In this document: piece by piece, positions 1 to 64,000 of the stretch
Layout of the letters: each line of letters begins with the position of its first letter
How positions within the stretch are numbered: position 1 is the stretch's first letter
Assembly: GCA_903868125.1 (NCBI GenBank)
Contig: CAIPUE010000002.1
Coordinates: 1 to 64,000, forward strand
DNA: 64,000 bases
Origin: an uncultured bacterium
GTDB lineage: Bacteria; Cyanobacteriota; Vampirovibrionia; Gastranaerophilales; Gastranaerophilaceae
Direction of reading: 5' to 3'
The notes under the pieces: model-generated
The model's input: the letters and a program-made list of their open reading frames with translations, nothing else
Told to the model about the DNA's origin: nothing
The model's database searches: none
Program-made: the position numbers and the translations under genes

Positions 1-78
1 ACGTTTATCAGTATCAACTGAAACATTATTTTGTCGTCTGTCTACACTTTTTAATTCCACAACAATTCCTTTAATCAC
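1..78 (-). CDS. 5' end of an unknown gene, cut by window edge
   Basis: Reading leftwards from a GTG at 78 the frame is open for 26 codons to the window edge and begins VIKGIVVELKSVD. TTG at 81 and GTG at 84 are in-frame alternatives. It lies downstream of the GH57 terminator hairpin, which fits a new transcript starting here, and an AT-rich TATATT lies just upstream of the possible starts. There is no clear Shine-Dalgarno and too little protein to name a family, so this is tentative. Confidence 0.3.
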   Translation of the reverse strand, partial: MIKGIVVELKSVDRRQNNVSVDTDKR

Positions 79-175
79 CAACACATATTAATATAAAGTA
101 TTTTCGTGAGGAAAAATTGCCTAAGAGGACACGGAATAATTAGAAATTTTTCCGCAGCCTCTAAATTAGTAAAGA

Positions 176-217
176 AAATAGGCGGGGTTTTGGAAATTTC
201 CAAAACCCCGCCTATTT
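176..217 (-). terminator. 42-bp perfect palindrome, probable terminator of the GH57 gene
   Basis: Positions 176-217 form an uninterrupted palindrome (arms AATAGGCGGGGTTTTGGAAA and its complement) about 19 bp past the stop of the branching-enzyme gene. The GC-rich stem flanked by A/T runs on both sides suits rho-independent termination in either direction. Confidence 0.75.
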
Positions 218-235
218 GTTAGATTGTGTAATGCC

Positions 236-1954
236 TTATTCGTACAAAGGACTTAATTTCGCTTCTTGTTGAGGGATTTTTCCTTCTTCAATCGGCAAAT
301 ATACTCTGTAATCGATTACTTCAAAACAGTTATCTATTGCTTCTACAGATTTTAAATACTCCTCGTCAATAGATTTGCTTTCAATCATATCAGCGATTTT
401 TTCAAACCTTTCAACATGTTCTCTGAACCTGTCCGTAGCATAGTCTTTCGCCTGCCAAGTTGTAATCAAAAACGGCCAATCCGAGCTTTGGAGCAACAGA
501 TTTTCTCTTGCCAACTGGTTAAGTGCTCTGGAAAGTAACTTATCAGAAGGAATTTGCTCATATTTTGAAACAACTTCAGTTATTCTTTTTTCACAAGAGT
601 GAATAATAGGCCACATCCATTCTGTCAAATTATTTTGCCATACGTAGAAGTGTCCGCCTTGTCCCCAAGAGCTTTCAGGGATTTGGATAGCCTCTGTCGG
701 CGGGTGTGCGTGTAAATATTCACAAGCAGTAAGTCTTTCGACCTCAGGCAGGTAGTTGTTTAACTTCTTGATGACCTGTTTAATGAATTCCACACCTTCA
801 AACCACCAGTGTCCGAACAATTCGGTATCAAAAGAAACCATGATAAGCCCTTCTTTGCCGGTTGCTGTTTTATAATCGTTCAACTGATGATAAAGCATTG
901 TTGTGTAATGATCTGAATTTTCATTAATTTTATTTAAAGCCAAAACGGGATCATAAAGCATTTTATCACCTAAATCAGTCGTTGAAGAAGTTATTCTCCA
1001 GTAGTGTGCGCCTGATTTATCATCTTTTTTATGGAATTCTCTGAAACAACCGTCTCCAGGGTATCCCTCAGCAGCTGACCAAACCTGATATCCTGCCTTA
1101 TCATTTCTGCCCATAACCGCAACTTGCGCGTCAGGTAACCAGTAAGCCGAATATGTATCATAGCCTGTAATTTCTCTTTCAGGTAAAGGAATATATTCAA
1201 TATTTCCATAAACCCCGATTACACGGCGATTTCCGATTGAATTTCCGCCTTCAATAACATGAGATTCCGTGAAGAAATATTCAATGTCGTTGTTTTGAAG
1301 TGTAACTTCAAGTGCAGGACGCCATTTTTTCTCGCCATCTGTACCGATATATTCATATCCTTGTCTGTAAGCACATTCAGGAAGCCAAGCTCCGCATGCT
1401 TTTTGTCCGAAAAGTTTTTTTGTTGTATCTTGACCGACTTTAAATTGAGCATTTAAGTTGTTATCAGTTGCCAACAACGGTGAAAATCCGTGTGTAGCGC
1501 CTGATGTCGTAATTTCAATACATCCAAGATCTTGATATTTTTTGAAATTTCCGATTAAATCTTTTCCGTATTTGTTGATAAAAGTATCTTTAACATGGTT
1601 AAACCAATCGAAATAATATTTTGCGAGGTATTTCAAATGTTGGGAATGCGTAACGCTCGGGTCGGGATATCTTTTCAAATCCTTTGCTATTGCTTCTATT
1701 CTGTCATCCAAAAATTGAATAAATCCATCTTTTAAATGGTCATCTGTCAACTGTTCTGCCAAAATCGGTGTGATACCGATTGTTAATTTTGCTTTAATTC
1801 CTTCTTCATAAAGTTCAGCTATTGCGTTCAATAGCGGAATATATGTTTCAGCCATACATTCATAAAGGTTTTCTTCCCCGAAAGGCCACATGCCGGCTTT
1901 TCTGTAATAAGGGAGGTGGCTGTGTAACATGAATACGAATTGTCCTACTGACAT
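236..1954 (-). CDS. GH57 1,4-alpha-glucan branching enzyme-like protein
   Basis: A 572-residue glycoside hydrolase family 57 protein, probably a cytoplasmic glycogen branching enzyme that transfers alpha-1,4 chains to alpha-1,6 positions. The family motifs appear in order: HSHLPY (11-16), WLPECAY with the expected nucleophile Glu near 193, FDTELFGHWW with the expected acid/base Asp near 376, then SSWGQGGHF near 430 and a C-terminal SSDWPFLITTW block. The ATG at 1954 is preferred because GGAGG sits five bases before it; an ATG four codons upstream would put that GGAGG inside the gene. It appears monocistronic with its own terminator. Amylase or 4-alpha-glucanotransferase activity cannot be excluded from sequence alone. 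Confidence 0.87.
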   Translation of the reverse strand: MSVGQFVFMLHSHLPYYRKAGMWPFGEENLYECMAETYIPLLNAIAELYEEGIKAKLTIGITPILAEQLTDDHLKDGFIQFLDDRIEAIAKDLKRYPDPSVTHSQHLKYLAKYYFDWFNHVKDTFINKYGKDLIGNFKKYQDLGCIEITTSGATHGFSPLLATDNNLNAQFKVGQDTTKKLFGQKACGAWLPECAYRQGYEYIGTDGEKKWRPALEVTLQNNDIEYFFTESHVIEGGNSIGNRRVIGVYGNIEYIPLPEREITGYDTYSAYWLPDAQVAVMGRNDKAGYQVWSAAEGYPGDGCFREFHKKDDKSGAHYWRITSSTTDLGDKMLYDPVLALNKINENSDHYTTMLYHQLNDYKTATGKEGLIMVSFDTELFGHWWFEGVEFIKQVIKKLNNYLPEVERLTACEYLHAHPPTEAIQIPESSWGQGGHFYVWQNNLTEWMWPIIHSCEKRITEVVSKYEQIPSDKLLSRALNQLARENLLLQSSDWPFLITTWQAKDYATDRFREHVERFEKIADMIESKSIDEEYLKSVEAIDNCFEVIDYRVYLPIEEGKIPQQEAKLSPLYE

Positions 1955-2004
1955 TTTTGCCTCCATTCTTTTTTAAACGGTTTGTACTTTATTATCTTAC
2001 AATA

Positions 2005-2023
2005 CTATATAATATTTATATAG
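2005..2023. promoter_or_regulatory. AT-rich palindrome upstream of the GH57 gene
   Basis: CTATATAA-TAT-TTATATAG is a perfect 8-bp inverted repeat 50 bp upstream of the GH57 start. It could hold a promoter or an operator; no clean -35/-10 pair stands out. Confidence 0.3.
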
Positions 2024-2115
2024 CACAATCGGTTATAAAATATAATCCTTTAGAACTAATTCTTTCGAATAATGTTACAAAATTTAAAGAAATTGACACG
2101 AGAAATGTCATGCTT

Positions 2116-3357
2116 TTATTCCTCTCTCATTTTGATGCTTTCGCCAAGAAGTGAAAATCCGCCGTTTGAAACGACAACCTCGCCTTTTTTCAAGCCTGAT
2201 TTGACTTCGGAGTATTTATCGTTATGTTGTCCTATTACAACTTTGCGCTCCTCATAGGTATGTGGTTTTACTTCTACATAAGCAAAATTGTAATCGCCGT
2301 ACTTTTGCAACGCTCCGTTTGGTACCGCCAAGGCCTCTACTTCACCGATATCTACAACCATTTCTGCGTACATATTGGGCTTCAAAGTAAAATCCTTGTT
2401 TGGAATATCTGCGATAACCTCCAAAGTTTTTCTTTCCGTATCAAGCATGGATGCTACGTAAGAAAGCTTACCTTTCACAGTTTCGGAATGTGATTTGATA
2501 GAAGTTTCCGCATGCGTGTCTTCAAAAACACCGATAACGTTTTGACCAATCTTAAGTAACGGAGCATCTTTTTCAAAAGCATACCCGACAAGCCAAATTG
2601 TGGACAAATCTGCGATATTAAAAAGTTCTCTGTTTTGATTGATAATCTCACCCGGATTAACGAGCCTGTTAAGAACAACACCGTTTTTGTTTGAGTAAAG
2701 AGTTATGTAAGGATAAATTCTTTTTGTACTTATTGCTCTGTTGATAGTACTTCCGCTTCCGCCATAAAGAGCTACCCTTTGAGCATAAACTTGTACCAAA
2801 GTATTTCTCTGAACTCTTAGGGAATCCAAATTAGCTTTGTCCTTGAGCATTTGTGCGTAAGCTATTTGATATTCTGACTTAGAGGAAATTCCCTCATGAA
2901 AAAGCATAGTTTCTCGGTGATAACTTTGAACCGAAAGATTGTACTGTGCCGTCATTTGTTTTACATTCGAATCGGCATAAATATACTTATCCAAAAAATC
3001 TAATTGGATTTGTCCAATCGCATCGGATTTTATCTGAATTAATGTCTGTCCTTTTTTAACAATGTCCCCCGGCTCAACAAAAACCTCAATAACTTTCCCG
3101 TCAATGGGGGCGTAAGTTCTATCCAGAAGCTTTTGCATAGCCTTAAATTGCGCAGGAATAGTTATTCTTAATTGAAGCAGTTGTTCTTTAAGCGTTTCAG
3201 TTTCGATTTTGGCATTTTTTTCTTGTTCTGCATCCAGTGTGATTCGTTTAACTTCCGGCAAATCTTTTTTATCATGCTTAAAACCACATCCTGAAATATT
3301 TATGGCTATGAATAAAATAAGTAAAATATTTACCAATTTAATTACTGATTTTTGCAT
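2116..3357 (-). CDS. RND efflux periplasmic adaptor lipoprotein (HlyD/CusB type)
   Basis: A 413-residue membrane-fusion protein that would bridge the RND pump to the outer-membrane channel. The N-terminus is a lipoprotein signal ending in ISGC, so the mature protein should be lipid-anchored at Cys24. A biotinyl-lipoyl-like segment (DRTYAPIDGKVIEVFVEPGD, about 82-101) is followed by an alpha-helical hairpin and beta-barrel regions, as in the family. AAGGAGC precedes the ATG. Its first 16 bp overlap the end of the pump gene, so it is the last gene of a channel-pump-adaptor operon. The metal-binding Met/His N-terminal stretches seen in some CusB proteins are absent, so the substrate is unknown. 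Confidence 0.88.
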   Translation of the reverse strand: MQKSVIKLVNILLILFIAINISGCGFKHDKKDLPEVKRITLDAEQEKNAKIETETLKEQLLQLRITIPAQFKAMQKLLDRTYAPIDGKVIEVFVEPGDIVKKGQTLIQIKSDAIGQIQLDFLDKYIYADSNVKQMTAQYNLSVQSYHRETMLFHEGISSKSEYQIAYAQMLKDKANLDSLRVQRNTLVQVYAQRVALYGGSGSTINRAISTKRIYPYITLYSNKNGVVLNRLVNPGEIINQNRELFNIADLSTIWLVGYAFEKDAPLLKIGQNVIGVFEDTHAETSIKSHSETVKGKLSYVASMLDTERKTLEVIADIPNKDFTLKPNMYAEMVVDIGEVEALAVPNGALQKYGDYNFAYVEVKPHTYEERKVVIGQHNDKYSEVKSGLKKGEVVVSNGGFSLLGESIKMREE

Positions 3358-6300
3358 TTATTGCTCCTTTTTGTTAGGTTTTTATCACATATAATTATTT
3401 TAAATAAAAGCGGAATTAAAAATATTCTAAACGCTGTTCCAAAAGCAATCCCGCCGATGATTGTTATCGCAAAAGGTTTTTGGCTTTGCGCACCTATATC
3501 ATTTGACATCGCCGCAGGCAACAGCCCTAAAATAACAATGCTTGCAGTTATCAACACAGGGCGAAGTTTTTGTACCGAACCTTTTATTAATGCCTCTGTT
3601 TTGTCAGGATACATTTTTCTGTGCTTTATTAATGAAGACAAAATTATCGCTCCGTTTTGGATGGAAACCCCGATTGCTGCAATAAATCCGACTCCTGCAG
3701 AAATTGAAAAATAAGTATGCGTCAAGAATAAGGCAAATACACACCCCGTAACGGTAACAATGATTGAAGACATTGCAATCAAAACATAATAAATATTTTT
3801 ATATTCTATGTACAAAATTCCTGCGACAATTAAAATTGTTATTGGTAAAATTATTGCAAGCCTTCTATTCGCCTCTTTTTGGTTTTCTGATTGCCCGCTC
3901 CATTTAAGTCTATAATTATCGGGAAGTTGCATTTTTTTGTTCAATATTTTTTGTGCTTCCTTTACAGTTGAACCCAAGTCTCTTCCTCTTATATTAAATC
4001 TGATTACGGCAACTCTTGAATTTTCGCTTCTGCTGATAACCATAGCTCCGCTGGTTGTAACGACTTCCGTAACATTTGCAAGCGGAACAGATATTCCGTC
4101 GGTAGTTTTTACGATAATATTTTCGATTTTTCTGTATGTATTTCTATCAGACGGTTCTAGGCGCAAAAATACATTGAATCTCTTTTCACCCTCAATAACT
4201 TGAGTTGCGTTCTTTCCTCCGATAGCTATTTCAATAACCTTTTGCACATCATCACTTCTAAGCCCGTAACGACCTGCTTTTTCTCTGTTAATCCTTATTT
4301 GATACTGTGGTTGTCCTATAATCTGATCGCAAGTCAAATCAACTATACCCTTGACTCCCTTTAAAAGTGACATACTTTTATCCAAGAATTTTTGAAGTTC
4401 GTACAAATCTGTTCCATAAATCTTCAAAACCACCTGCCCTTTTGAACCCGAAACGGCCTCCTCAACATTATCCTGAATATATTGGGTAAAATAAGTCGTA
4501 ATCCCCGGAATTTCAGCCAATTGTTTAGACATATCTTCAATCAATTTTTCTTTGTTTTTATGCCACTTCCAACGCCAATGTTCTGCAAGCTTCAAATCAA
4601 CCGAATTTTCAATATTACTTAACAAATTCGGTTCTGTTCCGTCATCAGAGGAACCTATTTGAGAAACTATGCTTTTTACCTCAGGATATTTAAGAATAGT
4701 TTCCCTTATCTGCTTTGCAATTTCAACCGAATGTGCGATTGTCGTACTCCTTGGCAAAATCGTTGCACGAATCCAAATATTTCCTTCGTCAAGATTTGGT
4801 AAAAATTCAGAACCCATTGTTGAGAAAAGAACTACGCTTAAAGCAAATAAACCAATGACGGCACCGAGCAACCTTTTTGGGTGGTTAAAAACTTTAACCA
4901 AAGTCTTTTCGTACCATAACGTTATTTTTTTGAAAAATTTGTTTTCTTTTTCCACGACCTTACCGTTTGGCATAAACAAGGACGAAAGACCCGTCAGCAA
5001 AAACAGTGACGACAAAACAGCACCCATAAGAGCAAAGCCCATAGTAAAAGCCAAAGGATGAAATAATTTCCCTGCGACACCATTGAACGCAAATATCGGC
5101 AAGAAACAACAGAAAATAATAAAAGTGGAAAAAGCTATAACTCCGCCGACTTCTCTTGTTGCCTTATAAATTAAGGCATCTTTTTTCTGTATCGTTAAAT
5201 CACCTTTGTATTCCGAAAGGCATCTGAAAATGTTTTCCATCAATATAATAGAACAATCTACCAAAATCCCGAAATCCACAGCCCCCATGCTCAGTAAATT
5301 TGCGGGGATAGAAAATATATTAAACATAAAAAAAGCAAAACATAAAGCAAGCGGAATAACCAACGAAGCTATTAAAGTTACCCTTAAATCCAAAGTAAAC
5401 GCAAAGAGAACAATAACAACAAAAACAATACCCAAAACAACGTTATGCCCGATGGTATTCATTGTGTTTTTGATTAAGACTTCTCTGTCGTAAAACGGAA
5501 CAATATGAACGCCTTTTGGTAACGCAGCCTGAATCGCAGGCAAATGGGCTTTAATATTTTTCATTGTATCGCTCGGATTCTCGCCTTTTCTCATAAGGAC
5601 AGTGCCTTCCGGGATATCATCCTCATGATTTTTTCCGAATTGTCCCAATCTTATCGGAGGACCAATATCTATAATGGCAACATCTTTAACCCTGATTGGA
5701 ATTCCATTTCGAGATTCTATAACTGTCTCTCCGATGCTGTTCGCATCTGTATACAACCCCAAACCTCTTATAATAAATGCCTGATTATTAATCCCGACAT
5801 AATTCCCGCCGCCTGTCGAATTAGAAGCACTTATCGCATCGAAAATTTCGCCCACATCCAAATTGTAAAACCGTATTTTTTCTTGATTCAATGTAATTCT
5901 ATAAGTCTTAACAGGGCCGCCAAAACTACAAACCCCTATAACACCAGGGATTTGTTTAAATAATTTTTCCAACTGCCAATTTTGGATTGTTTTTAATGTC
6001 ATCGGACTATAATAATCAGATTGTAAAGTATAACGATAGATTTCACCTATAGCAGAAGAATCGGGTCCAAGTTCAGGTTTCACTCCGGCAGGCAAATCCG
6101 TACCGTAAATACGTTCCAAAACCTGTTGTCTTATCAAGGGTGAATTTATGGTAGGAATATCATCAAACACGACTTTTATCATTGAAAGTCCGAATATTGA
6201 GGTCGAATAAAGTTTTCTCTCATGCGGAATTCCGTTTAATTCTTTTTCCAAAGGAATTGTTGCAAGACGCTCAACATCTTCTGCACTTTTGCCGGGCATT

Positions 6301-6464
6301 TTGGTAATTACCTGTACAGTAGGGTTTGTGAAGTCGGGATAAGCTTCTGTATCAAGGTGCTGAAGACAATAACCCCCCACAGCCAAAAGCGTTATAGTCA
6401 AGCTGACCGAAAGGTATTTTTTGGTTATAAATTGCTTTGTTACTTTTTTAAAAAACTTATCCAT
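3342..6464 (-). CDS. CusA/CzcA-type heavy-metal RND efflux pump
   Basis: A 1040-residue proton-driven inner-membrane transporter of the heavy-metal RND family. The fourth membrane segment reads GAVDFGILVDCSIILMEN and keeps the three acidic residues (D397, D403, E410) with the spacing of CzcA D402/D408/E415, used for proton relay. The N-terminal TM and the AYPDFTNPTVQV block are also typical of CzcA/CusA. It overlaps the channel gene by 8 bp and the adaptor gene by 16 bp, implying translational coupling. No metal-responsive regulator lies beside the operon. The transported ion (Cu/Ag versus Co/Zn/Cd) cannot be decided here. Confidence 0.92.
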   Translation of the reverse strand: MDKFFKKVTKQFITKKYLSVSLTITLLAVGGYCLQHLDTEAYPDFTNPTVQVITKMPGKSAEDVERLATIPLEKELNGIPHERKLYSTSIFGLSMIKVVFDDIPTINSPLIRQQVLERIYGTDLPAGVKPELGPDSSAIGEIYRYTLQSDYYSPMTLKTIQNWQLEKLFKQIPGVIGVCSFGGPVKTYRITLNQEKIRFYNLDVGEIFDAISASNSTGGGNYVGINNQAFIIRGLGLYTDANSIGETVIESRNGIPIRVKDVAIIDIGPPIRLGQFGKNHEDDIPEGTVLMRKGENPSDTMKNIKAHLPAIQAALPKGVHIVPFYDREVLIKNTMNTIGHNVVLGIVFVVIVLFAFTLDLRVTLIASLVIPLALCFAFFMFNIFSIPANLLSMGAVDFGILVDCSIILMENIFRCLSEYKGDLTIQKKDALIYKATREVGGVIAFSTFIIFCCFLPIFAFNGVAGKLFHPLAFTMGFALMGAVLSSLFLLTGLSSLFMPNGKVVEKENKFFKKITLWYEKTLVKVFNHPKRLLGAVIGLFALSVVLFSTMGSEFLPNLDEGNIWIRATILPRSTTIAHSVEIAKQIRETILKYPEVKSIVSQIGSSDDGTEPNLLSNIENSVDLKLAEHWRWKWHKNKEKLIEDMSKQLAEIPGITTYFTQYIQDNVEEAVSGSKGQVVLKIYGTDLYELQKFLDKSMSLLKGVKGIVDLTCDQIIGQPQYQIRINREKAGRYGLRSDDVQKVIEIAIGGKNATQVIEGEKRFNVFLRLEPSDRNTYRKIENIIVKTTDGISVPLANVTEVVTTSGAMVISRSENSRVAVIRFNIRGRDLGSTVKEAQKILNKKMQLPDNYRLKWSGQSENQKEANRRLAIILPITILIVAGILYIEYKNIYYVLIAMSSIIVTVTGCVFALFLTHTYFSISAGVGFIAAIGVSIQNGAIILSSLIKHRKMYPDKTEALIKGSVQKLRPVLITASIVILGLLPAAMSNDIGAQSQKPFAITIIGGIAFGTAFRIFLIPLLFKIIICDKNLTKRSNKCKNQ

Positions 6465-7854
6465 TTAATTTAAGTTCCTCATCGTTAACTTCTCTCAAAA
6501 CATTTACCCAATAATTGTAATACTCTGCAAGTGCAGTTGTATAGTTCATTATGATTAATTTATACGATTGCTGAACAAAAATAAAATCCGTCATGCTGGA
6601 TTTTCCCACTTCATAGCTTCTTTTAGCCATGTTTAAAAATTGTCTGGATTCAGCCAAAAGGACATCCGTGTAATAATTCAAATTATTCTGCGCGGTTACA
6701 AATTCATCATAAGCCGAATGTAAATTCATAAACGCCTGCTTTTTTAAGCTATCATAAGCCAGTTGTTTTTGTTCCACTTGAAGTTTCGCATTTTTAATTT
6801 CAGGAGAATACTGATAAAGTAATGGAATATTTGTAATATTGCCCATAACATAAGCCCCTTGAGCCAAAGTATTACTTGTCGCAAGTTGCGGCGGTACAAA
6901 CATATATCCTGCGCCGAGTTCAATGTCAGGTATTCTCTGCCTTATCGTAACTACAAGATTTTTTTGGGCAACGTCAATATCTTTTTGGGCATTTTTCAAA
7001 TCAAGCCTCTTTTGAAGAGCAATATCAAAAAGCTCCTCGAAAGTCGGCATTTTTTCGGTTGATTTGGGCGTAAGCAATGCTATAAATTTATTTTGTTCAG
7101 GCAAATAATCTTCCTGTGAATCGTAATTTTTAGAATTCAAAAGTCTGTTAAAATTATATCTTGCAACATAAACCTGTGTATTTGCCGAATTAACATTTAT
7201 CAAAAGTTGATTCAAGGTCATTTTTGCATGGATTACGTCCATCTCCGGTACTGCCCCGAGTTCATATTTTCTTTGAGAAATCATTGCCAGTTCCTGTAAC
7301 AATTTTCGGTGCTCATTCAAAATTTTCAACATTGATTTTGCCGTGACCAAATCAACATAAGCTTGCCTTACATCCAGTCTCAAAGTTAATTCCGCAAGTG
7401 CGACATTACCTTTGGTTAATTCCAAGTTTGATTTTGCCAAATTCTTTCTGGGGCCTCTTTTTGCAATATCAATGGGGAAAATAAGCCCTGCATTGTTCGG
7501 GTTATCGGTGGCAGCTTTTCCAAGGTTAAAGAATGAGATAAAAGAAGGGTTTCTTAGCCTGTTTGCAGATTTTATACTGTTTTTTGCAATATCAATATTT
7601 AAACGATTTCCCTTAATATCAAGATTATGGCTCAGCGCATAATCAATAGCTTCAGGCATGGAAATTTTTTCATAAGTAGGAATTTCCGCAGAAGTTTGTG
7701 CCACCAAAGGTTTTGTCGGCTCAACCGCTTTTTGAATCGGCATTATTGTAAACTCTTTCTGTCCTTCGTTCAAAGGTGTTGGAGTTTCATCTGCACTTGA
7801 AAAATTAGTTGATAAAGTGAAAAATATTATGAATAAATATAAATATTTCTTCAT
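6457..7854 (-). CDS. TolC/CusC-like outer-membrane efflux protein
   Basis: A 465-residue outer-membrane factor with a Sec signal peptide (about residues 1-21, ending near FSSADE). The body is long alpha-helical and coiled-coil, with the duplicated TolC-family organisation (repeats starting near IDYALSHNLDIKGN and FDIALQKRLDLKNAQK). It is the first gene of the efflux operon and overlaps the pump gene by 8 bp. Together the three genes would form a tripartite envelope-spanning exporter, which implies a diderm cell. No strong Shine-Dalgarno is visible; GGGAG lies about 12 bp upstream. Confidence 0.88.
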   Translation of the reverse strand: MKKYLYLFIIFFTLSTNFSSADETPTPLNEGQKEFTIMPIQKAVEPTKPLVAQTSAEIPTYEKISMPEAIDYALSHNLDIKGNRLNIDIAKNSIKSANRLRNPSFISFFNLGKAATDNPNNAGLIFPIDIAKRGPRKNLAKSNLELTKGNVALAELTLRLDVRQAYVDLVTAKSMLKILNEHRKLLQELAMISQRKYELGAVPEMDVIHAKMTLNQLLINVNSANTQVYVARYNFNRLLNSKNYDSQEDYLPEQNKFIALLTPKSTEKMPTFEELFDIALQKRLDLKNAQKDIDVAQKNLVVTIRQRIPDIELGAGYMFVPPQLATSNTLAQGAYVMGNITNIPLLYQYSPEIKNAKLQVEQKQLAYDSLKKQAFMNLHSAYDEFVTAQNNLNYYTDVLLAESRQFLNMAKRSYEVGKSSMTDFIFVQQSYKLIIMNYTTALAEYYNYWVNVLREVNDEELKLNG

Positions 7855-8040
7855 TAACGTTTAAATGTCTCCCTACTCTGCTTATTTATTTTCAATATTA
7901 GCACTAACAAAAAAGAATGTGAAGAATGAGAGGTGCAAGGTCAGGGCAAATTTATTAAAATCATTTTATCCTTAATCGTGAGACAATTCTTGATGTGTTA
8001 TTATTTTAATGTACAAAGATAAATATCGGGAGGAAGTATT

Positions 8041-8826
8041 TTGTCAACCAAGCTTTATTTTTTTGAATGTGGAACGCTTAAAAGCCAAAAACATTTGTTT
8101 ACTCTTAACAAAGATGTAGGAAAACCTTTTGAAGTCCCTGTCCCGTTTTTTTTAATTCAACATAACGGTAAAAATATACTTTTTGATACGGGAAACGCTT
8201 TGGAAGTTTCGCAAGATGCCCAAAAACATTGGGGGGATGTTATCAGTGTTTATTATCCTGTGATGGATGAAAAACAGTATGTTGTAAACCAGCTTCAAGA
8301 ATTAGGTATTAAACCTGAAGAAATTGATTATGTGATACTTTCGCATTTACACCTTGACCATGCGGGCGGCGTCGGATGTTTTCCCAACGCTAAATATATT
8401 GTTCATAAAAAAGAACGGGAATGGGCATTTTCCCTCGAATGTACACAAAAAACAGCCTACATCACAAAAGATATAGACAAAAATATAGACTGGCTTGAAC
8501 TTGAGAATGAATTTGAAGAAGAATACGATTTGTTTGATGATGGGGCAGTTCAAATTTATCCGACCTTTGGACATACTCCGGGGCATATTTCAGTGTTGGT
8601 GCAACTGCAAAATTCAAAATCAATGTTTTTGACGAGTGACAGCTGCTACACGGAAGAAAACCTCAACGATAATATTCCGCCGGGGCTTGTTTGGGACTCA
8701 GAAGCCTCGATTAAGACAATGAACCTGATAAGAAAACTGCAGGACGAAAAAAACGTCGAGATTATCGCGGGTCACGACCCTTTGGCTTGGAAAAGATTTA
8801 AAAAAGCACCGCAGTATTATTCGTAA
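8041..8826 (+). CDS. metallo-beta-lactamase-fold hydrolase, N-acyl homoserine lactonase-like
   Basis: A 261-residue MBL-fold enzyme starting at TTG, with GGGAGG a few bases upstream. The di-metal ligands are present: HLHLDH (H102, H104, D106, H107), GHTPGH (H178), LTSD (D200) and GHDP (H245). This ligand spacing is that of the AiiA/AhlD lactonase family, which opens the lactone ring of acyl-homoserine-lactone signals. Family membership is well supported; the true substrate is not, since related MBL proteins hydrolyse other lactones or esters. It is monocistronic and convergent with mtnA. Confidence 0.75.
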   Translation: MSTKLYFFECGTLKSQKHLFTLNKDVGKPFEVPVPFFLIQHNGKNILFDTGNALEVSQDAQKHWGDVISVYYPVMDEKQYVVNQLQELGIKPEEIDYVILSHLHLDHAGGVGCFPNAKYIVHKKEREWAFSLECTQKTAYITKDIDKNIDWLELENEFEEEYDLFDDGAVQIYPTFGHTPGHISVLVQLQNSKSMFLTSDSCYTEENLNDNIPPGLVWDSEASIKTMNLIRKLQDEKNVEIIAGHDPLAWKRFKKAPQYYS

Positions 8827-8870
8827 AAAATGGGGTGAAAGTATTTTTCCACCGACACAGGGTCAATTCT

Positions 8871-9914
8871 CTAAATTTCTAAAAACGCCTTTTTAATGGA
8901 ATCTTTATAATCAGGTTTCAAAATACCGACTTCAGTAATAATTCCTGTAATAAGCTCGTTTGGAGTTACATCAAATCCGGGGTTGATTATATTTACACCC
9001 TCGGCACAAATCCTTTTGCCGTTAATATGCGTGACTTCCTCATGTGAACGCTCTTCAATCGGAATTTCTGCCCCAGTTTTAATGTTTACATCAATCGTTG
9101 ACAAAGGTGCTGCTACATAAAACGGAACATTATGATACTTTGCTGCAATAGCAACTGTATAAGTACCTATTTTGTTCGCCGTATCGCCGTTTGCTGCAAT
9201 TCTGTCAGCCCCGACTACAACCATATCAATCATCCCCTTGTTCATAAAATATGAACACATGCCATCCGTAATCAAGGTTACGGGAATTTTATCCATGACG
9301 AGTTCAAACGTCGTAATCCTCGCACCCTGTTGTCTAGGGCGGGTCTCATCCGCAAAAACCTGAACGGTATTATCCTTTGCATAAGCCGAACGAACCACAC
9401 CAAGTGCCGTTCCATAACCTACCGTAGCCAATGCACCTGCGTTGCAGTGGGTCAAGATAGTTGCCGATTTCGGAACGACTTCGGCTCCAAAATCACCTAT
9501 TTTTTTGTTGATTTCAATATCTTCATCTTCTAATTTTTGCCCGTGCTTAGCCAATTCTTCGACAATTCCTTTAATATCTGAATTTGAATTTTTTATCAGC
9601 TCGATTTGTTTTTCAACCGCCCAACGTAAATTAACCGCCGTAGGACGAGAACTCGCCAAATAGCGCGCTTTTTTAATCAATTCTGAAATAAACTTTTCTC
9701 TTGATAAATTTTCTTTCTCCAACTCAATAGCATAAAGCGAAACCCCTTGTGCTCCGGCAATCCCAATCGCAGGTGCCCCGCGAACAATCATTGTCTGAAT
9801 CGCATCATACATTTCTTGTCCTGTTTTTATATCAACGTATTTCAACTCGTACGGTACAACCGTTTGATCCACCATCCGAGAAACATTGTTTATCCATTCT
9901 ATAGTCTTTTTCAT
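8871..9914 (-). CDS. mtnA: S-methyl-5-thioribose-1-phosphate isomerase
   Basis: A 347-residue enzyme of the methionine salvage pathway that isomerises methylthioribose-1-phosphate to the ribulose form. The diagnostic blocks are RGAPAIGIAGAQG (45-57), THCNAG with the catalytic Cys near 157, ADETRPRQQGARIT and GADRIAANGD with the catalytic Asp near 237. The length fits MtnA rather than the related eIF2B-like subunits. No other salvage gene is adjacent. The Shine-Dalgarno (GAGGTG) is the last part of a dispersed repeat that fills the upstream spacer. Confidence 0.93.
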   Translation of the reverse strand: MKKTIEWINNVSRMVDQTVVPYELKYVDIKTGQEMYDAIQTMIVRGAPAIGIAGAQGVSLYAIELEKENLSREKFISELIKKARYLASSRPTAVNLRWAVEKQIELIKNSNSDIKGIVEELAKHGQKLEDEDIEINKKIGDFGAEVVPKSATILTHCNAGALATVGYGTALGVVRSAYAKDNTVQVFADETRPRQQGARITTFELVMDKIPVTLITDGMCSYFMNKGMIDMVVVGADRIAANGDTANKIGTYTVAIAAKYHNVPFYVAAPLSTIDVNIKTGAEIPIEERSHEEVTHINGKRICAEGVNIINPGFDVTPNELITGIITEVGILKPDYKDSIKKAFLEI

Positions 9915-9918
9915 TTTT

Positions 9919-10088
9919 CACCTCAACACGAAATTTTTTAAATTCCGCCTTTACTAACTCTATCGGACTAATTACTAACTTTTTCGTTTTATCGGCTTAC
10001 TAGATTTATGCACTCGGGCATTGTTTCATTAGCCATCAATTGCCGTGCTTTACCCCTCGCATCTCCTTTGTTAGCGAAACCTTGGGCT
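9919..10088. repeat. dispersed intergenic repeat, copy A (mate at 32267-32412)
   Basis: About 170 bp directly upstream of mtnA that closely matches the rpoC1-rpoC2 spacer. Shared blocks, in order, include CCTCAACACGAAATTTTT, AATTCCGCCTTTACTAACTC, AACTTTTTCG, TCGGCTTAC, GCACTCGGGCATT and CCCTCGCATCT. On the minus strand the block ends in TTGAGGTG, which supplies the mtnA ribosome-binding site. The 5' half contains two similar ACTAACTnTnTCG units. The function is unknown. Confidence 0.8.
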
Positions 10089-10092
10089 TTTT

Positions 10093-10120
10093 GTCGGTGC
10101 GGTTAAATCCGCACCCTACT
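10093..10120. repeat. GTGCGG hairpin repeat
   Basis: GGTGCGG-TTAAAT-CCGCACC followed by CTACT. The same unit, in either orientation, is at 45577-45603, 61986-62011 and 62448-62473. It is a small palindromic (REP-like) interspersed repeat. Confidence 0.8.
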
Positions 10121-10141
10121 TTTCACCTTTTCCCTTTTACT
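10121..10141. repeat. degenerate 7-nt tandem repeat
   Basis: Three imperfect 7-nt units (TTTCACC, TTTTCCC, TTTTACT) directly follow the hairpin repeat. They match the reverse complement of the GGTAAAA-type heptamers found elsewhere in the window. Confidence 0.45.
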
Positions 10142-10145
10142 CCAT

Positions 10146-10625
10146 TCATTCTTTGATTTCAAAATCTATGTTTTCGTTTTCTACTTTTTTAACTCCTGAG
10201 AGAATTTCATATATATAAGCGGTTACAAGTCCTGCAAATGCGTTCATTAATGCGCTTAAAATAGCTAAAAAGACAACAAGCATTACAAGAACGAAAAAAC
10301 CCGAGACTTTTAGCATATAAGTTATTCCGAAAGTATAATACCCTTTGAAAATAAGTCCAACAAGTGCTACGAGCGGAACAAATACAATAGAAAAGGCAAT
10401 AAACGAAATAAACCCGATAATTGCTCCTAAAATTGCACCCTCTTTCACGTCAATGATGCCGATAAGGTCATTTTTTTTCATATAAACTATTACAACGGCA
10501 GAAATATATAAAATCAAAAGCATGAATGAAAAATTTCTTACAAAAGGAATTAGCGTTAATAATCCTAGAATTCCGCCCAAAATAGAACTTAATATCGCCG
10601 TTTGTTTCACTACTAATTGATTCAT
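10146..10625 (-). CDS. hypothetical membrane protein downstream of ruvC
   Basis: A 159-residue integral membrane protein of unknown function with about four hydrophobic segments (near 8-28, 31-48, 63-90 and 100-140), short polar loops and an acidic C-terminal tail. GAGGAA lies upstream of the ATG. It starts 28 bp after ruvC on the same strand, so the two are probably co-transcribed, but nothing in the sequence links it to recombination. I do not recognise the family. Confidence 0.8.
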   Translation of the reverse strand: MNQLVVKQTAILSSILGGILGLLTLIPFVRNFSFMLLILYISAVVIVYMKKNDLIGIIDVKEGAILGAIIGFISFIAFSIVFVPLVALVGLIFKGYYTFGITYMLKVSGFFVLVMLVVFLAILSALMNAFAGLVTAYIYEILSGVKKVENENIDFEIKE

Positions 10626-10653
10626 TTTTATTCCTCATCTTTCTCGTTTAAAA

Positions 10654-11145
10654 TCATATTGCAACAAGTTTATCATAATTAATACCTCTAGTGTGGCAAA
10701 TTGCAATTGCCATGGAGTCCACCGTATCGTCTAAACATGGCAAAATTTGGCAATTCAGCGCAATCTTGACCATCTGTTCGACCTCTTTTTTGTCGGCTCT
10801 ACCGTATCCGGTAAGCTTTTGTTTAACCTCCATCGGAGTATATTCAAACGCAGGAACCCCACATTTTTCCAGTGCCATCATAATTACCCCGCGAGCAGCA
10901 GCAACCGGCATAACTGTCTTTTGGTTTTTAAAGAAAAATAATTTTTCTACCGATGCGATATCAGGTTTATACTTTTCGATAATTATTGTAATATCTTCAA
11001 ATATTTCTAAAAGTCTTTGAGATTCACTGCGTGTTTTTGATGTTTTAATCGACCCTGAATTAAGCAACAGAACGTTATCACCGTCAAATTCGATGATACT
11101 GTAACCAACTATTGCCATCCCCGGATCTATTCCTAAAATCTTCAT
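10654..11145 (-). CDS. ruvC: Holliday junction resolvase RuvC
   Basis: A 163-residue RNase H-fold nuclease that cuts Holliday junctions with RuvAB. All four acidic active-site residues are visible: D7 (GIDPG), E67 (ASVEKLFF), and D140 and D143 (CLDDTVDS). RuvA and RuvB are not in the window. The ATG has no Shine-Dalgarno; instead a -10 TATAAT ends six bases before it, which predicts a leaderless transcript. A membrane-protein gene follows on the same strand. Confidence 0.95.
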   Translation of the reverse strand: MKILGIDPGMAIVGYSIIEFDGDNVLLLNSGSIKTSKTRSESQRLLEIFEDITIIIEKYKPDIASVEKLFFFKNQKTVMPVAAARGVIMMALEKCGVPAFEYTPMEVKQKLTGYGRADKKEVEQMVKIALNCQILPCLDDTVDSMAIAICHTRGINYDKLVAI

Positions 11146-11151
11146 GCGTCT

Positions 11152-11179
11152 ATTATAACAGTAATTAAAAATTGTGCAA
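11152..11179 (-). promoter_or_regulatory. ruvC promoter, leaderless configuration
   Basis: On the minus strand TTGCAC, a 16-nt spacer and TATAAT are followed by AGACGC and the ruvC ATG. Initiation at the usual distance places the 5' end at or next to the start codon. Confidence 0.75.
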
Positions 11180-11220
11180 AAACTTAATAAAGTGAAATGG
11201 AAAAGTACGCAAGAACCACA

Positions 11221-11244
11221 AAACCATTAAGCTATTCAACTATT
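11221..11244. repeat. 8-nt tandem repeat
   Basis: Units AAACCATT, AAGCTATT and CAACTATT; on the minus strand these belong to the AGTYNAAN octamer family also seen at 11358, 57426, 57523 and 62415. Confidence 0.55.
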
Positions 11245-11320
11245 TTCCATGCCTGATAACATAAAATGCTTACGTATTTTTGCGGACTTTTTTTTATTTT
11301 AATCAATGACATAATGAATG

Positions 11321-11348
11321 GGTGAGCAGTAAAGGGTAAATGGTGAAG
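11321..11348. repeat. 7-nt tandem repeat
   Basis: Four contiguous heptamers: GGTGAGC, AGTAAAG, GGTAAAT, GGTGAAG. Same family as the arrays at 34150, 45504, 45645 and 62471. Confidence 0.65.
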
Positions 11349-11357
11349 ACGAGAACC

Positions 11358-11399
11358 ACAAAACTGTTAAACTGTTCGACTATTAGACTGTTCAACGAA
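11358..11399. repeat. 8-nt tandem repeat
   Basis: About five octamers ending in ACT or a variant (GTTAAACT, GTTCGACT, ATTAGACT and partial neighbours), just upstream of the tail-fibre-like gene. Confidence 0.65.
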
Positions 11400-11416
11400 T
11401 AAAGAAAGGACAAACT

Positions 11417-12424
11417 ATGACAGATTATCTAACATTAACAGAGTTCGTGCCGGGGACAAAAGCTAAGGCACAGGAGGTTAATGCGAATTTTTCGATCCTG
11501 AAAGATGCGATTAATCAAAAAGCTTCGATGGATGGAGACAGCACTCAAACATTCTCTGTCGCAAACGCAACAACAGTCACCCACGCCGTAAATAAAGGGC
11601 AGTTAAACGATTTATCAACAGATTTAATCGGAGAAATTAATAAAACCTCAACAAAATTTTGTGTAAAATCAGGGCACACATCAAGTGGAAAATCAGATTT
11701 GTTTAGTTATTCCGTGTTAACAATAACGCCTAAAATTGGCGGAGTTTACGATGATTTGGTAATCTCGGATTATTCGGGAACCCAAACAACCATATCTTCG
11801 GCTAATACCGTAAGTATGAGCGGAAAACCCAATGGCGAGTACAATCTTTTCATTAAACCGGACGGAACGCTTTATACTTTGGATAATACAATTTACAAAC
11901 AGGCTGCGCGACCTACCATGCTTGACGGTGATGTTTGGTTTGATACAAGTGTAGAGCCGTTTAACTGTGTTAAATATAACGGAACTACCGACAACGAATT
12001 TTTGGATATACCTTTGGGAGCCGTAACAATTTTAAGCAGTGCAATTACGGCAGTAAAAACCTTTCCGTTTAACCAAAATGGACATAATATTACGGCTCAA
12101 AGCACTCTTGAAATCGGAACGGATTTGGCGGCATCAATACCCAATTTATCCATGCCTGATTATGCAAACGGGGTGAGTAAATCTTGGGCTACTTCATATC
12201 AGGCAGAATCAGACGGGCATTTATTCGCTCAATCGGATTTTGGATTGTATGTCTATTTAAGTTTTGATAACTCCGCTTGGGTTTCGTATGGAATAGGAAG
12301 ATTTGACAGCCAAGGATACGGAGTTGGCAGTTTTGTTCCAATCCCCAAAGGGATTTATTACAAGGCTGTTTGTTTAACCGCAAGAAATTTAAATTTAGTA
12401 TTTTACCCTTGTTTGGCATCATAA
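11417..12424 (+). CDS. phage tail-fibre-like protein
   Basis: A 335-residue protein with the composition and layout of phage tail or receptor-binding fibres: a short N-terminal module (LTEFVPGTKAKAQEVNANFS, then FSVANATTVTHAVNKGQLND, which resembles the 'temporal shift' repeat of tail-fibre proteins), then Thr/Ser/Asn-rich beta-structured sequence. AAGGA precedes the ATG. It is followed 17 bp later by a small tail-assembly-like gene. No capsid, terminase, integrase or lysis gene is nearby, so this is a remnant or a captured tail cassette. It was identified by sequence style rather than a firm domain match. Confidence 0.6.
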   Translation: MTDYLTLTEFVPGTKAKAQEVNANFSILKDAINQKASMDGDSTQTFSVANATTVTHAVNKGQLNDLSTDLIGEINKTSTKFCVKSGHTSSGKSDLFSYSVLTITPKIGGVYDDLVISDYSGTQTTISSANTVSMSGKPNGEYNLFIKPDGTLYTLDNTIYKQAARPTMLDGDVWFDTSVEPFNCVKYNGTTDNEFLDIPLGAVTILSSAITAVKTFPFNQNGHNITAQSTLEIGTDLAASIPNLSMPDYANGVSKSWATSYQAESDGHLFAQSDFGLYVYLSFDNSAWVSYGIGRFDSQGYGVGSFVPIPKGIYYKAVCLTARNLNLVFYPCLAS

Positions 12425-12441
12425 GAAAGGAAAAAATAAAA

Positions 12442-12765
12442 ATGTATGTAGAAATTAAAGACAACAAATTACTAAGCTGGTGTAAAAACCCTTATTTGGA
12501 TTACGAATATGTAGATATTGATTATTCAACGTTTGCCCCAGAAAAATACAGTGTTTTAGCGGGAGTTTTAACGGATATTTCAGACACGCAAGAATATAAG
12601 GACAAAATTGCGCAACAGGAAAAAGAGATTACTTTGACGAATTTAAAATCTCAAATCGAAGAACTTGATAAACAGCGGGTACGAGCAATCGCGGAACCTG
12701 CGTTAAAGGATTCGCAAAGCGGTCAAACTTGGCTTGAATGGCATACAATATTCAGACACCATTGA
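12442..12765 (+). CDS. small tail-assembly-like protein, probably 3'-disrupted
   Basis: A 107-residue product starting at ATG 12442 after AGAAAGG. The C-terminal half (IEELDKQRVRAIAEPALKD, then SQSGQTWLEW) closely resembles the end of small phage tail-fibre-associated proteins. The reading frame ends abruptly after TWLEWHTIFRHH, and an open frame in +2 (12707-12934) continues immediately. This suggests a frameshift or recombination joint around 12735-12765. With the preceding fibre gene it forms a two-gene tail cassette. Confidence 0.6.
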   Translation: MYVEIKDNKLLSWCKNPYLDYEYVDIDYSTFAPEKYSVLAGVLTDISDTQEYKDKIAQQEKEITLTNLKSQIEELDKQRVRAIAEPALKDSQSGQTWLEWHTIFRHH

Positions 12766-12934
12766 AAATGGTTTGAACCTAGAGCCACATATCCTTGTAG
12801 CACGTATAATTGATTCAGGCAAAAGCCTTATTAGAGCAATAAAAGATGGTAATTGGACAAATCTTAAACCAGATAGATTAGAAGAAGCGGAAGCAAAACA
12901 CTTCTTGGACGTGGCAAGTAAACTAGCTACATAA
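12734..12934 (+). pseudogene. 3' gene fragment joined to the tail-assembly gene
   Basis: A 66-codon open stretch in a different frame from the preceding gene, overlapping its end, with a protein-like sequence (PHILVARIIDSGKSLIRAIK, then DRLEEAEAKHFLDVASKLAT). It has no Shine-Dalgarno and could start only at TTG. A TAA in this frame at 12704 limits the 5' extent. It reads like the C-terminal part of a longer protein whose 5' end was lost at the junction. I do not recognise the family. Confidence 0.45.
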
Positions 12935-12983
12935 TTAAACAATCATTTTATTCGGTTATAACGAATAAGATTGATTAAAAAAT

Positions 12984-13011
12984 CTCTATTGTATTTCAAT
13001 AGAGGTTTTTT
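12984..13011 (+). terminator. rho-independent terminator of the tail cassette
   Basis: CTCTATTG-TATTT-CAATAGAG followed by GTTTTTT. An A-run on the other side may also serve alkD from the opposite direction. Confidence 0.85.
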
Positions 13012-13020
13012 ATTGTATTA

Positions 13021-13041
13021 ACTCACCCTTTGCCCTTTCCC
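13021..13041. repeat. 7-nt repeat forming the 3' end of the alkD-like gene
   Basis: ACTCACC, CTTTGCC, CTTTCCC: three heptamer units, read on the minus strand as GGGAAAG GGCAAAG GGTGAGT, encoding the last residues GKGKG and the stop. Confidence 0.5.
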
Positions 13042-13730
13042 ATATAAAATTCCCGTTTTTCTTTGGGAAATTTCTCAATAGAATAGCGAAGCATGGTTCT
13101 GGGCATAATCTTGTGATGTTTATCCAAAAATTCATTCAACGGTGCTTCATCAATTTTACCCATTTCTCTCAACATCCAGCCGACGGCTTTGTGCATTAAA
13201 TCATGTTTATGTGTCAAAAACTTTTCCGAAAGCTCTAAAATTAAATCAAAATCGCCTTTTTTTATAAAATAATGGGTCGAAACAACCGCTATTCTATTTG
13301 ACCACAGATGATTGGAGTTCGCAAGATTGTATATGCAGCTAAAATCCCTGTTCTCATAAATAAAATTCCCGACCAATTTTGGTGCAGACACATCAACCAA
13401 ATCCCAGTTGTTTATATAATCTACATTATTCAAATACAGATTAAAAATTTCTTTTTTAACTTCAGCCGAAGATTTTTCATAAATATAAATCAACAAAATC
13501 AGTGACACTAATCTGACCTCATGATAAGGATTTTTGATTAAAGTTTCAATTTCTTCAAGCGAGGTCGAATTATAATACTTTTTTGCAACCAAACGAACAG
13601 TCGGGACATTAATCCCCAAGAATAGGTCTCCTTCGCCGTATTGACCTTCTCCTGTTTTGAAAAACCATTTTGAATTCGCCACTTTTTCTTCGTTTTTAAG
13701 CGATATCATTTCTTCTAATATTTTATTCAT
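13023..13730 (-). CDS. AlkD-like DNA alkylation repair protein
   Basis: A 235-residue HEAT-repeat protein of the AlkC/AlkD DNA glycosylase family, which removes N3- and N7-alkylated purines. Typical blocks are FFKTGEGQYGEGDLFLGINV, VPTVR, NNWDLVDVSAP (with the conserved WD pair) and MHKAVGWMLREMGK. The length matches single-domain AlkD. The start codon lies three bases from a 130-bp inverted-repeat element whose end provides AGAGGTG at 5-nt spacing, so translation of this gene appears to use the element. The C-terminal GKGKG is encoded by a heptamer repeat. Confidence 0.88.
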   Translation of the reverse strand: MNKILEEMISLKNEEKVANSKWFFKTGEGQYGEGDLFLGINVPTVRLVAKKYYNSTSLEEIETLIKNPYHEVRLVSLILLIYIYEKSSAEVKKEIFNLYLNNVDYINNWDLVDVSAPKLVGNFIYENRDFSCIYNLANSNHLWSNRIAVVSTHYFIKKGDFDLILELSEKFLTHKHDLMHKAVGWMLREMGKIDEAPLNEFLDKHHKIMPRTMLRYSIEKFPKEKREFYMGKGKG

Positions 13731-13733
13731 ATA

Positions 13734-13863
13734 GGCACCTCTAAAAACATACTATCAGTAGAATGAAAGCCCCCACCCTAGCCCTCCCCCTCAGGTGGGG
13801 AGGGAAAATCAACCAACTTACATTTCTTAAAACATTGGGCTTTATGATGTTTTTAGAGGTGCC
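13734..13863. mobile_element. 130-bp MITE-like element, copy 1
   Basis: Bounded by perfect 17-bp inverted repeats (GGCACCTCTAAAAACAT and complement). The interior holds a C-rich hairpin (CCCTCCCC-CTCA-GGTGGGGAGGG region) and ATTGGGCTTTATG. A second copy is at 19211-19342. No ORF is present, so mobilisation would need a transposase elsewhere. No clear target duplication is visible. Confidence 0.85.
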
Positions 13864-13963
13864 CATGTGCTAAATTATATATGAAAATTAAATTAATGTA
13901 AAAATTACACTAATTTCTCACTTTTATGCTATATTATTTGATGGTGAGAATTTAAAAAGGAAT

Positions 13964-15628
13964 ATGGACATGGGCAGGATTAAAGTAGCTGACTACTTAG
14001 TGCAGGAACTTCATAAATTGGGAATCGAAGATTTTTTCGGGCTTCCGGGAGATTACAATTTTAATATTTTATATGCAATAGGCGATAACCCGAACGTAAA
14101 CTGGATTGGATGTACAAACGAGCTTAATGCCGGTTATGCTGCGGATGGTTATGCAAGAATAAAAGGCTATGGAGCTTTGGTAACTACGTTTGGAGTGGGC
14201 GAATTAAGTGCAATCAACGCAATTGCAGGGAGTTATGCCGAAAATATACCTGTTATTCATATAGTAGGCGTGCCTACGACTAAAGCTATTAAACAAAATG
14301 CTCGGCTTCACCATAATTTTCAAAATCCTGATTATTACGTTTTTGAGAGAGCTTTTTCAAATGTTGTTGAAACCACTGCCTATTTGGATGAAAATAATGC
14401 AAAACAAGAAATTGACAGAATTTTGTCCGTTCTTGTTGAACAAAAAAGACCTGTATATATCGCAATTCCTATCGACACTTGCAAGGTTGAAATAGAAAAT
14501 GCCCCTGATATTAAAGAATTTAAAAGTGATGAAAAAGTATTAAATCAAGCTGTTGAGCACGCTCTTAAGCTTATTAACAATTCGCAGTCCCCACTGGTAT
14601 TGGCAGATGTTTTGATTAAAAGATACGGAGCGAGAAAAGAATTTAATAAATTTGCGGAAAAATCTCAATTACCACTCTCAAATTTGCTTATGGGGAAAGG
14701 GCTTATTGAAGCAGAAAATAAAAAATATTTGGGGACATTCCTTTCTAAATATGAAAATATAAACGTATACAATGCGCTTCAGGAGTCTGATTGCGTTATT
14801 TCAATCGGGGTAATCAACAGTGATTTGAATACTTACAGAACAGGTTTACCGTTTAAGCCTGCTGATTTTATTGAGATACAGGGGACTTTCACTATTATTG
14901 AAGATAAAAAATATTCAAATATTTTAATGAAAGATGTTCTAAACAAACTTAGTGAACAAATAAAAACCAGAGAAACCCAATTGCCGGTAAAAAAACCGAG
15001 TTTCGAAAAATCAGGTGTCGCTGATGATACCCAGCTTAATTCAAAATATATATATCCGAGAATTCAAGAATTTTTGCAACCGAACGATATGATTTTTGTT
15101 GAAACAGGGATTATACCGCATGGTTTTGCACCGACAAGGTTGCCTGAAAACACAGAAGTCAACACTCAAACGCTTTGGGGCTCAATCGGTTGGGCTACCC
15201 CTGCGGCGTTCGGCGGACAGATGGCTGCAAAAGACAGAAGAACAATTTTATTGACGGGTGAGGGTTCACATCAGCTTACAGCAACAGAAGTCAGCAGTAT
15301 GATGCGAAATAATGTAAGACCGATAGTAATAGTTTTCAATAATTCGGGTTACACAATCGAAAGAGTGCTTTCTGATGACCCTTGGGACTTCTTCAACGAT
15401 ATTGCTAAGTGGGATTATTCAAAATTGCCCCAAATATTTGACGGAGATGTTTGGATTACGCAGGCTAGGACTAATCTTGAATTTGACAATGCGCTTAAAC
15501 AAGCCGAAATTGAGCAAAAATCAAGAATGTGTTATATAGAAATTTTTACTGCACAAATGGATTTACCTAACTTAACTGCGAAAATTATGGAAAGCATAAA
15601 GAGCCAGAATGTTGTAATTACGCCTTAG
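13964..15628 (+). CDS. thiamine-diphosphate 2-oxoacid decarboxylase (pyruvate/indolepyruvate type)
   Basis: A 554-residue ThDP enzyme of the PDC/IPDC/KDC family, releasing CO2 from a 2-oxo acid to give an aldehyde. Visible features are the cofactor-activating Glu in NELNAGYAADGYAR (E53), the paired active-site histidines LHHNF (H116, H117) that separate decarboxylases from acetolactate synthases, and the ThDP/Mg motif GEGSHQL to NNSGYTIE (about 432-462). AAAGG precedes the ATG; a second ATG at 13970 is an alternative. It is monocistronic. The substrate could be pyruvate (ethanol fermentation) or an aromatic or branched 2-oxo acid; no alcohol dehydrogenase is adjacent to decide. Confidence 0.88.
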   Translation: MDMGRIKVADYLVQELHKLGIEDFFGLPGDYNFNILYAIGDNPNVNWIGCTNELNAGYAADGYARIKGYGALVTTFGVGELSAINAIAGSYAENIPVIHIVGVPTTKAIKQNARLHHNFQNPDYYVFERAFSNVVETTAYLDENNAKQEIDRILSVLVEQKRPVYIAIPIDTCKVEIENAPDIKEFKSDEKVLNQAVEHALKLINNSQSPLVLADVLIKRYGARKEFNKFAEKSQLPLSNLLMGKGLIEAENKKYLGTFLSKYENINVYNALQESDCVISIGVINSDLNTYRTGLPFKPADFIEIQGTFTIIEDKKYSNILMKDVLNKLSEQIKTRETQLPVKKPSFEKSGVADDTQLNSKYIYPRIQEFLQPNDMIFVETGIIPHGFAPTRLPENTEVNTQTLWGSIGWATPAAFGGQMAAKDRRTILLTGEGSHQLTATEVSSMMRNNVRPIVIVFNNSGYTIERVLSDDPWDFFNDIAKWDYSKLPQIFDGDVWITQARTNLEFDNALKQAEIEQKSRMCYIEIFTAQMDLPNLTAKIMESIKSQNVVITP

Positions 15629-15701
15629 TGGTTGTGGCTTAAGCGATTTTTGAAGATAAAATACAGCGAATATTCTAATTTTTCCAAGTTTCGCTTTATT
15701 T

Positions 15702-16967
15702 CTAAATCGTATCAAATCCGGTATAAGGCTGTAAAACTCTAGGGATTTTTATTGTTCCGTCTTCTTGCTGAAAATTTTCGATTATTGCCGCAAAAGCTCT
15801 ACCTACAGCTACTCCTGAGCCGTTTATGGTGTGCACGAATTGGGTTTTGCCCGAAGATTTTTCTCTATACCTTATATTTGCACGCCTTGCCTGATAATCT
15901 CCGAAATTTGAACAGCTTGAAATCTCCTTGTAACCGTTATATGACGGCATATAAACCTCCAAATCGAAACATTTATTTGCCGAAAATCCCATATCTGCCG
16001 TACAAAGTTCAAGCCTTCTGTAGGGCAATTCCAGCAATTCCAAAACTTTTTCTGCGTTTTTTGTCAGTTTAAGGTGCTCATCATGGCTGGTTTCAGGTGT
16101 TGTAAGCTTTACTAATTCTACTTTGTTGAATTGATGCACTCTAATAAGACCTCTTGTGTCCTTGCCCGCAGAACCGGCTTCACGTCTAAAGCAAGGAGTG
16201 TAAGCCGTCATGTACTTAGGTAAATCTTCTTCTGCCAATATTTCGCTCTGATAAATATTTGTAACGGGAACTTCTGCGGTGGGAATCATGTATAGGTCTT
16301 CATTTTCGCATTTGTACATGTCTTCTGCAAATTTCGGCAACTGCCCTGTTCCAATCATGGCGGCAGAATTAACCAAAACGGGCGGCAAAATTTCCTCATA
16401 TCCGTGTTCTTTTGTATGAACATCAAGGAAAAAATTTATAAGCGCTCTTTCAAGCACGGCACCTTTTCCTCGGTATAAAATAAACCTTGATTGAGAAAGC
16501 TTAACTCCTCGTTCAAAATCCACAAGCCCTTTTTCTTCAACAATGTCCCAATGCGCTCTTAGCTCAAACTCGGCTTCGGTCGGTTCACCGCAACCGGATA
16601 CGATTTTGTTATCATTTTCAGATTTTCCGATTGGGGTAGTTTCGTTGGGAATATTTGGGATATTAAGCAATAAAGTTCTTTGTTGCTGATCAAGCTCAAC
16701 TTCTTTTTCTTCCAAGAATTTTATTTCATCACCGATTTTTCTAACATCTTCTTGTATTTCGTCAGTGTTTTCGCCCTGTTTTTTAAGCTCCCCGATTTTT
16801 TGAGATTCAATTTTTCTTTTTGCGCGAAGTTCGTCGGCTTGGGTTTGCATAGAACGGCGCTCAATATCTATTTGAATAACTTCGTTAATCGATAAATTTG
16901 GGTTTCTTCTTTTTAATAACTCGTTAATTTTTTCGGGATTTTCTCTAATTAATTTTATATCTAACAT
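15702..16967 (-). CDS. serS: seryl-tRNA synthetase
   Basis: A 421-residue class II aminoacyl-tRNA synthetase. It has an N-terminal coiled-coil tRNA-binding arm (about 25-105, rich in Lys/Glu/Gln), motif 2 in [20 protein letters not shown] with the following HQFNKVEL, and motif 3 in [16 protein letters not shown]. The length is standard for the bacterial enzyme. It is convergent with the decarboxylase gene, and no neighbour suggests an operon. Confidence 0.97.
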
Positions 16968-17137
16968 TTTTTATTTCTTTCTCTGTTTTTGTTGAGTGGA
17001 AGTAATACTTTCACACTTCTATATTCTATAAGAAAGATAAATATTTCGCAAATAAATTATTTTGTTTTAAATTTAATACATTTGTAAATTTTTTTACATT
17101 TTGAGCAATTTTTTTATTCAGGAACGTTGTATCTATT

Positions 17138-18231
17138 ATGAAAATAGTAAATTACGGCACACAGCAATATAACAATAAAACTAATACCGCTAAAACAAAG
17201 CCGTTTAAGGGGTATTTTGCCTGCCCAATAAAAGAACTCCATATTCAACCAACGCATGATGATGAAAATGCTATAATATTACTGAAAGAATTAAAAAAAA
17301 ATGCGGGAAATATTTCAAAATTATAGCTCAATTAGATGACAAGGTTACCGAGAATATTAGCGGACTTCAATTAAATCGGTGCGGTTGTATTCAAAATGCA
17401 AATCGAATAAAATGGGGGCAGGATAATAAATTATTTTTACCTGATGGAAAAACACTTGCAATTTTGAGAAAGTCCAAATCTTATAAAATTGCAGAAACAT
17501 TATCAAGAACATTAAGCATGCCTAAAATTGATATAAATATGCCCATAGAGGGTGGCAATTGTTTTTTAGGCAAAAAAACTTCAGGTGAATATTTTGCGTT
17601 AATTGGTAATAAAAATTTATGTGGCAATGATATACCATTTATTGCCAAACATTTAGGTATTAAAGGTGAAAATGTTCACTTAATTCCACAGCCTGATTTC
17701 CACATAGATTTAGGGATAAGACCGCTTAACTATCCTTATGTCTTGTTGGGCGACCGCAAACTAACCGCAAATTTAATATTAGCCAAATATAAGCTTGATA
17801 ATTCAACTAAATTATTAATTGAAACCGAAGGGAATTTTCTGCCACATGATTATGCCGGCATTGATAAAATCGAACATGAACTTAGACAAAAAATGTTTAT
17901 CCCCATTAGAGTGCCCGGCATTTTAGGAGATAATCAAGTTAATTATATGAATGCAATCGTCCATCAAGAATCAAAAGGCGATTTAATTTATATCACCAAT
18001 GATTGCCAACCATCTTGCTACAAAAATATTGATATAAATAGCTTATTTAAAGAATATTTAATGAAACAAGTACCTCAAATTAAAAAAGTTGAATTTATAA
18101 GTGGCGGTTCGAATAACAATAGTAACGCTTATGGAACTTATATGAATTTTGCCTTGGCTAGAACAGGTGGCGGGATCCACTGTATGACAAGTGAAAGACC
18201 TGATTTTGTAAAATGGAATGCAATGGCTTAG
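17138..18231 (+). pseudogene. guanidine-modifying (deiminase/amidinotransferase-like) gene split by a -1 shift at an A9 run
   Basis: Two adjacent frames make one protein of about 363 residues. The first runs 17138-17326; the second is open from about 17294 to the stop at 18231. The junction is a run of nine A at 17293-17301; one more A, or a -1 ribosomal slip there, would join the frames. The second part has the marks of the guanidino-modifying superfamily: GGNCFLG, FHIDLG (His-x-Asp) and a C-terminal GGGIHCMTSERP with the likely catalytic Cys. The N-terminus carries KPFKG (21-25), like other lineage-specific proteins here. It may be a pseudogene, a phase-variable gene or a programmed frameshift. 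Confidence 0.65.
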
Positions 18232-18242
18232 ATTGATTATTT

Positions 18243-19208
18243 TCAAGTTGCAAACAATGCCAGTTCAACCTCGTCAATATGATTAATGGATTGCCCCGAT
18301 TTAATTTTGTATTCCGCCTGAAGCAAATTTTGTTTCAAATCCACCAAATCCTTTAAAGACGTATCTTTCATCTTTTCTAAAGTAGTTTTGATAACAAATT
18401 CGTGTTGCCCCGTAAGCTTCGATATTTCAAACATAGACAATTCTTTTGATTTCGATTTCATTATAATCCATCTTCTGAGCATGGTTTGGACTGCAGCAAG
18501 AATTTCAAGCGGATGCTTTTTTTCCAAAAGTTTTTGGAACTCTAACAAAGCCTGTCCCTTGTTGCCTTTTAACAAAAAATCAGCAAACCCGAACAAATCC
18601 TCGTTTGAAATACAGATTTCTTTGACCATCTTTTTCGTTACAGTAGTTTTGGGATACGCCAAAAGTTTAAGTTTTTCGATTTCTTGAGAAAGTTGCCTTA
18701 AATTATTGCCAATCTGTTCAATTAAGGCTAAAGCCGCTTCTTTTTCAAAGATTATTTCGTGCTTTTTACCCTCTTTGTTAATCCAGTTTGAAATATCCTC
18801 AGTTTTATAAGTCCTAAATGTCGGGAATTCCTGCATTTGAGCTATTTTCGTAATTATTTTGTATATTTTTCTTCTGGAATCAACCTTTTTGCCCTCGTTT
18901 CTCGGCAAAATCGCCCTAAAAATTATGCAAAGACTTTCGATATTATTTTCAAGTGCGTTTGAAAGCTCCTCCAGCTGACTATCCTCAAAAGTTTTTGAAA
19001 AATAGTCCTCGCAATCGATTACTATCATCAAATTCCCAAACATCATAGGTTGAGTTCTTAAAAGAGAAATTAATTCGGGAAAAGATGGATTGTCGGCGGT
19101 TTTGAAATTCATTGATGCGAAATTTTTGTCAAGCAGCTTCTTTTTAAGCTTCTTAATCTCAAGTTCAATATTGTAATCTTCATCACCGTAGAAAAAATAA
19201 ATACTCAT
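18243..19208 (-). CDS. holA: DNA polymerase III subunit delta
   Basis: A 321-residue clamp-loader delta subunit that opens the beta sliding clamp. The N-terminal IYFFYGDEDYNIE corresponds to the FLYGDE-type start of HolA proteins, followed by a RecQ/AAA-like domain, the central TYKTEDISNWI helix region and a C-terminal collar domain. The length is normal. Like the alkD-like gene, its start codon abuts a copy of the 130-bp element, which supplies AGAGGTG at exactly 5-nt spacing. It is convergent with the deiminase-like gene, 11 bp apart. Confidence 0.88.
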   Translation of the reverse strand: MSIYFFYGDEDYNIELEIKKLKKKLLDKNFASMNFKTADNPSFPELISLLRTQPMMFGNLMIVIDCEDYFSKTFEDSQLEELSNALENNIESLCIIFRAILPRNEGKKVDSRRKIYKIITKIAQMQEFPTFRTYKTEDISNWINKEGKKHEIIFEKEAALALIEQIGNNLRQLSQEIEKLKLLAYPKTTVTKKMVKEICISNEDLFGFADFLLKGNKGQALLEFQKLLEKKHPLEILAAVQTMLRRWIIMKSKSKELSMFEISKLTGQHEFVIKTTLEKMKDTSLKDLVDLKQNLLQAEYKIKSGQSINHIDEVELALFAT

Positions 19209-19210
19209 AA

Positions 19211-19342
19211 GGGCACCTCTAAAAATACACTTTTCACGCTTTGTAAACCCCTCACCCCAACCCTCTCCCGCAAGGGGCGAGGGGGATTAGACCAATTTAT
19301 CTTTTGTCAACCATGGGCTTTATGGTGTTTTTAGAGGCGCCC
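19211..19342. mobile_element. 132-bp MITE-like element, copy 2
   Basis: Ends GGGCACCTCTAAAAATAC and GTGTTTTTAGAGGCGCCC are inverted with two mismatches. The interior carries the same C-rich/G-rich hairpin (CCCTCTCCCG-CAAG-GGGCGAGGG) and ATGGGCTTTATGGTG as copy 1 at 13734. It lies two bases upstream of the holA ATG. Confidence 0.85.
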
Positions 19343-19380
19343 ATAATTTATATCATAGAATAAACAAAATAATTTGTAAT

Positions 19381-19431
19381 AAGAGAATGCGGAAAAAATG
19401 ACAATTTTTTGCAATTTTTCCGCATTCTCTT
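19381..19431 (-). terminator. terminator overlapping the stop of the secreted-protein gene
   Basis: Perfect 17-bp arms (AAGAGAATGCGGAAAAA and complement) around a 17-nt loop. The right arm overlaps the TAA codon of the gene ending at 19430. Confidence 0.75.
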
Positions 19432-20218
19432 ATTTTGTTTCAACAAAAAGATTCATAAATTCTATGTCATCATAATCCACGTATGCCGTTTGCATCATAT
19501 TTCTACCTGTTTTAATTGTAATATCGTTTAACTGATTTTGTTTTATCAGATTGTATGGGATTTTAATTTTTTGTCCGTCGCCGTTGACCTGAATATCTGC
19601 AATCTTATTCCCGTTGAAATAAATTTCCGGTGGGCTTGAATACGCACGGGCAACTTTATTTTGCCCCATTGATTTTGCCATCAGAGTATCAATACCTATT
19701 ATAGAGCCGACAACAAGAGTTGATTTTGAACCTGAGGGAATAGTCGGGATTTTGATTTTTTTTGAATAAAACGGTCCGATTGTTTGCACCTGAAACTCTC
19801 TTGCATTTGCGGATAAATCCGAATAACTGTTGTCCCCTAAATGAAACATATTTGTATCAACAGTAATATCCTTTGGGGTAGATTTTTCTATTCCCATTAT
19901 GATGGGTTTTGAAGCGGATTTTTCATCAACGGTTACAGAAAACGGTTTATATCCTGCTTTCTCCACAGCAACAACCGTTTGTCCATTAATATTCCCCCCA
20001 AGTGCAAAACTGCCGTTTGAATCCGTGTAAGTTTGATAATTTTCTTGAGGCAGAGACACTTTCGCTCCGCTTATCGGCGATTTCGTTGCGGAATCAACGA
20101 CTTTATTTGAGCCGGTAATCCCTTCTTTTTCTACCCCTCCTTGAACAATCCCGCAGAATACGGGCGAATTAACCATAAATATTAAAATCAATAATATTAA
20201 AAATTTATTCATCTTCAA
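19430..20218 (-). CDS. secreted protein with a carboxypeptidase-regulatory-like (beta-sandwich) domain
   Basis: A 262-residue protein with a Sec signal peptide (residues 1-22, ending PVFCG). Residues 35-110 look like a carboxypeptidase regulatory-like fold: VVDSATKSPISGAKVSLPQE, then YQTYTDSNGSFALGG and VAVEKAGYKPFSVTV. The C-terminal half (IKIPTIPSGSKSTLVVGSII to the end) is beta-rich and unassigned. It is probably an extracytoplasmic structural or binding protein. It is monocistronic with its own terminator. Function is not known beyond export. Confidence 0.78.
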   Translation of the reverse strand: MKMNKFLILLILIFMVNSPVFCGIVQGGVEKEGITGSNKVVDSATKSPISGAKVSLPQENYQTYTDSNGSFALGGNINGQTVVAVEKAGYKPFSVTVDEKSASKPIIMGIEKSTPKDITVDTNMFHLGDNSYSDLSANAREFQVQTIGPFYSKKIKIPTIPSGSKSTLVVGSIIGIDTLMAKSMGQNKVARAYSSPPEIYFNGNKIADIQVNGDGQKIKIPYNLIKQNQLNDITIKTGRNMMQTAYVDYDDIEFMNLFVETK

Positions 20219-20536
20219 TCCTCACTTGTTTTGCGCAATTCAATTTAACTTTTTTGGGTAAATAATAAAACGGCTTTTGGAATAATTTTGAGGATATTTT
20301 TTAAAAAGTAAAAATTTTATTTGTAATTTGAATTGTTTTTGATATGATTAAAAAGTGATTTGTATGGTGTGGATTTAACCGTAACTTAACAAAAATGACA
20401 ATTTAATACAATAATCAGCCGAAGTGGCAAGGACTCCGCTTTTTTGATTAAGTATCAAAAAAGAAGGAGGGGGGTTAGACGCTGCGTCTAACATGAGCCA
20501 CAGAAAGCAACAAATGACAATTTAATACAATAATCA
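20219..20536. other. gene-free stretch upstream of tRNA-Leu
   Basis: No protein gene is supported. It contains a degenerate hairpin-repeat relative (GGTGTGGATTTAACCGTAAC, 20366-20385), the first copy of a 36-bp direct repeat (20393-20428), and two hairpins, CTTTTTTGA-TTAAGTA-TCAAAAAAG (about 20439-20463) and GTTAGACGC-T-GCGTCTAAC (about 20474-20492). Confidence 0.6.
20393..20428 (+). repeat. 36-bp direct repeat containing a 5' tRNA-Leu fragment
   Basis: Identical to 20512-20547, which is the upstream flank plus the first 11 nt of the true tRNA-Leu gene. The 119-bp offset and the two hairpins between the copies suggest an insertion or duplication at the tRNA 5' end. Confidence 0.8.
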
Positions 20537-20624
20537 GCCGAAGTGGCGAAATGGTAGACGCAGTGGACTCAAAATCCACCGAGGTTCACCCCTTGTGCGA
20601 GTTCGAGTCTCGCCTTCGGCACCA
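20537..20624 (+). tRNA. tRNA-Leu (CAA anticodon)
   Basis: A class II tRNA with acceptor stem GCCGAAG/CTTCGGC, A discriminator and encoded CCA. The anticodon stem GTGGA/TCCAC encloses CTCAAAA, giving anticodon CAA (reads UUG). A long variable arm follows, and the T arm contains GAGTTCGAGTCTC. A terminator hairpin lies immediately downstream. Confidence 0.96.
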
Positions 20625-20703
20625 TATTTTAAAAAACAACCTTTAAAGGTTGTTTTTTTATGCTTAGTTTTATTAAGCGAGGCCTTGAACTGAAAGTTGT
20701 TTT
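20606..20703 (+). repeat. about 98-bp direct repeat, copy 1 (tRNA 3' end, terminator, downstream flank)
   Basis: Runs from GAGTCTCGCCTTCGGCACCA in the tRNA to GAACTGAAAGTTGTTT. Copy 2 at 20783-20879 differs by only a few bases. Confidence 0.85.
20633..20660 (+). terminator. terminator of tRNA-Leu
   Basis: AACAACCTTTAAAGGTTGTT is a complete palindrome followed by a T run. It is repeated in the downstream duplication. Confidence 0.85.
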
Positions 20704-20782
20704 GCTGAAACAACTTTCCGAGTTAATCGATGAATCGACATCCTGATCCGTAGTGCTCATGCCTTTCGCACACGGCTCAAGA

Positions 20783-20879
20783 GAGTCTCGCCTTCGGCAC
20801 CATATTTAAAAAACAACCTTTAAAGGTTGTTTTTTTATGCTTAGCTTTATTAAGCGAGGCCTCGAACTGAAAGTTGTTT
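20783..20879 (+). repeat. 98-bp direct repeat, copy 2 with a tRNA 3'-end remnant
   Basis: Repeats the last 20 nt of tRNA-Leu including CCA, the terminator (20811-20838) and the flank. The sequence before it (20704-20782) does not fold into the rest of a tRNA, so this is a partial duplicate rather than a second gene. Confidence 0.85.
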
Positions 20880-20887
20880 AAGACAGT

Positions 20888-21130
20888 AGGGCAAGAGCAT
20901 TAAAATCCACAATAATAAAAAAGATTTCGCAGTCATTGCGAGAAATAAAATATCGAATGTAACAAAAAGTGTCCACCGAAGCAATCTTGAGTATATTTTA
21001 ACCATAAAACAATGTTGAATATTATTGCAAAATTTAAAAAAGATTGCTTCGTTCCGTCAAAAAAATCAATCTAAGAAACCTTCGTCTCGCAAAGACGACA
21101 AGGATAAAATGTTTTTAATGCTCTTGCCCT
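20888..21130. mobile_element. 243-bp MITE-like element with 9-bp target duplication
   Basis: Terminal inverted repeats AGGGCAAGAGCATTAAAA and TTTTAATGCTCTTGCCCT; the direct repeat GTTTAAGAC (20876-20884 and 21131-21139) looks like a target-site duplication, with AGT extra at the left. Inside are ATTGCGAGAAAT, GAAGCAATCTTGAG, AGATTGCTTCG and GTCTCGCAAAGACGAC, giving further stem-loops. No coding capacity is present. It adjoins the tRNA duplication. Confidence 0.8.
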
Positions 21131-21216
21131 GTTTAAGACACTTGATAACATTGACACACCCTGTTCGGTAAAAACATAAGGCAAATATTTACGTTCTCAC
21201 CCTTACAACTTCCCAT

Positions 21217-22497
21217 TCATTTATCCAAAGGTAAATTGAACCAAAAGCTGCTCCCTTTTTTAATTTGAGATTTAAAAGAAATTTCTCCTTTATGAGCATC
21301 AGTAATCATTTTACATAAAGCAAGTCCGACACCCGAACCCAATTGACGCTTAAGCTGACTTCTATTCACTTGGGAGAAAAAATCAAATATTTTATCATAA
21401 TTTCTTTTACTGATACCATCTCCGGTATCCATTATTTCAAAGAAAAATTTATCATCTTTAATATAGTTAAAAATATTTATTTTACCATTTTGCTTGTTAA
21501 ATTTTATGGCGTTTGATAAAAGATTATATATAAGTTGCCTAAATCTTTTCACATCTGCTGATATTCTTATATCGCTGAGCGTATAGCTCAAATCAATATT
21601 TTTTTCTTTAATCATCGCTTCAAGCGTATTTATAATTTGGATAGTTTCATTTTTAGGACTAAATATAGAGTAATTTAACTCTAAGGATTTATACTGCGAC
21701 TTGGAAACATCAAGAATGTCCTCAATAAGTGTCAACAAATGCTTGGCACTCTGCAAGATATTTTGTGTATACTTAACATTCTCCGAGTTTTTATCCTTTG
21801 ACCCGAGAATTTCCGTAAAACCAATAATTGCATTGAGCGGAGTTTTAAATTCATGTGAAATTCCCGCTAAAAACTCAATTTTATGTTTATTTTGCTTTTC
21901 AGATTCTTGATATAAAGAAATATTTTCCAAAATGAGTGCAATATGTTCAGGAAATATATTAACAAAATGGATATTTTCTTGATAAAAATTAGGATCTTCT
22001 TTTATTAACATCAAATATCCCTCAAAAACCTTTGAATGTAAGATGGGTACAATTATAAATTCTTTACCTGAAATAGATTTAAAATATTTGGATACATATT
22101 CCACATCGGTGGCTTTTTCTAAAAACTTAACGCACTCACAATTTATGTTATCAATAAAATTCATCAATTCTTTTTTACGTGTGAGCCCTTCATAAGAAAT
22201 TTTCTTGAACTCAATTGTACTATTATCTTGGTTAAAAAGGCAACAACAACAGACTTTGGAATTTGTTAATTTTAAAAATCCATCACAAATCGTTTTACAT
22301 AATTCATTTTTTTCCTTAATTGAATTAAGTTTTTTGAGCAATAAATTTATAAAGGACCAGTTTTCCTCAACTTCAAGAAATTTATTGACATATTTAAAAG
22401 TTTCAAGTCTGGCAAGTTCTAATGATTTGACAAGTTCATCTTTGGACAAATCTTTAAAGCATTCTTCAGATATTAATTCCCGATTTTTATGTGTCAT
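21217..22497 (-). CDS. cytoplasmic sensor histidine kinase with a GAF-like input domain
   Basis: A 426-residue HisKA/HATPase kinase without membrane segments. Residues about 45-195 look like a GAF sensor, including an unusual CCCC run (83-86) that could bind a metal or sense redox state. The H-box is AGISHEFKTPLNAIIGF (H215), the N-box RFRQLIYNLLSNAIKFNK, and the G boxes MDTGDGIS and GSGVGLALCKMI. AAGGA precedes the ATG by 6 nt. No response regulator is adjacent, so it is an orphan kinase with an unknown partner. Confidence 0.9.
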   Translation of the reverse strand: MTHKNRELISEECFKDLSKDELVKSLELARLETFKYVNKFLEVEENWSFINLLLKKLNSIKEKNELCKTICDGFLKLTNSKVCCCCLFNQDNSTIEFKKISYEGLTRKKELMNFIDNINCECVKFLEKATDVEYVSKYFKSISGKEFIIVPILHSKVFEGYLMLIKEDPNFYQENIHFVNIFPEHIALILENISLYQESEKQNKHKIEFLAGISHEFKTPLNAIIGFTEILGSKDKNSENVKYTQNILQSAKHLLTLIEDILDVSKSQYKSLELNYSIFSPKNETIQIINTLEAMIKEKNIDLSYTLSDIRISADVKRFRQLIYNLLSNAIKFNKQNGKINIFNYIKDDKFFFEIMDTGDGISKRNYDKIFDFFSQVNRSQLKRQLGSGVGLALCKMITDAHKGEISFKSQIKKGSSFWFNLPLDK

Positions 22498-22587
22498 AAA
22501 AAATCCTTTAATTAATTATTTTTCAATTATACTACAAAATGAGCCCACTGCATAAGTATAGAAAATTTGTTGGTTCTTGAGAAATGC

Positions 22588-22616
22588 TTGACATTTGTAA
22601 CCAAATTGGTTATAAT
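22588..22616 (+). promoter_or_regulatory. higBA promoter with overlapping operator palindrome
   Basis: TTGACA, 17-nt spacer, TATAAT: a full consensus sigma-70 promoter. The palindrome TAACCAAATTGGTTA (22598-22612) fills the spacer and overlaps the -10, a natural site for HigA autorepression. Only AATTAAT separates TATAAT from the ATG, so the mRNA should be leaderless. Confidence 0.85.
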
Positions 22617-22623
22617 AATTAAT

Positions 22624-22902
22624 ATGATAAAAAGTTTTAAGCACAAAGGTTTGGAAAAATTTTACTTAAATGGTTTGACTAAAGATATACAAAGCGAACA
22701 TATTAATAAAATTAGAATTATATTAACTCGACTGAACCAAATTGAACTAATATCAGACATGGATATTCCGGCGTTTAGGTTACATCGACTAAAAGGTGAT
22801 TTAAAAAATCACTGGGCAGTAAAAGTTAATGGAAATTGGCGAATAACTTTTAAATTTGAAAATAATGATGTCTATGTTGTAAACTATCAAGATTATCATT
22901 AA
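22624..22902 (+). CDS. higB: HigB/RelE-family toxin
   Basis: A 92-residue ribosome-dependent mRNA interferase-type toxin of the RelE superfamily. The C-terminal half reads RLHRLKGDLKNHWAVKVNGN, then WRITFKF and VVNYQDYH, the conserved core of HigB proteins. The start at 22624 (MIKSFKHKGLEKFY) is chosen because it sits 7 nt after a consensus -10 and matches family length; an upstream in-frame start would include the promoter. The antitoxin gene follows 13 bp later, giving the toxin-first order typical of higBA. Confidence 0.9.
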   Translation: MIKSFKHKGLEKFYLNGLTKDIQSEHINKIRIILTRLNQIELISDMDIPAFRLHRLKGDLKNHWAVKVNGNWRITFKFENNDVYVVNYQDYH

Positions 22903-22915
22903 GAAAGGATTTTTT

Positions 22916-23197
22916 ATGGAAATGTATAACCCTGCACACCCTGGCGAAATATTACTGGATGGATATTTAAAAGAGCTAAATTTAAGTATATCAAAAACAG
23001 CCCTAATGCTTGGCATAAGTCGCAAGCATTTGTCGAACATTGTCAATTGCAAAGTACCGATAACGCCTGAAATAGCCTTAAAAATCGCAAAATGTTTTAA
23101 GACATCCCCAGAAATATGGCTAAAAGAGCAACTTGCTTATGATTTATGGCAAGCACAACAAAGTGTCAATTTAGACAATATTAAAGCGTATGGGTGA
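22916..23197 (+). CDS. higA: HigA-family antitoxin (XRE helix-turn-helix)
   Basis: A 93-residue antitoxin and autorepressor that should neutralise the preceding HigB. It opens with the family signature NPAHPGEILLDGYL and carries the helix-turn-helix TALMLGISRKHLSNIVNCK, then TPEIALKIAKCFKTSPEIWL. AAGGA lies upstream of the ATG. The probable operator is the palindrome in the higB promoter. Confidence 0.92.
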   Translation: MEMYNPAHPGEILLDGYLKELNLSISKTALMLGISRKHLSNIVNCKVPITPEIALKIAKCFKTSPEIWLKEQLAYDLWQAQQSVNLDNIKAYG

Positions 23198-23211
23198 TAA
23201 GTCAAAATTTG

Positions 23212-23220
23212 TGTTAAAAT
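23212..23220 (+). promoter_or_regulatory. extended -10 directly before the gene at 23227
   Basis: TGT-TAAAAT ends six bases before the ATG. The TG dinucleotide makes an extended -10, and there is no Shine-Dalgarno. This is another leaderless-type start. Confidence 0.55.
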
Positions 23221-23226
23221 AAAAAA

Positions 23227-23550
23227 ATGAAACAAGCTAGATGGTATGATAAAAATTCTGATTTACAAGATGTCGTTGAAGTAATTCGACGGGTAGACAG
23301 ACCTATTCAAAATATTATAGCGCAAGATATTCTGCAAATTTTAATGACGGATTTTAATCTTAATTTAGATGACAAAATTAATGCCATAAGCAAAAATTAC
23401 AACTGTAAATGCAATAGATGGCATGACCAAAACATTGATTTATTTACTTCTTTTGAAATCATAAAAGGCTTTTCGCCTGAACTGCAAACATCATTGGCTC
23501 AAAAAGTCAAGACATCAATGTTATTAACATGCCTGTCAGAAAGCATGTAA
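23227..23550 (+). CDS. hypothetical protein
   Basis: A 107-residue, soluble, helix-rich protein with a central CKCNRWHD motif (about 57-64) and no recognised domain. It follows higBA by 29 bp on the same strand, but its own extended -10 suggests independent transcription. The next gene (SDR) starts 13 bp later. No function is proposed. Confidence 0.65.
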   Translation: MKQARWYDKNSDLQDVVEVIRRVDRPIQNIIAQDILQILMTDFNLNLDDKINAISKNYNCKCNRWHDQNIDLFTSFEIIKGFSPELQTSLAQKVKTSMLLTCLSESM

Positions 23551-23563
23551 TCTGGAGTAAATT

Positions 23564-24301
23564 ATGACGCATTCAAGCAAAAATATTCTTATAACAGGTG
23601 CTTCCAGAGGCATAGGGGAGCAAATAGCAAAAGGACTTGCAAACGAAGGTTATAATTTGTTTTTGACTTCAAAAAATCAAGAACTTTTAAAAAAAACCTC
23701 AGATAAAATTGGGGCAAGCAAATATTATGCTTGTGATTTATCGAATGAAAGGGATTTAGAAAAGCTTGCGAAATTTATTGAAAAAAATTCTATTGATATC
23801 CTTATCAATAACGCAGGAGAATATATTTACGGCGAAATCGAAAAAATGGATTATGGGCAAATTTCAAATATTTTCAAAACCAATTTGCTTGCCCCGACTT
23901 ACCTTTGTTCAATCGCGGTCAAAAATATGAAACAAAAAAATTGGGGCAGGATTATAAATATCGGCTCAATCAGCGGTGTTATGGGAGAGGCTTATGCAAG
24001 CCTTTATTCAAGCTCCAAATCAGGTCTAATCGGGCTGACAAAAGCCTTGGCGTTAGAGCTTGCTCAATATAATATTACGGTCAACACGATAAATCCGGGC
24101 TGGGTTGAAACCGAATTGGGGCTAAAATCCATTGCAGAAAGTGATTTCTCGCTAGTCGAAACCATTGAAACAATCCCGCAAAAAAGGTTTGTGGACCCAA
24201 AAGAGGTTGAAAGACTGGTGAATTATTTGCTTTCACAAGATGCAAGAGGGATTACGGGGCAGTCAATTAACTTATGCGCAGGGCTGAGTGTGGGGATTTA
24301 A
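23564..24301 (+). CDS. short-chain dehydrogenase/reductase (FabG-like)
   Basis: A 245-residue classical SDR using NAD(P)H. It shows the nucleotide motif TGASRGIG (11-18), NNAG (about 80-83), the catalytic Ser in GSISG and Tyr/Lys in YSSSK, then NPGWVETE. The length and motifs fit 3-oxoacyl-ACP reductase-like enzymes, but with no fatty-acid synthesis genes nearby the substrate is open. TGGAG precedes the ATG. Its 3' end overlaps the convergent TOPRIM gene by 4 bp. Confidence 0.88.
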   Translation: MTHSSKNILITGASRGIGEQIAKGLANEGYNLFLTSKNQELLKKTSDKIGASKYYACDLSNERDLEKLAKFIEKNSIDILINNAGEYIYGEIEKMDYGQISNIFKTNLLAPTYLCSIAVKNMKQKNWGRIINIGSISGVMGEAYASLYSSSKSGLIGLTKALALELAQYNITVNTINPGWVETELGLKSIAESDFSLVETIETIPQKRFVDPKEVERLVNYLLSQDARGITGQSINLCAGLSVGI

Positions 24302-25290
24302 TTCAACGCAGAAATAACCGCCCTGATTTCTTCTGACAAATCTTGCGGTCTTAATACATTTTCAGACACAAGCGAAGCGAATTCCGCCTTTTTAAACTCC
24401 AATCTGCGTTCTTTAAAAATTTCGCCCAAAACCTTAGTCATAGGAATATCTTTTCTTAAATCCTCCAATAACACAGAAGAATAATTTCTAAAATGTCTGT
24501 TTAATGTCCTTTTTAATAAATTCAACGGCAAAATATCTTCAAATTCTCCGCCCTCAAGCACATACACTTTATCTTGCGGACGTAATTTAGGAACGATTTC
24601 TTGAAAATTCTCTTTCGCATCGTTATCTAATAAAACAAATATCGGCAATTTAAGTGTATCGGCAAATTGATAAAAAAGCTTAACTACCTGATTTTTCCCG
24701 CCTGCAGAAATTACGTTTATACCCGCTTCATCAAAATTAAGCCCGCTTATCCGTGCAAATTTCGGGAGCAAAATCTCCTCAGTAATCCCTTCAACTATAA
24801 CTATTTTTTCAATCGGGAATTTTAGCCCGCAAGTCTTCCTGTTTTTAGCCTGTTCCTCACTATAAGACAAGGATTTTAGCCATTTAAGGTTTAGCGGCAA
24901 GTTTTTATCATCAATTAATTCTATCGCTGACTTGTAATCAATTTTATTTTCAAGTAATTTTTGAACGTTTGCATCTATTTTAAAAACAGATTTTTCATAT
25001 TTTAAAAGCTTAGAATTTATTCTAAAATCTTTCGACAGCTCAATATTTAAAGACTTCAACGATAAATTAAAAATATCCTCTACCAATTGTACTAAAATTT
25101 CGTAACTCATTAAATCAAGTTGAATCTTTTTGAATTTAGGGTGAACAAGATTTGAGGTTACAATCTCCTTAAATACCCTTAAATATTTATCCTCAGTGTA
25201 TTTAAAGCGGGTCAGTCTATCCAACGATATGATTATTTGTGATTTTGTAAGCGGTTTTATTTTAAAATTTTCTTCCAATCCCATATCCAT
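24298..25290 (-). CDS. stand-alone TOPRIM-domain protein (OLD-like)
   Basis: A 330-residue protein with a C-terminal TOPRIM fold: IVIVEGITEEILLPKFA with the general-base-like Glu (E167), INVISAGGKNQV, then FVLLDNDA (D222, D224) and YVLEGGEFED. This order resembles the OLD-family nuclease TOPRIM. The N-terminal 155 residues are helical and lack Walker motifs, so no ATPase domain is fused, and no helicase neighbour (as in GajAB) is present. It may act in DNA repair or defence as a nuclease, or be an inactive derivative. The start is uncertain; an ATG at codon 3 is also possible. Confidence 0.65.
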   Translation of the reverse strand: MDMGLEENFKIKPLTKSQIIISLDRLTRFKYTEDKYLRVFKEIVTSNLVHPKFKKIQLDLMSYEILVQLVEDIFNLSLKSLNIELSKDFRINSKLLKYEKSVFKIDANVQKLLENKIDYKSAIELIDDKNLPLNLKWLKSLSYSEEQAKNRKTCGLKFPIEKIVIVEGITEEILLPKFARISGLNFDEAGINVISAGGKNQVVKLFYQFADTLKLPIFVLLDNDAKENFQEIVPKLRPQDKVYVLEGGEFEDILPLNLLKRTLNRHFRNYSSVLLEDLRKDIPMTKVLGEIFKERRLEFKKAEFASLVSENVLRPQDLSEEIRAVISALN

Positions 25291-25392
25291 CCAAAAAAGT
25301 TTTGTAATCTTTCTTATAAAACGTGCCTCAAAGTAGCAATTTTTAAAATGTTTTGTTTTTTAATATAATATAACATAAAGTGTGGGAAAAAA

Positions 25393-26814
25393 GTGTATTC
25401 ATTAAATATTTCTCAAAACAGAATTTATAATGTTGCGACGCAGAATATTCAAAAGGCTGATAATGAAACTCCTTCTGCGCAAACTTCGCCTATGCAAAGC
25501 CCAACGATTATTTCGCCTTCTTTCAGAGGAGAGCAGCCCGTACCTGCATTAGCATTAAGAACCGAGCTTGCGGGGAAAGAAGAAAAAAGTAAATATTCCG
25601 AGCTCATTTCTAATCTGGATGGCAAGGATAAAAAAACTTTAGAAAAACTGTTGAAAAACGGTATTTTGTTAAATACAAATTCTAACGATAAATCAAGTAC
25701 TTTAGATAATTTACATAAAATAATAACAAATCCCAGAGCTGACGGATTAGACCCCAAAGTCGTTTTAAAAGAAACAATTACAACTATAGCGAATCCTTTT
25801 GTAATAACTCAACAATTTGGAGATATTCCCCAAAGATATGTGAAGGAAGTTCTTAAAGTCGCTCATAAAAACGCAAATTCTTCATCAAATTTACTTAAAC
25901 AAGCCCAAGCAAAGTCTGCTAATGATGGAATTAATGAGCAAACAATCGACGTTCAACATTCGGGCGATTGTGTTGCGGCGAGTATTGAATTTAACTTAGC
26001 CAAGAAAATGCCTGCCGAATTCGCCAGATTTGCCCAAGAATTGAGCTCCCCAAAAATTTCTGTAGAAAAAACTATTCAGTTAAAAAACCTTGCAAATAAT
26101 ACTCTTGATGCGGTTTGGTTGCTGAATGCGTTTGAAGTCCCTTATCAAATGAATAATTTTAATTCGGCTAAATTAACCTTGGCGCCTGATAAAAACGCCA
26201 TTATAAGAGCCCAAATCCAAAATTCGAATAAGGACACACTGGAACGTTCTTTAGTTGACGTATTAATGCAGTCAACGTTTATGAATGTAGGTTCTCAACA
26301 AACATATAACTCACTTACCGACGATAGGCAAGGGAAATTTAACGACAGTAATAAAGGTTTAATCGAGTTTGAAAAAACATTTACAGAATCAGTCGTGGAA
26401 GATAAAAATAAAATTTCAGTCACTTACCAAATTATAGACGAAAATGCTAGATTAACAGGATATGAAACTGATTTCAATACAATAAAAAAACACCTTCTCG
26501 ATTCGCTTGCCATGGGTGAAAATGTTATTATAGGCTACACGCAGGTTGATAATAACAATGAAATTTTGAACGGTCACGAAATTACCATTATCGGAGCAAG
26601 ACAGGAGAAAAACGGTAAATTAACATTCATTTGCAACGATACGGATGACGATAACCCGAACCCGATAGAATATTCCGAGGATTATATCATCCCAAAAATC
26701 CACCATGCCGGCTTACCTCAAGTGGTGGTAGAAAAAGATGTTCAATTTGTAGACAATTGGGTTGACGGAGTTAACGCATATAAAAAAACTAAAAGTGAAA
26801 TACGGAAAAGTTGA
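25393..26814 (+). CDS. hypothetical protein with a papain-like cysteine protease signature
   Basis: A 473-residue protein starting at GTG, with no known family recognised. The N-terminal 50 residues are Ser/Pro/Gln-rich and contain SPSFRG (41-46), a motif shared with other lineage proteins here. A possible protease core has HSGDCVAASIEFN (Cys193), then NGHEITIIGA (His395) and FICNDTDDD (Asn415/Asp416), in the Cys-His-Asn/Asp order of papain-like and C39-like folds. There is no signal peptide or TM. It could be a protease, transglutaminase-like enzyme or effector; the assignment is motif-level only. Confidence 0.55.
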   Translation: MYSLNISQNRIYNVATQNIQKADNETPSAQTSPMQSPTIISPSFRGEQPVPALALRTELAGKEEKSKYSELISNLDGKDKKTLEKLLKNGILLNTNSNDKSSTLDNLHKIITNPRADGLDPKVVLKETITTIANPFVITQQFGDIPQRYVKEVLKVAHKNANSSSNLLKQAQAKSANDGINEQTIDVQHSGDCVAASIEFNLAKKMPAEFARFAQELSSPKISVEKTIQLKNLANNTLDAVWLLNAFEVPYQMNNFNSAKLTLAPDKNAIIRAQIQNSNKDTLERSLVDVLMQSTFMNVGSQQTYNSLTDDRQGKFNDSNKGLIEFEKTFTESVVEDKNKISVTYQIIDENARLTGYETDFNTIKKHLLDSLAMGENVIIGYTQVDNNNEILNGHEITIIGARQEKNGKLTFICNDTDDDNPNPIEYSEDYIIPKIHHAGLPQVVVEKDVQFVDNWVDGVNAYKKTKSEIRKS

Positions 26815-26885
26815 AAAGCAGGTTGATGCCGAATTGCAAACTTAACAACATAAAGCTAACAAATTAAAAGCTAATCCTCAAATCA

Positions 26886-27125
26886 TTAATAATTTTTGGC
26901 AATTTTTGAACCTGTAAAAAGAAAATATCCTGCCGTAAATAACACAGACCCAAGAACAATATAAACACTTGTCCAAAGCGCATTTTTTCGTTGCCGTTCG
27001 TACTCTTTGTTATAACTACTTTGATACGGAATTTGAGTACTATGCCTAAACTGTATTCGTTGAGCTTTTCTTCTCGGATCTTTTGTAGCAACACCCGAGC
27101 TAAGACCACTAACCTGTGTAATCAT
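26886..27125 (-). CDS. small single-pass membrane protein
   Basis: A 79-residue protein with a basic, polar N-terminal half (TKDPRRKAQRIQFRHSTQ) and one C-terminal membrane segment (about 51-70). AGGTGA precedes the ATG at good spacing. It is monocistronic and of unknown function; it is probably tail-anchored. Confidence 0.6.
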   Translation of the reverse strand: MITQVSGLSSGVATKDPRRKAQRIQFRHSTQIPYQSSYNKEYERQRKNALWTSVYIVLGSVLFTAGYFLFTGSKIAKNY

Positions 27126-27482
27126 AACTTCACCTAAAATAAACTATATATAAACAGAGAACACTTTTTTTACTTCCCGCATTATAACAGATAACTGATA
27201 AAAATACAAGAGGGGCAGAATAATGGATTCAACGGATAAGTTAGTGAGATATTAATATAATTGAATATTAAACCCTGACTTTGCTTTGGGCAGTAGGTCG
27301 GGCAGGAATGCCCGACAACAAAAAGCAAAAAAATCTAACATCGCGTCATCTTGAACTTGAAGCTTCAAACATCTTGAAAATTAAGTAATGAGTGTATTCC
27401 ATGGACTTTTAGCAAGAATCGAATAATGTTAGGTCAAATGTATTAAAATTCGCAAATAATGAAAAATATCTGACGGTCATTA
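27126..27482. other. gene-free stretch with repeats
   Basis: No gene is supported. Contents are TTCAACGGATAAGTTAGTGA (27228-27247, also at 45464-45483), and a hairpin GTCGGGCA-GGAA-TGCCCGAC (27297-27316) preceded by AGTAG, which looks like a relative of the GTGCGG hairpin family. TCTAACAT (about 27333) and ATGTTAGG (about 27427) form a wide inverted pair and may be the ends of a decayed element. Confidence 0.55.
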
Positions 27483-28295
27483 TTAAATTATCAATTTATA
27501 TACTTCATTTTTATTTACATTATAAAGTGTTGCAAGAATTGTTGAAATTTCTTTGGTGCTGAATTTTTTCTGTCTTAACTGATTTATTTTTTCCAAAATT
27601 TCTATTTCAGAAAATTCTACATCGTCTTGTTTATAAACCATGACAACGATTTCACCTTTTAAAACATTATTTTTATAATATTCTATAATGTTTTGAACTT
27701 TATCCACAACAATTTTTTCAAACATTTTGGTCAATTCCCTTCCAACTGCAACCTTTGCGTCCAAATTGAATTTTTTAACATATTCCAATGTTTTTAGTAA
27801 CCTGTTGGGCGATTCGTAAAAAATAGTGTTAGTGTGAGCAAATTTCTGTAAAATCGCCAAAATTTGTCCTTCCGATTTTGGCAAAAATCCGACAAATGCA
27901 AATTCTTCACCGCCCTTTGGCACCTGCGAAAGAAAAGTAGTGACAGCAGATGCCCCCGCAAGCGCAGTTATTTTTATATCATTTTTTCTCAACTCTTCGA
28001 TTAAAACCGCCCCAGGGTCACAGATTAAAGGAGTTCCCGCATCTGACACAAGCGCAACAGTTTTTCCCTCATTCAACAGGCTTAAAAACAACTTTATACG
28101 CTCTTTTTCGTTAAACTTATGATAAGAAATTGATTTTGTTTTAATTTCATAGTGATTAAGCAATTTTTGAGTAACTCTGGAATCCTCACAAGCTATAACA
28201 TCAACGGATTTTAACACTTCAATAGCTCGTAGTGTAATATCTTTCAAATTTCCGATAGGCGTCGGAACAATATAAAACTGTGCATTATTTTTCAT
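27483..28295 (-). CDS. rsmI: 16S rRNA (cytidine1402-2'-O)-methyltransferase
   Basis: A 270-residue tetrapyrrole-methylase-fold enzyme that 2'-O-methylates C1402 of 16S rRNA. Signature blocks are FYIVPTPIGNLKDITLRA, CEDSRVTQKLL, LVSDAGTPLICDPGA and FVGFLPKSEGQ, with FYESPNRLLKTL further on. The length is normal. There is no Shine-Dalgarno; a strong promoter ends six bases before the ATG, so the message is probably leaderless. Confidence 0.95.
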   Translation of the reverse strand: MKNNAQFYIVPTPIGNLKDITLRAIEVLKSVDVIACEDSRVTQKLLNHYEIKTKSISYHKFNEKERIKLFLSLLNEGKTVALVSDAGTPLICDPGAVLIEELRKNDIKITALAGASAVTTFLSQVPKGGEEFAFVGFLPKSEGQILAILQKFAHTNTIFYESPNRLLKTLEYVKKFNLDAKVAVGRELTKMFEKIVVDKVQNIIEYYKNNVLKGEIVVMVYKQDDVEFSEIEILEKINQLRQKKFSTKEISTILATLYNVNKNEVYKLII

Positions 28296-28301
28296 AAATT
28301 C

Positions 28302-28330
28302 ATAGTAACAAAAATTAATTCAAGTGGCAA
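28302..28330 (-). promoter_or_regulatory. rsmI promoter, leaderless configuration
   Basis: TTGCCA, 17-nt spacer, extended -10 (TGT-TACTAT), then GAATTT and the ATG. Confidence 0.75.
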
Positions 28331-28352
28331 GGGCAACAAAGCATTAAGATTG

Positions 28353-28395
28353 AAGAATTAAGACCGATTTGCTCCGCAAATCGGTCTTAATTCTT
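28353..28395 (-). terminator. terminator hairpin of the rpoBC operon
   Basis: Perfect 20-bp arms (AAGAATTAAGACCGATTTGC and complement) with a 3-nt loop, 20 bp after the rpoC2 stop. No long U tract follows, so termination may be partly hairpin-driven. Confidence 0.7.
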
Positions 28396-28414
28396 TATAT
28401 TGTATATTTTAATC

Positions 28415-31400
28415 TTACTCGATTGTTAAATCAGGAGCACCGAACATTCCTTCAATTTCTTCCAAAATTGCAGAAGGCTTTCTTGCTTGATTTCTCGCAG
28501 CAGCACGTCTCAATGCTTCTCTGTCTTTTTCTTCACTCGCATTTGTCAAGTGGTGATATCCGGTACCTGCAGGGATTAAACGACCGATGATAACGTTTTC
28601 TTTCAATCCTCTTAGCAAGTCTTTCTTACCCTCAACAGCAGCTTCCGTAAGGATTCTTGTAGTTTCTTGGAATGACGCAGCTGAGATGAAACTTTCAGTA
28701 TTCAAACTCGCCTTAGTAATACCAAGTAATAAATGCTCACATTCAGCCCCAACAAGTCCTGCTTCTTTTGCCAATTTATTTTCAGCTTCAAACTGCTGAA
28801 TTTCAACAAGTTCACCTTGTAATAATTTTGTATCCCCCGGCTCAAGAACTTTTACCTTCTTAGTCATTTGTCTTACAATTATTTCAACGTGTTTATCGGC
28901 GATTTCAACCCCTTGAGAACGATATACTCTTTGTACCTCATCCACCAAGTATTGTTGTGCCGCCTCAGGCCCTTTTAATCTGATTACATCATGAGGGTTC
29001 AAAGGTCCGCTTGTGATCGGTTGACCTTTTGTTATTTTTTGCTTGTCTGCAACAATAATATTTGAATCGATTGCATATTTAATTTCGGTTCTGCCGTTTT
29101 CACTAGCCAAATATAATCTAGGCATATCATCCTCGATTTCAATTTCAGCAACACCGTCAAATTCAGCCAAAATAGAACATTCTTTCGGTTTTCTTCCTTC
29201 CAAAAGTTCCTCAACTCTCGGTAAACCTTGAACGATATCACCGGTTTTTTGTCTTTCAAATACCAACGTAGCAAGCATATCACCTCTTAATACAAGAGCT
29301 CCTGAATCTACTTGTAACATTGTACCAGGAGAGATTAAATAAGGACGTCCCGTTCTGATAACAACTTCCGTTTTGGATACTTTAAGAACTTGTCCTGAAA
29401 CAGTTGTTTTTTCGCCACTTTCAGCAACAATTGAATCCAGTCTTATAAAATCACCTTCTTTTACACAAGCTTTTGCTTTGATAGGTAATTTAATTTCATA
29501 ACTATCACAAATTAACAATAATCTTCTTGCCTCAGATTTGTCATTTTTAATCGAAGCAACACTATCGTGGATAGCAAGAACTTGAGTTTTTGCAACAGGC
29601 GTTTTAGGCTTAATTATCTGTCCGTGTTTTACCAATAATTCAGTTTGAAGTGAAGAAGATAACTTAGAGCTGCCTTCAATTTCACGACGTACAATTAATG
29701 TTTCCAACACAACTACTTTTAAATGATTTTTGCTGTCTAATTCAACCATGCCCTTAAGGTGAGATAAATACCCCTGCATTTGAAGAACTAAGCTTGTTCT
29801 TGTCAAAGTCGCACCGTCAAGATTTCTTACTCTTGCTCCATCTTTGTATTGAAGTTGGGTTACAGGAACAATATCAATCAATTCGTCTGTTGTATCAAAT
29901 TTTATAGAAACATCTTTTTGTTTTATATTCAAAATTTGAACAGGTCTAACCAAAATCTGGATTGGTTGATTTGCAATATGTTCCTCGTCAACGGATAAAC
30001 TCGCGTCTAACTCTTCATCCAAATCATCTATATTTAAATCATCTATATCCGATTCCATAATAGTTACAATAGAAGTCTCTTTTGCTTTAACCCCAGCGGC
30101 AATTACAGTACCTTTTTGGACGATTTCGCCTTCTTCAACTTTTAATTCGCTGACACTTGAAAGAGAATGGATTTCCCCCGGTCTGATTGTAATTTCATGG
30201 ATGATATCATTACATTCTTTCAATTCAACGATACCGTCGATATGACAGTAGATGTCTTTAACAACTTCTGTTCCTGCAACAACGAATGTTCCGGATTCAA
30301 CCATTTTCAAACCTGAATCCTTGCTTATTTGATGAATTTCTTCAGGAACAAACACAACATTACCTGTTTTTGTAATAATCTGATTTTCATCAACTTCTAC
30401 ATCCACATATCTGATTTCACCACTCGATTGAACTGAACATTCATCATCGATTAATTCGGCAATAATCATTCCATTTTCGACAGTCGTATCGACAGGAGAT
30501 TTTACAATATATTTTTCACCTGTTTCATCGACAACCCAAAGTTGTTCTTTTTTAGTTTGTTCAAATTTTGCATTCGAAGGCATTAAAGAAGCGATTACGA
30601 TTGTAAGCTCTTTACCTTGAACAATTTTCTTGATTTTCTTTCCTTCAAATTGAACATCGTCAATGATTAAATCTTCGCCAACTCTAACTTCACCGCCATG
30701 TTCTGATATTGTTAAAGTTTCAGCAAGCTTATCACCTTTTGAAAGTTTTTGTTCATCTTTAACAAGGACTTTAGAACCACCTGGCAAATTATAAACATCC
30801 CCACCTAAAACCCAAACAATTCCGTTTTTATTAGATGTTCTTGAAATGTTGCCTTGTCTGTCTTTCTTTTCATCTGCGATAAAATCTTCGAACAAAACTT
30901 CCCCTGACAAATCAGCAGTAATATCTTTTGTTGCTTTTTCTGTTAAACGGCTACCATCACCTTGGCTACCCGGTTCAAAATCGGCTAAAATTTCGCCTTT
31001 TTTAATACTCATTCCGTTTGTAACTAAAATTCTTGATCCTGCAGGAATGTGGTATTTTGTAGAGCCTTTTGAAGTCTTAACTTCCATATCAGCTTCATAA
31101 GTTGCAACTTGTACAACATCCCCGTGTCTTGTTCTCAATTCACGAGACTTAATCTTAGAAACAATTTCACCTGCTTCTTTAGCAATAATTCGTTTAGTCG
31201 CAGCAGCCCCCTTGAATACACCGCCTGTGTGGAATGTTCTCATTGTTAGCTGTGTTCCGGGTTCACCGATTGATTGTGCCGCAATAATACCGATTGCCTC
31301 GCCGACATCAACCATTTTTTGAGTCGTCATAGCCCATCCGTAACATTTTTGGCAAACGCCGTATTCTAAACCGCATGTCAAACCTGAACGAACATTCAAC

Positions 31401-32257
31401 TCATTTAAGTCTAATGTCGCAACTTTTTTGACATCCTCTCTGTCAAGAGTTGTTCCTGATTTGATTAAAACTTTTCCGTCTTCACCGATAATGTCTTCGG
31501 CAATAGTTCTTCCCAACAATCTATCCGAAAGAGGGACAATGTTCTTTTCACCGTCAGAAATGGATTTCATTCTGATACATTTGTCAGTATGACAATCAAC
31601 ATCTCTAATGATAACATCTTGAGCAACGTCAACCAAACGTCTTGTCAAATAACCTGAATCGGCTGTTTTTAACGCTGTATCTACAAGCCCTTTTCTCGCA
31701 CCGTATGAGGAGATGATATACTCCGTAACGGATAAACCTTCTTTAAAGTTTGATTTAATAGGTAAATCGATGATTTGACCCTGCGCATCTGCCATCAAAC
31801 CACGCATCCCAACCAATTGCGATACCTGTGAAAGATTCCCTCTCGCTCCGGAGAAAGCCATCATGTATACAGGGTTTAATTTATCAAAATTCTTAACTAC
31901 ACACTCTGTCAACTTGGAAGTTGTTTCAGACCATGTGTCGATAACTTTTGTATATCTTTCAACTTCTGTAATTTCACCTTTTAAATATCTGTGAGTAGAT
32001 TTATCAATTTCAGCTTCTGCCTGTCTTAATAAATCTTTTTTATCGGGAGGAACTTCTAAATCAGCAATCGAAATTGTTGTACCGGCTTTGGTAGCATATT
32101 TATATCCCAAGTTTTTAAGGCTGTTAGCCAAAGTCGCTGTTTTCGCACCGCCAAATTCAAGATATATTTGCAATAAAAGATTATTCAAAGATTTTTTATC
32201 AATAATCTTGTTGATATAATCCAAAGATTTTTTTGTATTTTTATACTTTGTTTCCAT
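28415..32257 (-). CDS. rpoC2: RNA polymerase beta-prime C-terminal subunit (cyanobacterial type)
   Basis: A 1280-residue subunit equivalent to the C-terminal part of beta-prime. The trigger-loop region (151-214, MRGLMADAQGQ to SGYLTRRLVDVAQD) and the four-cysteine zinc site (C227, C295, C302, C305, with C222 nearby) are intact, as is GIIAAQSIGEPGTQLTMRTF. Between HTGG (about 346) and LPRVEELLEGRKP (about 1035) lie roughly 690 residues of repeated beta-barrel-sandwich sequence, the size of the cyanobacterial SI3 insertion. The C-terminal clamp segment (GITKASLNTESFISAASFQE) is conserved. The spacer to rpoC1 is almost wholly repeat copy B, which supplies GAGGT before the ATG. Confidence 0.97.
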   Translation of the reverse strand: METKYKNTKKSLDYINKIIDKKSLNNLLLQIYLEFGGAKTATLANSLKNLGYKYATKAGTTISIADLEVPPDKKDLLRQAEAEIDKSTHRYLKGEITEVERYTKVIDTWSETTSKLTECVVKNFDKLNPVYMMAFSGARGNLSQVSQLVGMRGLMADAQGQIIDLPIKSNFKEGLSVTEYIISSYGARKGLVDTALKTADSGYLTRRLVDVAQDVIIRDVDCHTDKCIRMKSISDGEKNIVPLSDRLLGRTIAEDIIGEDGKVLIKSGTTLDREDVKKVATLDLNELNVRSGLTCGLEYGVCQKCYGWAMTTQKMVDVGEAIGIIAAQSIGEPGTQLTMRTFHTGGVFKGAAATKRIIAKEAGEIVSKIKSRELRTRHGDVVQVATYEADMEVKTSKGSTKYHIPAGSRILVTNGMSIKKGEILADFEPGSQGDGSRLTEKATKDITADLSGEVLFEDFIADEKKDRQGNISRTSNKNGIVWVLGGDVYNLPGGSKVLVKDEQKLSKGDKLAETLTISEHGGEVRVGEDLIIDDVQFEGKKIKKIVQGKELTIVIASLMPSNAKFEQTKKEQLWVVDETGEKYIVKSPVDTTVENGMIIAELIDDECSVQSSGEIRYVDVEVDENQIITKTGNVVFVPEEIHQISKDSGLKMVESGTFVVAGTEVVKDIYCHIDGIVELKECNDIIHEITIRPGEIHSLSSVSELKVEEGEIVQKGTVIAAGVKAKETSIVTIMESDIDDLNIDDLDEELDASLSVDEEHIANQPIQILVRPVQILNIKQKDVSIKFDTTDELIDIVPVTQLQYKDGARVRNLDGATLTRTSLVLQMQGYLSHLKGMVELDSKNHLKVVVLETLIVRREIEGSSKLSSSLQTELLVKHGQIIKPKTPVAKTQVLAIHDSVASIKNDKSEARRLLLICDSYEIKLPIKAKACVKEGDFIRLDSIVAESGEKTTVSGQVLKVSKTEVVIRTGRPYLISPGTMLQVDSGALVLRGDMLATLVFERQKTGDIVQGLPRVEELLEGRKPKECSILAEFDGVAEIEIEDDMPRLYLASENGRTEIKYAIDSNIIVADKQKITKGQPITSGPLNPHDVIRLKGPEAAQQYLVDEVQRVYRSQGVEIADKHVEIIVRQMTKKVKVLEPGDTKLLQGELVEIQQFEAENKLAKEAGLVGAECEHLLLGITKASLNTESFISAASFQETTRILTEAAVEGKKDLLRGLKENVIIGRLIPAGTGYHHLTNASEEKDREALRRAAARNQARKPSAILEEIEGMFGAPDLTIE

Positions 32258-32266
32258 TTTTTTAAC

Positions 32267-32412
32267 CTCAACACGAAATTTTTGAAATTCCGCCTTTACT
32301 AACTCTATCGTTTTACTACTAACTTTTTCGATTTGTCGGCTTACAAGCCTAATTGCACTCGGGCATTATTTTGACTTCCCCCTCGCATCTTCTTTGCTTG
32401 GAAGCCCTGCAC
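32267..32412. repeat. dispersed intergenic repeat, copy B (in the rpoC1-rpoC2 spacer)
   Basis: Fills nearly all of the 158-bp spacer and matches copy A (9919-10088) over most of its length, with small indels near the rpoC1 end. On the minus strand it ends in TGAGGTT, 7 nt before the rpoC2 ATG. Confidence 0.82.
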
Positions 32413-32415
32413 TTC

Positions 32416-34128
32416 TCAGCCTAATACTGCTTCTCTAACAGCTTCGTTGAATAGGATTCTGCCAACGGTGGTTTCAATTCTTTCGTTCTGTTCATCCCTT
32501 ACGATAATTTTATCGTGAAGCTTTATAACCCCAACTTCTAAAGCAGAAATTGCGTCTCTAAAATTAAAGAAATATCCCTTAACCGGTTCTTCCTCATTTT
32601 TCAATATAGTCAAGTAATACATACCCAAAACCATATCCTGAGAAGGAGTGATTATCGGTTTCCCTGTCGCAGGAGCCAAAATATTGTTAGTTGCCAACAT
32701 CAACATTCTTGCTTCAGTTTGAGCTTCGATTGACAAAGGAACGTGAACGGCCATTTGGTCACCGTCGAAATCGGCGTTAAACGCTGTACAAACAAGCGGA
32801 TGCAACTGGATTGCTCTACCTTCTACCAAAACCGGCTCAAATGCTTGAATACCAAGCCTGTGCAAGGTTGGTGCACGGTTTAACATAACCGGATGTCCGT
32901 CAATGACTTCCTCCAAAATATCCCAAACAATTGCTTCGGAACGCTCAATTTTCTTTTTCGCAGATTTAATGTTTTGTACATATCCGCGTTCGATTAATTT
33001 ATTTACAACAAACGGTTTGAATAATTCAATCGCCATTTCTTTTGGTAAACCGCACTGGTTTAAGCTTAATTGAGGTCCGACTACGATAACCGAACGTCCT
33101 GAATAGTCAACACGTTTTCCTAACAAGTTCTGTCTGAAACGACCCTGCTTACCTTCAATAATATTTGAAAGCGATTTTAAAGGTCTGTTATTTGGACCAA
33201 CGACTGTTCTTCCACGTCTTCCGTTATCGATTAAAGCATCCACTGCTTCTTGCAACATTCTTTTTTCGTTTCTCACGATAATTTCAGGTGCGCCCATTTC
33301 CAATAATCTTGCTAAACGATTGTTTCTGTTGATTACACGTCTGTACAAATCGTTTAAATCAGATGTTGCAAATCTTCCACCGTCTAACTGAACCATAGGT
33401 CTTAAATCAGGAGGAGTTACAGGCAATACATCCATTATCATCCAAGTCGGTTCTGTGTCGCTTGAAATTAAAGAATCAAGAAGTCTCAATTTCTTAATCA
33501 ACTTACTTTTTCTTTGAACCGAACCTATAGGACCTTCAAGTTCTTTTCTGATTTCTTCGGCAATTTCTTTTATATTAAGTTCTGCGAGCAAGTCTTTAAT
33601 CGCTTCGGCACCTATTCCAACTTTTAATCCGGATTCTTCATTTTCTGTTAAATAGTCTTCATAATCTTCCTCACCAAGAAGTTGGAATTTTTTGAACGTG
33701 CTTTCAGCAGGCTCCATTACAATATAATTATTGAAGTAAATAACTTGTTCCAAGTCTTTCAAAGATATATCCAACAACAATCCCAAATAGCTTGGAATAC
33801 CTTTTAAAAACCAAATATGGCTGACAGGCGCAGCAAGCTTAATGTGCCCCATACGGTGTCTACGCACTTTTGAATCAGTGACCTCAACGCCGCATCTTTC
33901 GCAGATAATACCTTTGTGTCTTACTCTTTTATATTTTCCGCAATAACATTCCCAGTCCTTTGACGGTCCGAAAATTCTTTCGCAGAACAAACCGTCACGC
34001 TCAGGTTTAAGCGTACGATAATTTATGGTTTCAGGTTTTGTTACCTCACCGTAAGACCATTTCATAACTCTTTCTGGTGAAGCTATACTAACCCTTATAT
34101 AATCAAAATAATCAATACTTGTAGACAA
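32416..34128 (-). CDS. rpoC1: RNA polymerase beta-prime N-terminal subunit (gamma, cyanobacterial type)
   Basis: A 570-residue subunit holding the catalytic magnesium site [12 protein letters not shown] (451-462) and the N-terminal zinc ribbon (C61, C63, C76, C79 in [20 protein letters not shown]). The switch and bridge-proximal blocks [20 protein letters not shown] and [15 protein letters not shown] are present. It starts at TTG with AAGGAG 8 nt upstream and ends soon after [13 protein letters not shown], where cyanobacterial RpoC1 also stops. It is slightly shorter than the usual 620 or so residues. It lies 86 bp after rpoB. Confidence 0.97.
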
Positions 34129-34149
34129 TTTTTTATCTCCTTTTTATTA

Positions 34150-34177
34150 GGTAAAAGGTAAAAAGCAAAAGGTAAAA
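34150..34177. repeat. 7-nt tandem repeat in the rpoB-rpoC1 spacer
   Basis: Four heptamers GGTAAAA, GGTAAAA, AGCAAAA, GGTAAAA between the rpoB stop and the rpoC1 ribosome-binding site. Confidence 0.7.
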
Positions 34178-34214
34178 ATTATTTAATTCCTTTTTCTTTC
34201 CCCTTTTTACTTAT

Positions 34215-37200
34215 CTATAATTCTCCGAATGTTGCAGGTGTCTCAAAGAAGTTGATATTCAACAACTCTGAATCGATATCCGATAAAGTTCTTTTTGGAG
34301 CGGATTTTCTTAAATCGTCCAAATCACTCATCAAATCAACTTCTATGCCGTCTTTTTTGGCAACGGTAATGTCCAAACCGATACTTTGTAATTCTCTTAC
34401 AAGTACCTTGAATGATTCAGGAATTCCCGGTCTTGGAATGTTATCACCCTTAACAATAGCTTCATAAGCTCTGTTTCTTCCGTTAACGTCATCTGATTTA
34501 ATTGTAAGCATTTCCTGCAAAGTATAAGCCGCACCGTAAGCTTCAAGTGCCCAAACTTCCATCTCACCGAATCTTTGACCACCGAATTGAGCTTTACCAC
34601 CCAAAGGTTGTTGAGTTACAAGTGAATAAGGACCTGTGCTTCTCGCGTGGATTTTATCGTCAACAAGGTGGACAAGTTTCAAGATGTAAGAAACACCCAC
34701 TGCAACCGGCTGATCAAAGGCTTCGCCAGTTCTTCCGTCAAGCAACATCACTTTCCCGTCTTCTCTAACCCAGTCACAACCTGATTCCTTAATCCCTTTC
34801 AAAAGCTCTGCTTTTGTAGCGATTTCAGACTGATTGTCGCCATACATTTCATCAAACGGAGGCGCTTCATAGTAATTCCCTGTTAAATAAGAAGCTAAGC
34901 CAAGTAAACATTCATAAGTCTGTCCAACGTTCATCCGTGAAGGAACCCCAAGAGGATTCAATACGATATCAACAGGCGTTCCGTCCGGCAAGAAAGGCAT
35001 ATCATTTTTAGGTAAAATTCTTGAAACGATACCTTTGTTTCCATGACGACCTGAAAGTTTATCACCTACAGACACTTTACGTTTTTGAGCGATATAAACT
35101 CTGATTACAGTATTAGCGCCCGGCGGTAATTCGTCGCCCTTTTCTCTGTCAAATACCTTAACATCAAGTACTCTGCCGCCTTCACCGTGAGGAACACGTA
35201 AAGAATTATCTTTTACATCTCTTGCTTTTTCGGCAAAGATTGCTCTTAACAATTTTTCTTCAGGCGGGTGTTCAGATTCCCCTTTCGGAGTAACTTTACC
35301 TACCAAAATATCATCGGCATAAACTCTTGCCCCTATTCTTACAATCCCTCTTTCGTCCAAATGTCTTAAAGACTCTTCTGAAACGTTAGGTATTTCTCTT
35401 GTAATTTCTTCAGGTCCAAGTTTTGTTTGTCTTGCATCTATTTCTAATTTTTCAATGTGAATAGATGTAAAAATATCATCATGAACGCATCTTTCAGAAA
35501 GCAAAATCGCATCCTCAAAGTTATAACCTTCCCAAGGCATATAAGCCAAAAGAACGTTTTTACCAAGTGATAAATCTCCGCAACTTGTAGAAGCTCCGTC
35601 TGCTATTACATCGCCTGCTTTAAGTACATCACCTTCTCTTACAATCGGTCTTTGGTTGATACAAGTATCTTGGTTACTTCTCAAATATTTTACAAGTTGA
35701 TGAATATGGAGCTTGCCCGCTTTATCTTTAATAGTAACTTCTTCGCCAACAACTCTTTCAACAGTACCGTCAACAGACGCAACCGCTACCATACCTGAAT
35801 CTTTTGCAGCTCTGGCTTCCAAACCTGTTCCAACAACCGGTCTTTGAGTAATTAACAAAGGCACCGCTTGACGTTGCATGTTTGAACCCATCAACGCTCT
35901 GTTCGCGTCATCGTGCTCAATGAATGGAATTAAAGATGTTGCAACAGAGATAATCTGAATAGGTGAAACACCCATATAGTCAACTTTTGTCGATTCACCC
36001 ATCGTAAATTCTGAACGATAACGAACAGGAACATATTCATGTTTTATGCTTTTTGTATTTTTATTTAACTGAATATCAGAAGGTGCAATACGGTAATTTT
36101 CTTCTTCATCTGCTGATAAATAGTGAACTTCATCCGTTACAATCCCATCTGTTACAACGAAGAACGGAGATTCAATAAATCCGTAATCATTAACCTTCGC
36201 GTGAGTAGCCAAAGAGCCTATCAAACCCGCGTTTGGACCTTCCGGAGTTTCTACCGGACAAATTCTTCCGTAGTGTGAAGGGTGAATATCACGAACCGCA
36301 AAGCCCGCTCTTTCTCTCATCAAACCACCGGGTCCTAAAGCTGAAATTCTTCTCTTGTGAGTTAATTCGGCAAGCGGATTAGTTTGGTCCATAAACTGTG
36401 ATAATTGTGAAGAACCAAAGAATTCTTTCAAAGACGCAACCAAAGGTTTTGTGTTTAAAAGATTTAAAGGTGTTAAAGTTTCTGAATCTTGAAGAGTCAT
36501 TCTTTCTTTAACAATTCTTTCAATTCTTGATAAACCTACTCTGAACTGGTTTTGAAGCAATTCGCCCACTGAACGGATTCTTCTGTTACCTAAGTGGTCG
36601 ATATCATCAATCGTTCCTTCATCATAAGTTAAATTAATCAAATATTCTATTGAAGCTACGATATCTTGAACCGTCAAAGTTCTTTGAGAATTTTGAACAT
36701 TCAAATTAAGTTTTTTGTTTAACTTATAACGACCAACTCTTCCGATATCATATTTTTTCTCATCAAAGAATCTTGCTTCCAAAATTGAACGTCCACCTTG
36801 AGGAGATGCAGGATCGCCCGGTCTCAATTTTTTATAAACTTCAACTAAAGCATCATCCGTAGTCTCTGCGGTATCTTTTTCAAGAGTTCTTTTCAAAAAT
36901 TCTGAGTGGGTAAACAATGTTTCCATTTCAGAAACCGTAATCCCCATTGCTTTCAACAAAGTTGTAGCGAGGATTTTTCTGTTTTTATCAATTTTAACGT
37001 AAACTAAATCATTAGAATCAGTTTCAATTTTTAACCATGCTCCGCGGTTAGGAATTAAAGTTGCGTTGTATAAACGTTTTCCCGTCGGAGAAACTTCTCT
37101 TTTGAAATAAACCCCCGGAGAACGAACGATTTGAGAAACGATTACACGTTCCGCGCCGTTCACGATAAATGTCCCTTTGTCAGTCATTGTAGGGATATCG

Positions 37201-37535
37201 CCTATGTAAACTTCCTGCTCTTTAATTTCACCGCTATCACGGTTAACAAGTCTAATCATTACACGAAGCTGTTTCGCATAAGTTGCGTCATGGATTCGAG
37301 CTTCTTCAATTGTATATTTTGGGTTATCAAATGTATAATTCGGTAAAAAATGCAGCTCCAATCTGCCTGTATAGTCTTTAATAGGAGAAAAAGAAAGCAA
37401 TTCCTCTTTCAAACCTTCTTTTAAGAACCATTCAAAAGATTTTTTTTGCACTTCAATTAGGTCAGGTAAATCATCTAATCTGGTATTCGGGATACCCATA
37501 GGAGTTACTCTTTTTGCATATTTTGTTGTCGACAT
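34215..37535 (-). CDS. rpoB: RNA polymerase beta subunit
   Basis: A 1106-residue beta subunit with the usual landmarks: the rifampicin region [20 protein letters not shown] to [32 protein letters not shown], the [18 protein letters not shown] clamp/active-site lysine block and the C-terminal [26 protein letters not shown] sits 5 nt before the ATG. It is the first gene of rpoB-rpoC1-rpoC2. Unlike most bacteria, rplJ/rplL do not precede it; a divergent hypothetical gene does. The rifampicin-region residues look wild-type. Confidence 0.98.
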
Positions 37536-37920
37536 TAATTCACCTCGTCTATGTTTGTGGCGTACGTACTATAAAATTTTGCTATTTATTCTTTTGGCTA
37601 AATGTACTTATTTTAGCATAATAAGCATGTTATACAATCGTACTACTTCAATAATCATAGTCAAGAAGAATTTGCATTATTTAAAATTTAAACACACAAT
37701 TCGTTACAATCGGTCGTTTTGCGGGATTAAGAAACGCGAAAAACATTGCCAATTGTTGCTTTGCCTGTCAAGTGGGAAAAATAAATAAAATCGACTGCAA
37801 AAAATTTTTGTATATCCATTATTCGTAAACGAATGTAACGAAAGTATATATTTTGCGCAATTAAGTATATACTTTCGTTTTTATTTATATATGTGTACTT
37901 AAAATAGAGGTAAAATAAAC
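37536..37920. other. divergent intergenic region between rpoB and a hypothetical gene
   Basis: No gene is supported in these 385 bp. They should contain the rpoB promoter and leader on the minus strand (a TTGACT and a TATAAC are visible but with a long spacer) and the promoter of the gene at 37921. An inverted repeat (37837-37850 with 37866-37879, arms AACGAAAGTATATA) lies near the right end. Confidence 0.6.
37837..37879. terminator. hairpin with T tract in the rpoB upstream region
   Basis: 14-bp perfect arms around 15 nt, followed by TTTTTA on the plus strand. It could be a terminator, an attenuator or an operator for either divergent gene. Confidence 0.4.
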
Positions 37921-38307
37921 ATGTCTTACGCAGGTATTCAAGCAACAGTTAATTTTTATACAATGAGAGAAGCAGATCTTACGAATGAATTGTCTGATAT
38001 AATGACGAGTATAACGCAAGCAAGCGGTCAAACAATCGAACTTGTAACATCAACAAACGACCAAAAAAGCGTAGTACGAAATTCTGCCGCCCCTGATTCT
38101 ACCGAATATAAAACTCAAATGGATCAAATTAGCGGTCAATATGAAATTCAATTGGCACAAATAACAGATTGGGAAAGTCAACTGGAAACAAGAAAACAAG
38201 CTCTTGAAACAGAAATTCAGGCAACTACATCATACAAAGAAAGTTTCAAGACAGCCTTAAAACAAAATATCCAAAAAGATTACAAATACGGTGATAGTTC
38301 AAAATAA
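37921..38307 (+). CDS. small coiled-coil hypothetical protein
   Basis: A 128-residue soluble protein that is almost entirely helical, with heptad-like hydrophobic spacing and a Gln/Thr/Ser-rich surface (ITDWESQLETRKQALETEIQ near 83-102). There is no signal peptide or TM. AGAGGT lies before the ATG, and a strong terminator follows. The family is not recognised; size and helicity resemble secretion-needle or chaperone-like proteins, but this is only a resemblance. Confidence 0.7.
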   Translation: MSYAGIQATVNFYTMREADLTNELSDIMTSITQASGQTIELVTSTNDQKSVVRNSAAPDSTEYKTQMDQISGQYEIQLAQITDWESQLETRKQALETEIQATTSYKESFKTALKQNIQKDYKYGDSSK

Positions 38308-38333
38308 AATTAAAAGAGAAAAAACGAAAAAGA

Positions 38334-38368
38334 AGCTGACTAAATTAAGTTTTTAGTTAGCTCTTTTT
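38334..38368 (+). terminator. rho-independent terminator
   Basis: AGCTGACTAAA-TTAAGTT-TTTAGTTAGCT followed by CTTTTT, with a single G-T pair in the stem. It lies between two convergent hypothetical genes. Confidence 0.85.
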
Positions 38369-38386
38369 ACATTCTCTTTTTGGGCA

Positions 38387-39073
38387 TTAAACTCTATTTC
38401 TGAATACGTTCAATAACATTTCTCCCAAGTTTATACTTTCATCTGAGATTTTTGTTGTGGTTGTTTGGTATAGTTCTAAAGCTTCTTTAATTTCTGCTAC
38501 TACATTTTGGGCTTTCTTTGTCCAAGTCCAATCATTTATGTTACCCTCTAGTTCGTTAGATTCCGCTTTTTTTAATGCCCCAGGCTCAGCGTTATCAAGT
38601 ATATTCCCTATTATCTTTTCTTGCTGGATGCCTGTATGCATCAGTTTTATTCTTGCAACAGCGTCCGTTTCATTTCTTATTGCTCCATTAAACCAATCCT
38701 TAGAAGTTATAGGAGAAGTAGCTATATGGTCAATATATAAAATATGCTCAGGTTTAACATTGCTTAAATTCTGGAAGAGGGGTTTTATAATGTTAGTATA
38801 ATCTACGCTATTAGAAACATCATAACCGAAATTAGCTAAAGAGTTTTCAGATACCAACTCCTTTAAAGTTTTTATTTTAAACATATCACCTAATGCCTCA
38901 GGGAGTAAGGTTTTTAAAGCCTCAATCCATTGTGTTGGTCCCGTAGTAACTATGCTCTTAAAAGACGGTGAATATTGGGCTTTTTGTCTTGAAATCCCCT
39001 TGTTGTTACTTCTGTTACTCCCGTTTTGCATGTTTTGAATCCCGTTTTGTGAAAATCCTACTTTTGTAATCAT
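38387..39073 (-). CDS. hypothetical protein with N-terminal SPSFKS motif
   Basis: A 228-residue protein of unknown function. The first 34 residues are Asn/Gln/Ser-rich and disordered-looking, then SPSFKS (35-40), then a soluble helical domain with no recognised motif. There is no cleavable signal. AAAGGAG precedes the ATG. The N-terminal layout matches the protein at 25393 and, more loosely, those at 17138 and 42528. Confidence 0.7.
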   Translation of the reverse strand: MITKVGFSQNGIQNMQNGSNRSNNKGISRQKAQYSPSFKSIVTTGPTQWIEALKTLLPEALGDMFKIKTLKELVSENSLANFGYDVSNSVDYTNIIKPLFQNLSNVKPEHILYIDHIATSPITSKDWFNGAIRNETDAVARIKLMHTGIQQEKIIGNILDNAEPGALKKAESNELEGNINDWTWTKKAQNVVAEIKEALELYQTTTTKISDESINLGEMLLNVFRNRV

Positions 39074-39253
39074 GTTTTAACTCCTTTCATGTAATTAATT
39101 TTAATATTATCTTTTTAAATTTGTTAATCGTATCATGCTTTAAATCAGTAAACATATTTTTTTGCTACCGAAAACCAAATATTTTAACAAATCTTTACAG
39201 CGTCAAAAAATATAGAGTTAAATATGGCACTGAAAATCGATTCTTTTTTGTTT

Positions 39254-39259
39254 TATAAT
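39254..39259 (+). promoter_or_regulatory. -10 element of the DUF3326 gene
   Basis: TATAAT, then TTATCT, then ATG at 39266, the same 6-nt geometry as ruvC and rsmI. The -35 is weak (CTGAAA at 18 nt). Confidence 0.45.
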
Positions 39260-39265
39260 TTATCT

Positions 39266-40261
39266 ATGATTAAAAATAATAAATTAGGAGCGTTTATTGT
39301 CCCGACAGGAATCGGGGCTTCAATCGGCGGATATGCGGGAGATGCAAGCACTTGGGCAAGAAGATTTGCCCAACACGCAGCCACGATTGTAAATCCCAAT
39401 GTCGTAAATGCGGGTGCATTTTCAGGTATTACCCAAAATATGCTTTATGTTGAGGGGTATTCTTTAGACGAATTTTTCAAGGGCAAGGTTAATTTACAAC
39501 CATCGATAAAAAATAAAATCGGTGTGATTTTTGACAAGGGAATTTCTCAAAATGTCTTAAATATTCATCTAAACACAATAAATGCGGTAAAAACAGTTTA
39601 CGATATAGATATAATTTATGAAAGTACCCCCGAAGCCGTAGAGGTTAATTTTTTTGTGGATAATTCCGGCATCTCGACAGGAAAAGTTAAGAATATTGAA
39701 ACTCTTTTATGCACTGCCAAAAATCTTTTGCAAAAAGGCGCCAAAGCAATTGCCGTAGTTTGTAAATTTAATGAAGACAATCAACAAAATCAAGAATATG
39801 AAAATGGACTTGGTGTTGACCCGATAGGCGGAGTTGAGGCGATAATTTCGCATTACTTGTCAAAAGAATTAAAAATCCCTGTAGCTCATGCTCCTGCGTT
39901 TGAAGATTTTTCGATTTCGACAAAAATAATTGACCCGAAATCGAGTGCGGAGTATATTACACCAACATTTTTACCTTGTATTTTAATCGGCTTAAATCAG
40001 GCACCTTTAATATCAAATTCAAAAAATGCAATAAAAATAGCCGATTTGGATTTTCTAGTAATGCCTTATAACGCACTGGGCTCTACTCCCGTATTTGAAG
40101 CAATTAAGAGAGGGATAAAAGTTTTTGCAGTTAGGGAAAATCACTCGGTTTTAAATGTTACAAAAAAAGCTTTGGCTATTGATAATGTTATAGAAGTGGA
40201 TACTTACGAGAAGTGCTTGGAGCTTGTAAAAAACTTACCTTGTAAATCAATCTATTGTTAA
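39266..40261 (+). CDS. DUF3326 family protein
   Basis: A 331-residue member of a family known from cyanobacteria and plastid-bearing plants, with no established function. Its conserved N-terminal IVPTGIGASIGGYAGDAS and the downstream GVDPIGGVEAIISHYLS and MPYNALGSTPVFEAIKRGIK are recognisable. ATG 39266 is preferred because it directly follows a TATAAT and gives the usual N-terminus; ATG 39224, 14 codons upstream, is possible but lacks a good Shine-Dalgarno. The 3' end overlaps rsmD by 15 bp in convergent orientation. Confidence 0.8.
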   Translation: MIKNNKLGAFIVPTGIGASIGGYAGDASTWARRFAQHAATIVNPNVVNAGAFSGITQNMLYVEGYSLDEFFKGKVNLQPSIKNKIGVIFDKGISQNVLNIHLNTINAVKTVYDIDIIYESTPEAVEVNFFVDNSGISTGKVKNIETLLCTAKNLLQKGAKAIAVVCKFNEDNQQNQEYENGLGVDPIGGVEAIISHYLSKELKIPVAHAPAFEDFSISTKIIDPKSSAEYITPTFLPCILIGLNQAPLISNSKNAIKIADLDFLVMPYNALGSTPVFEAIKRGIKVFAVRENHSVLNVTKKALAIDNVIEVDTYEKCLELVKNLPCKSIYC

Positions 40262-40777
40262 AAAAGTCACAAATTTACCCGAATATTTTTTCTGTTTAAT
40301 GAATTCAAATCCAAAATCATTCCAACAAATTTCAGTAACATGTTCTAAAATAACTACACCATCGTCTTTCAATAACGAGTCTTTTTTAATTTTTTCGAGA
40401 CTTTTTTCATAAATCCCGCTGAAATAAGGTGGATCAAGGTATATTACATCAAACTGCTTTTTAATTTTTTGTTCTAAGCTGTCCCCAATGATTAAATTTG
40501 GTGCTATTTTTATATTTTCATAATTTCCCTTTAAAATTTTAGCGACTTTGGGATTTTTCTCCAACGCCAAAACAGATTCAAATCCGCGAGAAAGTGCCTC
40601 AAGCCCCATAATTCCTGAACCTGCGAACATATCCAAAAAAGTTTTACCATTAAAATCCATCATAGAAAAAAGCGTGTTAAAAATACTTTCTCTAATCTTT
40701 GACAAAGTAGGTCGAACTATTTTTTCATCAGGTGCCGTAACCTTACGCCCCTTGTAAATCCCTGCGGTTATAATCAT
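40247..40777 (-). CDS. rsmD: 16S rRNA (guanine966-N2)-methyltransferase
   Basis: A 176-residue Rossmann-fold methyltransferase. It has GIYKGRKVTAP and RPTLSKIRESIFNTL at the N-terminus, the SAM motif LDMFAGSGIMGLEALSRG and the catalytic DPPY (in VIYLDPPYFSG). The length is typical of RsmD. No Shine-Dalgarno is visible; an extended -10 (TGC-TACAAT) ends six bases before the ATG, so a leaderless mRNA is likely. Confidence 0.93.
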   Translation of the reverse strand: MIITAGIYKGRKVTAPDEKIVRPTLSKIRESIFNTLFSMMDFNGKTFLDMFAGSGIMGLEALSRGFESVLALEKNPKVAKILKGNYENIKIAPNLIIGDSLEQKIKKQFDVIYLDPPYFSGIYEKSLEKIKKDSLLKDDGVVILEHVTEICWNDFGFEFIKQKKYSGKFVTFLTID

Positions 40778-40783
40778 AAAGCT

Positions 40784-40792
40784 ATTGTAGCA
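40784..40792 (-). promoter_or_regulatory. rsmD extended -10, leaderless configuration
   Basis: TGC-TACAAT, then AGCTTT, then ATG on the minus strand. No good -35 is seen, consistent with an extended -10 promoter. Confidence 0.6.
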
Positions 40793-40868
40793 AAAACATG
40801 GGAGGGGTGCCTACGAAATTTTTGTAAAAAATATTCCTCTTTAACGGGGATGAGGGTAGTTAATTATT

Positions 40869-41072
40869 TTAATTATTGCTTAATACAAGTCTAAAAGTCG
40901 CCAAATTTTTAATAGATAACATTCTATGTTTATTGTGTTGAGCTTCAGATATATTAAATATTCTAACCATACGTTGAATTTCTTCAACATCTTTTCTTGA
41001 GTTGAATGTATACACATTACAGATTGGGTCTGAGACTACTGACATTAGGGTATTTAATTCTTGTTCTTTCAT
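40869..41072 (-). CDS. small hypothetical protein
   Basis: A 67-residue protein starting at ATG 41072, chosen because GAGGAAGCT precedes it; a longer reading to 41195 would run through non-coding-looking sequence. It is soluble with a basic C-terminal half (ISEAQHNKHRMLSIKNLATF). It is divergent from the BlaI-like gene 194 bp away. No family is recognised. Confidence 0.55.
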   Translation of the reverse strand: MKEQELNTLMSVVSDPICNVYTFNSRKDVEEIQRMVRIFNISEAQHNKHRMLSIKNLATFRLVLSNN

Positions 41073-41266
41073 AGCTTCCTCATAAAATATTATATATATT
41101 AATAAAAACAATCGCGCTAAAATAATTGCCTTTTTTGTTAGTAATTGTAAAGAAATACTGCGAAATTTTATATCTACTTCACCATTCGCCCCCACTTGTT
41201 TTTTTTCTTTTTTGTATTACTATGTTGATAGTAGTTCCCTCAAGCTAAGAATGGAGAAATAATATT

Positions 41267-41608
41267 ATGGTTTATGGCATCCTTGAAATAGAAATTATGA
41301 ACGCCATTTGGCAACTGCAAGAACAGAATGAAGACGCAAATATCTCGGTTGCAGACATTGTTAAAGCTTTGAATAATAACGATATAGAAAGAGCTTACAC
41401 AACAATCAAAACTGTTATGGATAGATTAGGGTCAAAGGGAGTTTTAGTTAGATATAGAAGTGGAAAAAAATTCTTTTACAGAAGCACCATTGATAAAAAT
41501 GAAGCTTCAAAAAAAGCTGTAGAAGAAATTTTAAACCAGTTTTTTGAAGGAAATTACGTCCATCTGTTAAGGTTTATAGAAAAAGAAGCAGAAAACATCT
41601 CGGTGTAA
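41267..41608 (+). CDS. BlaI/MecI/CopY-family transcriptional repressor
   Basis: A 113-residue winged-helix repressor. The N-terminal LEIEIMNAIWQLQEQ, AYTTIKTVMDRLGSKGVLVR and the wing RSGKKFFYR are characteristic; the C-terminal dimerisation helix (LNQFFEGNYVHLLRFIE) follows. TGGAGA precedes the ATG. No BlaR1-type sensor protease or beta-lactamase is present, so it may respond to another signal. It is followed 9 bp later by a hypothetical gene and then a TadE-like gene, probably one operon. Confidence 0.88.
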   Translation: MVYGILEIEIMNAIWQLQEQNEDANISVADIVKALNNNDIERAYTTIKTVMDRLGSKGVLVRYRSGKKFFYRSTIDKNEASKKAVEEILNQFFEGNYVHLLRFIEKEAENISV

Positions 41609-41617
41609 TCCGTAACA

Positions 41618-41989
41618 ATGATTAAACCAAAATATAAAGAAGAAAGAAAAATTGTTTCAAGGCTAATTTATATGGTTTTAGCCGAAACTTTGCATGTAAA
41701 AGAAGCTATTTTAAAATTTCCTAAAGATATAAATGATGACACAATTAAAACCGCTTATCATGCCCTTATCCATCTTGAGGCAGACGAAGAATTTCGTAAA
41801 AAAGATTTGGATTACAAAGATGAACAAGATGATTATTTGGAATTTATAGCGGAGATTTTACAAACAGGCAATGCTCTTCCACAAAATATCATTAAAAGTT
41901 ATAATAAATATTATGAAAATATCAACACTCCTTATTCAGAGAGTATGAAAGGTTTAATAAAAAGTTTATGCAGATTTTTAAACGTGTAA
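41618..41989 (+). CDS. hypothetical helical protein
   Basis: A 123-residue soluble protein, mostly helical and charged, with DYKDEQDDYLEFIAEILQTG near the middle. It sits between the BlaI-like gene (9 bp upstream) and the TadE-like gene (22-bp overlap), so all three are probably co-transcribed and coupled. No domain is recognised. Confidence 0.7.
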   Translation: MIKPKYKEERKIVSRLIYMVLAETLHVKEAILKFPKDINDDTIKTAYHALIHLEADEEFRKKDLDYKDEQDDYLEFIAEILQTGNALPQNIIKSYNKYYENINTPYSESMKGLIKSLCRFLNV

Positions 41990-42531
41990 TTAATCAGAGA
42001 AAACCGGCACAAAATTTAATTGAATTTATTTTTGTATTTCCGATTTTAATATTCTTGACACTGATAATTTTTGAGACGGCTCTTTTTTGGCAGGACGTGA
42101 ATTCCATTTATAATTTAAATGCGGAAATAAACGCAAATGTAGCGCTCATAGAACCTTCAGGCATGATATTGGGTGATACTTGTGCTGCTGCAACGAGAGC
42201 TTTGGCTATTTTGGAGACCAAAGACTCTATGATTTCATTGAATAATCCCGTTTATAGTAAAATTATTTTAGATGGGAATGAACCTTTTTCATTATATAAA
42301 TATTATGCGAATACGATTACCGCTGGTGGGGAGATAAAACCGCAAATTATTTTATGGGTGGATTGCAGAAACCCTTTTGAAAAAGGAATAATAACTCAAT
42401 TGGAATTTTATCACAAAACTCTGATTATAAAAGCAACAATCCCAAATTTCAGCGGAGGTGAAGGAATTGTCGTAATCCCGGAAAATATTTTTATTGCAAG
42501 TCCAAAACTAAACACAATTAAACATTACTAA
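41968..42531 (+). CDS. TadE-like pilus/envelope protein
   Basis: A 187-residue protein whose N-terminus matches the TadE/TadG-type prepilin-like segment: QNLIEFIFVFPILIFLTLII starting at residue 15, then a long soluble extracytoplasmic domain. These minor pseudopilins anchor or assemble Flp/Tad pili. No other tad/cpa gene is nearby, so it stands outside a pilus locus. It overlaps the preceding gene by 22 bp and ends 4 bp into the convergent membrane-protein gene. Confidence 0.65.
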   Translation: MQIFKRVINQRKPAQNLIEFIFVFPILIFLTLIIFETALFWQDVNSIYNLNAEINANVALIEPSGMILGDTCAAATRALAILETKDSMISLNNPVYSKIILDGNEPFSLYKYYANTITAGGEIKPQIILWVDCRNPFEKGIITQLEFYHKTLIIKATIPNFSGGEGIVVIPENIFIASPKLNTIKHY

Positions 42532-43787
42532 TGAGGGATTTTATCTTTAGGATTATTTTTTATATCATCCTTTAGAATTTTATTTAAAACCGTGGGTAAT
42601 GCAAAACCAAGCAGCCCCATGTTCGCAAATAAAGTTAGCCAGTAGATGCCCGCTCCAATATTTTTTGTTCTCTGGATTATCTTTGGTTCAATTCCTTTTA
42701 AATCGTTTAATTTCGTAAAATCCTTCGGTTGCAAGCTGATTTTATTGAAAAAATTCGGTTTGGTTTTAAACTTTGCTCTATCCATTATTTGAGTCTTCAA
42801 AAATCTATCCGATAATCGGCCTAAAATATTGTTCAATAAAAAATCCCCGCCAAAAAATACAACAAGGCTGCTTCCTTGTCTGATTGCTCTATCTTTTTGT
42901 TCATATTTATCTCTGGAGGATATTATTGCCGACGGATAGTCGCAAAGCAACCATATTGCCCCGAAAATAAATTTTGACGGGTATATTCCTTTGGTGTAGT
43001 CAAAACTCTTAGGCATTTTTTTGACAAACTTGAGTATTCCGTCTTTACTTTTTAACCCTTTAGTCACGAGTTTAGGGAAGATTATCGCAGGGATTATACC
43101 AAGTAGTCCTGATGTTATTAATTTTTTATTTTTTTCTTTTTCGTGTTTTTGGGCGTTCAATTTTGATTGTTGTTCATCCATCATGTTATATGTAGCGGAA
43201 AACCCATGGCGTTTAGTTCTTAATTTAGTTATTTCAGTCCCCACCCACGGAATAGCACACCACATTAAGGCAGTCGCCAAAAAGTCGGCAAAAAGGACAT
43301 CTTCATGGGTTTTAAGTAACCGATTTTTTAAGTCTTCTTTATCCGAAAATCTGTTGAGAATATTCTTAAAATCTTCTTGTACTTTTATTTTTTTGCCTGC
43401 TTTTTCAGCCTCCAGTTCTAATTTTTCCGCAGTTTCCATAATTCCATCTTCCATAAATTTAGCACTTTGGGTAAGATATTTTTTTGAAACTTCTATTATT
43501 TTTATTTCATTATTAACCAACTTTTTAACAACTCCGTTTCGGGCTAAAAATGTTTTATTAAAAAACGGAAGCAGGATGTAAGGAGCCAAAAAGGCAGATA
43601 CAAAATACAGGCTCTGAATTATTCCTCTTTCTATTTTTTCATCATTATTGTTGGACATAATAATTTGAGGTACGGCAAGCCCCCCGAGATCAAGCAATCC
43701 TCTGTTAAGAATAGTGTTTTCTTGGATTTTTGCCGTTACATTATAAATAGCCTGAGATTTAAAAGTAGTTTTATCTTTAATCTGCAT
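42528..43787 (-). CDS. hypothetical membrane protein with N-terminal TTFKS motif
   Basis: A protein of about 419 residues, with TTFKS at 7-11 if translation starts at ATG 43787; that ATG lies 6 nt after TATTAT. Starts up to 43808 are possible, and none has a Shine-Dalgarno. There are several hydrophobic segments (near 50-75, 160-180, 225-245, 285-305 and 385-410 in the longer form) separated by basic linkers. It resembles no transporter I know. The short N-terminal F-K-S motif is shared with other lineage-type proteins here. Confidence 0.65.
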   Translation of the reverse strand: MQIKDKTTFKSQAIYNVTAKIQENTILNRGLLDLGGLAVPQIIMSNNNDEKIERGIIQSLYFVSAFLAPYILLPFFNKTFLARNGVVKKLVNNEIKIIEVSKKYLTQSAKFMEDGIMETAEKLELEAEKAGKKIKVQEDFKNILNRFSDKEDLKNRLLKTHEDVLFADFLATALMWCAIPWVGTEITKLRTKRHGFSATYNMMDEQQSKLNAQKHEKEKNKKLITSGLLGIIPAIIFPKLVTKGLKSKDGILKFVKKMPKSFDYTKGIYPSKFIFGAIWLLCDYPSAIISSRDKYEQKDRAIRQGSSLVVFFGGDFLLNNILGRLSDRFLKTQIMDRAKFKTKPNFFNKISLQPKDFTKLNDLKGIEPKIIQRTKNIGAGIYWLTLFANMGLLGFALPTVLNKILKDDIKNNPKDKIPH

Positions 43788-43841
43788 GTTCATATAATAC
43801 TTGAACAAAAAAAAAGTTGCTACCAGTTGACGAATTCGGGG

Positions 43842-45293
43842 TTAATTATGACTATTTGTTAAGGAATTTGCTTCAGATTCTATAGGATTGCTCACTAACG
43901 GAGAATTTGTGCCGTTTAATCTTCCCAAAGTTGCCTTCTCTCTCGCTTTGTTCCACAAGAAATAAACAGGCAAACCCGCAAGCGTAATTAAAAATCCGGG
44001 TAACGTATACATTGGTTTATAAAACGCTAAACAACCCACGATATAGGTCGAAATAGCTATGAAAGATATCGCAAAGAAACTGTTAATTCTTAAAGCCTTG
44101 CCGGATTCAGGGAATTTTTTTCTATAAACAAATATTCCAACCATGGTAATTATATAAAATATCAAAGAAGCAAAGATTACAAAATCTAAAAGTTGAGTAT
44201 AATTTCCCCAAGCAATAAGTGCTGTAATCCAAGCAAACTGGAACCAAAGAGAATTGACGGGAACTTTGGTTTTTCTGTTTATAACAGCTAAGCTCCTGAA
44301 AAACAATCTGTCTTTAGCCATTTTATAATAAACTCTCGCCCCTGCTAAAACCATACCGTTCGCACAACCAAACGCCGAAATCATAATTATAACGGCGATT
44401 ATTTTTTTGCCGATTTCACCAAAGATTGCGTTCATTGAAACCGCTGCAACAATATCTTCAGACGCCGTCTGTATTGCACCGATTGGAGTTGAAATTACAT
44501 AGATTATATTTACCAACACATAAAGGGCAACGACCATGCCTACACCATAAGCGAGTGCTTTTTTAACATTCTTTTCTGGTTCTTTGATTTCGCCCGCGAT
44601 AAATGTTATATTATTCCAGCTGATTGAAGCAAACAAAGCACCTACCGTAGCCGTTGAAACTTTGGCTATATCCGAAAAATGAAAAGAAAACGTACTTAAT
44701 GCAAAATTTGAATGAATCACATCCCAATTTAAACCAAACACCAAACCGCATACTATAATTGCCACGATAGATAAAAGTTTTGTAACTGTAAACAAATTTT
44801 GGGTAATCATGCCGTATTCAATTCCACGAGAATTGATATATGTCAGGATAAAAATGGTTAGCACTGCAAAAAATTGTTGGGTGGAAAAATGGATGACCCC
44901 GAGTTGAAAAAGCATGTGATGAGAATTTATTGCAGGGATTAAAAGCCCTGTAAACTTAGCAAAAGCAACGCTTATTGCCGCAATAGTTCCAGCTTGAATA
45001 ACCAAGAACAGTGTCCAACCGAATAAAAAAGCTACTTTATCATTGTATATCTTTTTAAGATACATATATTGTCCGCCTTCGTCAGGAATATTTGCCGCCA
45101 GTTCACCATACGCTATAGCTCCGCAAAAAGACACAAATCCGGCTACAATCCAAACAACCAAAAGCAAAATTGCCGAATTAACCTGCCTTGATATATCTGC
45201 GGATACAAGAAAAATTCCGCAACCAATCATTGAGCCGGCTACTATTGAGATAGAGTCGGACAATGATAATGTTCTTTTCATTTCATTACTCAT
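43842..45293 (-). CDS. APC-superfamily amino acid permease
   Basis: A 483-residue transporter with about 12 membrane segments. The TM1 signature SIVAGSMIGCGIFLVSADIS and the cytoplasmic YGELAANIPDEGGQYMYLKK are typical of the LAT/APC group. It should import or exchange amino acids across the inner membrane. AAGGA precedes the ATG by 7 nt. The C-terminal tail (GTNSPLVSNPIESEANSL) is polar and extended. It is monocistronic, and the substrate is not predictable. Confidence 0.9.
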   Translation of the reverse strand: MSNEMKRTLSLSDSISIVAGSMIGCGIFLVSADISRQVNSAILLLVVWIVAGFVSFCGAIAYGELAANIPDEGGQYMYLKKIYNDKVAFLFGWTLFLVIQAGTIAAISVAFAKFTGLLIPAINSHHMLFQLGVIHFSTQQFFAVLTIFILTYINSRGIEYGMITQNLFTVTKLLSIVAIIVCGLVFGLNWDVIHSNFALSTFSFHFSDIAKVSTATVGALFASISWNNITFIAGEIKEPEKNVKKALAYGVGMVVALYVLVNIIYVISTPIGAIQTASEDIVAAVSMNAIFGEIGKKIIAVIIMISAFGCANGMVLAGARVYYKMAKDRLFFRSLAVINRKTKVPVNSLWFQFAWITALIAWGNYTQLLDFVIFASLIFYIITMVGIFVYRKKFPESGKALRINSFFAISFIAISTYIVGCLAFYKPMYTLPGFLITLAGLPVYFLWNKAREKATLGRLNGTNSPLVSNPIESEANSLTNSHN

Positions 45294-45503
45294 TTAAATT
45301 CCTTCCGATTGAATGTTTAAATCGATTCGCTAGTGGTGTGGGTAAAAAATTCCTCTTTAGACTATCGTAAAATGGTTTACTTCCCGTTAAAATTTTAATT
45401 TAAACAAGCAGGCTTGTAAAGAGAAAGGTAAATATGTCTTTACAAGTTTGACAACAAGCAAGGTTCAACGGATAAGTTAGTGAAATGTCTTTTTTGAGTG
45501 AGA

Positions 45504-45538
45504 GGTAAGCGGTGACGGGTAAACGGTAAGCGGTAAAC
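45504..45538. repeat. 7-nt tandem repeat, five units
   Basis: GGTAAGC, GGTGACG, GGTAAAC, GGTAAGC, GGTAAAC in perfect 7-nt register. This is the clearest heptamer array in the window. Confidence 0.85.
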
Positions 45539-45557
45539 GGCGGCAACAAGCCCGAAA

Positions 45558-45578
45558 AGTGAGGGGTGAGGTGTGAGT
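45558..45578. repeat. 7-nt tandem repeat, three units
   Basis: AGTGAGG, GGTGAGG, TGTGAGT, directly before the GTGCGG hairpin. Confidence 0.6.
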
Positions 45579-45603
45579 AGGGTGCGGATTCAACCGCACC
45601 GTC
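45577..45603. repeat. GTGCGG hairpin repeat
   Basis: AGTAGGGTGCGG-ATTCAA-CCGCACCGTC; inverted orientation relative to the copy at 10093. Confidence 0.8.
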
Positions 45604-45644
45604 AACAAGCCCCGAGGAAGTAAAAAGCAAGCAAGAACCATCAA

Positions 45645-45665
45645 ACCGTTTACCGTTTACCGTTT
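45645..45665. repeat. 7-nt tandem repeat encoding the ThiE C-terminus
   Basis: ACCGTTT three times; on the minus strand AAACGGT, the same heptamer as at 45504. The thiE stop codon and its last residues (VNGKR) lie in and beside it. Confidence 0.8.
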
Positions 45666-46690
45666 ACTTCGTTTAACCCATCAACCAAAAACTCCGCAGC
45701 TTGTTGTGGTGAATTCGCATTAATTATTGCTCTCACAACCGCAATTCTTTTCAAACCTGCCTTAAACACTTCTTGACAATTTTCTGCATCAATCCCCCCT
45801 ATAGCAAATGCGGGAATTTCAATATTTTCACTAGCCCACTTTACATATTCAAGTCCGACAGGAACTCGCCCCTGCTTGGTTGGAGTTGCAAAAACAGGAC
45901 CGACGCCAATATAATCCGCACCGTCTGCAACCGCTTTTAAAGCTTGCTCAGGAGCATGCGTTGAAACCCCAACAATCGCATTTGCACCCAAAATATCTCT
46001 TGCCGATTGAACATCCAAGTCATCTTGCCCCAAATGAACCCCATCAGCTTCTAAAAGTGCAGCAATATCAATTCTATCGTTTACAATAAAAGTAACGTCA
46101 TATTGCAGGCATAATTGTTTTATTTTTTTGCCGAGTTCAAGGATTTTACTCGCAGGCATGGTCTTTTCTCGAAGTTGTAAAATATCAACTCCACCTTCCA
46201 ACGCTGAGGCGATTGCATCCAGAAATTTGTCTTCCGATTTGAATTCATCTGAATTTGTCACCAAATAAAGTTTTTTATCCGCTAATTTTATTTGATTGTA
46301 TTTCTCTTTTAATTTATCCCACATAATTTTCTCCACAGTGTACGATTCGTATCTCAATTTCTCAAATAATAAAGTATTTTCTTTGTCCGCCAGCGAATAT
46401 TCAGCCAAAGTTCTCAAAGCTTGCTGTAATCTTTTGATATTTGCCTTAAAAATATTTTCTATATTAATTCTTTCGCTTAAATTTTTTACATCAATCCCAA
46501 CGTCGTTTTCGGTATCTCGGGCTTGAAGGTATTTACCATAACCTTTTTCTTGCTCATGGTTTATTTTATGGCGAATATTTTTTAATTTTTCGGACAAATC
46601 TCTGTCATCAAGCAAAAATCTTGAAATTTCTTCTAAAACTCTTGTCGCTTCTGTCGCTCTATTTAAGTTTGCGTCAATAATTCTTTTCAA
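45650..46690 (-). CDS. thiE: thiamine-phosphate synthase with N-terminal ThiD2-like domain
   Basis: A 346-residue protein. Residues about 140-340 are a ThiE TIM barrel joining the thiazole and pyrimidine moieties: YLVTNSDEF, GGVDILQLREK, FIVNDRIDIAALLEADGVHL, GVSTHAPEQA, YIGVGPVFATPTKQG and FAIGGID. The N-terminal 130 residues (RIIDANLNRATEATRVLEEI) are the extra helical domain found in cyanobacterial ThiE proteins. It starts at TTG with AAAGG 5 nt before. The extreme C-terminus VNGKR is encoded by a tandem heptamer, suggesting the reading frame was altered by repeat insertion. Confidence 0.93.
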   Translation of the reverse strand: MKRIIDANLNRATEATRVLEEISRFLLDDRDLSEKLKNIRHKINHEQEKGYGKYLQARDTENDVGIDVKNLSERINIENIFKANIKRLQQALRTLAEYSLADKENTLLFEKLRYESYTVEKIMWDKLKEKYNQIKLADKKLYLVTNSDEFKSEDKFLDAIASALEGGVDILQLREKTMPASKILELGKKIKQLCLQYDVTFIVNDRIDIAALLEADGVHLGQDDLDVQSARDILGANAIVGVSTHAPEQALKAVADGADYIGVGPVFATPTKQGRVPVGLEYVKWASENIEIPAFAIGGIDAENCQEVFKAGLKRIAVVRAIINANSPQQAAEFLVDGLNEVNGKR

Positions 46691-46825
46691 CTTTTACCTT
46701 TCTGTATATCCCCTAACTGATTATATAACAAAGAGTGAGCAAATTTCTATAAAAATTAATTAAGATTACGAATAAGGTGCGCAAATCTGCTTTTTTGCTA
46801 TTTATGTATCCCGCGAGGAGAAAAA

Positions 46826-47413
46826 ATGTCAGGGAAATTGTTTTATAAAAAAATTCCACTGGAGGAACTGGTAATTCTGTCACAGAAAAGTGATTACAGG
46901 GCGCTGGAAGAATTAATCAAGCGAGAACAAAAAAATATATTTGCAACTTTTACCTATCTTAGCAAAAAGCGTGAAAACATCGCAGATTTAACCCAAGAAG
47001 CCTTAATGCGCATGGCTCGTGGACTTATTAATTTACGTAACCCGAAAACTTTTAAAAGTTGGCTCAACCAAATAGTCACCAATCTTTTTTATGACGAGTT
47101 GAGAAAATCAACCAGAAAACCGCAACTGGTTTCGATAGATACCGAACCAAGCGAAAACAGTTTTCATACCCAAATACCCGACTACAGGCATAAGCCCGCC
47201 GAAAAAGCCATGTCTTTAGAATTGGATACAATGATTAAAAATGAAATTAAAAGTTTACCCGAACATTTTAGAATAGCAATTATTCTAAGAGAATTGCAAG
47301 GACTAAGTTATGAGGAAATCGCAGAAGCAACCCACACAACCATCGGAACGGTTAAATCACGTATCGCAAGAGCAAGAGGGAAATTACAGGACGGTTTAAA
47401 AAATTATATATAA
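46826..47413 (+). CDS. ECF-type RNA polymerase sigma factor
   Basis: A 195-residue sigma-70 family factor with region 2 (NIADLTQEALMRMARGL, then FKSWLNQIVTNLFYDELRKS) and region 4 (SLPEHFRIAIILRELQGLSY, then EEIAEATHTTIGTVKSRIAR). It lacks regions 1 and 3, as ECF sigmas do. GAGGAG precedes the ATG. The next gene, 11 bp on, encodes a membrane anti-sigma factor, so the pair probably forms an envelope stress switch. Confidence 0.92.
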   Translation: MSGKLFYKKIPLEELVILSQKSDYRALEELIKREQKNIFATFTYLSKKRENIADLTQEALMRMARGLINLRNPKTFKSWLNQIVTNLFYDELRKSTRKPQLVSIDTEPSENSFHTQIPDYRHKPAEKAMSLELDTMIKNEIKSLPEHFRIAIILRELQGLSYEEIAEATHTTIGTVKSRIARARGKLQDGLKNYI

Positions 47414-47424
47414 GGAGAAAATAT

Positions 47425-47976
47425 ATGACTATCAATTTGACATGCACACAAGTAAGCGCTCTATTATCTTTTTACATAGATGATAGATTAAGTGCTCAAC
47501 TAAAACAATTTGTCGAATCCCATTTAGAGGTATGCCCTTCCTGTAGAGCGAAATTTGAAGCGTTAAAAGCCATGGTTAGCAGTTTAAAGGAGGTTCACGA
47601 AAAAATGACCGCCGTAAAATTGGATTATAATTCAAATCAAATACCCCAGCAAAATGAGGAGTTTCAGATGAATTTATCCGCCTATGTCGATAACGAACTG
47701 AGCGATGAGGAAAATATTAAGGTAAAAAAATATGTGATTTCAAACGCCAAAGCCCGACAAGATTTGGAGAATATGTATAATTTAAGAAAAGTTCTCAATA
47801 ACTCTTTTGAAAAAACAAAAAACGAAGCAAAAGAAGATTACTCGAAATATATACTGAAACGCATTGATATTCAGGAAGAAATTTATGGATCCGATTCATT
47901 TGCAAAAGTTGTTGCACTGTTCATAGTGATTTTCACAATTTTTACTCTGACGGCAGTTATAATTTTTTGGATATAA
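47425..47976 (+). CDS. membrane anti-sigma factor with zinc-finger (ZAS) domain
   Basis: A 183-residue protein. The N-terminal zinc-binding anti-sigma domain has its Cys/His set in CTQVSALLSFYIDDRLS and HLEVCPSC (H33, C37, C40). A second, cysteine-less copy of the fold (MNLSAYVDNELSDEENIKVK, about 73-92) follows. One TM segment (about 158-180) lies at the very C-terminus, so there is almost no periplasmic sensor domain. It should sequester the upstream ECF sigma at the membrane. AAGGAG precedes the ATG. Confidence 0.85.
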   Translation: MTINLTCTQVSALLSFYIDDRLSAQLKQFVESHLEVCPSCRAKFEALKAMVSSLKEVHEKMTAVKLDYNSNQIPQQNEEFQMNLSAYVDNELSDEENIKVKKYVISNAKARQDLENMYNLRKVLNNSFEKTKNEAKEDYSKYILKRIDIQEEIYGSDSFAKVVALFIVIFTIFTLTAVIIFWI

Positions 47977-47990
47977 AAAATTAAGCGGTT

Positions 47991-48296
47991 CTAAAAATTA
48001 AGTTCTAACAAATCATTTTTAATATTATTTTTAAACTCCTCACTAATCCCATTTAGGTCAATAATATCTATAGTATATGGAATTGTGGTTTGTTCAAAAG
48101 CAGAGCCTAGCCTTGCGAGAGTGGGCAAATCAATACTTTTACTATTGTAATCCAGCGCTATATCCAAGTCAGAATAAGGTTTTGCTTTGTTTTTTTTCGC
48201 TCTTGAGCCGAATACAAAAACTTTTGCACTTGGCACTAATTCTTTTAAAATATTTGTAATTATTTTAAAATGTTTTGATTCAACATCCAGAGTCAT
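47991..48296 (-). CDS. MNT-type nucleotidyltransferase antitoxin
   Basis: A 101-residue minimal nucleotidyltransferase with GSRAKK (30-35), SDLD (42-45, D43/D45) and a later TIDIID aspartate, the metal- and nucleotide-binding set of MntA proteins. It overlaps the upstream HEPN gene by 4 bp. In HEPN-MNT pairs the MNT partner neutralises the HEPN RNase by adding nucleotides to it; here that role is inferred from family and gene order. Confidence 0.87.
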   Translation of the reverse strand: MTLDVESKHFKIITNILKELVPSAKVFVFGSRAKKNKAKPYSDLDIALDYNSKSIDLPTLARLGSAFEQTTIPYTIDIIDLNGISEEFKNNIKNDLLELNF

Positions 48297-48709
48297 GCTT
48301 CGATTCTCTTTTTTAGTGTTTTCAATAAAAAATCAGCTTCTTTTTCAAAGTCCGGAATAACACTTACAACCTCAATGGCTTTATTTTCATCATAGGTATG
48401 AGAAGTTAAATTTCTGGCTAGTCGATAAGTAGTCCATTTTTCTAAATCATTTAAAATTAATCCGATTTCACTTGCTTTTCTGATTACAGTGTTAAAATCC
48501 ATCCCATCTACGGAGGTTGGTTCGTCAATGGTCATTTCCAGATACCTTCGCAGCATTTTTAAAGATAAGGAATATGTATATTCAAACCTTTGAATAACCG
48601 CATCTCTTATAGCCAAATCGTAACTTTCTTTTTCATAGCGAAGAAGAATTTCTTTTAAACTGGCATGGGCTTTTTCCAAAGACGTTAAATCAAGCTTATA
48701 TTTACTCAT
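48293..48709 (-). CDS. HEPN-domain toxin (HI0074-like)
   Basis: A 138-residue helical protein of the nucleotidyltransferase substrate-binding family. The HEPN active-site motif R-x4-H is present as RNLTSH (R99-H104), followed by TYDE, typical of the HepT tail that is modified by the MNT partner. It is the first gene of the HEPN-MNT operon, with the downstream ATG overlapping its stop. It probably acts as an RNase toxin. Confidence 0.85.
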   Translation of the reverse strand: MSKYKLDLTSLEKAHASLKEILLRYEKESYDLAIRDAVIQRFEYTYSLSLKMLRRYLEMTIDEPTSVDGMDFNTVIRKASEIGLILNDLEKWTTYRLARNLTSHTYDENKAIEVVSVIPDFEKEADFLLKTLKKRIEA

Positions 48710-48770
48710 TTGATTAATCCTTTTTTCGCTAATTGTATCATGAGTCTGATTTAAAAGTCAAAAATAGGAA

Positions 48771-49499
48771 TTAATCGCACTTGGTTTTGCCGCCCCAAGC
48801 TAAATCCGAGCAGTGCAAATAATCCAAGTTTTCGTTGTAAATTACCCATGCGGTGCAACCCAGCCCATTTGCTGTTGTTTTGTCCCTACAGTCGTCCACA
48901 AATCTGTTGATTTCTAAGGCACTGCCTACGGGGATGATTCCAAATTTTGTCACAAAGAATTGAAAATAATCTACTCCCCACTGATTCGGCTTTTTAAATC
49001 CATTAATGTCAACATGAACTGCTCCACATATATTTGATAAGCTTTGTGTTGAGCCAAGATTGTACGAACAATTCGAACTGCCTGACCAAAACGCCATAAT
49101 AGAACCGTCTGTCAATTGTATTTTTGCGTGATTCTGCAGTGTATTGTAATCCAAGGATATTGTTTTGTTTAATGTTTCCATAGAAGTAGGATAACATCCC
49201 GAACCTGTACCACAATCTTTTGTAATTCTTAAATATGGTTTTAGAGTATTTAATAAATTGACAGCCCCGACTCCCGTCGTATCGCCATCCGCTAACCCCC
49301 AATTATCAGGTGTTCCGTTTTCTTGGACAGCGAGCGTGTAAGCTTGAGACAATGTTGAATAAGCTTTTTTAAGAGTGGTAATTGTTGTTTGTTCTTGAAT
49401 ATTTTGCATGAGCGTAGGTATAGTCATCTCGGCAACTAATCCTAGAATCCCAACAACAATTATAACTTCAGCCAAAGTAAATGCTCTTTTATTATTCAT
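48771..49499 (-). CDS. type IV prepilin-like protein
   Basis: A 242-residue pseudopilin with the prepilin peptidase motif KRAFTLAEVIIVVGILGLVA (cleavage before F, Glu at +5), a hydrophobic N-terminal helix and a Cys-rich globular domain (8-9 Cys, likely disulfides). ATG 49499 is preferred because AAGGGG lies 9 nt before it; the ATG three codons upstream directly abuts that GGGG. No assembly ATPase is nearby. A TTGACA promoter lies upstream. Confidence 0.85.
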   Translation of the reverse strand: MNNKRAFTLAEVIIVVGILGLVAEMTIPTLMQNIQEQTTITTLKKAYSTLSQAYTLAVQENGTPDNWGLADGDTTGVGAVNLLNTLKPYLRITKDCGTGSGCYPTSMETLNKTISLDYNTLQNHAKIQLTDGSIMAFWSGSSNCSYNLGSTQSLSNICGAVHVDINGFKKPNQWGVDYFQFFVTKFGIIPVGSALEINRFVDDCRDKTTANGLGCTAWVIYNENLDYLHCSDLAWGGKTKCD

Positions 49500-49553
49500 T
49501 CTATTCATCCCCTTAGATTGTATTTTGGTAAAAATTTATTCTGTTAAGTCTAT

Positions 49554-49582
49554 ATGCTATATCTTTTAAATCTATTTGTCAA
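49554..49582 (-). promoter_or_regulatory. promoter of the prepilin gene
   Basis: On the minus strand TTGACA, a 17-nt spacer and TAGCAT within TATAGCATATAG. Confidence 0.6.
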
Positions 49583-49650
49583 TGCTTTAAGTTTTATTAG
49601 ATTGTTTTAATTTAATCCGACAAAATTATAATGGATTAAAAGGGGGGAAA

Positions 49651-49968
49651 ATGATTGAAGTTAAAAAACAATTGGGCAAAAGAATTAGCGAATTAAGAAA
49701 AGCTCAAAAAATGCCACAAGAAAAACTTGCTGAAATAATTGGGATTGAGCCAAACAATGTAAGTAAAATTGAAACAGGAAAAAATTATCCCTCTTCTGAA
49801 AATTTAGCAAAAATAGCATCGGCACTTAATGTTGAAATTCAACAATTATTTTTTTTTAATCATCACAAAACATATAAAGAAATAAAAAATGAGCTTACAA
49901 AGGTTATAAATGATGACGAAAAAACCGCCAGATTAATTTATAAATTCTATTCTACGATTAAAATGTAG
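49651..49968 (+). CDS. XRE-family helix-turn-helix regulator
   Basis: A 105-residue DNA-binding protein with an N-terminal HTH_3 domain (RISELRKAQKMPQEKLAEII, then GIEPNNVSKIETGKNYPSSE) and a short helical C-terminus. A purine-rich GGGGGG sits just before the ATG and TATAAT about 18 bp upstream. It is divergent from the prepilin gene and convergent with dinD, 9 bp away. The target is unknown; it might regulate either neighbour. Confidence 0.85.
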   Translation: MIEVKKQLGKRISELRKAQKMPQEKLAEIIGIEPNNVSKIETGKNYPSSENLAKIASALNVEIQQLFFFNHHKTYKEIKNELTKVINDDEKTARLIYKFYSTIKM

Positions 49969-49977
49969 CTATTAAGT

Positions 49978-50823
49978 CTATATAATTTTAAATTTATCAA
50001 CACACTTTGCGATTTGTTTATCATCAGCTTTTACTCGTCTTTCAAGTTTTTTGATGTCTTCTTCAGGCGGTAATTCTTCGGGCTTAATTCCGCTTTTGCC
50101 AAGTAAAGCCCGTACTTCCCGATTATTCTTAATGTGTTCTGAGGTAATATTTCCTGCACCATTCAAATCATTTTTTTTAACATTGAAATTCGTAATTTCA
50201 GCTGCTAAATCTTTTGCCTTAATCGTAATTGTCGGTAAAAAATCTGCCAATGGTCTATTGTCGGGTATTCCAAGTTTACGCTTCATTTCAGATGTGTTAT
50301 TTCCTCCAAACAAAGCACAATCACCCTTACTTCTTATTATCGCAAAACCTTTGTTATCCACGCCTTTTTCGTATATTAAATCTGAAAGTTCAGTTTCAGT
50401 TGCAGATAATTTTTCTCTAGCTTCCAATCTTTCAGAAAGTAAAATTCTTTCTTCTAAGATTTCTTGTTTACGTGTTTGTATCGCAAAATAACTTTGTGCA
50501 AAGGCAATTTCTTCCTTTCTCGGGTCACCGTTTTGTGCTATTAAATAACAAGCGTAGCGAGTAAGCATAACATCAGAAATTTCTTTTATAGCGTCTTTAG
50601 GCATATTGATCGTTTTGCTGGCGTCAGCAAAATGATCGGAAACCTCTTGTCCTGCGGTTTTACAAGATTCTTTAGCTTTATCAATAGCATTCTCAAAGTT
50701 TCGCCATTGAGTGTATCCAAGTAAAGCTTGAAGCTCCCTCGCAGACCAGCATTCAACCCCTTGATATTCAAACGCTGATTCTTCAAAGTTTTTTGTTAAT
50801 TTTGTTATAATTTCTTTTTCCAT
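49978..50823 (-). CDS. dinD: DNA-damage-inducible protein D
   Basis: A 281-residue DinD-family protein with the BRO-N-like N-terminus [20 protein letters not shown], then [15 protein letters not shown], and the conserved [20 protein letters not shown]. In E. coli DinD is an SOS gene that inhibits RecA filaments. ATG 50823 is used because GGAGAG lies 7 nt upstream. It starts one base after the stop of the O-antigen-ligase-like gene, so it is translationally coupled to an envelope operon, an unexpected context. No LexA box was found directly upstream. Confidence 0.9.
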
Positions 50824-50824
50824 C

Positions 50825-52204
50825 TTAATTCTCTCCAATTTTGTATTTTTTTCCCTGCGTCACTGCCGTTACAAACGCCACCATTGTCCAGAAAATAAAT
50901 TGAACCTGAGGTCTGAAAAATATTGTATCAACAAACCCGTGAACCATTATCGCAATAACTGAAATAATAGAAATCGTAACAATAATCGATGATTTTAAAT
51001 CCTTGGTCGCCAAAATAAACTTTATTGATTGATATATCAAGGTTATTAAAAATGCTAAAAATGCAATCAATGCAAAAACACCGCTTTCGACAGAAATCTC
51101 CAAAAACACGCAATAAGCACTCAAAGCGTCAAACCCTGTCCGCATATATAACCCGTAAATTTCTCTGAAATTTTGGTTTCCAACCCCGATTCCCAAAGGC
51201 CAATTATCCTTTGCCATCTGAATTGCGGATTGATAAACGTTGAATCTGAAGGAAGTCGAAGAATCGCCCCTCATTGCAAAAATCGAAAGAATTCTTGTTC
51301 TGATTGATGAAACAAACAAGACAACGCATGCCGAAAATGCAACAATCGCACCCAAAAATGACAAATATAATTTTTTAAAAAATTCTTTTCTGTTCTCTAA
51401 ATCATTCCAAATAAATTTAGCTACAAAGCCAAAACCACATAGCATTATCGCCAAAAATCCCACATACGCTCCACGACAACCGCTTAAAATAAGCGCAAAC
51501 GAGGTTATTGAAGCTAGAGTTAAAAACAACCCAGCAAGTTTATATTTTTTATCCAAAACTTTGAGTATAAAGCTTCCGAACAAGCAAGGCAAACTCGCAA
51601 CCAAGTATCCTCCGAATAAATTCGGGTTATAAGGCATCAAAGTTCCGTAAACTCTAGTCATTACATCCTCTGGATTAATATTTGAAACATCCTGCCATGT
51701 GGAAATTTCACCCACCTGAGAAAAGTTTTGAAATATTCCGATAATCCCCTGCGAAGCAGCACACAAAGCTATTATAAAAATTGTGAGGGGGATTTTTGAA
51801 ATATTATTCTTAAAATATTGCACCGCAGAAAAGTAAAATCCTAAATATGTGAAAGTTTTTAAAAATCCTTTAAAACTTAAATAAAATAGGCTTGAACCGG
51901 CAAGGCTTATAACAACAATTAAAAAATATATAAGTAGGAAAATTTCAAATACATTTAAGTCAACTCTTTCACCTTTTTTGACAAATAATTTAATCACCGT
52001 CAAAAACAAAATTACCAGCCCGACATAGCCTATTAAATCCGAAGACGCAAAAGTTGAAAGAACAAATACACCAAGTATCATCATGAAAATAAATTTGTCG
52101 ATGCTTTTCAGAAAAAAACTGTTTTCCCATAAATATGCACATTTATTTTGTGAAAAAGTGAATATTTTATTCAAAAAATCTAAAATCAAACCGTTACTTG
52201 CCAT
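50825..52204 (-). CDS. O-antigen ligase/polymerase-like membrane protein
   Basis: A 459-residue polytopic protein with about 11-12 membrane segments and the Wzy_C/O-antigen ligase-type block ([20 protein letters not shown], then [20 protein letters not shown]). Such proteins transfer or polymerise glycans on lipid carriers at the outer face of the inner membrane. It follows the DUF4330 gene by 3 bp and the RfaE1-like kinase, and precedes dinD by 1 bp. Ligase and polymerase roles cannot be told apart here. Confidence 0.85.
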
Positions 52205-52207
52205 TGT

Positions 52208-52741
52208 TTATTTTTTCACTTCGTCAATCTTTGGTTTTGTCGGAGAACTTGCCAAAATTTGCAGACCTGAAACCGTCCCGTTAAATTTGTAATCTTTACC
52301 TTCAAGCGTTATCGGCAAGCCGATTTTAATCTTGTTTCCGCCCACCACAGCACCGTCTTTTGTGATTTTTGCCGTATCAATAACTGTTACGATAACATCA
52401 TACATAAAAATTTGAGAATAATCATCGACAAGTATAAACGCAGGTTTTCCCGCAGGATTAGGCATAAGAGTTTTTTTAGTATCGCTTTTGACATCAACTA
52501 TTTTTAAATTTGTATAAGGAACATTTCTGATACTTATAAAAGTCTCATCGCCGGCTTTCATAGGGCTGACGCCTCCGGTTAAAGTTACCCCCCTCAAAAA
52601 CACCTGAAAAGCTATTTTTGAAGTTGATTCAATTTGCTTACCCGCCGTTTGTCTGAAATGTTTATAAGTCAAAAACCCGACAACAAGCGCCGAAATCAAA
52701 GCAAAAAGTATTATTATATCAAGCAGTTTTATTTTTTTCAT
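52208..52741 (-). CDS. DUF4330 family membrane-anchored protein
   Basis: A 177-residue protein with an N-terminal signal-anchor (LLDIIILFALISALVVGFLT, about 6-25) and a beta-rich extracytoplasmic domain. DUF4330 proteins are known from cyanobacteria with no assigned function. It overlaps the sugar-kinase gene by 23 bp and is followed after 3 bp by the glycan ligase-like gene, so an envelope or polysaccharide role is plausible. AAAGGA precedes the ATG. Confidence 0.8.
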   Translation of the reverse strand: MKKIKLLDIIILFALISALVVGFLTYKHFRQTAGKQIESTSKIAFQVFLRGVTLTGGVSPMKAGDETFISIRNVPYTNLKIVDVKSDTKKTLMPNPAGKPAFILVDDYSQIFMYDVIVTVIDTAKITKDGAVVGGNKIKIGLPITLEGKDYKFNGTVSGLQILASSPTKPKIDEVKK

Positions 52742-53750
52742 TAAAATTTATCCTTTCTAAGTTATTTAAAATTTCTTCGATAGTTGTGGTTGCACAGCCA
52801 AACTGTTTTATAACAATACTCGCCGCAATATTTCCGATTATGGCGGCGTATTTAGGCTCTGCTCCGCTTGCCAGTGCCATCGTAAACACCGCGGTAACAG
52901 TATCTCCCGCACCTGTAACGTCAAACACCTCTGCTTTATTAAAAACAGGGATTTTAAACATTTTTCCGTTTTCATCAAAAACTACCATCCCCTCAGACCC
53001 GCAAGTTACCAAAATTGATTTCGCCTTAGTTGCTTTAATTAATTTTTGACCTGCTTCAAGCATTGTTTTGTCATCTTTAATGAAAAATCCGACAGATTTT
53101 TGCGTATCGGGTAAATTCGGGGTCATAGATGTAATGTTTTTATATTTATCTAAATCTTTTTGCGCATCTACAACAATTATTTTACCGTATTTGTTTGCCA
53201 ATGCTATTGCTTTGTCGATAACTTCTTGGGTTAAAGTTCCGATATGGTAATCAGATAAAATAACGGCGTCGTATTCAGGAATAGCTTTTTCCATATTTGC
53301 GATAACTTTTTTTTCTGTATCTTTTGATATAAATTCATTTGTTTGTCTGTCAATTCTCACAATTTGCTGGGTAATAGAGTGTGAACAGGAACCTGAAATT
53401 CTCGTTTTCGTAATTGTTTTTCTTGTTTTATCCGCAACTATGTATTTTGTGTCAATATGAGCCTTATTAAATGTTTCAATCAACTGTCCGGCATGGTAAT
53501 CTTCGCCGACTACTCCGAGAACTCCGACTTTACCAATGTTTATAGTAGAAGCATTGTGTGCCGCATTGGAAGCACCACCTAAAATCAAATTAGTGTGACT
53601 GTGTTGCAAAATTAAAACGGGAGCTTCTCTTGATATTCTTTCGGTATCACCGTAAATCATCTCATCAAGTGCCAAATCCCCGACAACAAGAACCTTTGAA
53701 ACGGCTAAATTCTTGACACATGATACTAATTTTTCTCTATCTATGTTCAT
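52719..53750 (-). CDS. rfaE1: D-glycero-beta-D-manno-heptose-7-phosphate kinase-like protein
   Basis: A 343-residue PfkB-family kinase corresponding to domain I of HldE/RfaE, which phosphorylates heptose-7-phosphate at C1 for ADP-heptose synthesis. It shows DLALDEMIYGDTERISREAP, GGASNAAHNAS, LSDYHIGTLTQE and the catalytic FDVTGAGDTVTAVF. The nucleotidyltransferase domain II is absent, as in two-gene systems, and its partner is not in the window. It is the first gene of the coupled kinase-DUF4330-ligase-dinD operon. Confidence 0.88.
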   Translation of the reverse strand: MNIDREKLVSCVKNLAVSKVLVVGDLALDEMIYGDTERISREAPVLILQHSHTNLILGGASNAAHNASTINIGKVGVLGVVGEDYHAGQLIETFNKAHIDTKYIVADKTRKTITKTRISGSCSHSITQQIVRIDRQTNEFISKDTEKKVIANMEKAIPEYDAVILSDYHIGTLTQEVIDKAIALANKYGKIIVVDAQKDLDKYKNITSMTPNLPDTQKSVGFFIKDDKTMLEAGQKLIKATKAKSILVTCGSEGMVVFDENGKMFKIPVFNKAEVFDVTGAGDTVTAVFTMALASGAEPKYAAIIGNIAASIVIKQFGCATTTIEEILNNLERINFNEKNKTA

Positions 53751-53770
53751 TCTTACTCTTTTAAATTAAC

Positions 53771-53799
53771 TTGCTTATTCTCTAAAATTAATGTATAAT
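53771..53799 (+). promoter_or_regulatory. promoter of the gene at 53841
   Basis: TTGCTT, 17-nt spacer, TATAAT; divergent from the rfaE1 start. Confidence 0.7.
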
Positions 53800-53840
53800 A
53801 ATTGTTAGTTTAGCACAAAGAAAAAATAAAGAGGTAAATT

Positions 53841-54374
53841 TTGGATAATTTTTCTCAAGAAACGGAAGAAGAAGAAAAAATTAATCAACAATCATCTGAA
53901 AATCAAGAAATCAACGATATTGAATTTGAAGAAGTTTTGGATATAGATGAAACTCAAGATAGTTTGGAAATGCAAACAACAGAAACATCAGAAGAACAAA
54001 TCTCCGACGCAGAAACTAAACTGGAAACCGATTTGTCAATTGTTTACGGTAATGCTAAAAAATATGTAATATATATCAATTCTGAAAATATCGCTTTTGT
54101 CGAAAGTCTTTCTACAGATGAACGAAGAAAAATTATAAATAAAATTTTAAAAGAACAAAATGAGTTTTCTATAAAAGACAGGGCAAATAAAGAACGAAGT
54201 CGTTTTTTAAAACATGTTTTGCTTTCGGTTTTCACATTTATAATATTTTTTCCGATAGTATTTATCTATGTAAATAAGGCTCTATTGATTTCTATTGACA
54301 ATTATGAACAAGCAAAAGAAAATTTTTCTAAACTTTATAAAGAACACGGTAAAATTCAAAGAGAGAAACAGTAA
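53841..54374 (+). CDS. hypothetical acidic membrane protein
   Basis: A 177-residue protein starting at TTG with GAGGT upstream. The first 60 residues are highly acidic and Gln/Ser-rich (low complexity), a middle domain contains IVYGNAKKYVIYINSENIAF, and one TM segment is at about 128-148, followed by a helical tail (ENFSKLYKEHGKIQREKQ). It has its own promoter and is divergent from the envelope operon. Function is unknown. Confidence 0.7.
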   Translation: MDNFSQETEEEEKINQQSSENQEINDIEFEEVLDIDETQDSLEMQTTETSEEQISDAETKLETDLSIVYGNAKKYVIYINSENIAFVESLSTDERRKIINKILKEQNEFSIKDRANKERSRFLKHVLLSVFTFIIFFPIVFIYVNKALLISIDNYEQAKENFSKLYKEHGKIQREKQ

Positions 54375-54525
54375 ATGTTAATTTTTCCGCAATCTCCTTA
54401 ACAATAATTAAATATTTTGTTTATTTTCGTTATTTAGATAGTACAATTCATGTATCGGAATTTTCAGAGGGCAAATTTCACTCTAGATTTGTTTTTTCAC
54501 GAACGGAATATAAAAGAAGGAATTT

Positions 54526-55917
54526 ATGATGCTTAAATTAGACTATCGGAATGTAAAATCTGCAATTATCGGAAAGGAAAACGGACTTGAAATCGAACAG
54601 GAATTTGAAAATTATAAAACTAAAATTTCTCACATCATTTCTGACTTAAACAAACGAAAAGATAAGCCCGGGCAGTGGTTACAATGGATGAATTTAGGTT
54701 ATAACGAAGAAACAGTTTGGTTGGTAAAAGAATATGCATCTTTGGTTAAAAATAGATTTGAAAATGTGTTAATTTTAGGGATAGGTGGTTCGACACTCGG
54801 TGGAATCGCGGTTACTGAAGCACTATTAAGCCCTTACTGGAATTTATTATCAGATGAAAAAAGAAATAACTATCCCAGAATTTTTTTCTTAGATAACATT
54901 GATCCTGACCAAATTACGGGTCTTTTGGATTTGCTTGATTTAAAGAAAACTTTGGTGAATGTAATAACAAAATCAGGCTCGACGGCAGAAACAATGTCTC
55001 AATATATGATAGTTAAAGACATTATGGCAAAAGAGCTTGGGGATGATTATCGAAAAAATATTGTTGCAACAACGGATAAAAAAATGGGGATTTTAAGGCA
55101 ACTGGCAGATCAAGAAGGTTATAAAACATTCGTCGTACCCGATGATGTGGGCGGAAGATTTTCCGTATTCTCGTCGGTAGGACTTCTTCCTTTGGCGCTT
55201 GTGGGTATCGATATTGATGAAATCATTAGTGGAATCAAAGATATGGATTTAGCGCTTAAAAATACCGATATATTGGAAAATATTGCAGCACAAAATGCAC
55301 TGATACATTATTTAATGGATATACAAAAGGGTAAAAAACTCTCTGTAATGATGCCTTATTCATCTCGCTTAAGATATGTTTCTGATTGGTATGTTCAACT
55401 TTGGGCGGAATCTTTAGGGAAAGAGGTCAATAATGATGGTGAAAAAATCAATTGCGGGCCGACTCCGCTAAGGGCTCTTGGCGTTACAGATCAACACTCT
55501 CAAATTCAACTTTATAATGAAGGACCAAACGATAAAATTATTAATTTTATCAGGGTGGAAGAATTTGAAAATACTGTAGAAATACCTAAAATATTTGAAT
55601 ATACAGGAATCGGCTATTTGGGTGGCAAAACCATCAATGATTTATTAAACGCAGAAGCTGATTCGACAAAAGTTGCACTGGTAGATTTTGAAAGGCCGAA
55701 TGTTACCGTATCATTACCTACAATTAATGGATATTATGTAGCTCAACTTCTTTACATGCTAGAAATTCAAACAGCGATTGCCGGTGAGTTATATAACATA
55801 AATACATTTAATCAACCTGGGGTTGAGCAGGCAAAAAATTACACCTACGCGTTGATGGGTAGGGCTGGATACGAAGATTCAGCCGAGGCTCTGAAAGAAA
55901 AATTGGCTGTAGTATAG
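54526..55917 (+). CDS. pgi: glucose-6-phosphate isomerase
   Basis: A 463-residue glycolytic and gluconeogenic isomerase interconverting glucose-6-P and fructose-6-P. It carries LILGIGGSTLGGIAVTEALL, VITKSGSTAETMSQ, VPDDVGGRFSVFSSVGLLPL and the C-terminal GVEQAKNYTYALMG. The length is that of the shorter bacterial form. AAGGA precedes the ATG; the codon-2 ATG is also possible. It is monocistronic and convergent with the HD-GYP gene. Confidence 0.95.
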   Translation: MMLKLDYRNVKSAIIGKENGLEIEQEFENYKTKISHIISDLNKRKDKPGQWLQWMNLGYNEETVWLVKEYASLVKNRFENVLILGIGGSTLGGIAVTEALLSPYWNLLSDEKRNNYPRIFFLDNIDPDQITGLLDLLDLKKTLVNVITKSGSTAETMSQYMIVKDIMAKELGDDYRKNIVATTDKKMGILRQLADQEGYKTFVVPDDVGGRFSVFSSVGLLPLALVGIDIDEIISGIKDMDLALKNTDILENIAAQNALIHYLMDIQKGKKLSVMMPYSSRLRYVSDWYVQLWAESLGKEVNNDGEKINCGPTPLRALGVTDQHSQIQLYNEGPNDKIINFIRVEEFENTVEIPKIFEYTGIGYLGGKTINDLLNAEADSTKVALVDFERPNVTVSLPTINGYYVAQLLYMLEIQTAIAGELYNINTFNQPGVEQAKNYTYALMGRAGYEDSAEALKEKLAVV

Positions 55918-55942
55918 TGCAAAATTGATGCGCAATTCAAAC

Positions 55943-57001
55943 TTATAAAATCATCTCTTCAAAATTTACAGTATCGTTATAGCTAAACATATGTATAAAA
56001 GTATATAATGCTTCTGCTGAAAATTTTTGTGTCCCGAGCCCAAGCATGACTCTCAAAGCCTCTTTGGTATTTTTCACTTTATGAGGGGTACGATTAGAAG
56101 TCAAATTATCGAAATAATTACAAACACTAATTATTTGACTTTCAATATTAATACGTGCTCCTGATTTGCCGTTGGGATAACCGGAACCGTCATTATTTTC
56201 ATGATGGTCAAGTGCAGTTCTGGCAATATTTTCAGGTAATTCCATTTCTACTTTTAGCATTTTATAGCCTATTTTTGTATGATTTTGAAAGATTTTTTGT
56301 TCCTGATTCGTCAAATTATTCTTAGAAAAAAGTTCTTGAGGAAGCACATTTTTTCCTATATCGTGAAGTAAACCCGCAAGAACAACGTCGTATATTATAT
56401 TCTCAGGTAAATTCATCTTTCTCGCAACTGCACCACTTAAAATGGCCGTATTTAGTGCATGACACTTATTATATTCGCCTAAAAGTTTTAATTGAGAAGA
56501 TAAAAAGACTTCGTTTGACTCTGAAATTATGTCTTGCATAATTTTGTCTCTGACATTTGCAAACATGCCTAGCATTTCCAGAGGTGATTTTTCATCTATC
56601 CCTTCCAAAATTTTGCCATAAAATACTTTTATTTTAAGCTGTGTTTGCGGATCAATTTTTGCTTTTTTATTGACCGGCCCCCGATAACCAATTATATCTA
56701 TATCATCAACTGAAAGTTTATTTTTTAAAATAGTTGATTGTTTCATATCAAAAGTTTCAATTATTACATCAGGTTCAGCCTTTGATGCTGTTTTTCCCTC
56801 CGGGGAGGTTGGTCCTGTCTCTGTTGGTTCAATAACCTGAGCTTCTTCATCACGATATAAAGAACCCATGTGTCTTAATTGCAATAATTTACCGGGAGTG
56901 AGAACTTCCCCTGCGGCAAAAAGTTTTTCTCCAAACTCTGAATAAAGGTTATAGGGTAAAATTTTATGATTAATTAACTCTTCTGTTGAAACGATTTTCA
57001 T
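55943..57001 (-). CDS. HD-GYP domain protein, probable cyclic-di-GMP phosphodiesterase
   Basis: A 352-residue protein starting at ATG 57001, with GGAG 5 nt upstream; an upstream in-frame extension has no ribosome site. After an N-terminal region of unknown type and a Pro/Ser/Thr linker (about 55-80), the HD-GYP domain shows HDIGK (213-217), FQNHTKIGYKML and HHENNDGSGYP (266-276), with the GYP intact. It should cleave cyclic-di-GMP. No receiver domain or TM is present, so the input signal is unknown. Confidence 0.88.
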   Translation of the reverse strand: MKIVSTEELINHKILPYNLYSEFGEKLFAAGEVLTPGKLLQLRHMGSLYRDEEAQVIEPTETGPTSPEGKTASKAEPDVIIETFDMKQSTILKNKLSVDDIDIIGYRGPVNKKAKIDPQTQLKIKVFYGKILEGIDEKSPLEMLGMFANVRDKIMQDIISESNEVFLSSQLKLLGEYNKCHALNTAILSGAVARKMNLPENIIYDVVLAGLLHDIGKNVLPQELFSKNNLTNQEQKIFQNHTKIGYKMLKVEMELPENIARTALDHHENNDGSGYPNGKSGARINIESQIISVCNYFDNLTSNRTPHKVKNTKEALRVMLGLGTQKFSAEALYTFIHMFSYNDTVNFEEMIL

Positions 57002-57090
57002 ACTGACTCCGTAAATGTAGGCAATATAAATATTATAACATTCTTTTAAACCAAAACACAATCCATTTAGATGAAATTTTCAGGAGAAAT

Positions 57091-57405
57091 TTAATTATTA
57101 ACTCCACTTGAATTATTTTTTATAAACCCGCAGATTTCTTCAAGCCGTTTATCTTCCATAGCATCAACCAAGTCCTGAATAGAATTAAGTTTTTTTAACT
57201 CAAAACCGACTTCTGCGAATAAAACACAATCGTTACAAAGCCTGTAATCTCCGTATTGAATCGAGCCTGCAACACACTTGCACTGACCACAGCAATCACA
57301 ATCAAAAAATTCATTTTCAATATCTGGATTTTCTTCAATATCGTCAAGCCTCATTTGCTCAACTACCAATTGCATTTCTTCGGTTACTTTAATTTTGTCT
57401 TTCAT
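57091..57405 (-). CDS. small Cys-rich hypothetical protein
   Basis: A 104-residue acidic protein with a cysteine cluster FDCDCCGQCKCVAGSIQ to LCNDCVLFAE (about 33-63) that could bind zinc or an Fe-S cluster. It is followed by a short helical C-terminus (LVDAMEDKRLEEICGFIKNN). It lies 89 bp upstream of the HD-GYP gene on the same strand, possibly an operon. No family is recognised. Confidence 0.7.
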   Translation of the reverse strand: MKDKIKVTEEMQLVVEQMRLDDIEENPDIENEFFDCDCCGQCKCVAGSIQYGDYRLCNDCVLFAEVGFELKKLNSIQDLVDAMEDKRLEEICGFIKNNSSGVNN

Positions 57406-57425
57406 TAATTTAATCCTTTTCGGGT

Positions 57426-57465
57426 AGTTTATCAGTCGATAAGTCTATAAGTTAAACAGTTTTGC
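57426..57465. repeat. 8-nt tandem repeat, five units
   Basis: AGTTTATC, AGTCGATA, AGTCTATA, AGTTAAAC, AGTTTTGC. It is in inverted orientation to the array at 57523, so GATAAGTCTATAAGTT (57438-57453) pairs with its complement at 57535-57550. Confidence 0.75.
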
Positions 57466-57522
57466 AAGAGCGCTCGTTGAAAATTTATAAACGATTATGT
57501 TTTTATAAAATCTTACTTTGCC

Positions 57523-57570
57523 AGTTAACTAATCAACTTATAGACTTATCACCTTATAAACTAATTAACT
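57523..57570. repeat. 8-nt tandem repeat, six units, entering the pdxJ 3' end
   Basis: AGTTAACT, AATCAACT, TATAGACT, TATCACCT, TATAAACT, AATTAACT. The last two units encode the C-terminal residues LISL and the stop of PdxJ. Confidence 0.78.
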
Positions 57571-58267
57571 GCTTCATTTCCCTAACAGACGTTTCTATCC
57601 CAACAAAAACCGCCCTTGAAATAATACTGTGCCCTATGTTTAATTCCACCAAATCCGGAATCTCTTTCATTTTGTGAACATTTTCGTAATTAAGCCCATG
57701 CCCTGCATTCACTTTTAAACCCAGAGATTGAGCAAAAATAGCGGCCTCTTTTAATTTTTGGAATTCTCTTTCTTCGGACTCCGTGCCAAAAGCTTCCGCA
57801 TATTGCCCTGTATGAAGTTCAATAAATTCTGCTCCTGTTTTGGAGGCCGCAGAAATTTGTTCTAAATTGGGGTCAATAAATAAACTTACGGCAATTCCGG
57901 CATCTTCAAGCGGTTTTACGAATTTTATTGCTTTATCAAGTTGCGAAGCAACATCTAAACCGCCCTCGGTGGTAAGTTCTTGACGTTTTTCAGGAACGAT
58001 ACAACAGGCGGCAGGCTTGAGTTCAAGTGCGATTTTAAGCATTTCCTCAGTCATTGCCATTTCAAGATTAAGCCTTGTTTTCAGAATGACTTTTAATGTT
58101 TTAACGTCGGCGTCTTTAATATGTCTTCTGTCTTCTCTTAAATGGGTTGTAATCCCTGCAACTCCAACTTTTTCACAAATTTTTGCACACTCGATTAAGT
58201 TAGGTTCCGCCCCGCCCCTTGCGTTTCTTAACGTTGCTATATGATCAATATTTACTCCCAGTAACAT
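57554..58267 (-). CDS. pdxJ: pyridoxine 5'-phosphate synthase
   Basis: A 237-residue TIM-barrel enzyme that condenses 1-deoxyxylulose-5-P and 3-amino-2-oxopropyl phosphate in the DXP-dependent vitamin B6 route. Motifs are LGVNIDHIATLRNARGG, ITTHLREDRRHIKDADV, SLFIDPNLEQISAA, ELHTGQYAEAF and VNAGHGLNYENV. The presence of dxr in the same window fits a DXP economy. The final residues LISL come from an octamer repeat, so the natural C-terminus may have been replaced. Confidence 0.95.
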   Translation of the reverse strand: MLLGVNIDHIATLRNARGGAEPNLIECAKICEKVGVAGITTHLREDRRHIKDADVKTLKVILKTRLNLEMAMTEEMLKIALELKPAACCIVPEKRQELTTEGGLDVASQLDKAIKFVKPLEDAGIAVSLFIDPNLEQISAASKTGAEFIELHTGQYAEAFGTESEEREFQKLKEAAIFAQSLGLKVNAGHGLNYENVHKMKEIPDLVELNIGHSIISRAVFVGIETSVREMKQLISL

Positions 58268-58366
58268 CTCAAATCCTCACTTTTTAATAAAATTATATCG
58301 TAAAAAAATGTAAAATGTAATTGTGATTGTTTTAATTTTTAATTAATTATTCTTTGCCTAAAAACT

Positions 58367-58395
58367 TTGTTTGTAGTACCATGATGTAGTATGAA
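58367..58395 (+). promoter_or_regulatory. possible nifJ promoter
   Basis: TTGTTT, 17-nt spacer, TATGAA, about 52 bp before the start codon. Confidence 0.45.
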
Positions 58396-58447
58396 TTAGT
58401 ATGTAATTTATAAATTATTGGCTAGAAAGAGTATAAGGAGAGTAATT

Positions 58448-61400
58448 ATGCCGGGAAAAACAATAACAGTTGATGGTAACTACGCTGCGGCGCATGTTGC
58501 ATATGCATTAAGCGAGGTATCAGCAATATACCCAATCACACCTTCATCTACAATGGGTGAATGGATTGATGAATGGGCATCACAACACAAAAACAACATT
58601 TGGGGTACAGAAGTAAGCGTTGCTGAAATGCAATCTGAAGCTGGTGCAGCAGGCGCCGTTCACGGTTCTCTTGCGGCTGGTTGTTTAACTTCTACATATA
58701 CATGTTCTCAAGGTTTATTATTAATGATTCCTGTAATGCACAAAGCGGCTGGGGAATTGCTTCCACACGTAATGCATGTTTCTGCCCGCGCACTTGCAGC
58801 TCAATCATTATCAATTTTCGGCGACCATTCAGACGTTATGGGCGTTCGTAATACTGGTTATGCGATGTTAGCGGCAAATTCCGTTCAAGAAGAAATGGAT
58901 ATGGCTTTGGTTGCTCACTTGGCAACATACAAATCTAAGATTCCATTCTTACAATTCTTTGATGGATTCAGAACTTCTCACGAAGTACACAAAATTGAAG
59001 AAATCTCTTATGATGATATCGCTAAATTAGTTGAACCTAAATATATTGAAGAATTCAAAACAAGAGCTTTAAAACCTGAAGCACCTATCACGAAAGTTGG
59101 AGCACAAAACGGAGACGTTTATTTCCAAGGTCGTGAAACAGTTAACAAATTCTATGACGCTGTTCCTGATATCGTTCAAGAATACATGGACAAAGTTGCC
59201 GCTGTTACGGGCAGACAATACCACCCATTCGATTATGTTGGCGCACCTGACGCTACGGACATAATCATTGCTATTGGTTCTAGTTGTGAAACAATCGAAG
59301 AAACAATTGAATATTTGAACACTAAACGCGGCACTAAATACGGTTTAGTTAAAGTTAGATTATACAGACCGTTTGATGTTAAGAGATTCAATGAAGCTCT
59401 TCCAAGCACTGCAAAACGTATCACTGTTCTTGACAGAACAAAAGAACCTGGTTCAATCGGCGAACCATTGTACCTAGATGTTGTAGCTGCTCTTGAAAAC
59501 AAATCGGCAAGAGTTATCGGCGGTCGTTATGGTTTATCTTCTAAAGAATTTACACCATCAATGGTATTAGCTGTATACAAACATGCTGAAAACAACGGAT
59601 TCCACGGATTCACAGTAGGTATCGAAGATGATGTAACTAATCTTTCATTGAAAGTTGTAGAGCATATCGTTACTGAGCCTGAAGGAACTACAAACTGCAT
59701 GTTCTGGGGATTGGGATCTGACGGTACTGTTGGTGCTAACAAAAGCTCAATCAAGATTATTGGGGACTACACTGAAAAAGATGCTCAAGCATATTTCGCA
59801 TATGACTCTAAGAAATCTTTCGGCGTAACTGTTTCTCACTTGAGATTCGGTGATGAACCAATCAAATCTACATATCTAATCACAGCACCTGACTTTGTAT
59901 CTTGCTCATCGCACGCATATGTTGGCAGATATGATTTGTTAAAAGGGATTAAAGAAGGCGGTACTTTCTTGTTAAACAGTCCTTACACAAAGGATGAAGC
60001 ATTCTCTCACTTAACAAAATCAATGCAAGAAACAATCGTTAGCAAGAAAATCAAATTCTACAACATTAATGCTGATGAATTAATCAAACAACAACCTGGA
60101 CTACGTGGTAAGGGTGCAAACACAGTAATGATGGTTGCATACTTCAAAGTTTCAGGAATTATCCCATTCGAACAAGCATACGAAGGTATGAAAGAAATGA
60201 CAGTCAAAACCTTTAAGAAAAAAGGCGATGATATCGTAAATATGAACTTGGCTCTTATCGACGCAGCAGTTAATTTCTGCGAAGAAGTTCCAGTTCCATC
60301 ATCATTAGATGGCGTTTCTTGCGCTCCAGAAGTTAAATTACTTTCTGATGATGCAAGTGACTTCGCTAAGAAAATCATTGAACCTTCAATGAGACAAAAA
60401 GGCGACGATATTCCTGTTTCAGCGATGTCAGTTGACGGTGTTCTTCCAACAGGAACAGCTTGCCTAGAAAAACGTCGTATTGCACCGAGAGTTCCTCACT
60501 GGCATTCTGAAACTTGCATTCAATGTGGTATTTGTGCTTCTGCATGTCCACATGCGGTTATCAGAACAAAGTTGATAGCGCCTGACAGCTTGAAAGATGC
60601 TCCTGCATCATTCAATACATTAGATGCAAGACCTGGCGATGGCGAGAAATTTAAAGTACAAATTTATTGTGAAGATTGTACCGGTTGCGGCGTTTGTGTT
60701 GATCAATGTCCTATTAATCAAAACAAACCTGAAACACCTGCTTTATCATGGTCCACTGTTGATGATGAAGAAAACGCGGGCGAAAAAGTCAATGCTGAAT
60801 TCTTCGATGCATTACCTGATAATGTTATGGGTAAAAATACAACTAAAACAATCAAAGGTGCTATGTTGAAAAAGCCATTGTTCGAGTTCTCAGGAGCTTG
60901 TGCAGGTTGCGGAGAAACTCCTTACATCAAATTGGTATCGCAATTGTTTGGTGAAAATATGATTGTTGCTAACGCAACAGGTTGTACATCAATTTACTCT
61001 GGAACATTCCCGACTATTCCTTATTGCACCAGCAAAGAAGGCAGAGGACCGGCTTGGGCTAACTCACTATTTGAAAACAACGCTGAGTTCGGTTTCGGTA
61101 TGAGATTAGCAGTAGATCAAAACAGAGGTACTTTGAGAACCTACGTTGAGAAAGTTCTTGTAAATGAGAAAACTCCTGCTGACCTTAAAGAAGCCTTAGA
61201 ATCGGCTATATCCTTCTGGGATACCTCAAAAACAGAAGAAGCAGTTGCCGCTCAAAATAAAGTAAAAGAAGTTTTAGCTAAAACAAATTGCGAATGTGCA
61301 GAATTAGCGATGATAAAAGAACTTCAAGACTACTTCACTGATAAATCAGTTTGGATTATCGGTGGTGACGGTTGGGCTAATGATATCGGATACGGCGGGA

Positions 61401-61978
61401 TTGACCACGTATTAGCTCAAGGTAAAAACGTAAATATTCTTGTTGTTGATACTGAAGTTTACTCTAACACAGGTGGTCAAGCATCTAAATCAACACCGAC
61501 AGGTGCTGTTGCGAAGTTTGCTACAGGCGGGAAGAAAACTTACAAGAAAAACATGGGACTAATGAGCATGTCTTATGGTTATGTATACGTTGCATCGGTT
61601 GCATTGGGAGCGGATAGAGGTCAAACTCTTAAAGCGTTCCAAGAGGCTGAAGCTTACGATGGGCCATCAATCATATTTGCATACGCTCCATGTATCGCTC
61701 ACGGTATCGATATGAGCAAGACTCAAACAGAACAAAAAATCGCTGTTGAAGCTGGATACTTCCCATTATACAGATACAATCCTGATAATGAGCAGCCATT
61801 CACTTGGGACGCTAAGGAACCTAAAGGCAGCTACCAAGACTTCATAAAGAGTGAAGGACGTTATAAAGCACTTCTAAAAACAAATCCTGAAGCGGCTGAA
61901 GCTCTTTATGCTCAAGCTGAATCAGATGCTGCGAAGAGAATGTCTGTTTATAAGGCAGTCGGCGAATTGATGAGATAA
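58448..61978 (+). CDS. nifJ: pyruvate:ferredoxin (flavodoxin) oxidoreductase
   Basis: A 1176-residue single-chain PFOR converting pyruvate and CoA to acetyl-CoA and CO2 with reduction of ferredoxin. It has the N-terminal domain (YPITPSSTMGEWIDEWA), two 4Fe-4S motifs (CIQCGICASACP near 689, CEDCTGCGVCVDQCP near 741), the additional cysteine site ACAGCGETPY (near 817) and the ThDP motif GGDGWANDIGYGG (near 971) with YSNTGGQ. ATG 58448 follows AAGGAG; an in-frame start 10 codons upstream lacks a Shine-Dalgarno. Codon usage looks more even than its neighbours, as expected for a highly expressed central fermentative enzyme. Confidence 0.97.
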   Translation: MPGKTITVDGNYAAAHVAYALSEVSAIYPITPSSTMGEWIDEWASQHKNNIWGTEVSVAEMQSEAGAAGAVHGSLAAGCLTSTYTCSQGLLLMIPVMHKAAGELLPHVMHVSARALAAQSLSIFGDHSDVMGVRNTGYAMLAANSVQEEMDMALVAHLATYKSKIPFLQFFDGFRTSHEVHKIEEISYDDIAKLVEPKYIEEFKTRALKPEAPITKVGAQNGDVYFQGRETVNKFYDAVPDIVQEYMDKVAAVTGRQYHPFDYVGAPDATDIIIAIGSSCETIEETIEYLNTKRGTKYGLVKVRLYRPFDVKRFNEALPSTAKRITVLDRTKEPGSIGEPLYLDVVAALENKSARVIGGRYGLSSKEFTPSMVLAVYKHAENNGFHGFTVGIEDDVTNLSLKVVEHIVTEPEGTTNCMFWGLGSDGTVGANKSSIKIIGDYTEKDAQAYFAYDSKKSFGVTVSHLRFGDEPIKSTYLITAPDFVSCSSHAYVGRYDLLKGIKEGGTFLLNSPYTKDEAFSHLTKSMQETIVSKKIKFYNINADELIKQQPGLRGKGANTVMMVAYFKVSGIIPFEQAYEGMKEMTVKTFKKKGDDIVNMNLALIDAAVNFCEEVPVPSSLDGVSCAPEVKLLSDDASDFAKKIIEPSMRQKGDDIPVSAMSVDGVLPTGTACLEKRRIAPRVPHWHSETCIQCGICASACPHAVIRTKLIAPDSLKDAPASFNTLDARPGDGEKFKVQIYCEDCTGCGVCVDQCPINQNKPETPALSWSTVDDEENAGEKVNAEFFDALPDNVMGKNTTKTIKGAMLKKPLFEFSGACAGCGETPYIKLVSQLFGENMIVANATGCTSIYSGTFPTIPYCTSKEGRGPAWANSLFENNAEFGFGMRLAVDQNRGTLRTYVEKVLVNEKTPADLKEALESAISFWDTSKTEEAVAAQNKVKEVLAKTNCECAELAMIKELQDYFTDKSVWIIGGDGWANDIGYGGIDHVLAQGKNVNILVVDTEVYSNTGGQASKSTPTGAVAKFATGGKKTYKKNMGLMSMSYGYVYVASVALGADRGQTLKAFQEAEAYDGPSIIFAYAPCIAHGIDMSKTQTEQKIAVEAGYFPLYRYNPDNEQPFTWDAKEPKGSYQDFIKSEGRYKALLKTNPEAAEALYAQAESDAAKRMSVYKAVGELMR

Positions 61979-61985
61979 GGTATAA

Positions 61986-62011
61986 CGGTGCGGTTAAATC
62001 CGCACCCTACT
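61986..62011. repeat. GTGCGG hairpin repeat
   Basis: CGGTGCGG-TTAAAT-CCGCACCCTACT, eight bases after the nifJ stop; same orientation as the copies at 10093 and 62448. Confidence 0.8.
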
Positions 62012-62022
62012 TTGATAAATAT

Positions 62023-62061
62023 AAAATAGGTAAAGTTTTTTAAAGAATTTTACCTATTTTT
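62023..62061 (+). terminator. nifJ terminator
   Basis: AAAATAGGTAAA and its exact complement around 14 nt, followed by T5. Confidence 0.85.
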
Positions 62062-62135
62062 GTCAATTATTTATAATAAAATGTTTTTACATGAATATAG
62101 TTAGCAGTGTTATATTTTATTGAAAGGAAGTTGGT

Positions 62136-62393
62136 ATGTCAGTAAAAATTGGGGGGCAAGGTCCACAAACTTATGTAGAACTAAATCATGGCGGGCAAGC
62201 GATGAAAATTCCATGTGAAAATCCCGAACAAGCTAAAGAAGCAGCTGAAGCTTTAAAACAAGTTGAAGCTAAAATGGTGGCAGAAGAGAAAAAATTAGGA
62301 AAAACTCCCGAAGAATATATGACCTATTTGGCGCAACAAGCAGTCAAACCTGCAGGAGTTGGCGAAAAGTTGGATGTTACTTCAAAAGCTTAA
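62136..62393 (+). CDS. small hypothetical protein
   Basis: An 85-residue soluble, helical, Lys/Glu/Ala-rich protein with IGGQGPQTYVELNHGGQAMK at the N-terminus. AAGGAAG precedes the ATG at good spacing, so it is likely expressed. It lies between the nifJ terminator and a composite repeat, probably as a single gene. No family is recognised. Confidence 0.7.
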   Translation: MSVKIGGQGPQTYVELNHGGQAMKIPCENPEQAKEAAEALKQVEAKMVAEEKKLGKTPEEYMTYLAQQAVKPAGVGEKLDVTSKA

Positions 62394-62414
62394 TTTTTTG
62401 GAGGAATGGCTTTT

Positions 62415-62446
62415 AGTTGAATAGTCGAATAGTTTAACAGTTTTTA
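62415..62446. repeat. 8-nt tandem repeat, four units
   Basis: AGTTGAAT, AGTCGAAT, AGTTTAAC, AGTTTTTA; first module of a composite octamer-hairpin-heptamer block. Confidence 0.75.
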
Positions 62447-62447
62447 A

Positions 62448-62473
62448 CGGTGCGGTTAAATCCGCACCCTACC
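62448..62473. repeat. GTGCGG hairpin repeat
   Basis: CGGTGCGG-TTAAAT-CCGCACCCTACC; middle module of the composite block. Confidence 0.8.
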
Positions 62474-62498
62474 GTTCACCGTTTACCGTTCACCCGTC
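62471..62498. repeat. 7-nt tandem repeat, four units
   Basis: ACCGTTC, ACCGTTT, ACCGTTC, ACCCGTC; third module, just past the tyrA stop. Confidence 0.78.
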
Positions 62499-62512
62499 TC
62501 TCTCTCACCATT

Positions 62513-63331
62513 TTATAGAACATTTTGTCCTTCAACATACATTGATTGACGTTCTCTTATAATTTCCCTGATTTGAATTGGATAATCTTTATTTAAAAGT
62601 TCTCCGATAGAAGAATATAATTTTAAAATAGAACTTTGGACATTGTCAGAATTCAAATCAATCATATCCTGCGCCATTTCTTCATTAGTTAAAGCCAGAC
62701 GGGTCATATCTCTAAAACCGCTTGCGGCAAGCCTAAGAGCGAGTTTATTTGACTGTGCTGTTTTAAATATTGCTTGTGATACCAACATTGGCATGTGTGA
62801 AATTAAAGCTACAGCTTCATCATGCTCGTTTGGAGACGTAAAAATAGGGTCAGCACCCAAAACTTTAATTATATCTGTAACTCTTTTTATATCAGAATCT
62901 TCCGTCCCTTCAAATGGAGTTAAAACCCATTTTGCGCCTTGAAAAAGAGATTCAAAAGAGGAGTCAAACCCGCTAAATTCAGTTCCTGCCATGGGATGTG
63001 TTGGAATAAATTTATAATTTCTTTTTTTTAAACTTACAAAACGTTTTAAACTGCAAACATCCGCTACAACAGCATTTGGGGATAAAATTTCATTAAGTTT
63101 ATCTAAAATTTCAGTTGTTTTATTTATATGAGTACAAACAAAAATTACATCACAATCTTGTAAAATCCCCAAAGATTTTGAAACATTTTCGCAGTATTGT
63201 TTTGCTTTTTGCAGTGTAAAATTTGAATTTGAGACAGCATAGATATTACATCTTAAAGCACAAAGAGCCTTAAAAATAGAACCGCCAATTAATCCTAAGC
63301 CAACAATACCAATTTTTAGATTTCTATTCAT
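62513..63331 (-). CDS. tyrA: prephenate dehydrogenase
   Basis: A 272-residue NAD(P)-dependent enzyme of tyrosine biosynthesis. The Rossmann motif GIVGLGLIGGSIFKAL is at 8-23, then VADVCSLK and the catalytic-region FIPTHPMAGTEFSGF. There is no fused chorismate mutase or ACT domain, the short cyanobacterial style; arogenate as substrate is possible. It lacks a Shine-Dalgarno; TTGTAC-17-TAAAAT ends six bases before the ATG. It is divergent from dxr with only 43 bp between starts. Confidence 0.92.
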   Translation of the reverse strand: MNRNLKIGIVGLGLIGGSIFKALCALRCNIYAVSNSNFTLQKAKQYCENVSKSLGILQDCDVIFVCTHINKTTEILDKLNEILSPNAVVADVCSLKRFVSLKKRNYKFIPTHPMAGTEFSGFDSSFESLFQGAKWVLTPFEGTEDSDIKRVTDIIKVLGADPIFTSPNEHDEAVALISHMPMLVSQAIFKTAQSNKLALRLAASGFRDMTRLALTNEEMAQDMIDLNSDNVQSSILKLYSSIGELLNKDYPIQIREIIRERQSMYVEGQNVL

Positions 63332-63337
63332 GAATTG

Positions 63338-63366
63338 ATTTTAACACAATTTTTTTTGTTGTACAA
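63338..63366 (-). promoter_or_regulatory. tyrA promoter, leaderless configuration
   Basis: TTGTAC, 17-nt spacer, TAAAAT, CAATTC, ATG on the minus strand. Its -35 (63361-63366) overlaps the proposed dxr -10 (63362-63367) on the other strand. Confidence 0.72.
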
Positions 63367-63367
63367 T
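63362..63367 (+). promoter_or_regulatory. proposed dxr -10
   Basis: TACAAT, then seven bases to the dxr ATG, with no Shine-Dalgarno. The -35 is poor. Confidence 0.45.
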
Positions 63368-63374
63368 TTTAATT

Positions 63375-64000
63375 ATGAAAAAGAAACAAATAAGCATAAT
63401 CGGCTCAACCGGCTCCATCGGCACTCAGGCTCTTGAGGTTATAGATAAACTCAATGACAAGTTTGAAATTTTAGCGCTAACAGGCGGGGATAATGTTAAG
63501 CTTTTGAGAGAACAAATCCAAAAATTTAACCCAAAAACCGTTTGCGTTAAGTCGAATGACATAAAACTTGAGCTGGAAAAAGAGTTTGATAATGTTAAAT
63601 TTCTCTTTAGTGACGATGGCTTGGAAGAAATTTGCTCAAATACCCAAAATGACCTTTTGGTAATGGCTGTTTCAGGCAAAATCGGCTTGAAACCGACTTT
63701 AACCGCCATTGAAAATAAAATTGATATTGCACTCGCGAACAAAGAAACCCTTGTAATGGCTGGCGATATTGTCATGAATCGGGCAAAAGCCAACGGGGTG
63801 AGTATTTTGCCGATTGACAGTGAACATTGTGCAATTCATCAATGTATAAAAAATATTTCTGATGTAAGAAAGCTGATAATAACTGCTTCGGGTGGACCCT
63901 TTAAAGATAAAAGCCTTGATGAAATTAAAAAGGCAACTGTTGAGCAAACTCTCGCTCATCCTAAATGGAACATGGGCAGAAAGATTACCGTTGACAGTGC
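63375..64000 (+). CDS. dxr: 1-deoxy-D-xylulose 5-phosphate reductoisomerase (5' part)
   Basis: The first 208 codons of Dxr, cut by the window end. The enzyme makes MEP, the committed step of the non-mevalonate isoprenoid pathway. The start MKKKQISIIGSTGSIGTQAL contains the NADPH motif; ALANKETLVMAG, LPIDSEHCAIHQC and ITASGGPF carry the catalytic-loop and metal-ligand residues. ATG 63375 follows TACAAT by seven bases, so it may be leaderless. Confidence 0.96.
   Translation, partial: MKKKQISIIGSTGSIGTQALEVIDKLNDKFEILALTGGDNVKLLREQIQKFNPKTVCVKSNDIKLELEKEFDNVKFLFSDDGLEEICSNTQNDLLVMAVSGKIGLKPTLTAIENKIDIALANKETLVMAGDIVMNRAKANGVSILPIDSEHCAIHQCIKNISDVRKLIITASGGPFKDKSLDEIKKATVEQTLAHPKWNMGRKITVDS

Follow-up and report, generated by a model that had tools for sequence, protein, structure and literature searches.

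A probable recent frame break at a nine-A tract in an accessory pentein-like gene of a Gastranaerophilales bacterium

Results and Discussion

A deiminase-like gene in the window (the whole 64,000-nucleotide stretch of DNA analysed here) is split over two open frames. We think it probable that this is a recent, unprogrammed frame break in an A tract, in an accessory and uncharacterised gene of pentein fold that is otherwise intact and perhaps leaky. A recent change in the length of the tract would have broken the frame of this pentein-family gene. The original prediction had put forward phase variation, a programmed -1 frameshift or a pseudogene, and among these the pseudogene reading, in the sense of a very recently frame-broken gene, fits best, while the programmed frameshift fails on conservation and on stimulatory structure.

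The locus and its two open frames

The window belongs to a genome assembly of 1.89 Mb in 60 contigs (G000), presumably from a gut-type bacterium of the Gastranaerophilales. Between serS (15702-16967, minus strand) and a holA-like gene (18243-19208, minus strand), both named from reading of their translations, lies one plus-strand deiminase-like gene in two frames:

17138-17326, plus strand: upstream ORF of 62 aa, from ATG 17138 to TAG 17324-17326; matches the family profile
17293-17301, plus strand: A9 tract, the point of frame loss, read from the sequence; the upstream frame also reads it as A AAA AAA
17266-18231, plus strand: second open frame, which holds the catalytic domain (W-x-Q-D, GGN, H-x-D, GGGIHC); matches the family profile

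The sequence and the ORF coordinates bear out the earlier claim that two open frames meet at nine A. The downstream frame has 321 codons from stop to stop (stop at 18229-18231). Counted from the frame, it carries WGQD at 17413-17424, GGN at 17551-17559 and the two active-site elements already ascribed to it, HxD as HID at 17701-17709 and GGGIHC with its Cys at 18181-18183. The upstream ORF holds the N-terminal FKGY-x-A-x-P-(L/I)-K segment, with the first strands of the pentein fold and the beginning of its helix 1; the matching parts in the model of an intact relative (locus L093) are strands 8-11 and 16-22 and helix 27-40. As the alignment starts the downstream frame inside this helix, that frame alone lacks the first two strands.

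Translation from 17138 would stop at the TAG and give a 62-aa peptide without the catalytic centre. In the downstream frame the earliest ATG, GTG or TTG is TTG 17464, located 3' of WGQD, so that an ordinary start never yields a product bearing this motif. Since the first frame ends at the TAG and the second has no ordinary start before WGQD, the gene is off at the DNA level. The downstream ORF could in principle be translated independently from TTG 17464 or from an ATG at 17518, but a separate functional gene of this kind is extremely improbable, as products from these two codons would be without WGQD, the first strands and the helix, and nearly all relatives have one ORF. A promoter scan gave 9 sites where 8.2 were expected, and upstream of 17138 the plus strand had none.

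A general N-terminal FxG motif in the window genome was explored and set aside, as it was not convincingly enriched among 351 ORFs (11 occurrences in residues 5-70 and 28 in the rest). The density ratio was 1.47, and other variants of the pattern gave 0.65 to 2.49, the last on 2 versus 3 hits.

The window gene is the only one split in its family

The window and 13 other genomes contributed 18 rows to a profile (A1), with which we searched 288 genomes belonging to the taxonomic family of the window. Members of the gene family were present in 83 of them, the window's genome included, with 113 matches. In the window genome the profile gave two adjacent matches, its positions 7-67 at 17108-17299 and 58-379 at 17269-18219, and a rescan of the open frames with the same profile placed the two window frames at 8-67 and 66-379. 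As both match consecutive, slightly overlapping parts of one family profile, the two frames are one broken gene.

DNA around matches lacking a locus was then added (72 regions), and all open frames of 153 loci were rescanned with profile A1. Out of 125 unique hit frames, two are those of the window, one is very weak (19 bits) and 122 are other family genes; among the resulting 123 unique family genes, the window gene alone is split into two frames. Multiple stops in relatives had been named beforehand as the mark of plain decay. This is not general in the family, as 115 of the 122 other genes have one open frame spanning profile positions 60-318 or more. Seven fall short of this span. L119 is a remote hit, and L107, L117, L180 and L230 are cut by a contig or locus end. 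L018 (1453-2301) is apparently missing an internal part, with the region of W-x-E-D and GGN absent, and seems damaged. In L099 (1-836), which lies close to the start of a contig, two in-frame stops immediately precede the open part, and this may be a second damaged copy of the family. Of 59 unique members scanned earlier as a subset, 52 combine W-x-(Q/E)-D, GGN, H-x-D and (H/D)C in a single frame, and 48 have the N-terminal F-x-G-(Y/L) segment.

The tract is no more conserved than the split. A/T runs of at least nine occur in the open frame of three of the 122 other family genes, and in two of these the run precedes the first possible start. The third, L210 (reverse strand, frame 451-1920), has two A9 runs at codons 25 and 376 of 490. 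Only L210 thus has such a run in its coding part, at another place and in frame, which means that the A9 site is not conserved; since L210 keeps both runs within an intact frame, an A9 run can also persist unbroken in the family. None of the examined family relatives has a run of at least nine at the window's site.

These results bear on programmed recoding, by which a -1 ribosomal frameshift or programmed transcription slippage would make the full-length enzyme as a normal or regulated fraction. The slippery heptamer A AAA AAA stands in the zero frame at 17293-17299, the direction needed is indeed -1, and the catalytic frame is conserved. However, no other gene of the family is split, no stable structure is predicted downstream (17302-17420, z +1.41 in pseudoknot-free folding, 187 of 200 shuffles folding at least as well) and no Shine-Dalgarno-like stimulator was seen by eye just upstream. 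We regard programmed recoding as very doubtful.

Searches with other queries covered further ground. A scan of genome contigs with the single window protein found no relatives. With a second alignment (A2), 28 named family loci were recovered, 17 of them titled Candidatus Gastranaerophilales; viral contigs held no relatives of the family by this alignment and none of the neighboring serS. Adjacent family copies are found at L093 (3845-4810 and 4817-5785) and at L100, and further family loci include L092 (2393-3493) and L013 (373-2010). L013, L014 and L021 form a separate tree group without the FxGY segment, and L013 and L021 have, from reading of their sequences, an EF-hand-like N-terminal extension.

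Gene neighborhoods were compared over 24 named loci and the window. Only two neighbors recurred in at least three loci: the holA-like gene (two loci and the window) and one other gene (three loci). A conserved holA neighborhood was set aside, as the window gene and the holA-linked family genes are not nearest relatives in the tree. A family member and a holA-like gene are separated by no more than a few kb at L110, L113, L008/L043 and in the window, in differing arrangements, and this proximity possibly reflects a hot spot or an old linkage.

Relationship to the pentein enzymes

The window protein is without a match in the curated collections. Neither piece matched Pfam at E up to 1; in NCBIfam the catalytic frame had no match at E up to 1, and the upstream piece gave only infC at E 0.024, a chance-level hit under the cut-off. 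PADLOC and PDB sequence searches with the downstream frame returned no matches, and PDB profile searches with the family gave insignificant hits only. When 18 and 27 family rows were scanned against Pfam and NCBIfam, the hits were weak and scattered, and any given Pfam family turned up in at most 2 of the 18 or 1 of the 27; the strongest was aRib in one row (E about 9e-6). PAD_porph (PF04371) appeared in 1 of the 18 A1 rows, at E 0.018, and in none of the 27 A3 rows at E up to 0.01.

Structure prediction was more informative. The intact relative L093 (3845-4810), modelled by AlphaFold2 with 26 further rows, reached a pLDDT of 90.3; the window protein folded alone gave 34.4, and the fold assignment rests on the L093 model. 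Foldseek ranked the agmatine deiminase of C. jejuni first for this model (E 1e-10) and human PAD4 second (E 1.3e-9). With VIA-align 2, residues 9-322 of L093 aligned to PAD4 with Z 22.2 (rmsd 3.3, 286 aligned), and to the C. jejuni enzyme with Z 20.5 (rmsd 2.9, 250 aligned); the Z to P. gingivalis PPAD was 20.4. By this model the family has the pentein propeller fold. The motifs W-x-Q-D, H-x-D and (H/D)C show conservation across the family and are present in the window's downstream frame; at the sequence level they fit the pentein active-site motifs as defined in the excerpt of PMC8826395. The family is PAD/agmatine-deiminase-like in its fold. Family membership, motif conservation and the predicted fold of the intact relative uphold the description of the gene as deiminase-like.

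Absence of the gene from a same-genus genome

Only one same-genus genome (G001) was available in the sets searched. Its flanks of the locus are 93-97% identical to the window on both sides, and the gene is absent between them:

17055-18251: stretch missing from G001; 1197 bp in the window versus 39 other bp in G001, on one contig

No match to the family was found anywhere in G001. The gene is therefore accessory, being absent from a same-genus genome at a contiguous locus. Beyond the holA-like gene, the window has a 49-bp palindrome-like intergenic stretch (19381-19429) that is absent in G001 and is either insertion-like or terminator-like; a dispersed intergenic repeat lies at about 19240-19346, with many partial copies over several G001 contigs.

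A/T runs and quality of the assembly

Runs and frames were scanned in 397 kb of the window genome, a sample that includes the window, covers 21% of the genome and contains 351 ORFs. Seven A/T runs of at least nine lie wholly inside called ORFs, as compared to about 78 expected from codon shuffling, a depletion of about 11-fold. The window's A9 is not counted among the seven because the called ORF begins at 17464. According to the excerpt of PMC1088944, A/T runs are avoided, in many genomes once they reach nine, and this pattern is tied to slippage-prone, hypermutable tracts.

This depletion cuts both ways for phase variation, in which the tract length would vary at a high rate within the population and replication slippage would toggle the enzyme. 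The tract is situated early in the coding part of an accessory gene that is otherwise intact, and it stands out because long runs are avoided elsewhere in ORFs. On the other hand, the sampled 21% of the genome, with so few in-ORF runs, shows no sign of a set of contingency loci and, as described above, no examined relative has the run at this site. The tract itself would be the sole sign pointing to phase variation, which we consider unlikely. We are just as skeptical of the wider idea that the A9 is a functional switch, with tract-length variation or transcription slippage setting the dose of a PAD-like deiminase. If true, this would be a pentein enzyme subject to recoding or phase variation, of which we have met no description.

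A single assembly or consensus error, with the organism's gene intact and the run length mis-called, is the next point to be weighed. A homopolymer is the classic site for such an error, the remainder of the window gene looks intact, and the excerpt of PMC3711429 expects that isolated frameshifts validated by BLASTp stem from sequencing errors in more cases than from true indels. A systematic homopolymer problem is nevertheless unlikely. In a comparison with 426 kb of G001, no frame break was found in 73 G001 proteins within the sampled G000 DNA, nor in 71 in the reverse direction, so this assembly is not rich in homopolymer errors. The scan for adjacent coding-like frames gave 98 pairs. In most of them the second frame has a start codon close to its beginning. 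Eight have no start within 30 codons: the window pair with its A9, three that are one tandem repeat (A-rich, unit of ~80 bp, at about 13150-13520 of L090 on contig C17 of G000) and four without a run (L072 15409, L078 647, L086 739 and L089 6769). The window pair is thus the only one of the 98 listed pairs that combines a run of at least nine with a missing downstream start. On balance, a mis-called run is a lesser possibility, although one to be taken seriously.

Intactness and age of the break

The catalytic frame is open throughout and neither gene piece contains an extra stop. The frame keeps 35 of the 36 strongly conserved positions that it covers (at least 85% conserved in the other rows), and in the sorted list of retention 40 of 53 rows stand below the window gene. 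The alignment for this count had 53 rows, drawn from 59 unique members with L013, L014, L018, L021, L099, L117 and L119 left out. The statement that no other inactivating change is present thus held up. By the usual marks of a pseudogene, the gene shows a frame-breaking lesion and none of the further decay expected as stops or lost active-site residues.

Under neutrality, about 50-59 stops per substitution/site are expected in both pieces together and, as there are none, the time spent under neutrality corresponds to d below about 0.05-0.06 substitutions/site (95%). The lack of stops fits a recent break and continued use alike. In the family tree (56 rows; L018, L099, L117 and L119 left out), the end branch of the window gene is among the longest, at 1.77, and because the window protein is such a long lone branch, dN/dS on its lineage is uninformative for selection.

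The break is presumably a real mutation in this population, and presumably a recent one. A lesion in an A9 tract could revert easily. According to the excerpt of PMC5574713, insertions prevail when A/T runs are transcribed and become exponentially more frequent as the run lengthens. Some transcripts are expected back in frame, as a tract of nine A permits RNA polymerase slippage, and a low level of full-length enzyme might be made in this way without any programmed signal; slippage at this A9 would then make the break leaky. Several points weigh against a recent break, the two A9 runs in the intact frame of L210 among them. The tract is known from one genome only, so that an assembly error cannot be told from a population polymorphism; the intact remainder suits equally well a gene that is used via slippage or phase variation; and the view in the excerpt of PMC3711429, where isolated frameshifts are either errors or recent indels, favors error.

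If real, the recent break would offer a clean view of how gene loss begins at a slippage-prone tract, or of a silencing that can be reversed there, and the example would lie outside the obligate endosymbionts in which comparable cases were described. The kind of event is ordinary, and the greater interest is in the little-known enzyme family. The larger lead is this widespread, uncharacterised PAD/agmatine-deiminase-like family, without a convincing curated Pfam or NCBIfam match in the members scanned.

Comparison with known systems

Frameshifted but otherwise intact genes with poly(A) tracts in Blochmannia and Buchnera have reportedly been treated by Tamas (2008) and Wernegreen (2010). In literature searches on Gastranaerophilales/Melainabacteria and on PAD and pentein proteins, none of the titles and abstract openings listed dealt with this family or with such a switch there. 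The pentein enzymes (peptidylarginine deiminase, agmatine deiminase and the PPAD of Porphyromonas) share with the family the fold modelled for L093 and motifs of the Cys/His/Asp type. However, identity to PAD4, agmatine deiminase and PPAD in the structure alignments is only 13-16%, and the window protein has no curated match.

For the break itself, a close parallel is found in Blochmannia, where genes carry single frameshifts in poly(A) tracts (excerpt of PMC3017870). There, as is probable for the window, a single indel in a long A/T tract leaves a gene that is otherwise intact, and rescue by transcription slippage has been proposed. The Blochmannia and Buchnera cases concern obligate endosymbionts, with some of the affected genes serving replication, and in the three Blochmannia genomes 114-153 long poly(A) tracts lie within genes, whereas the window genome avoids such runs and the affected gene is accessory. 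The dnaX gene of Thermus thermophilus also has nine A on the coding strand (excerpt of PMC1088944). Its transcripts slip with high efficiency, so that two products are made, whereas slippage at the A9 of the window is putative and the site is not conserved.
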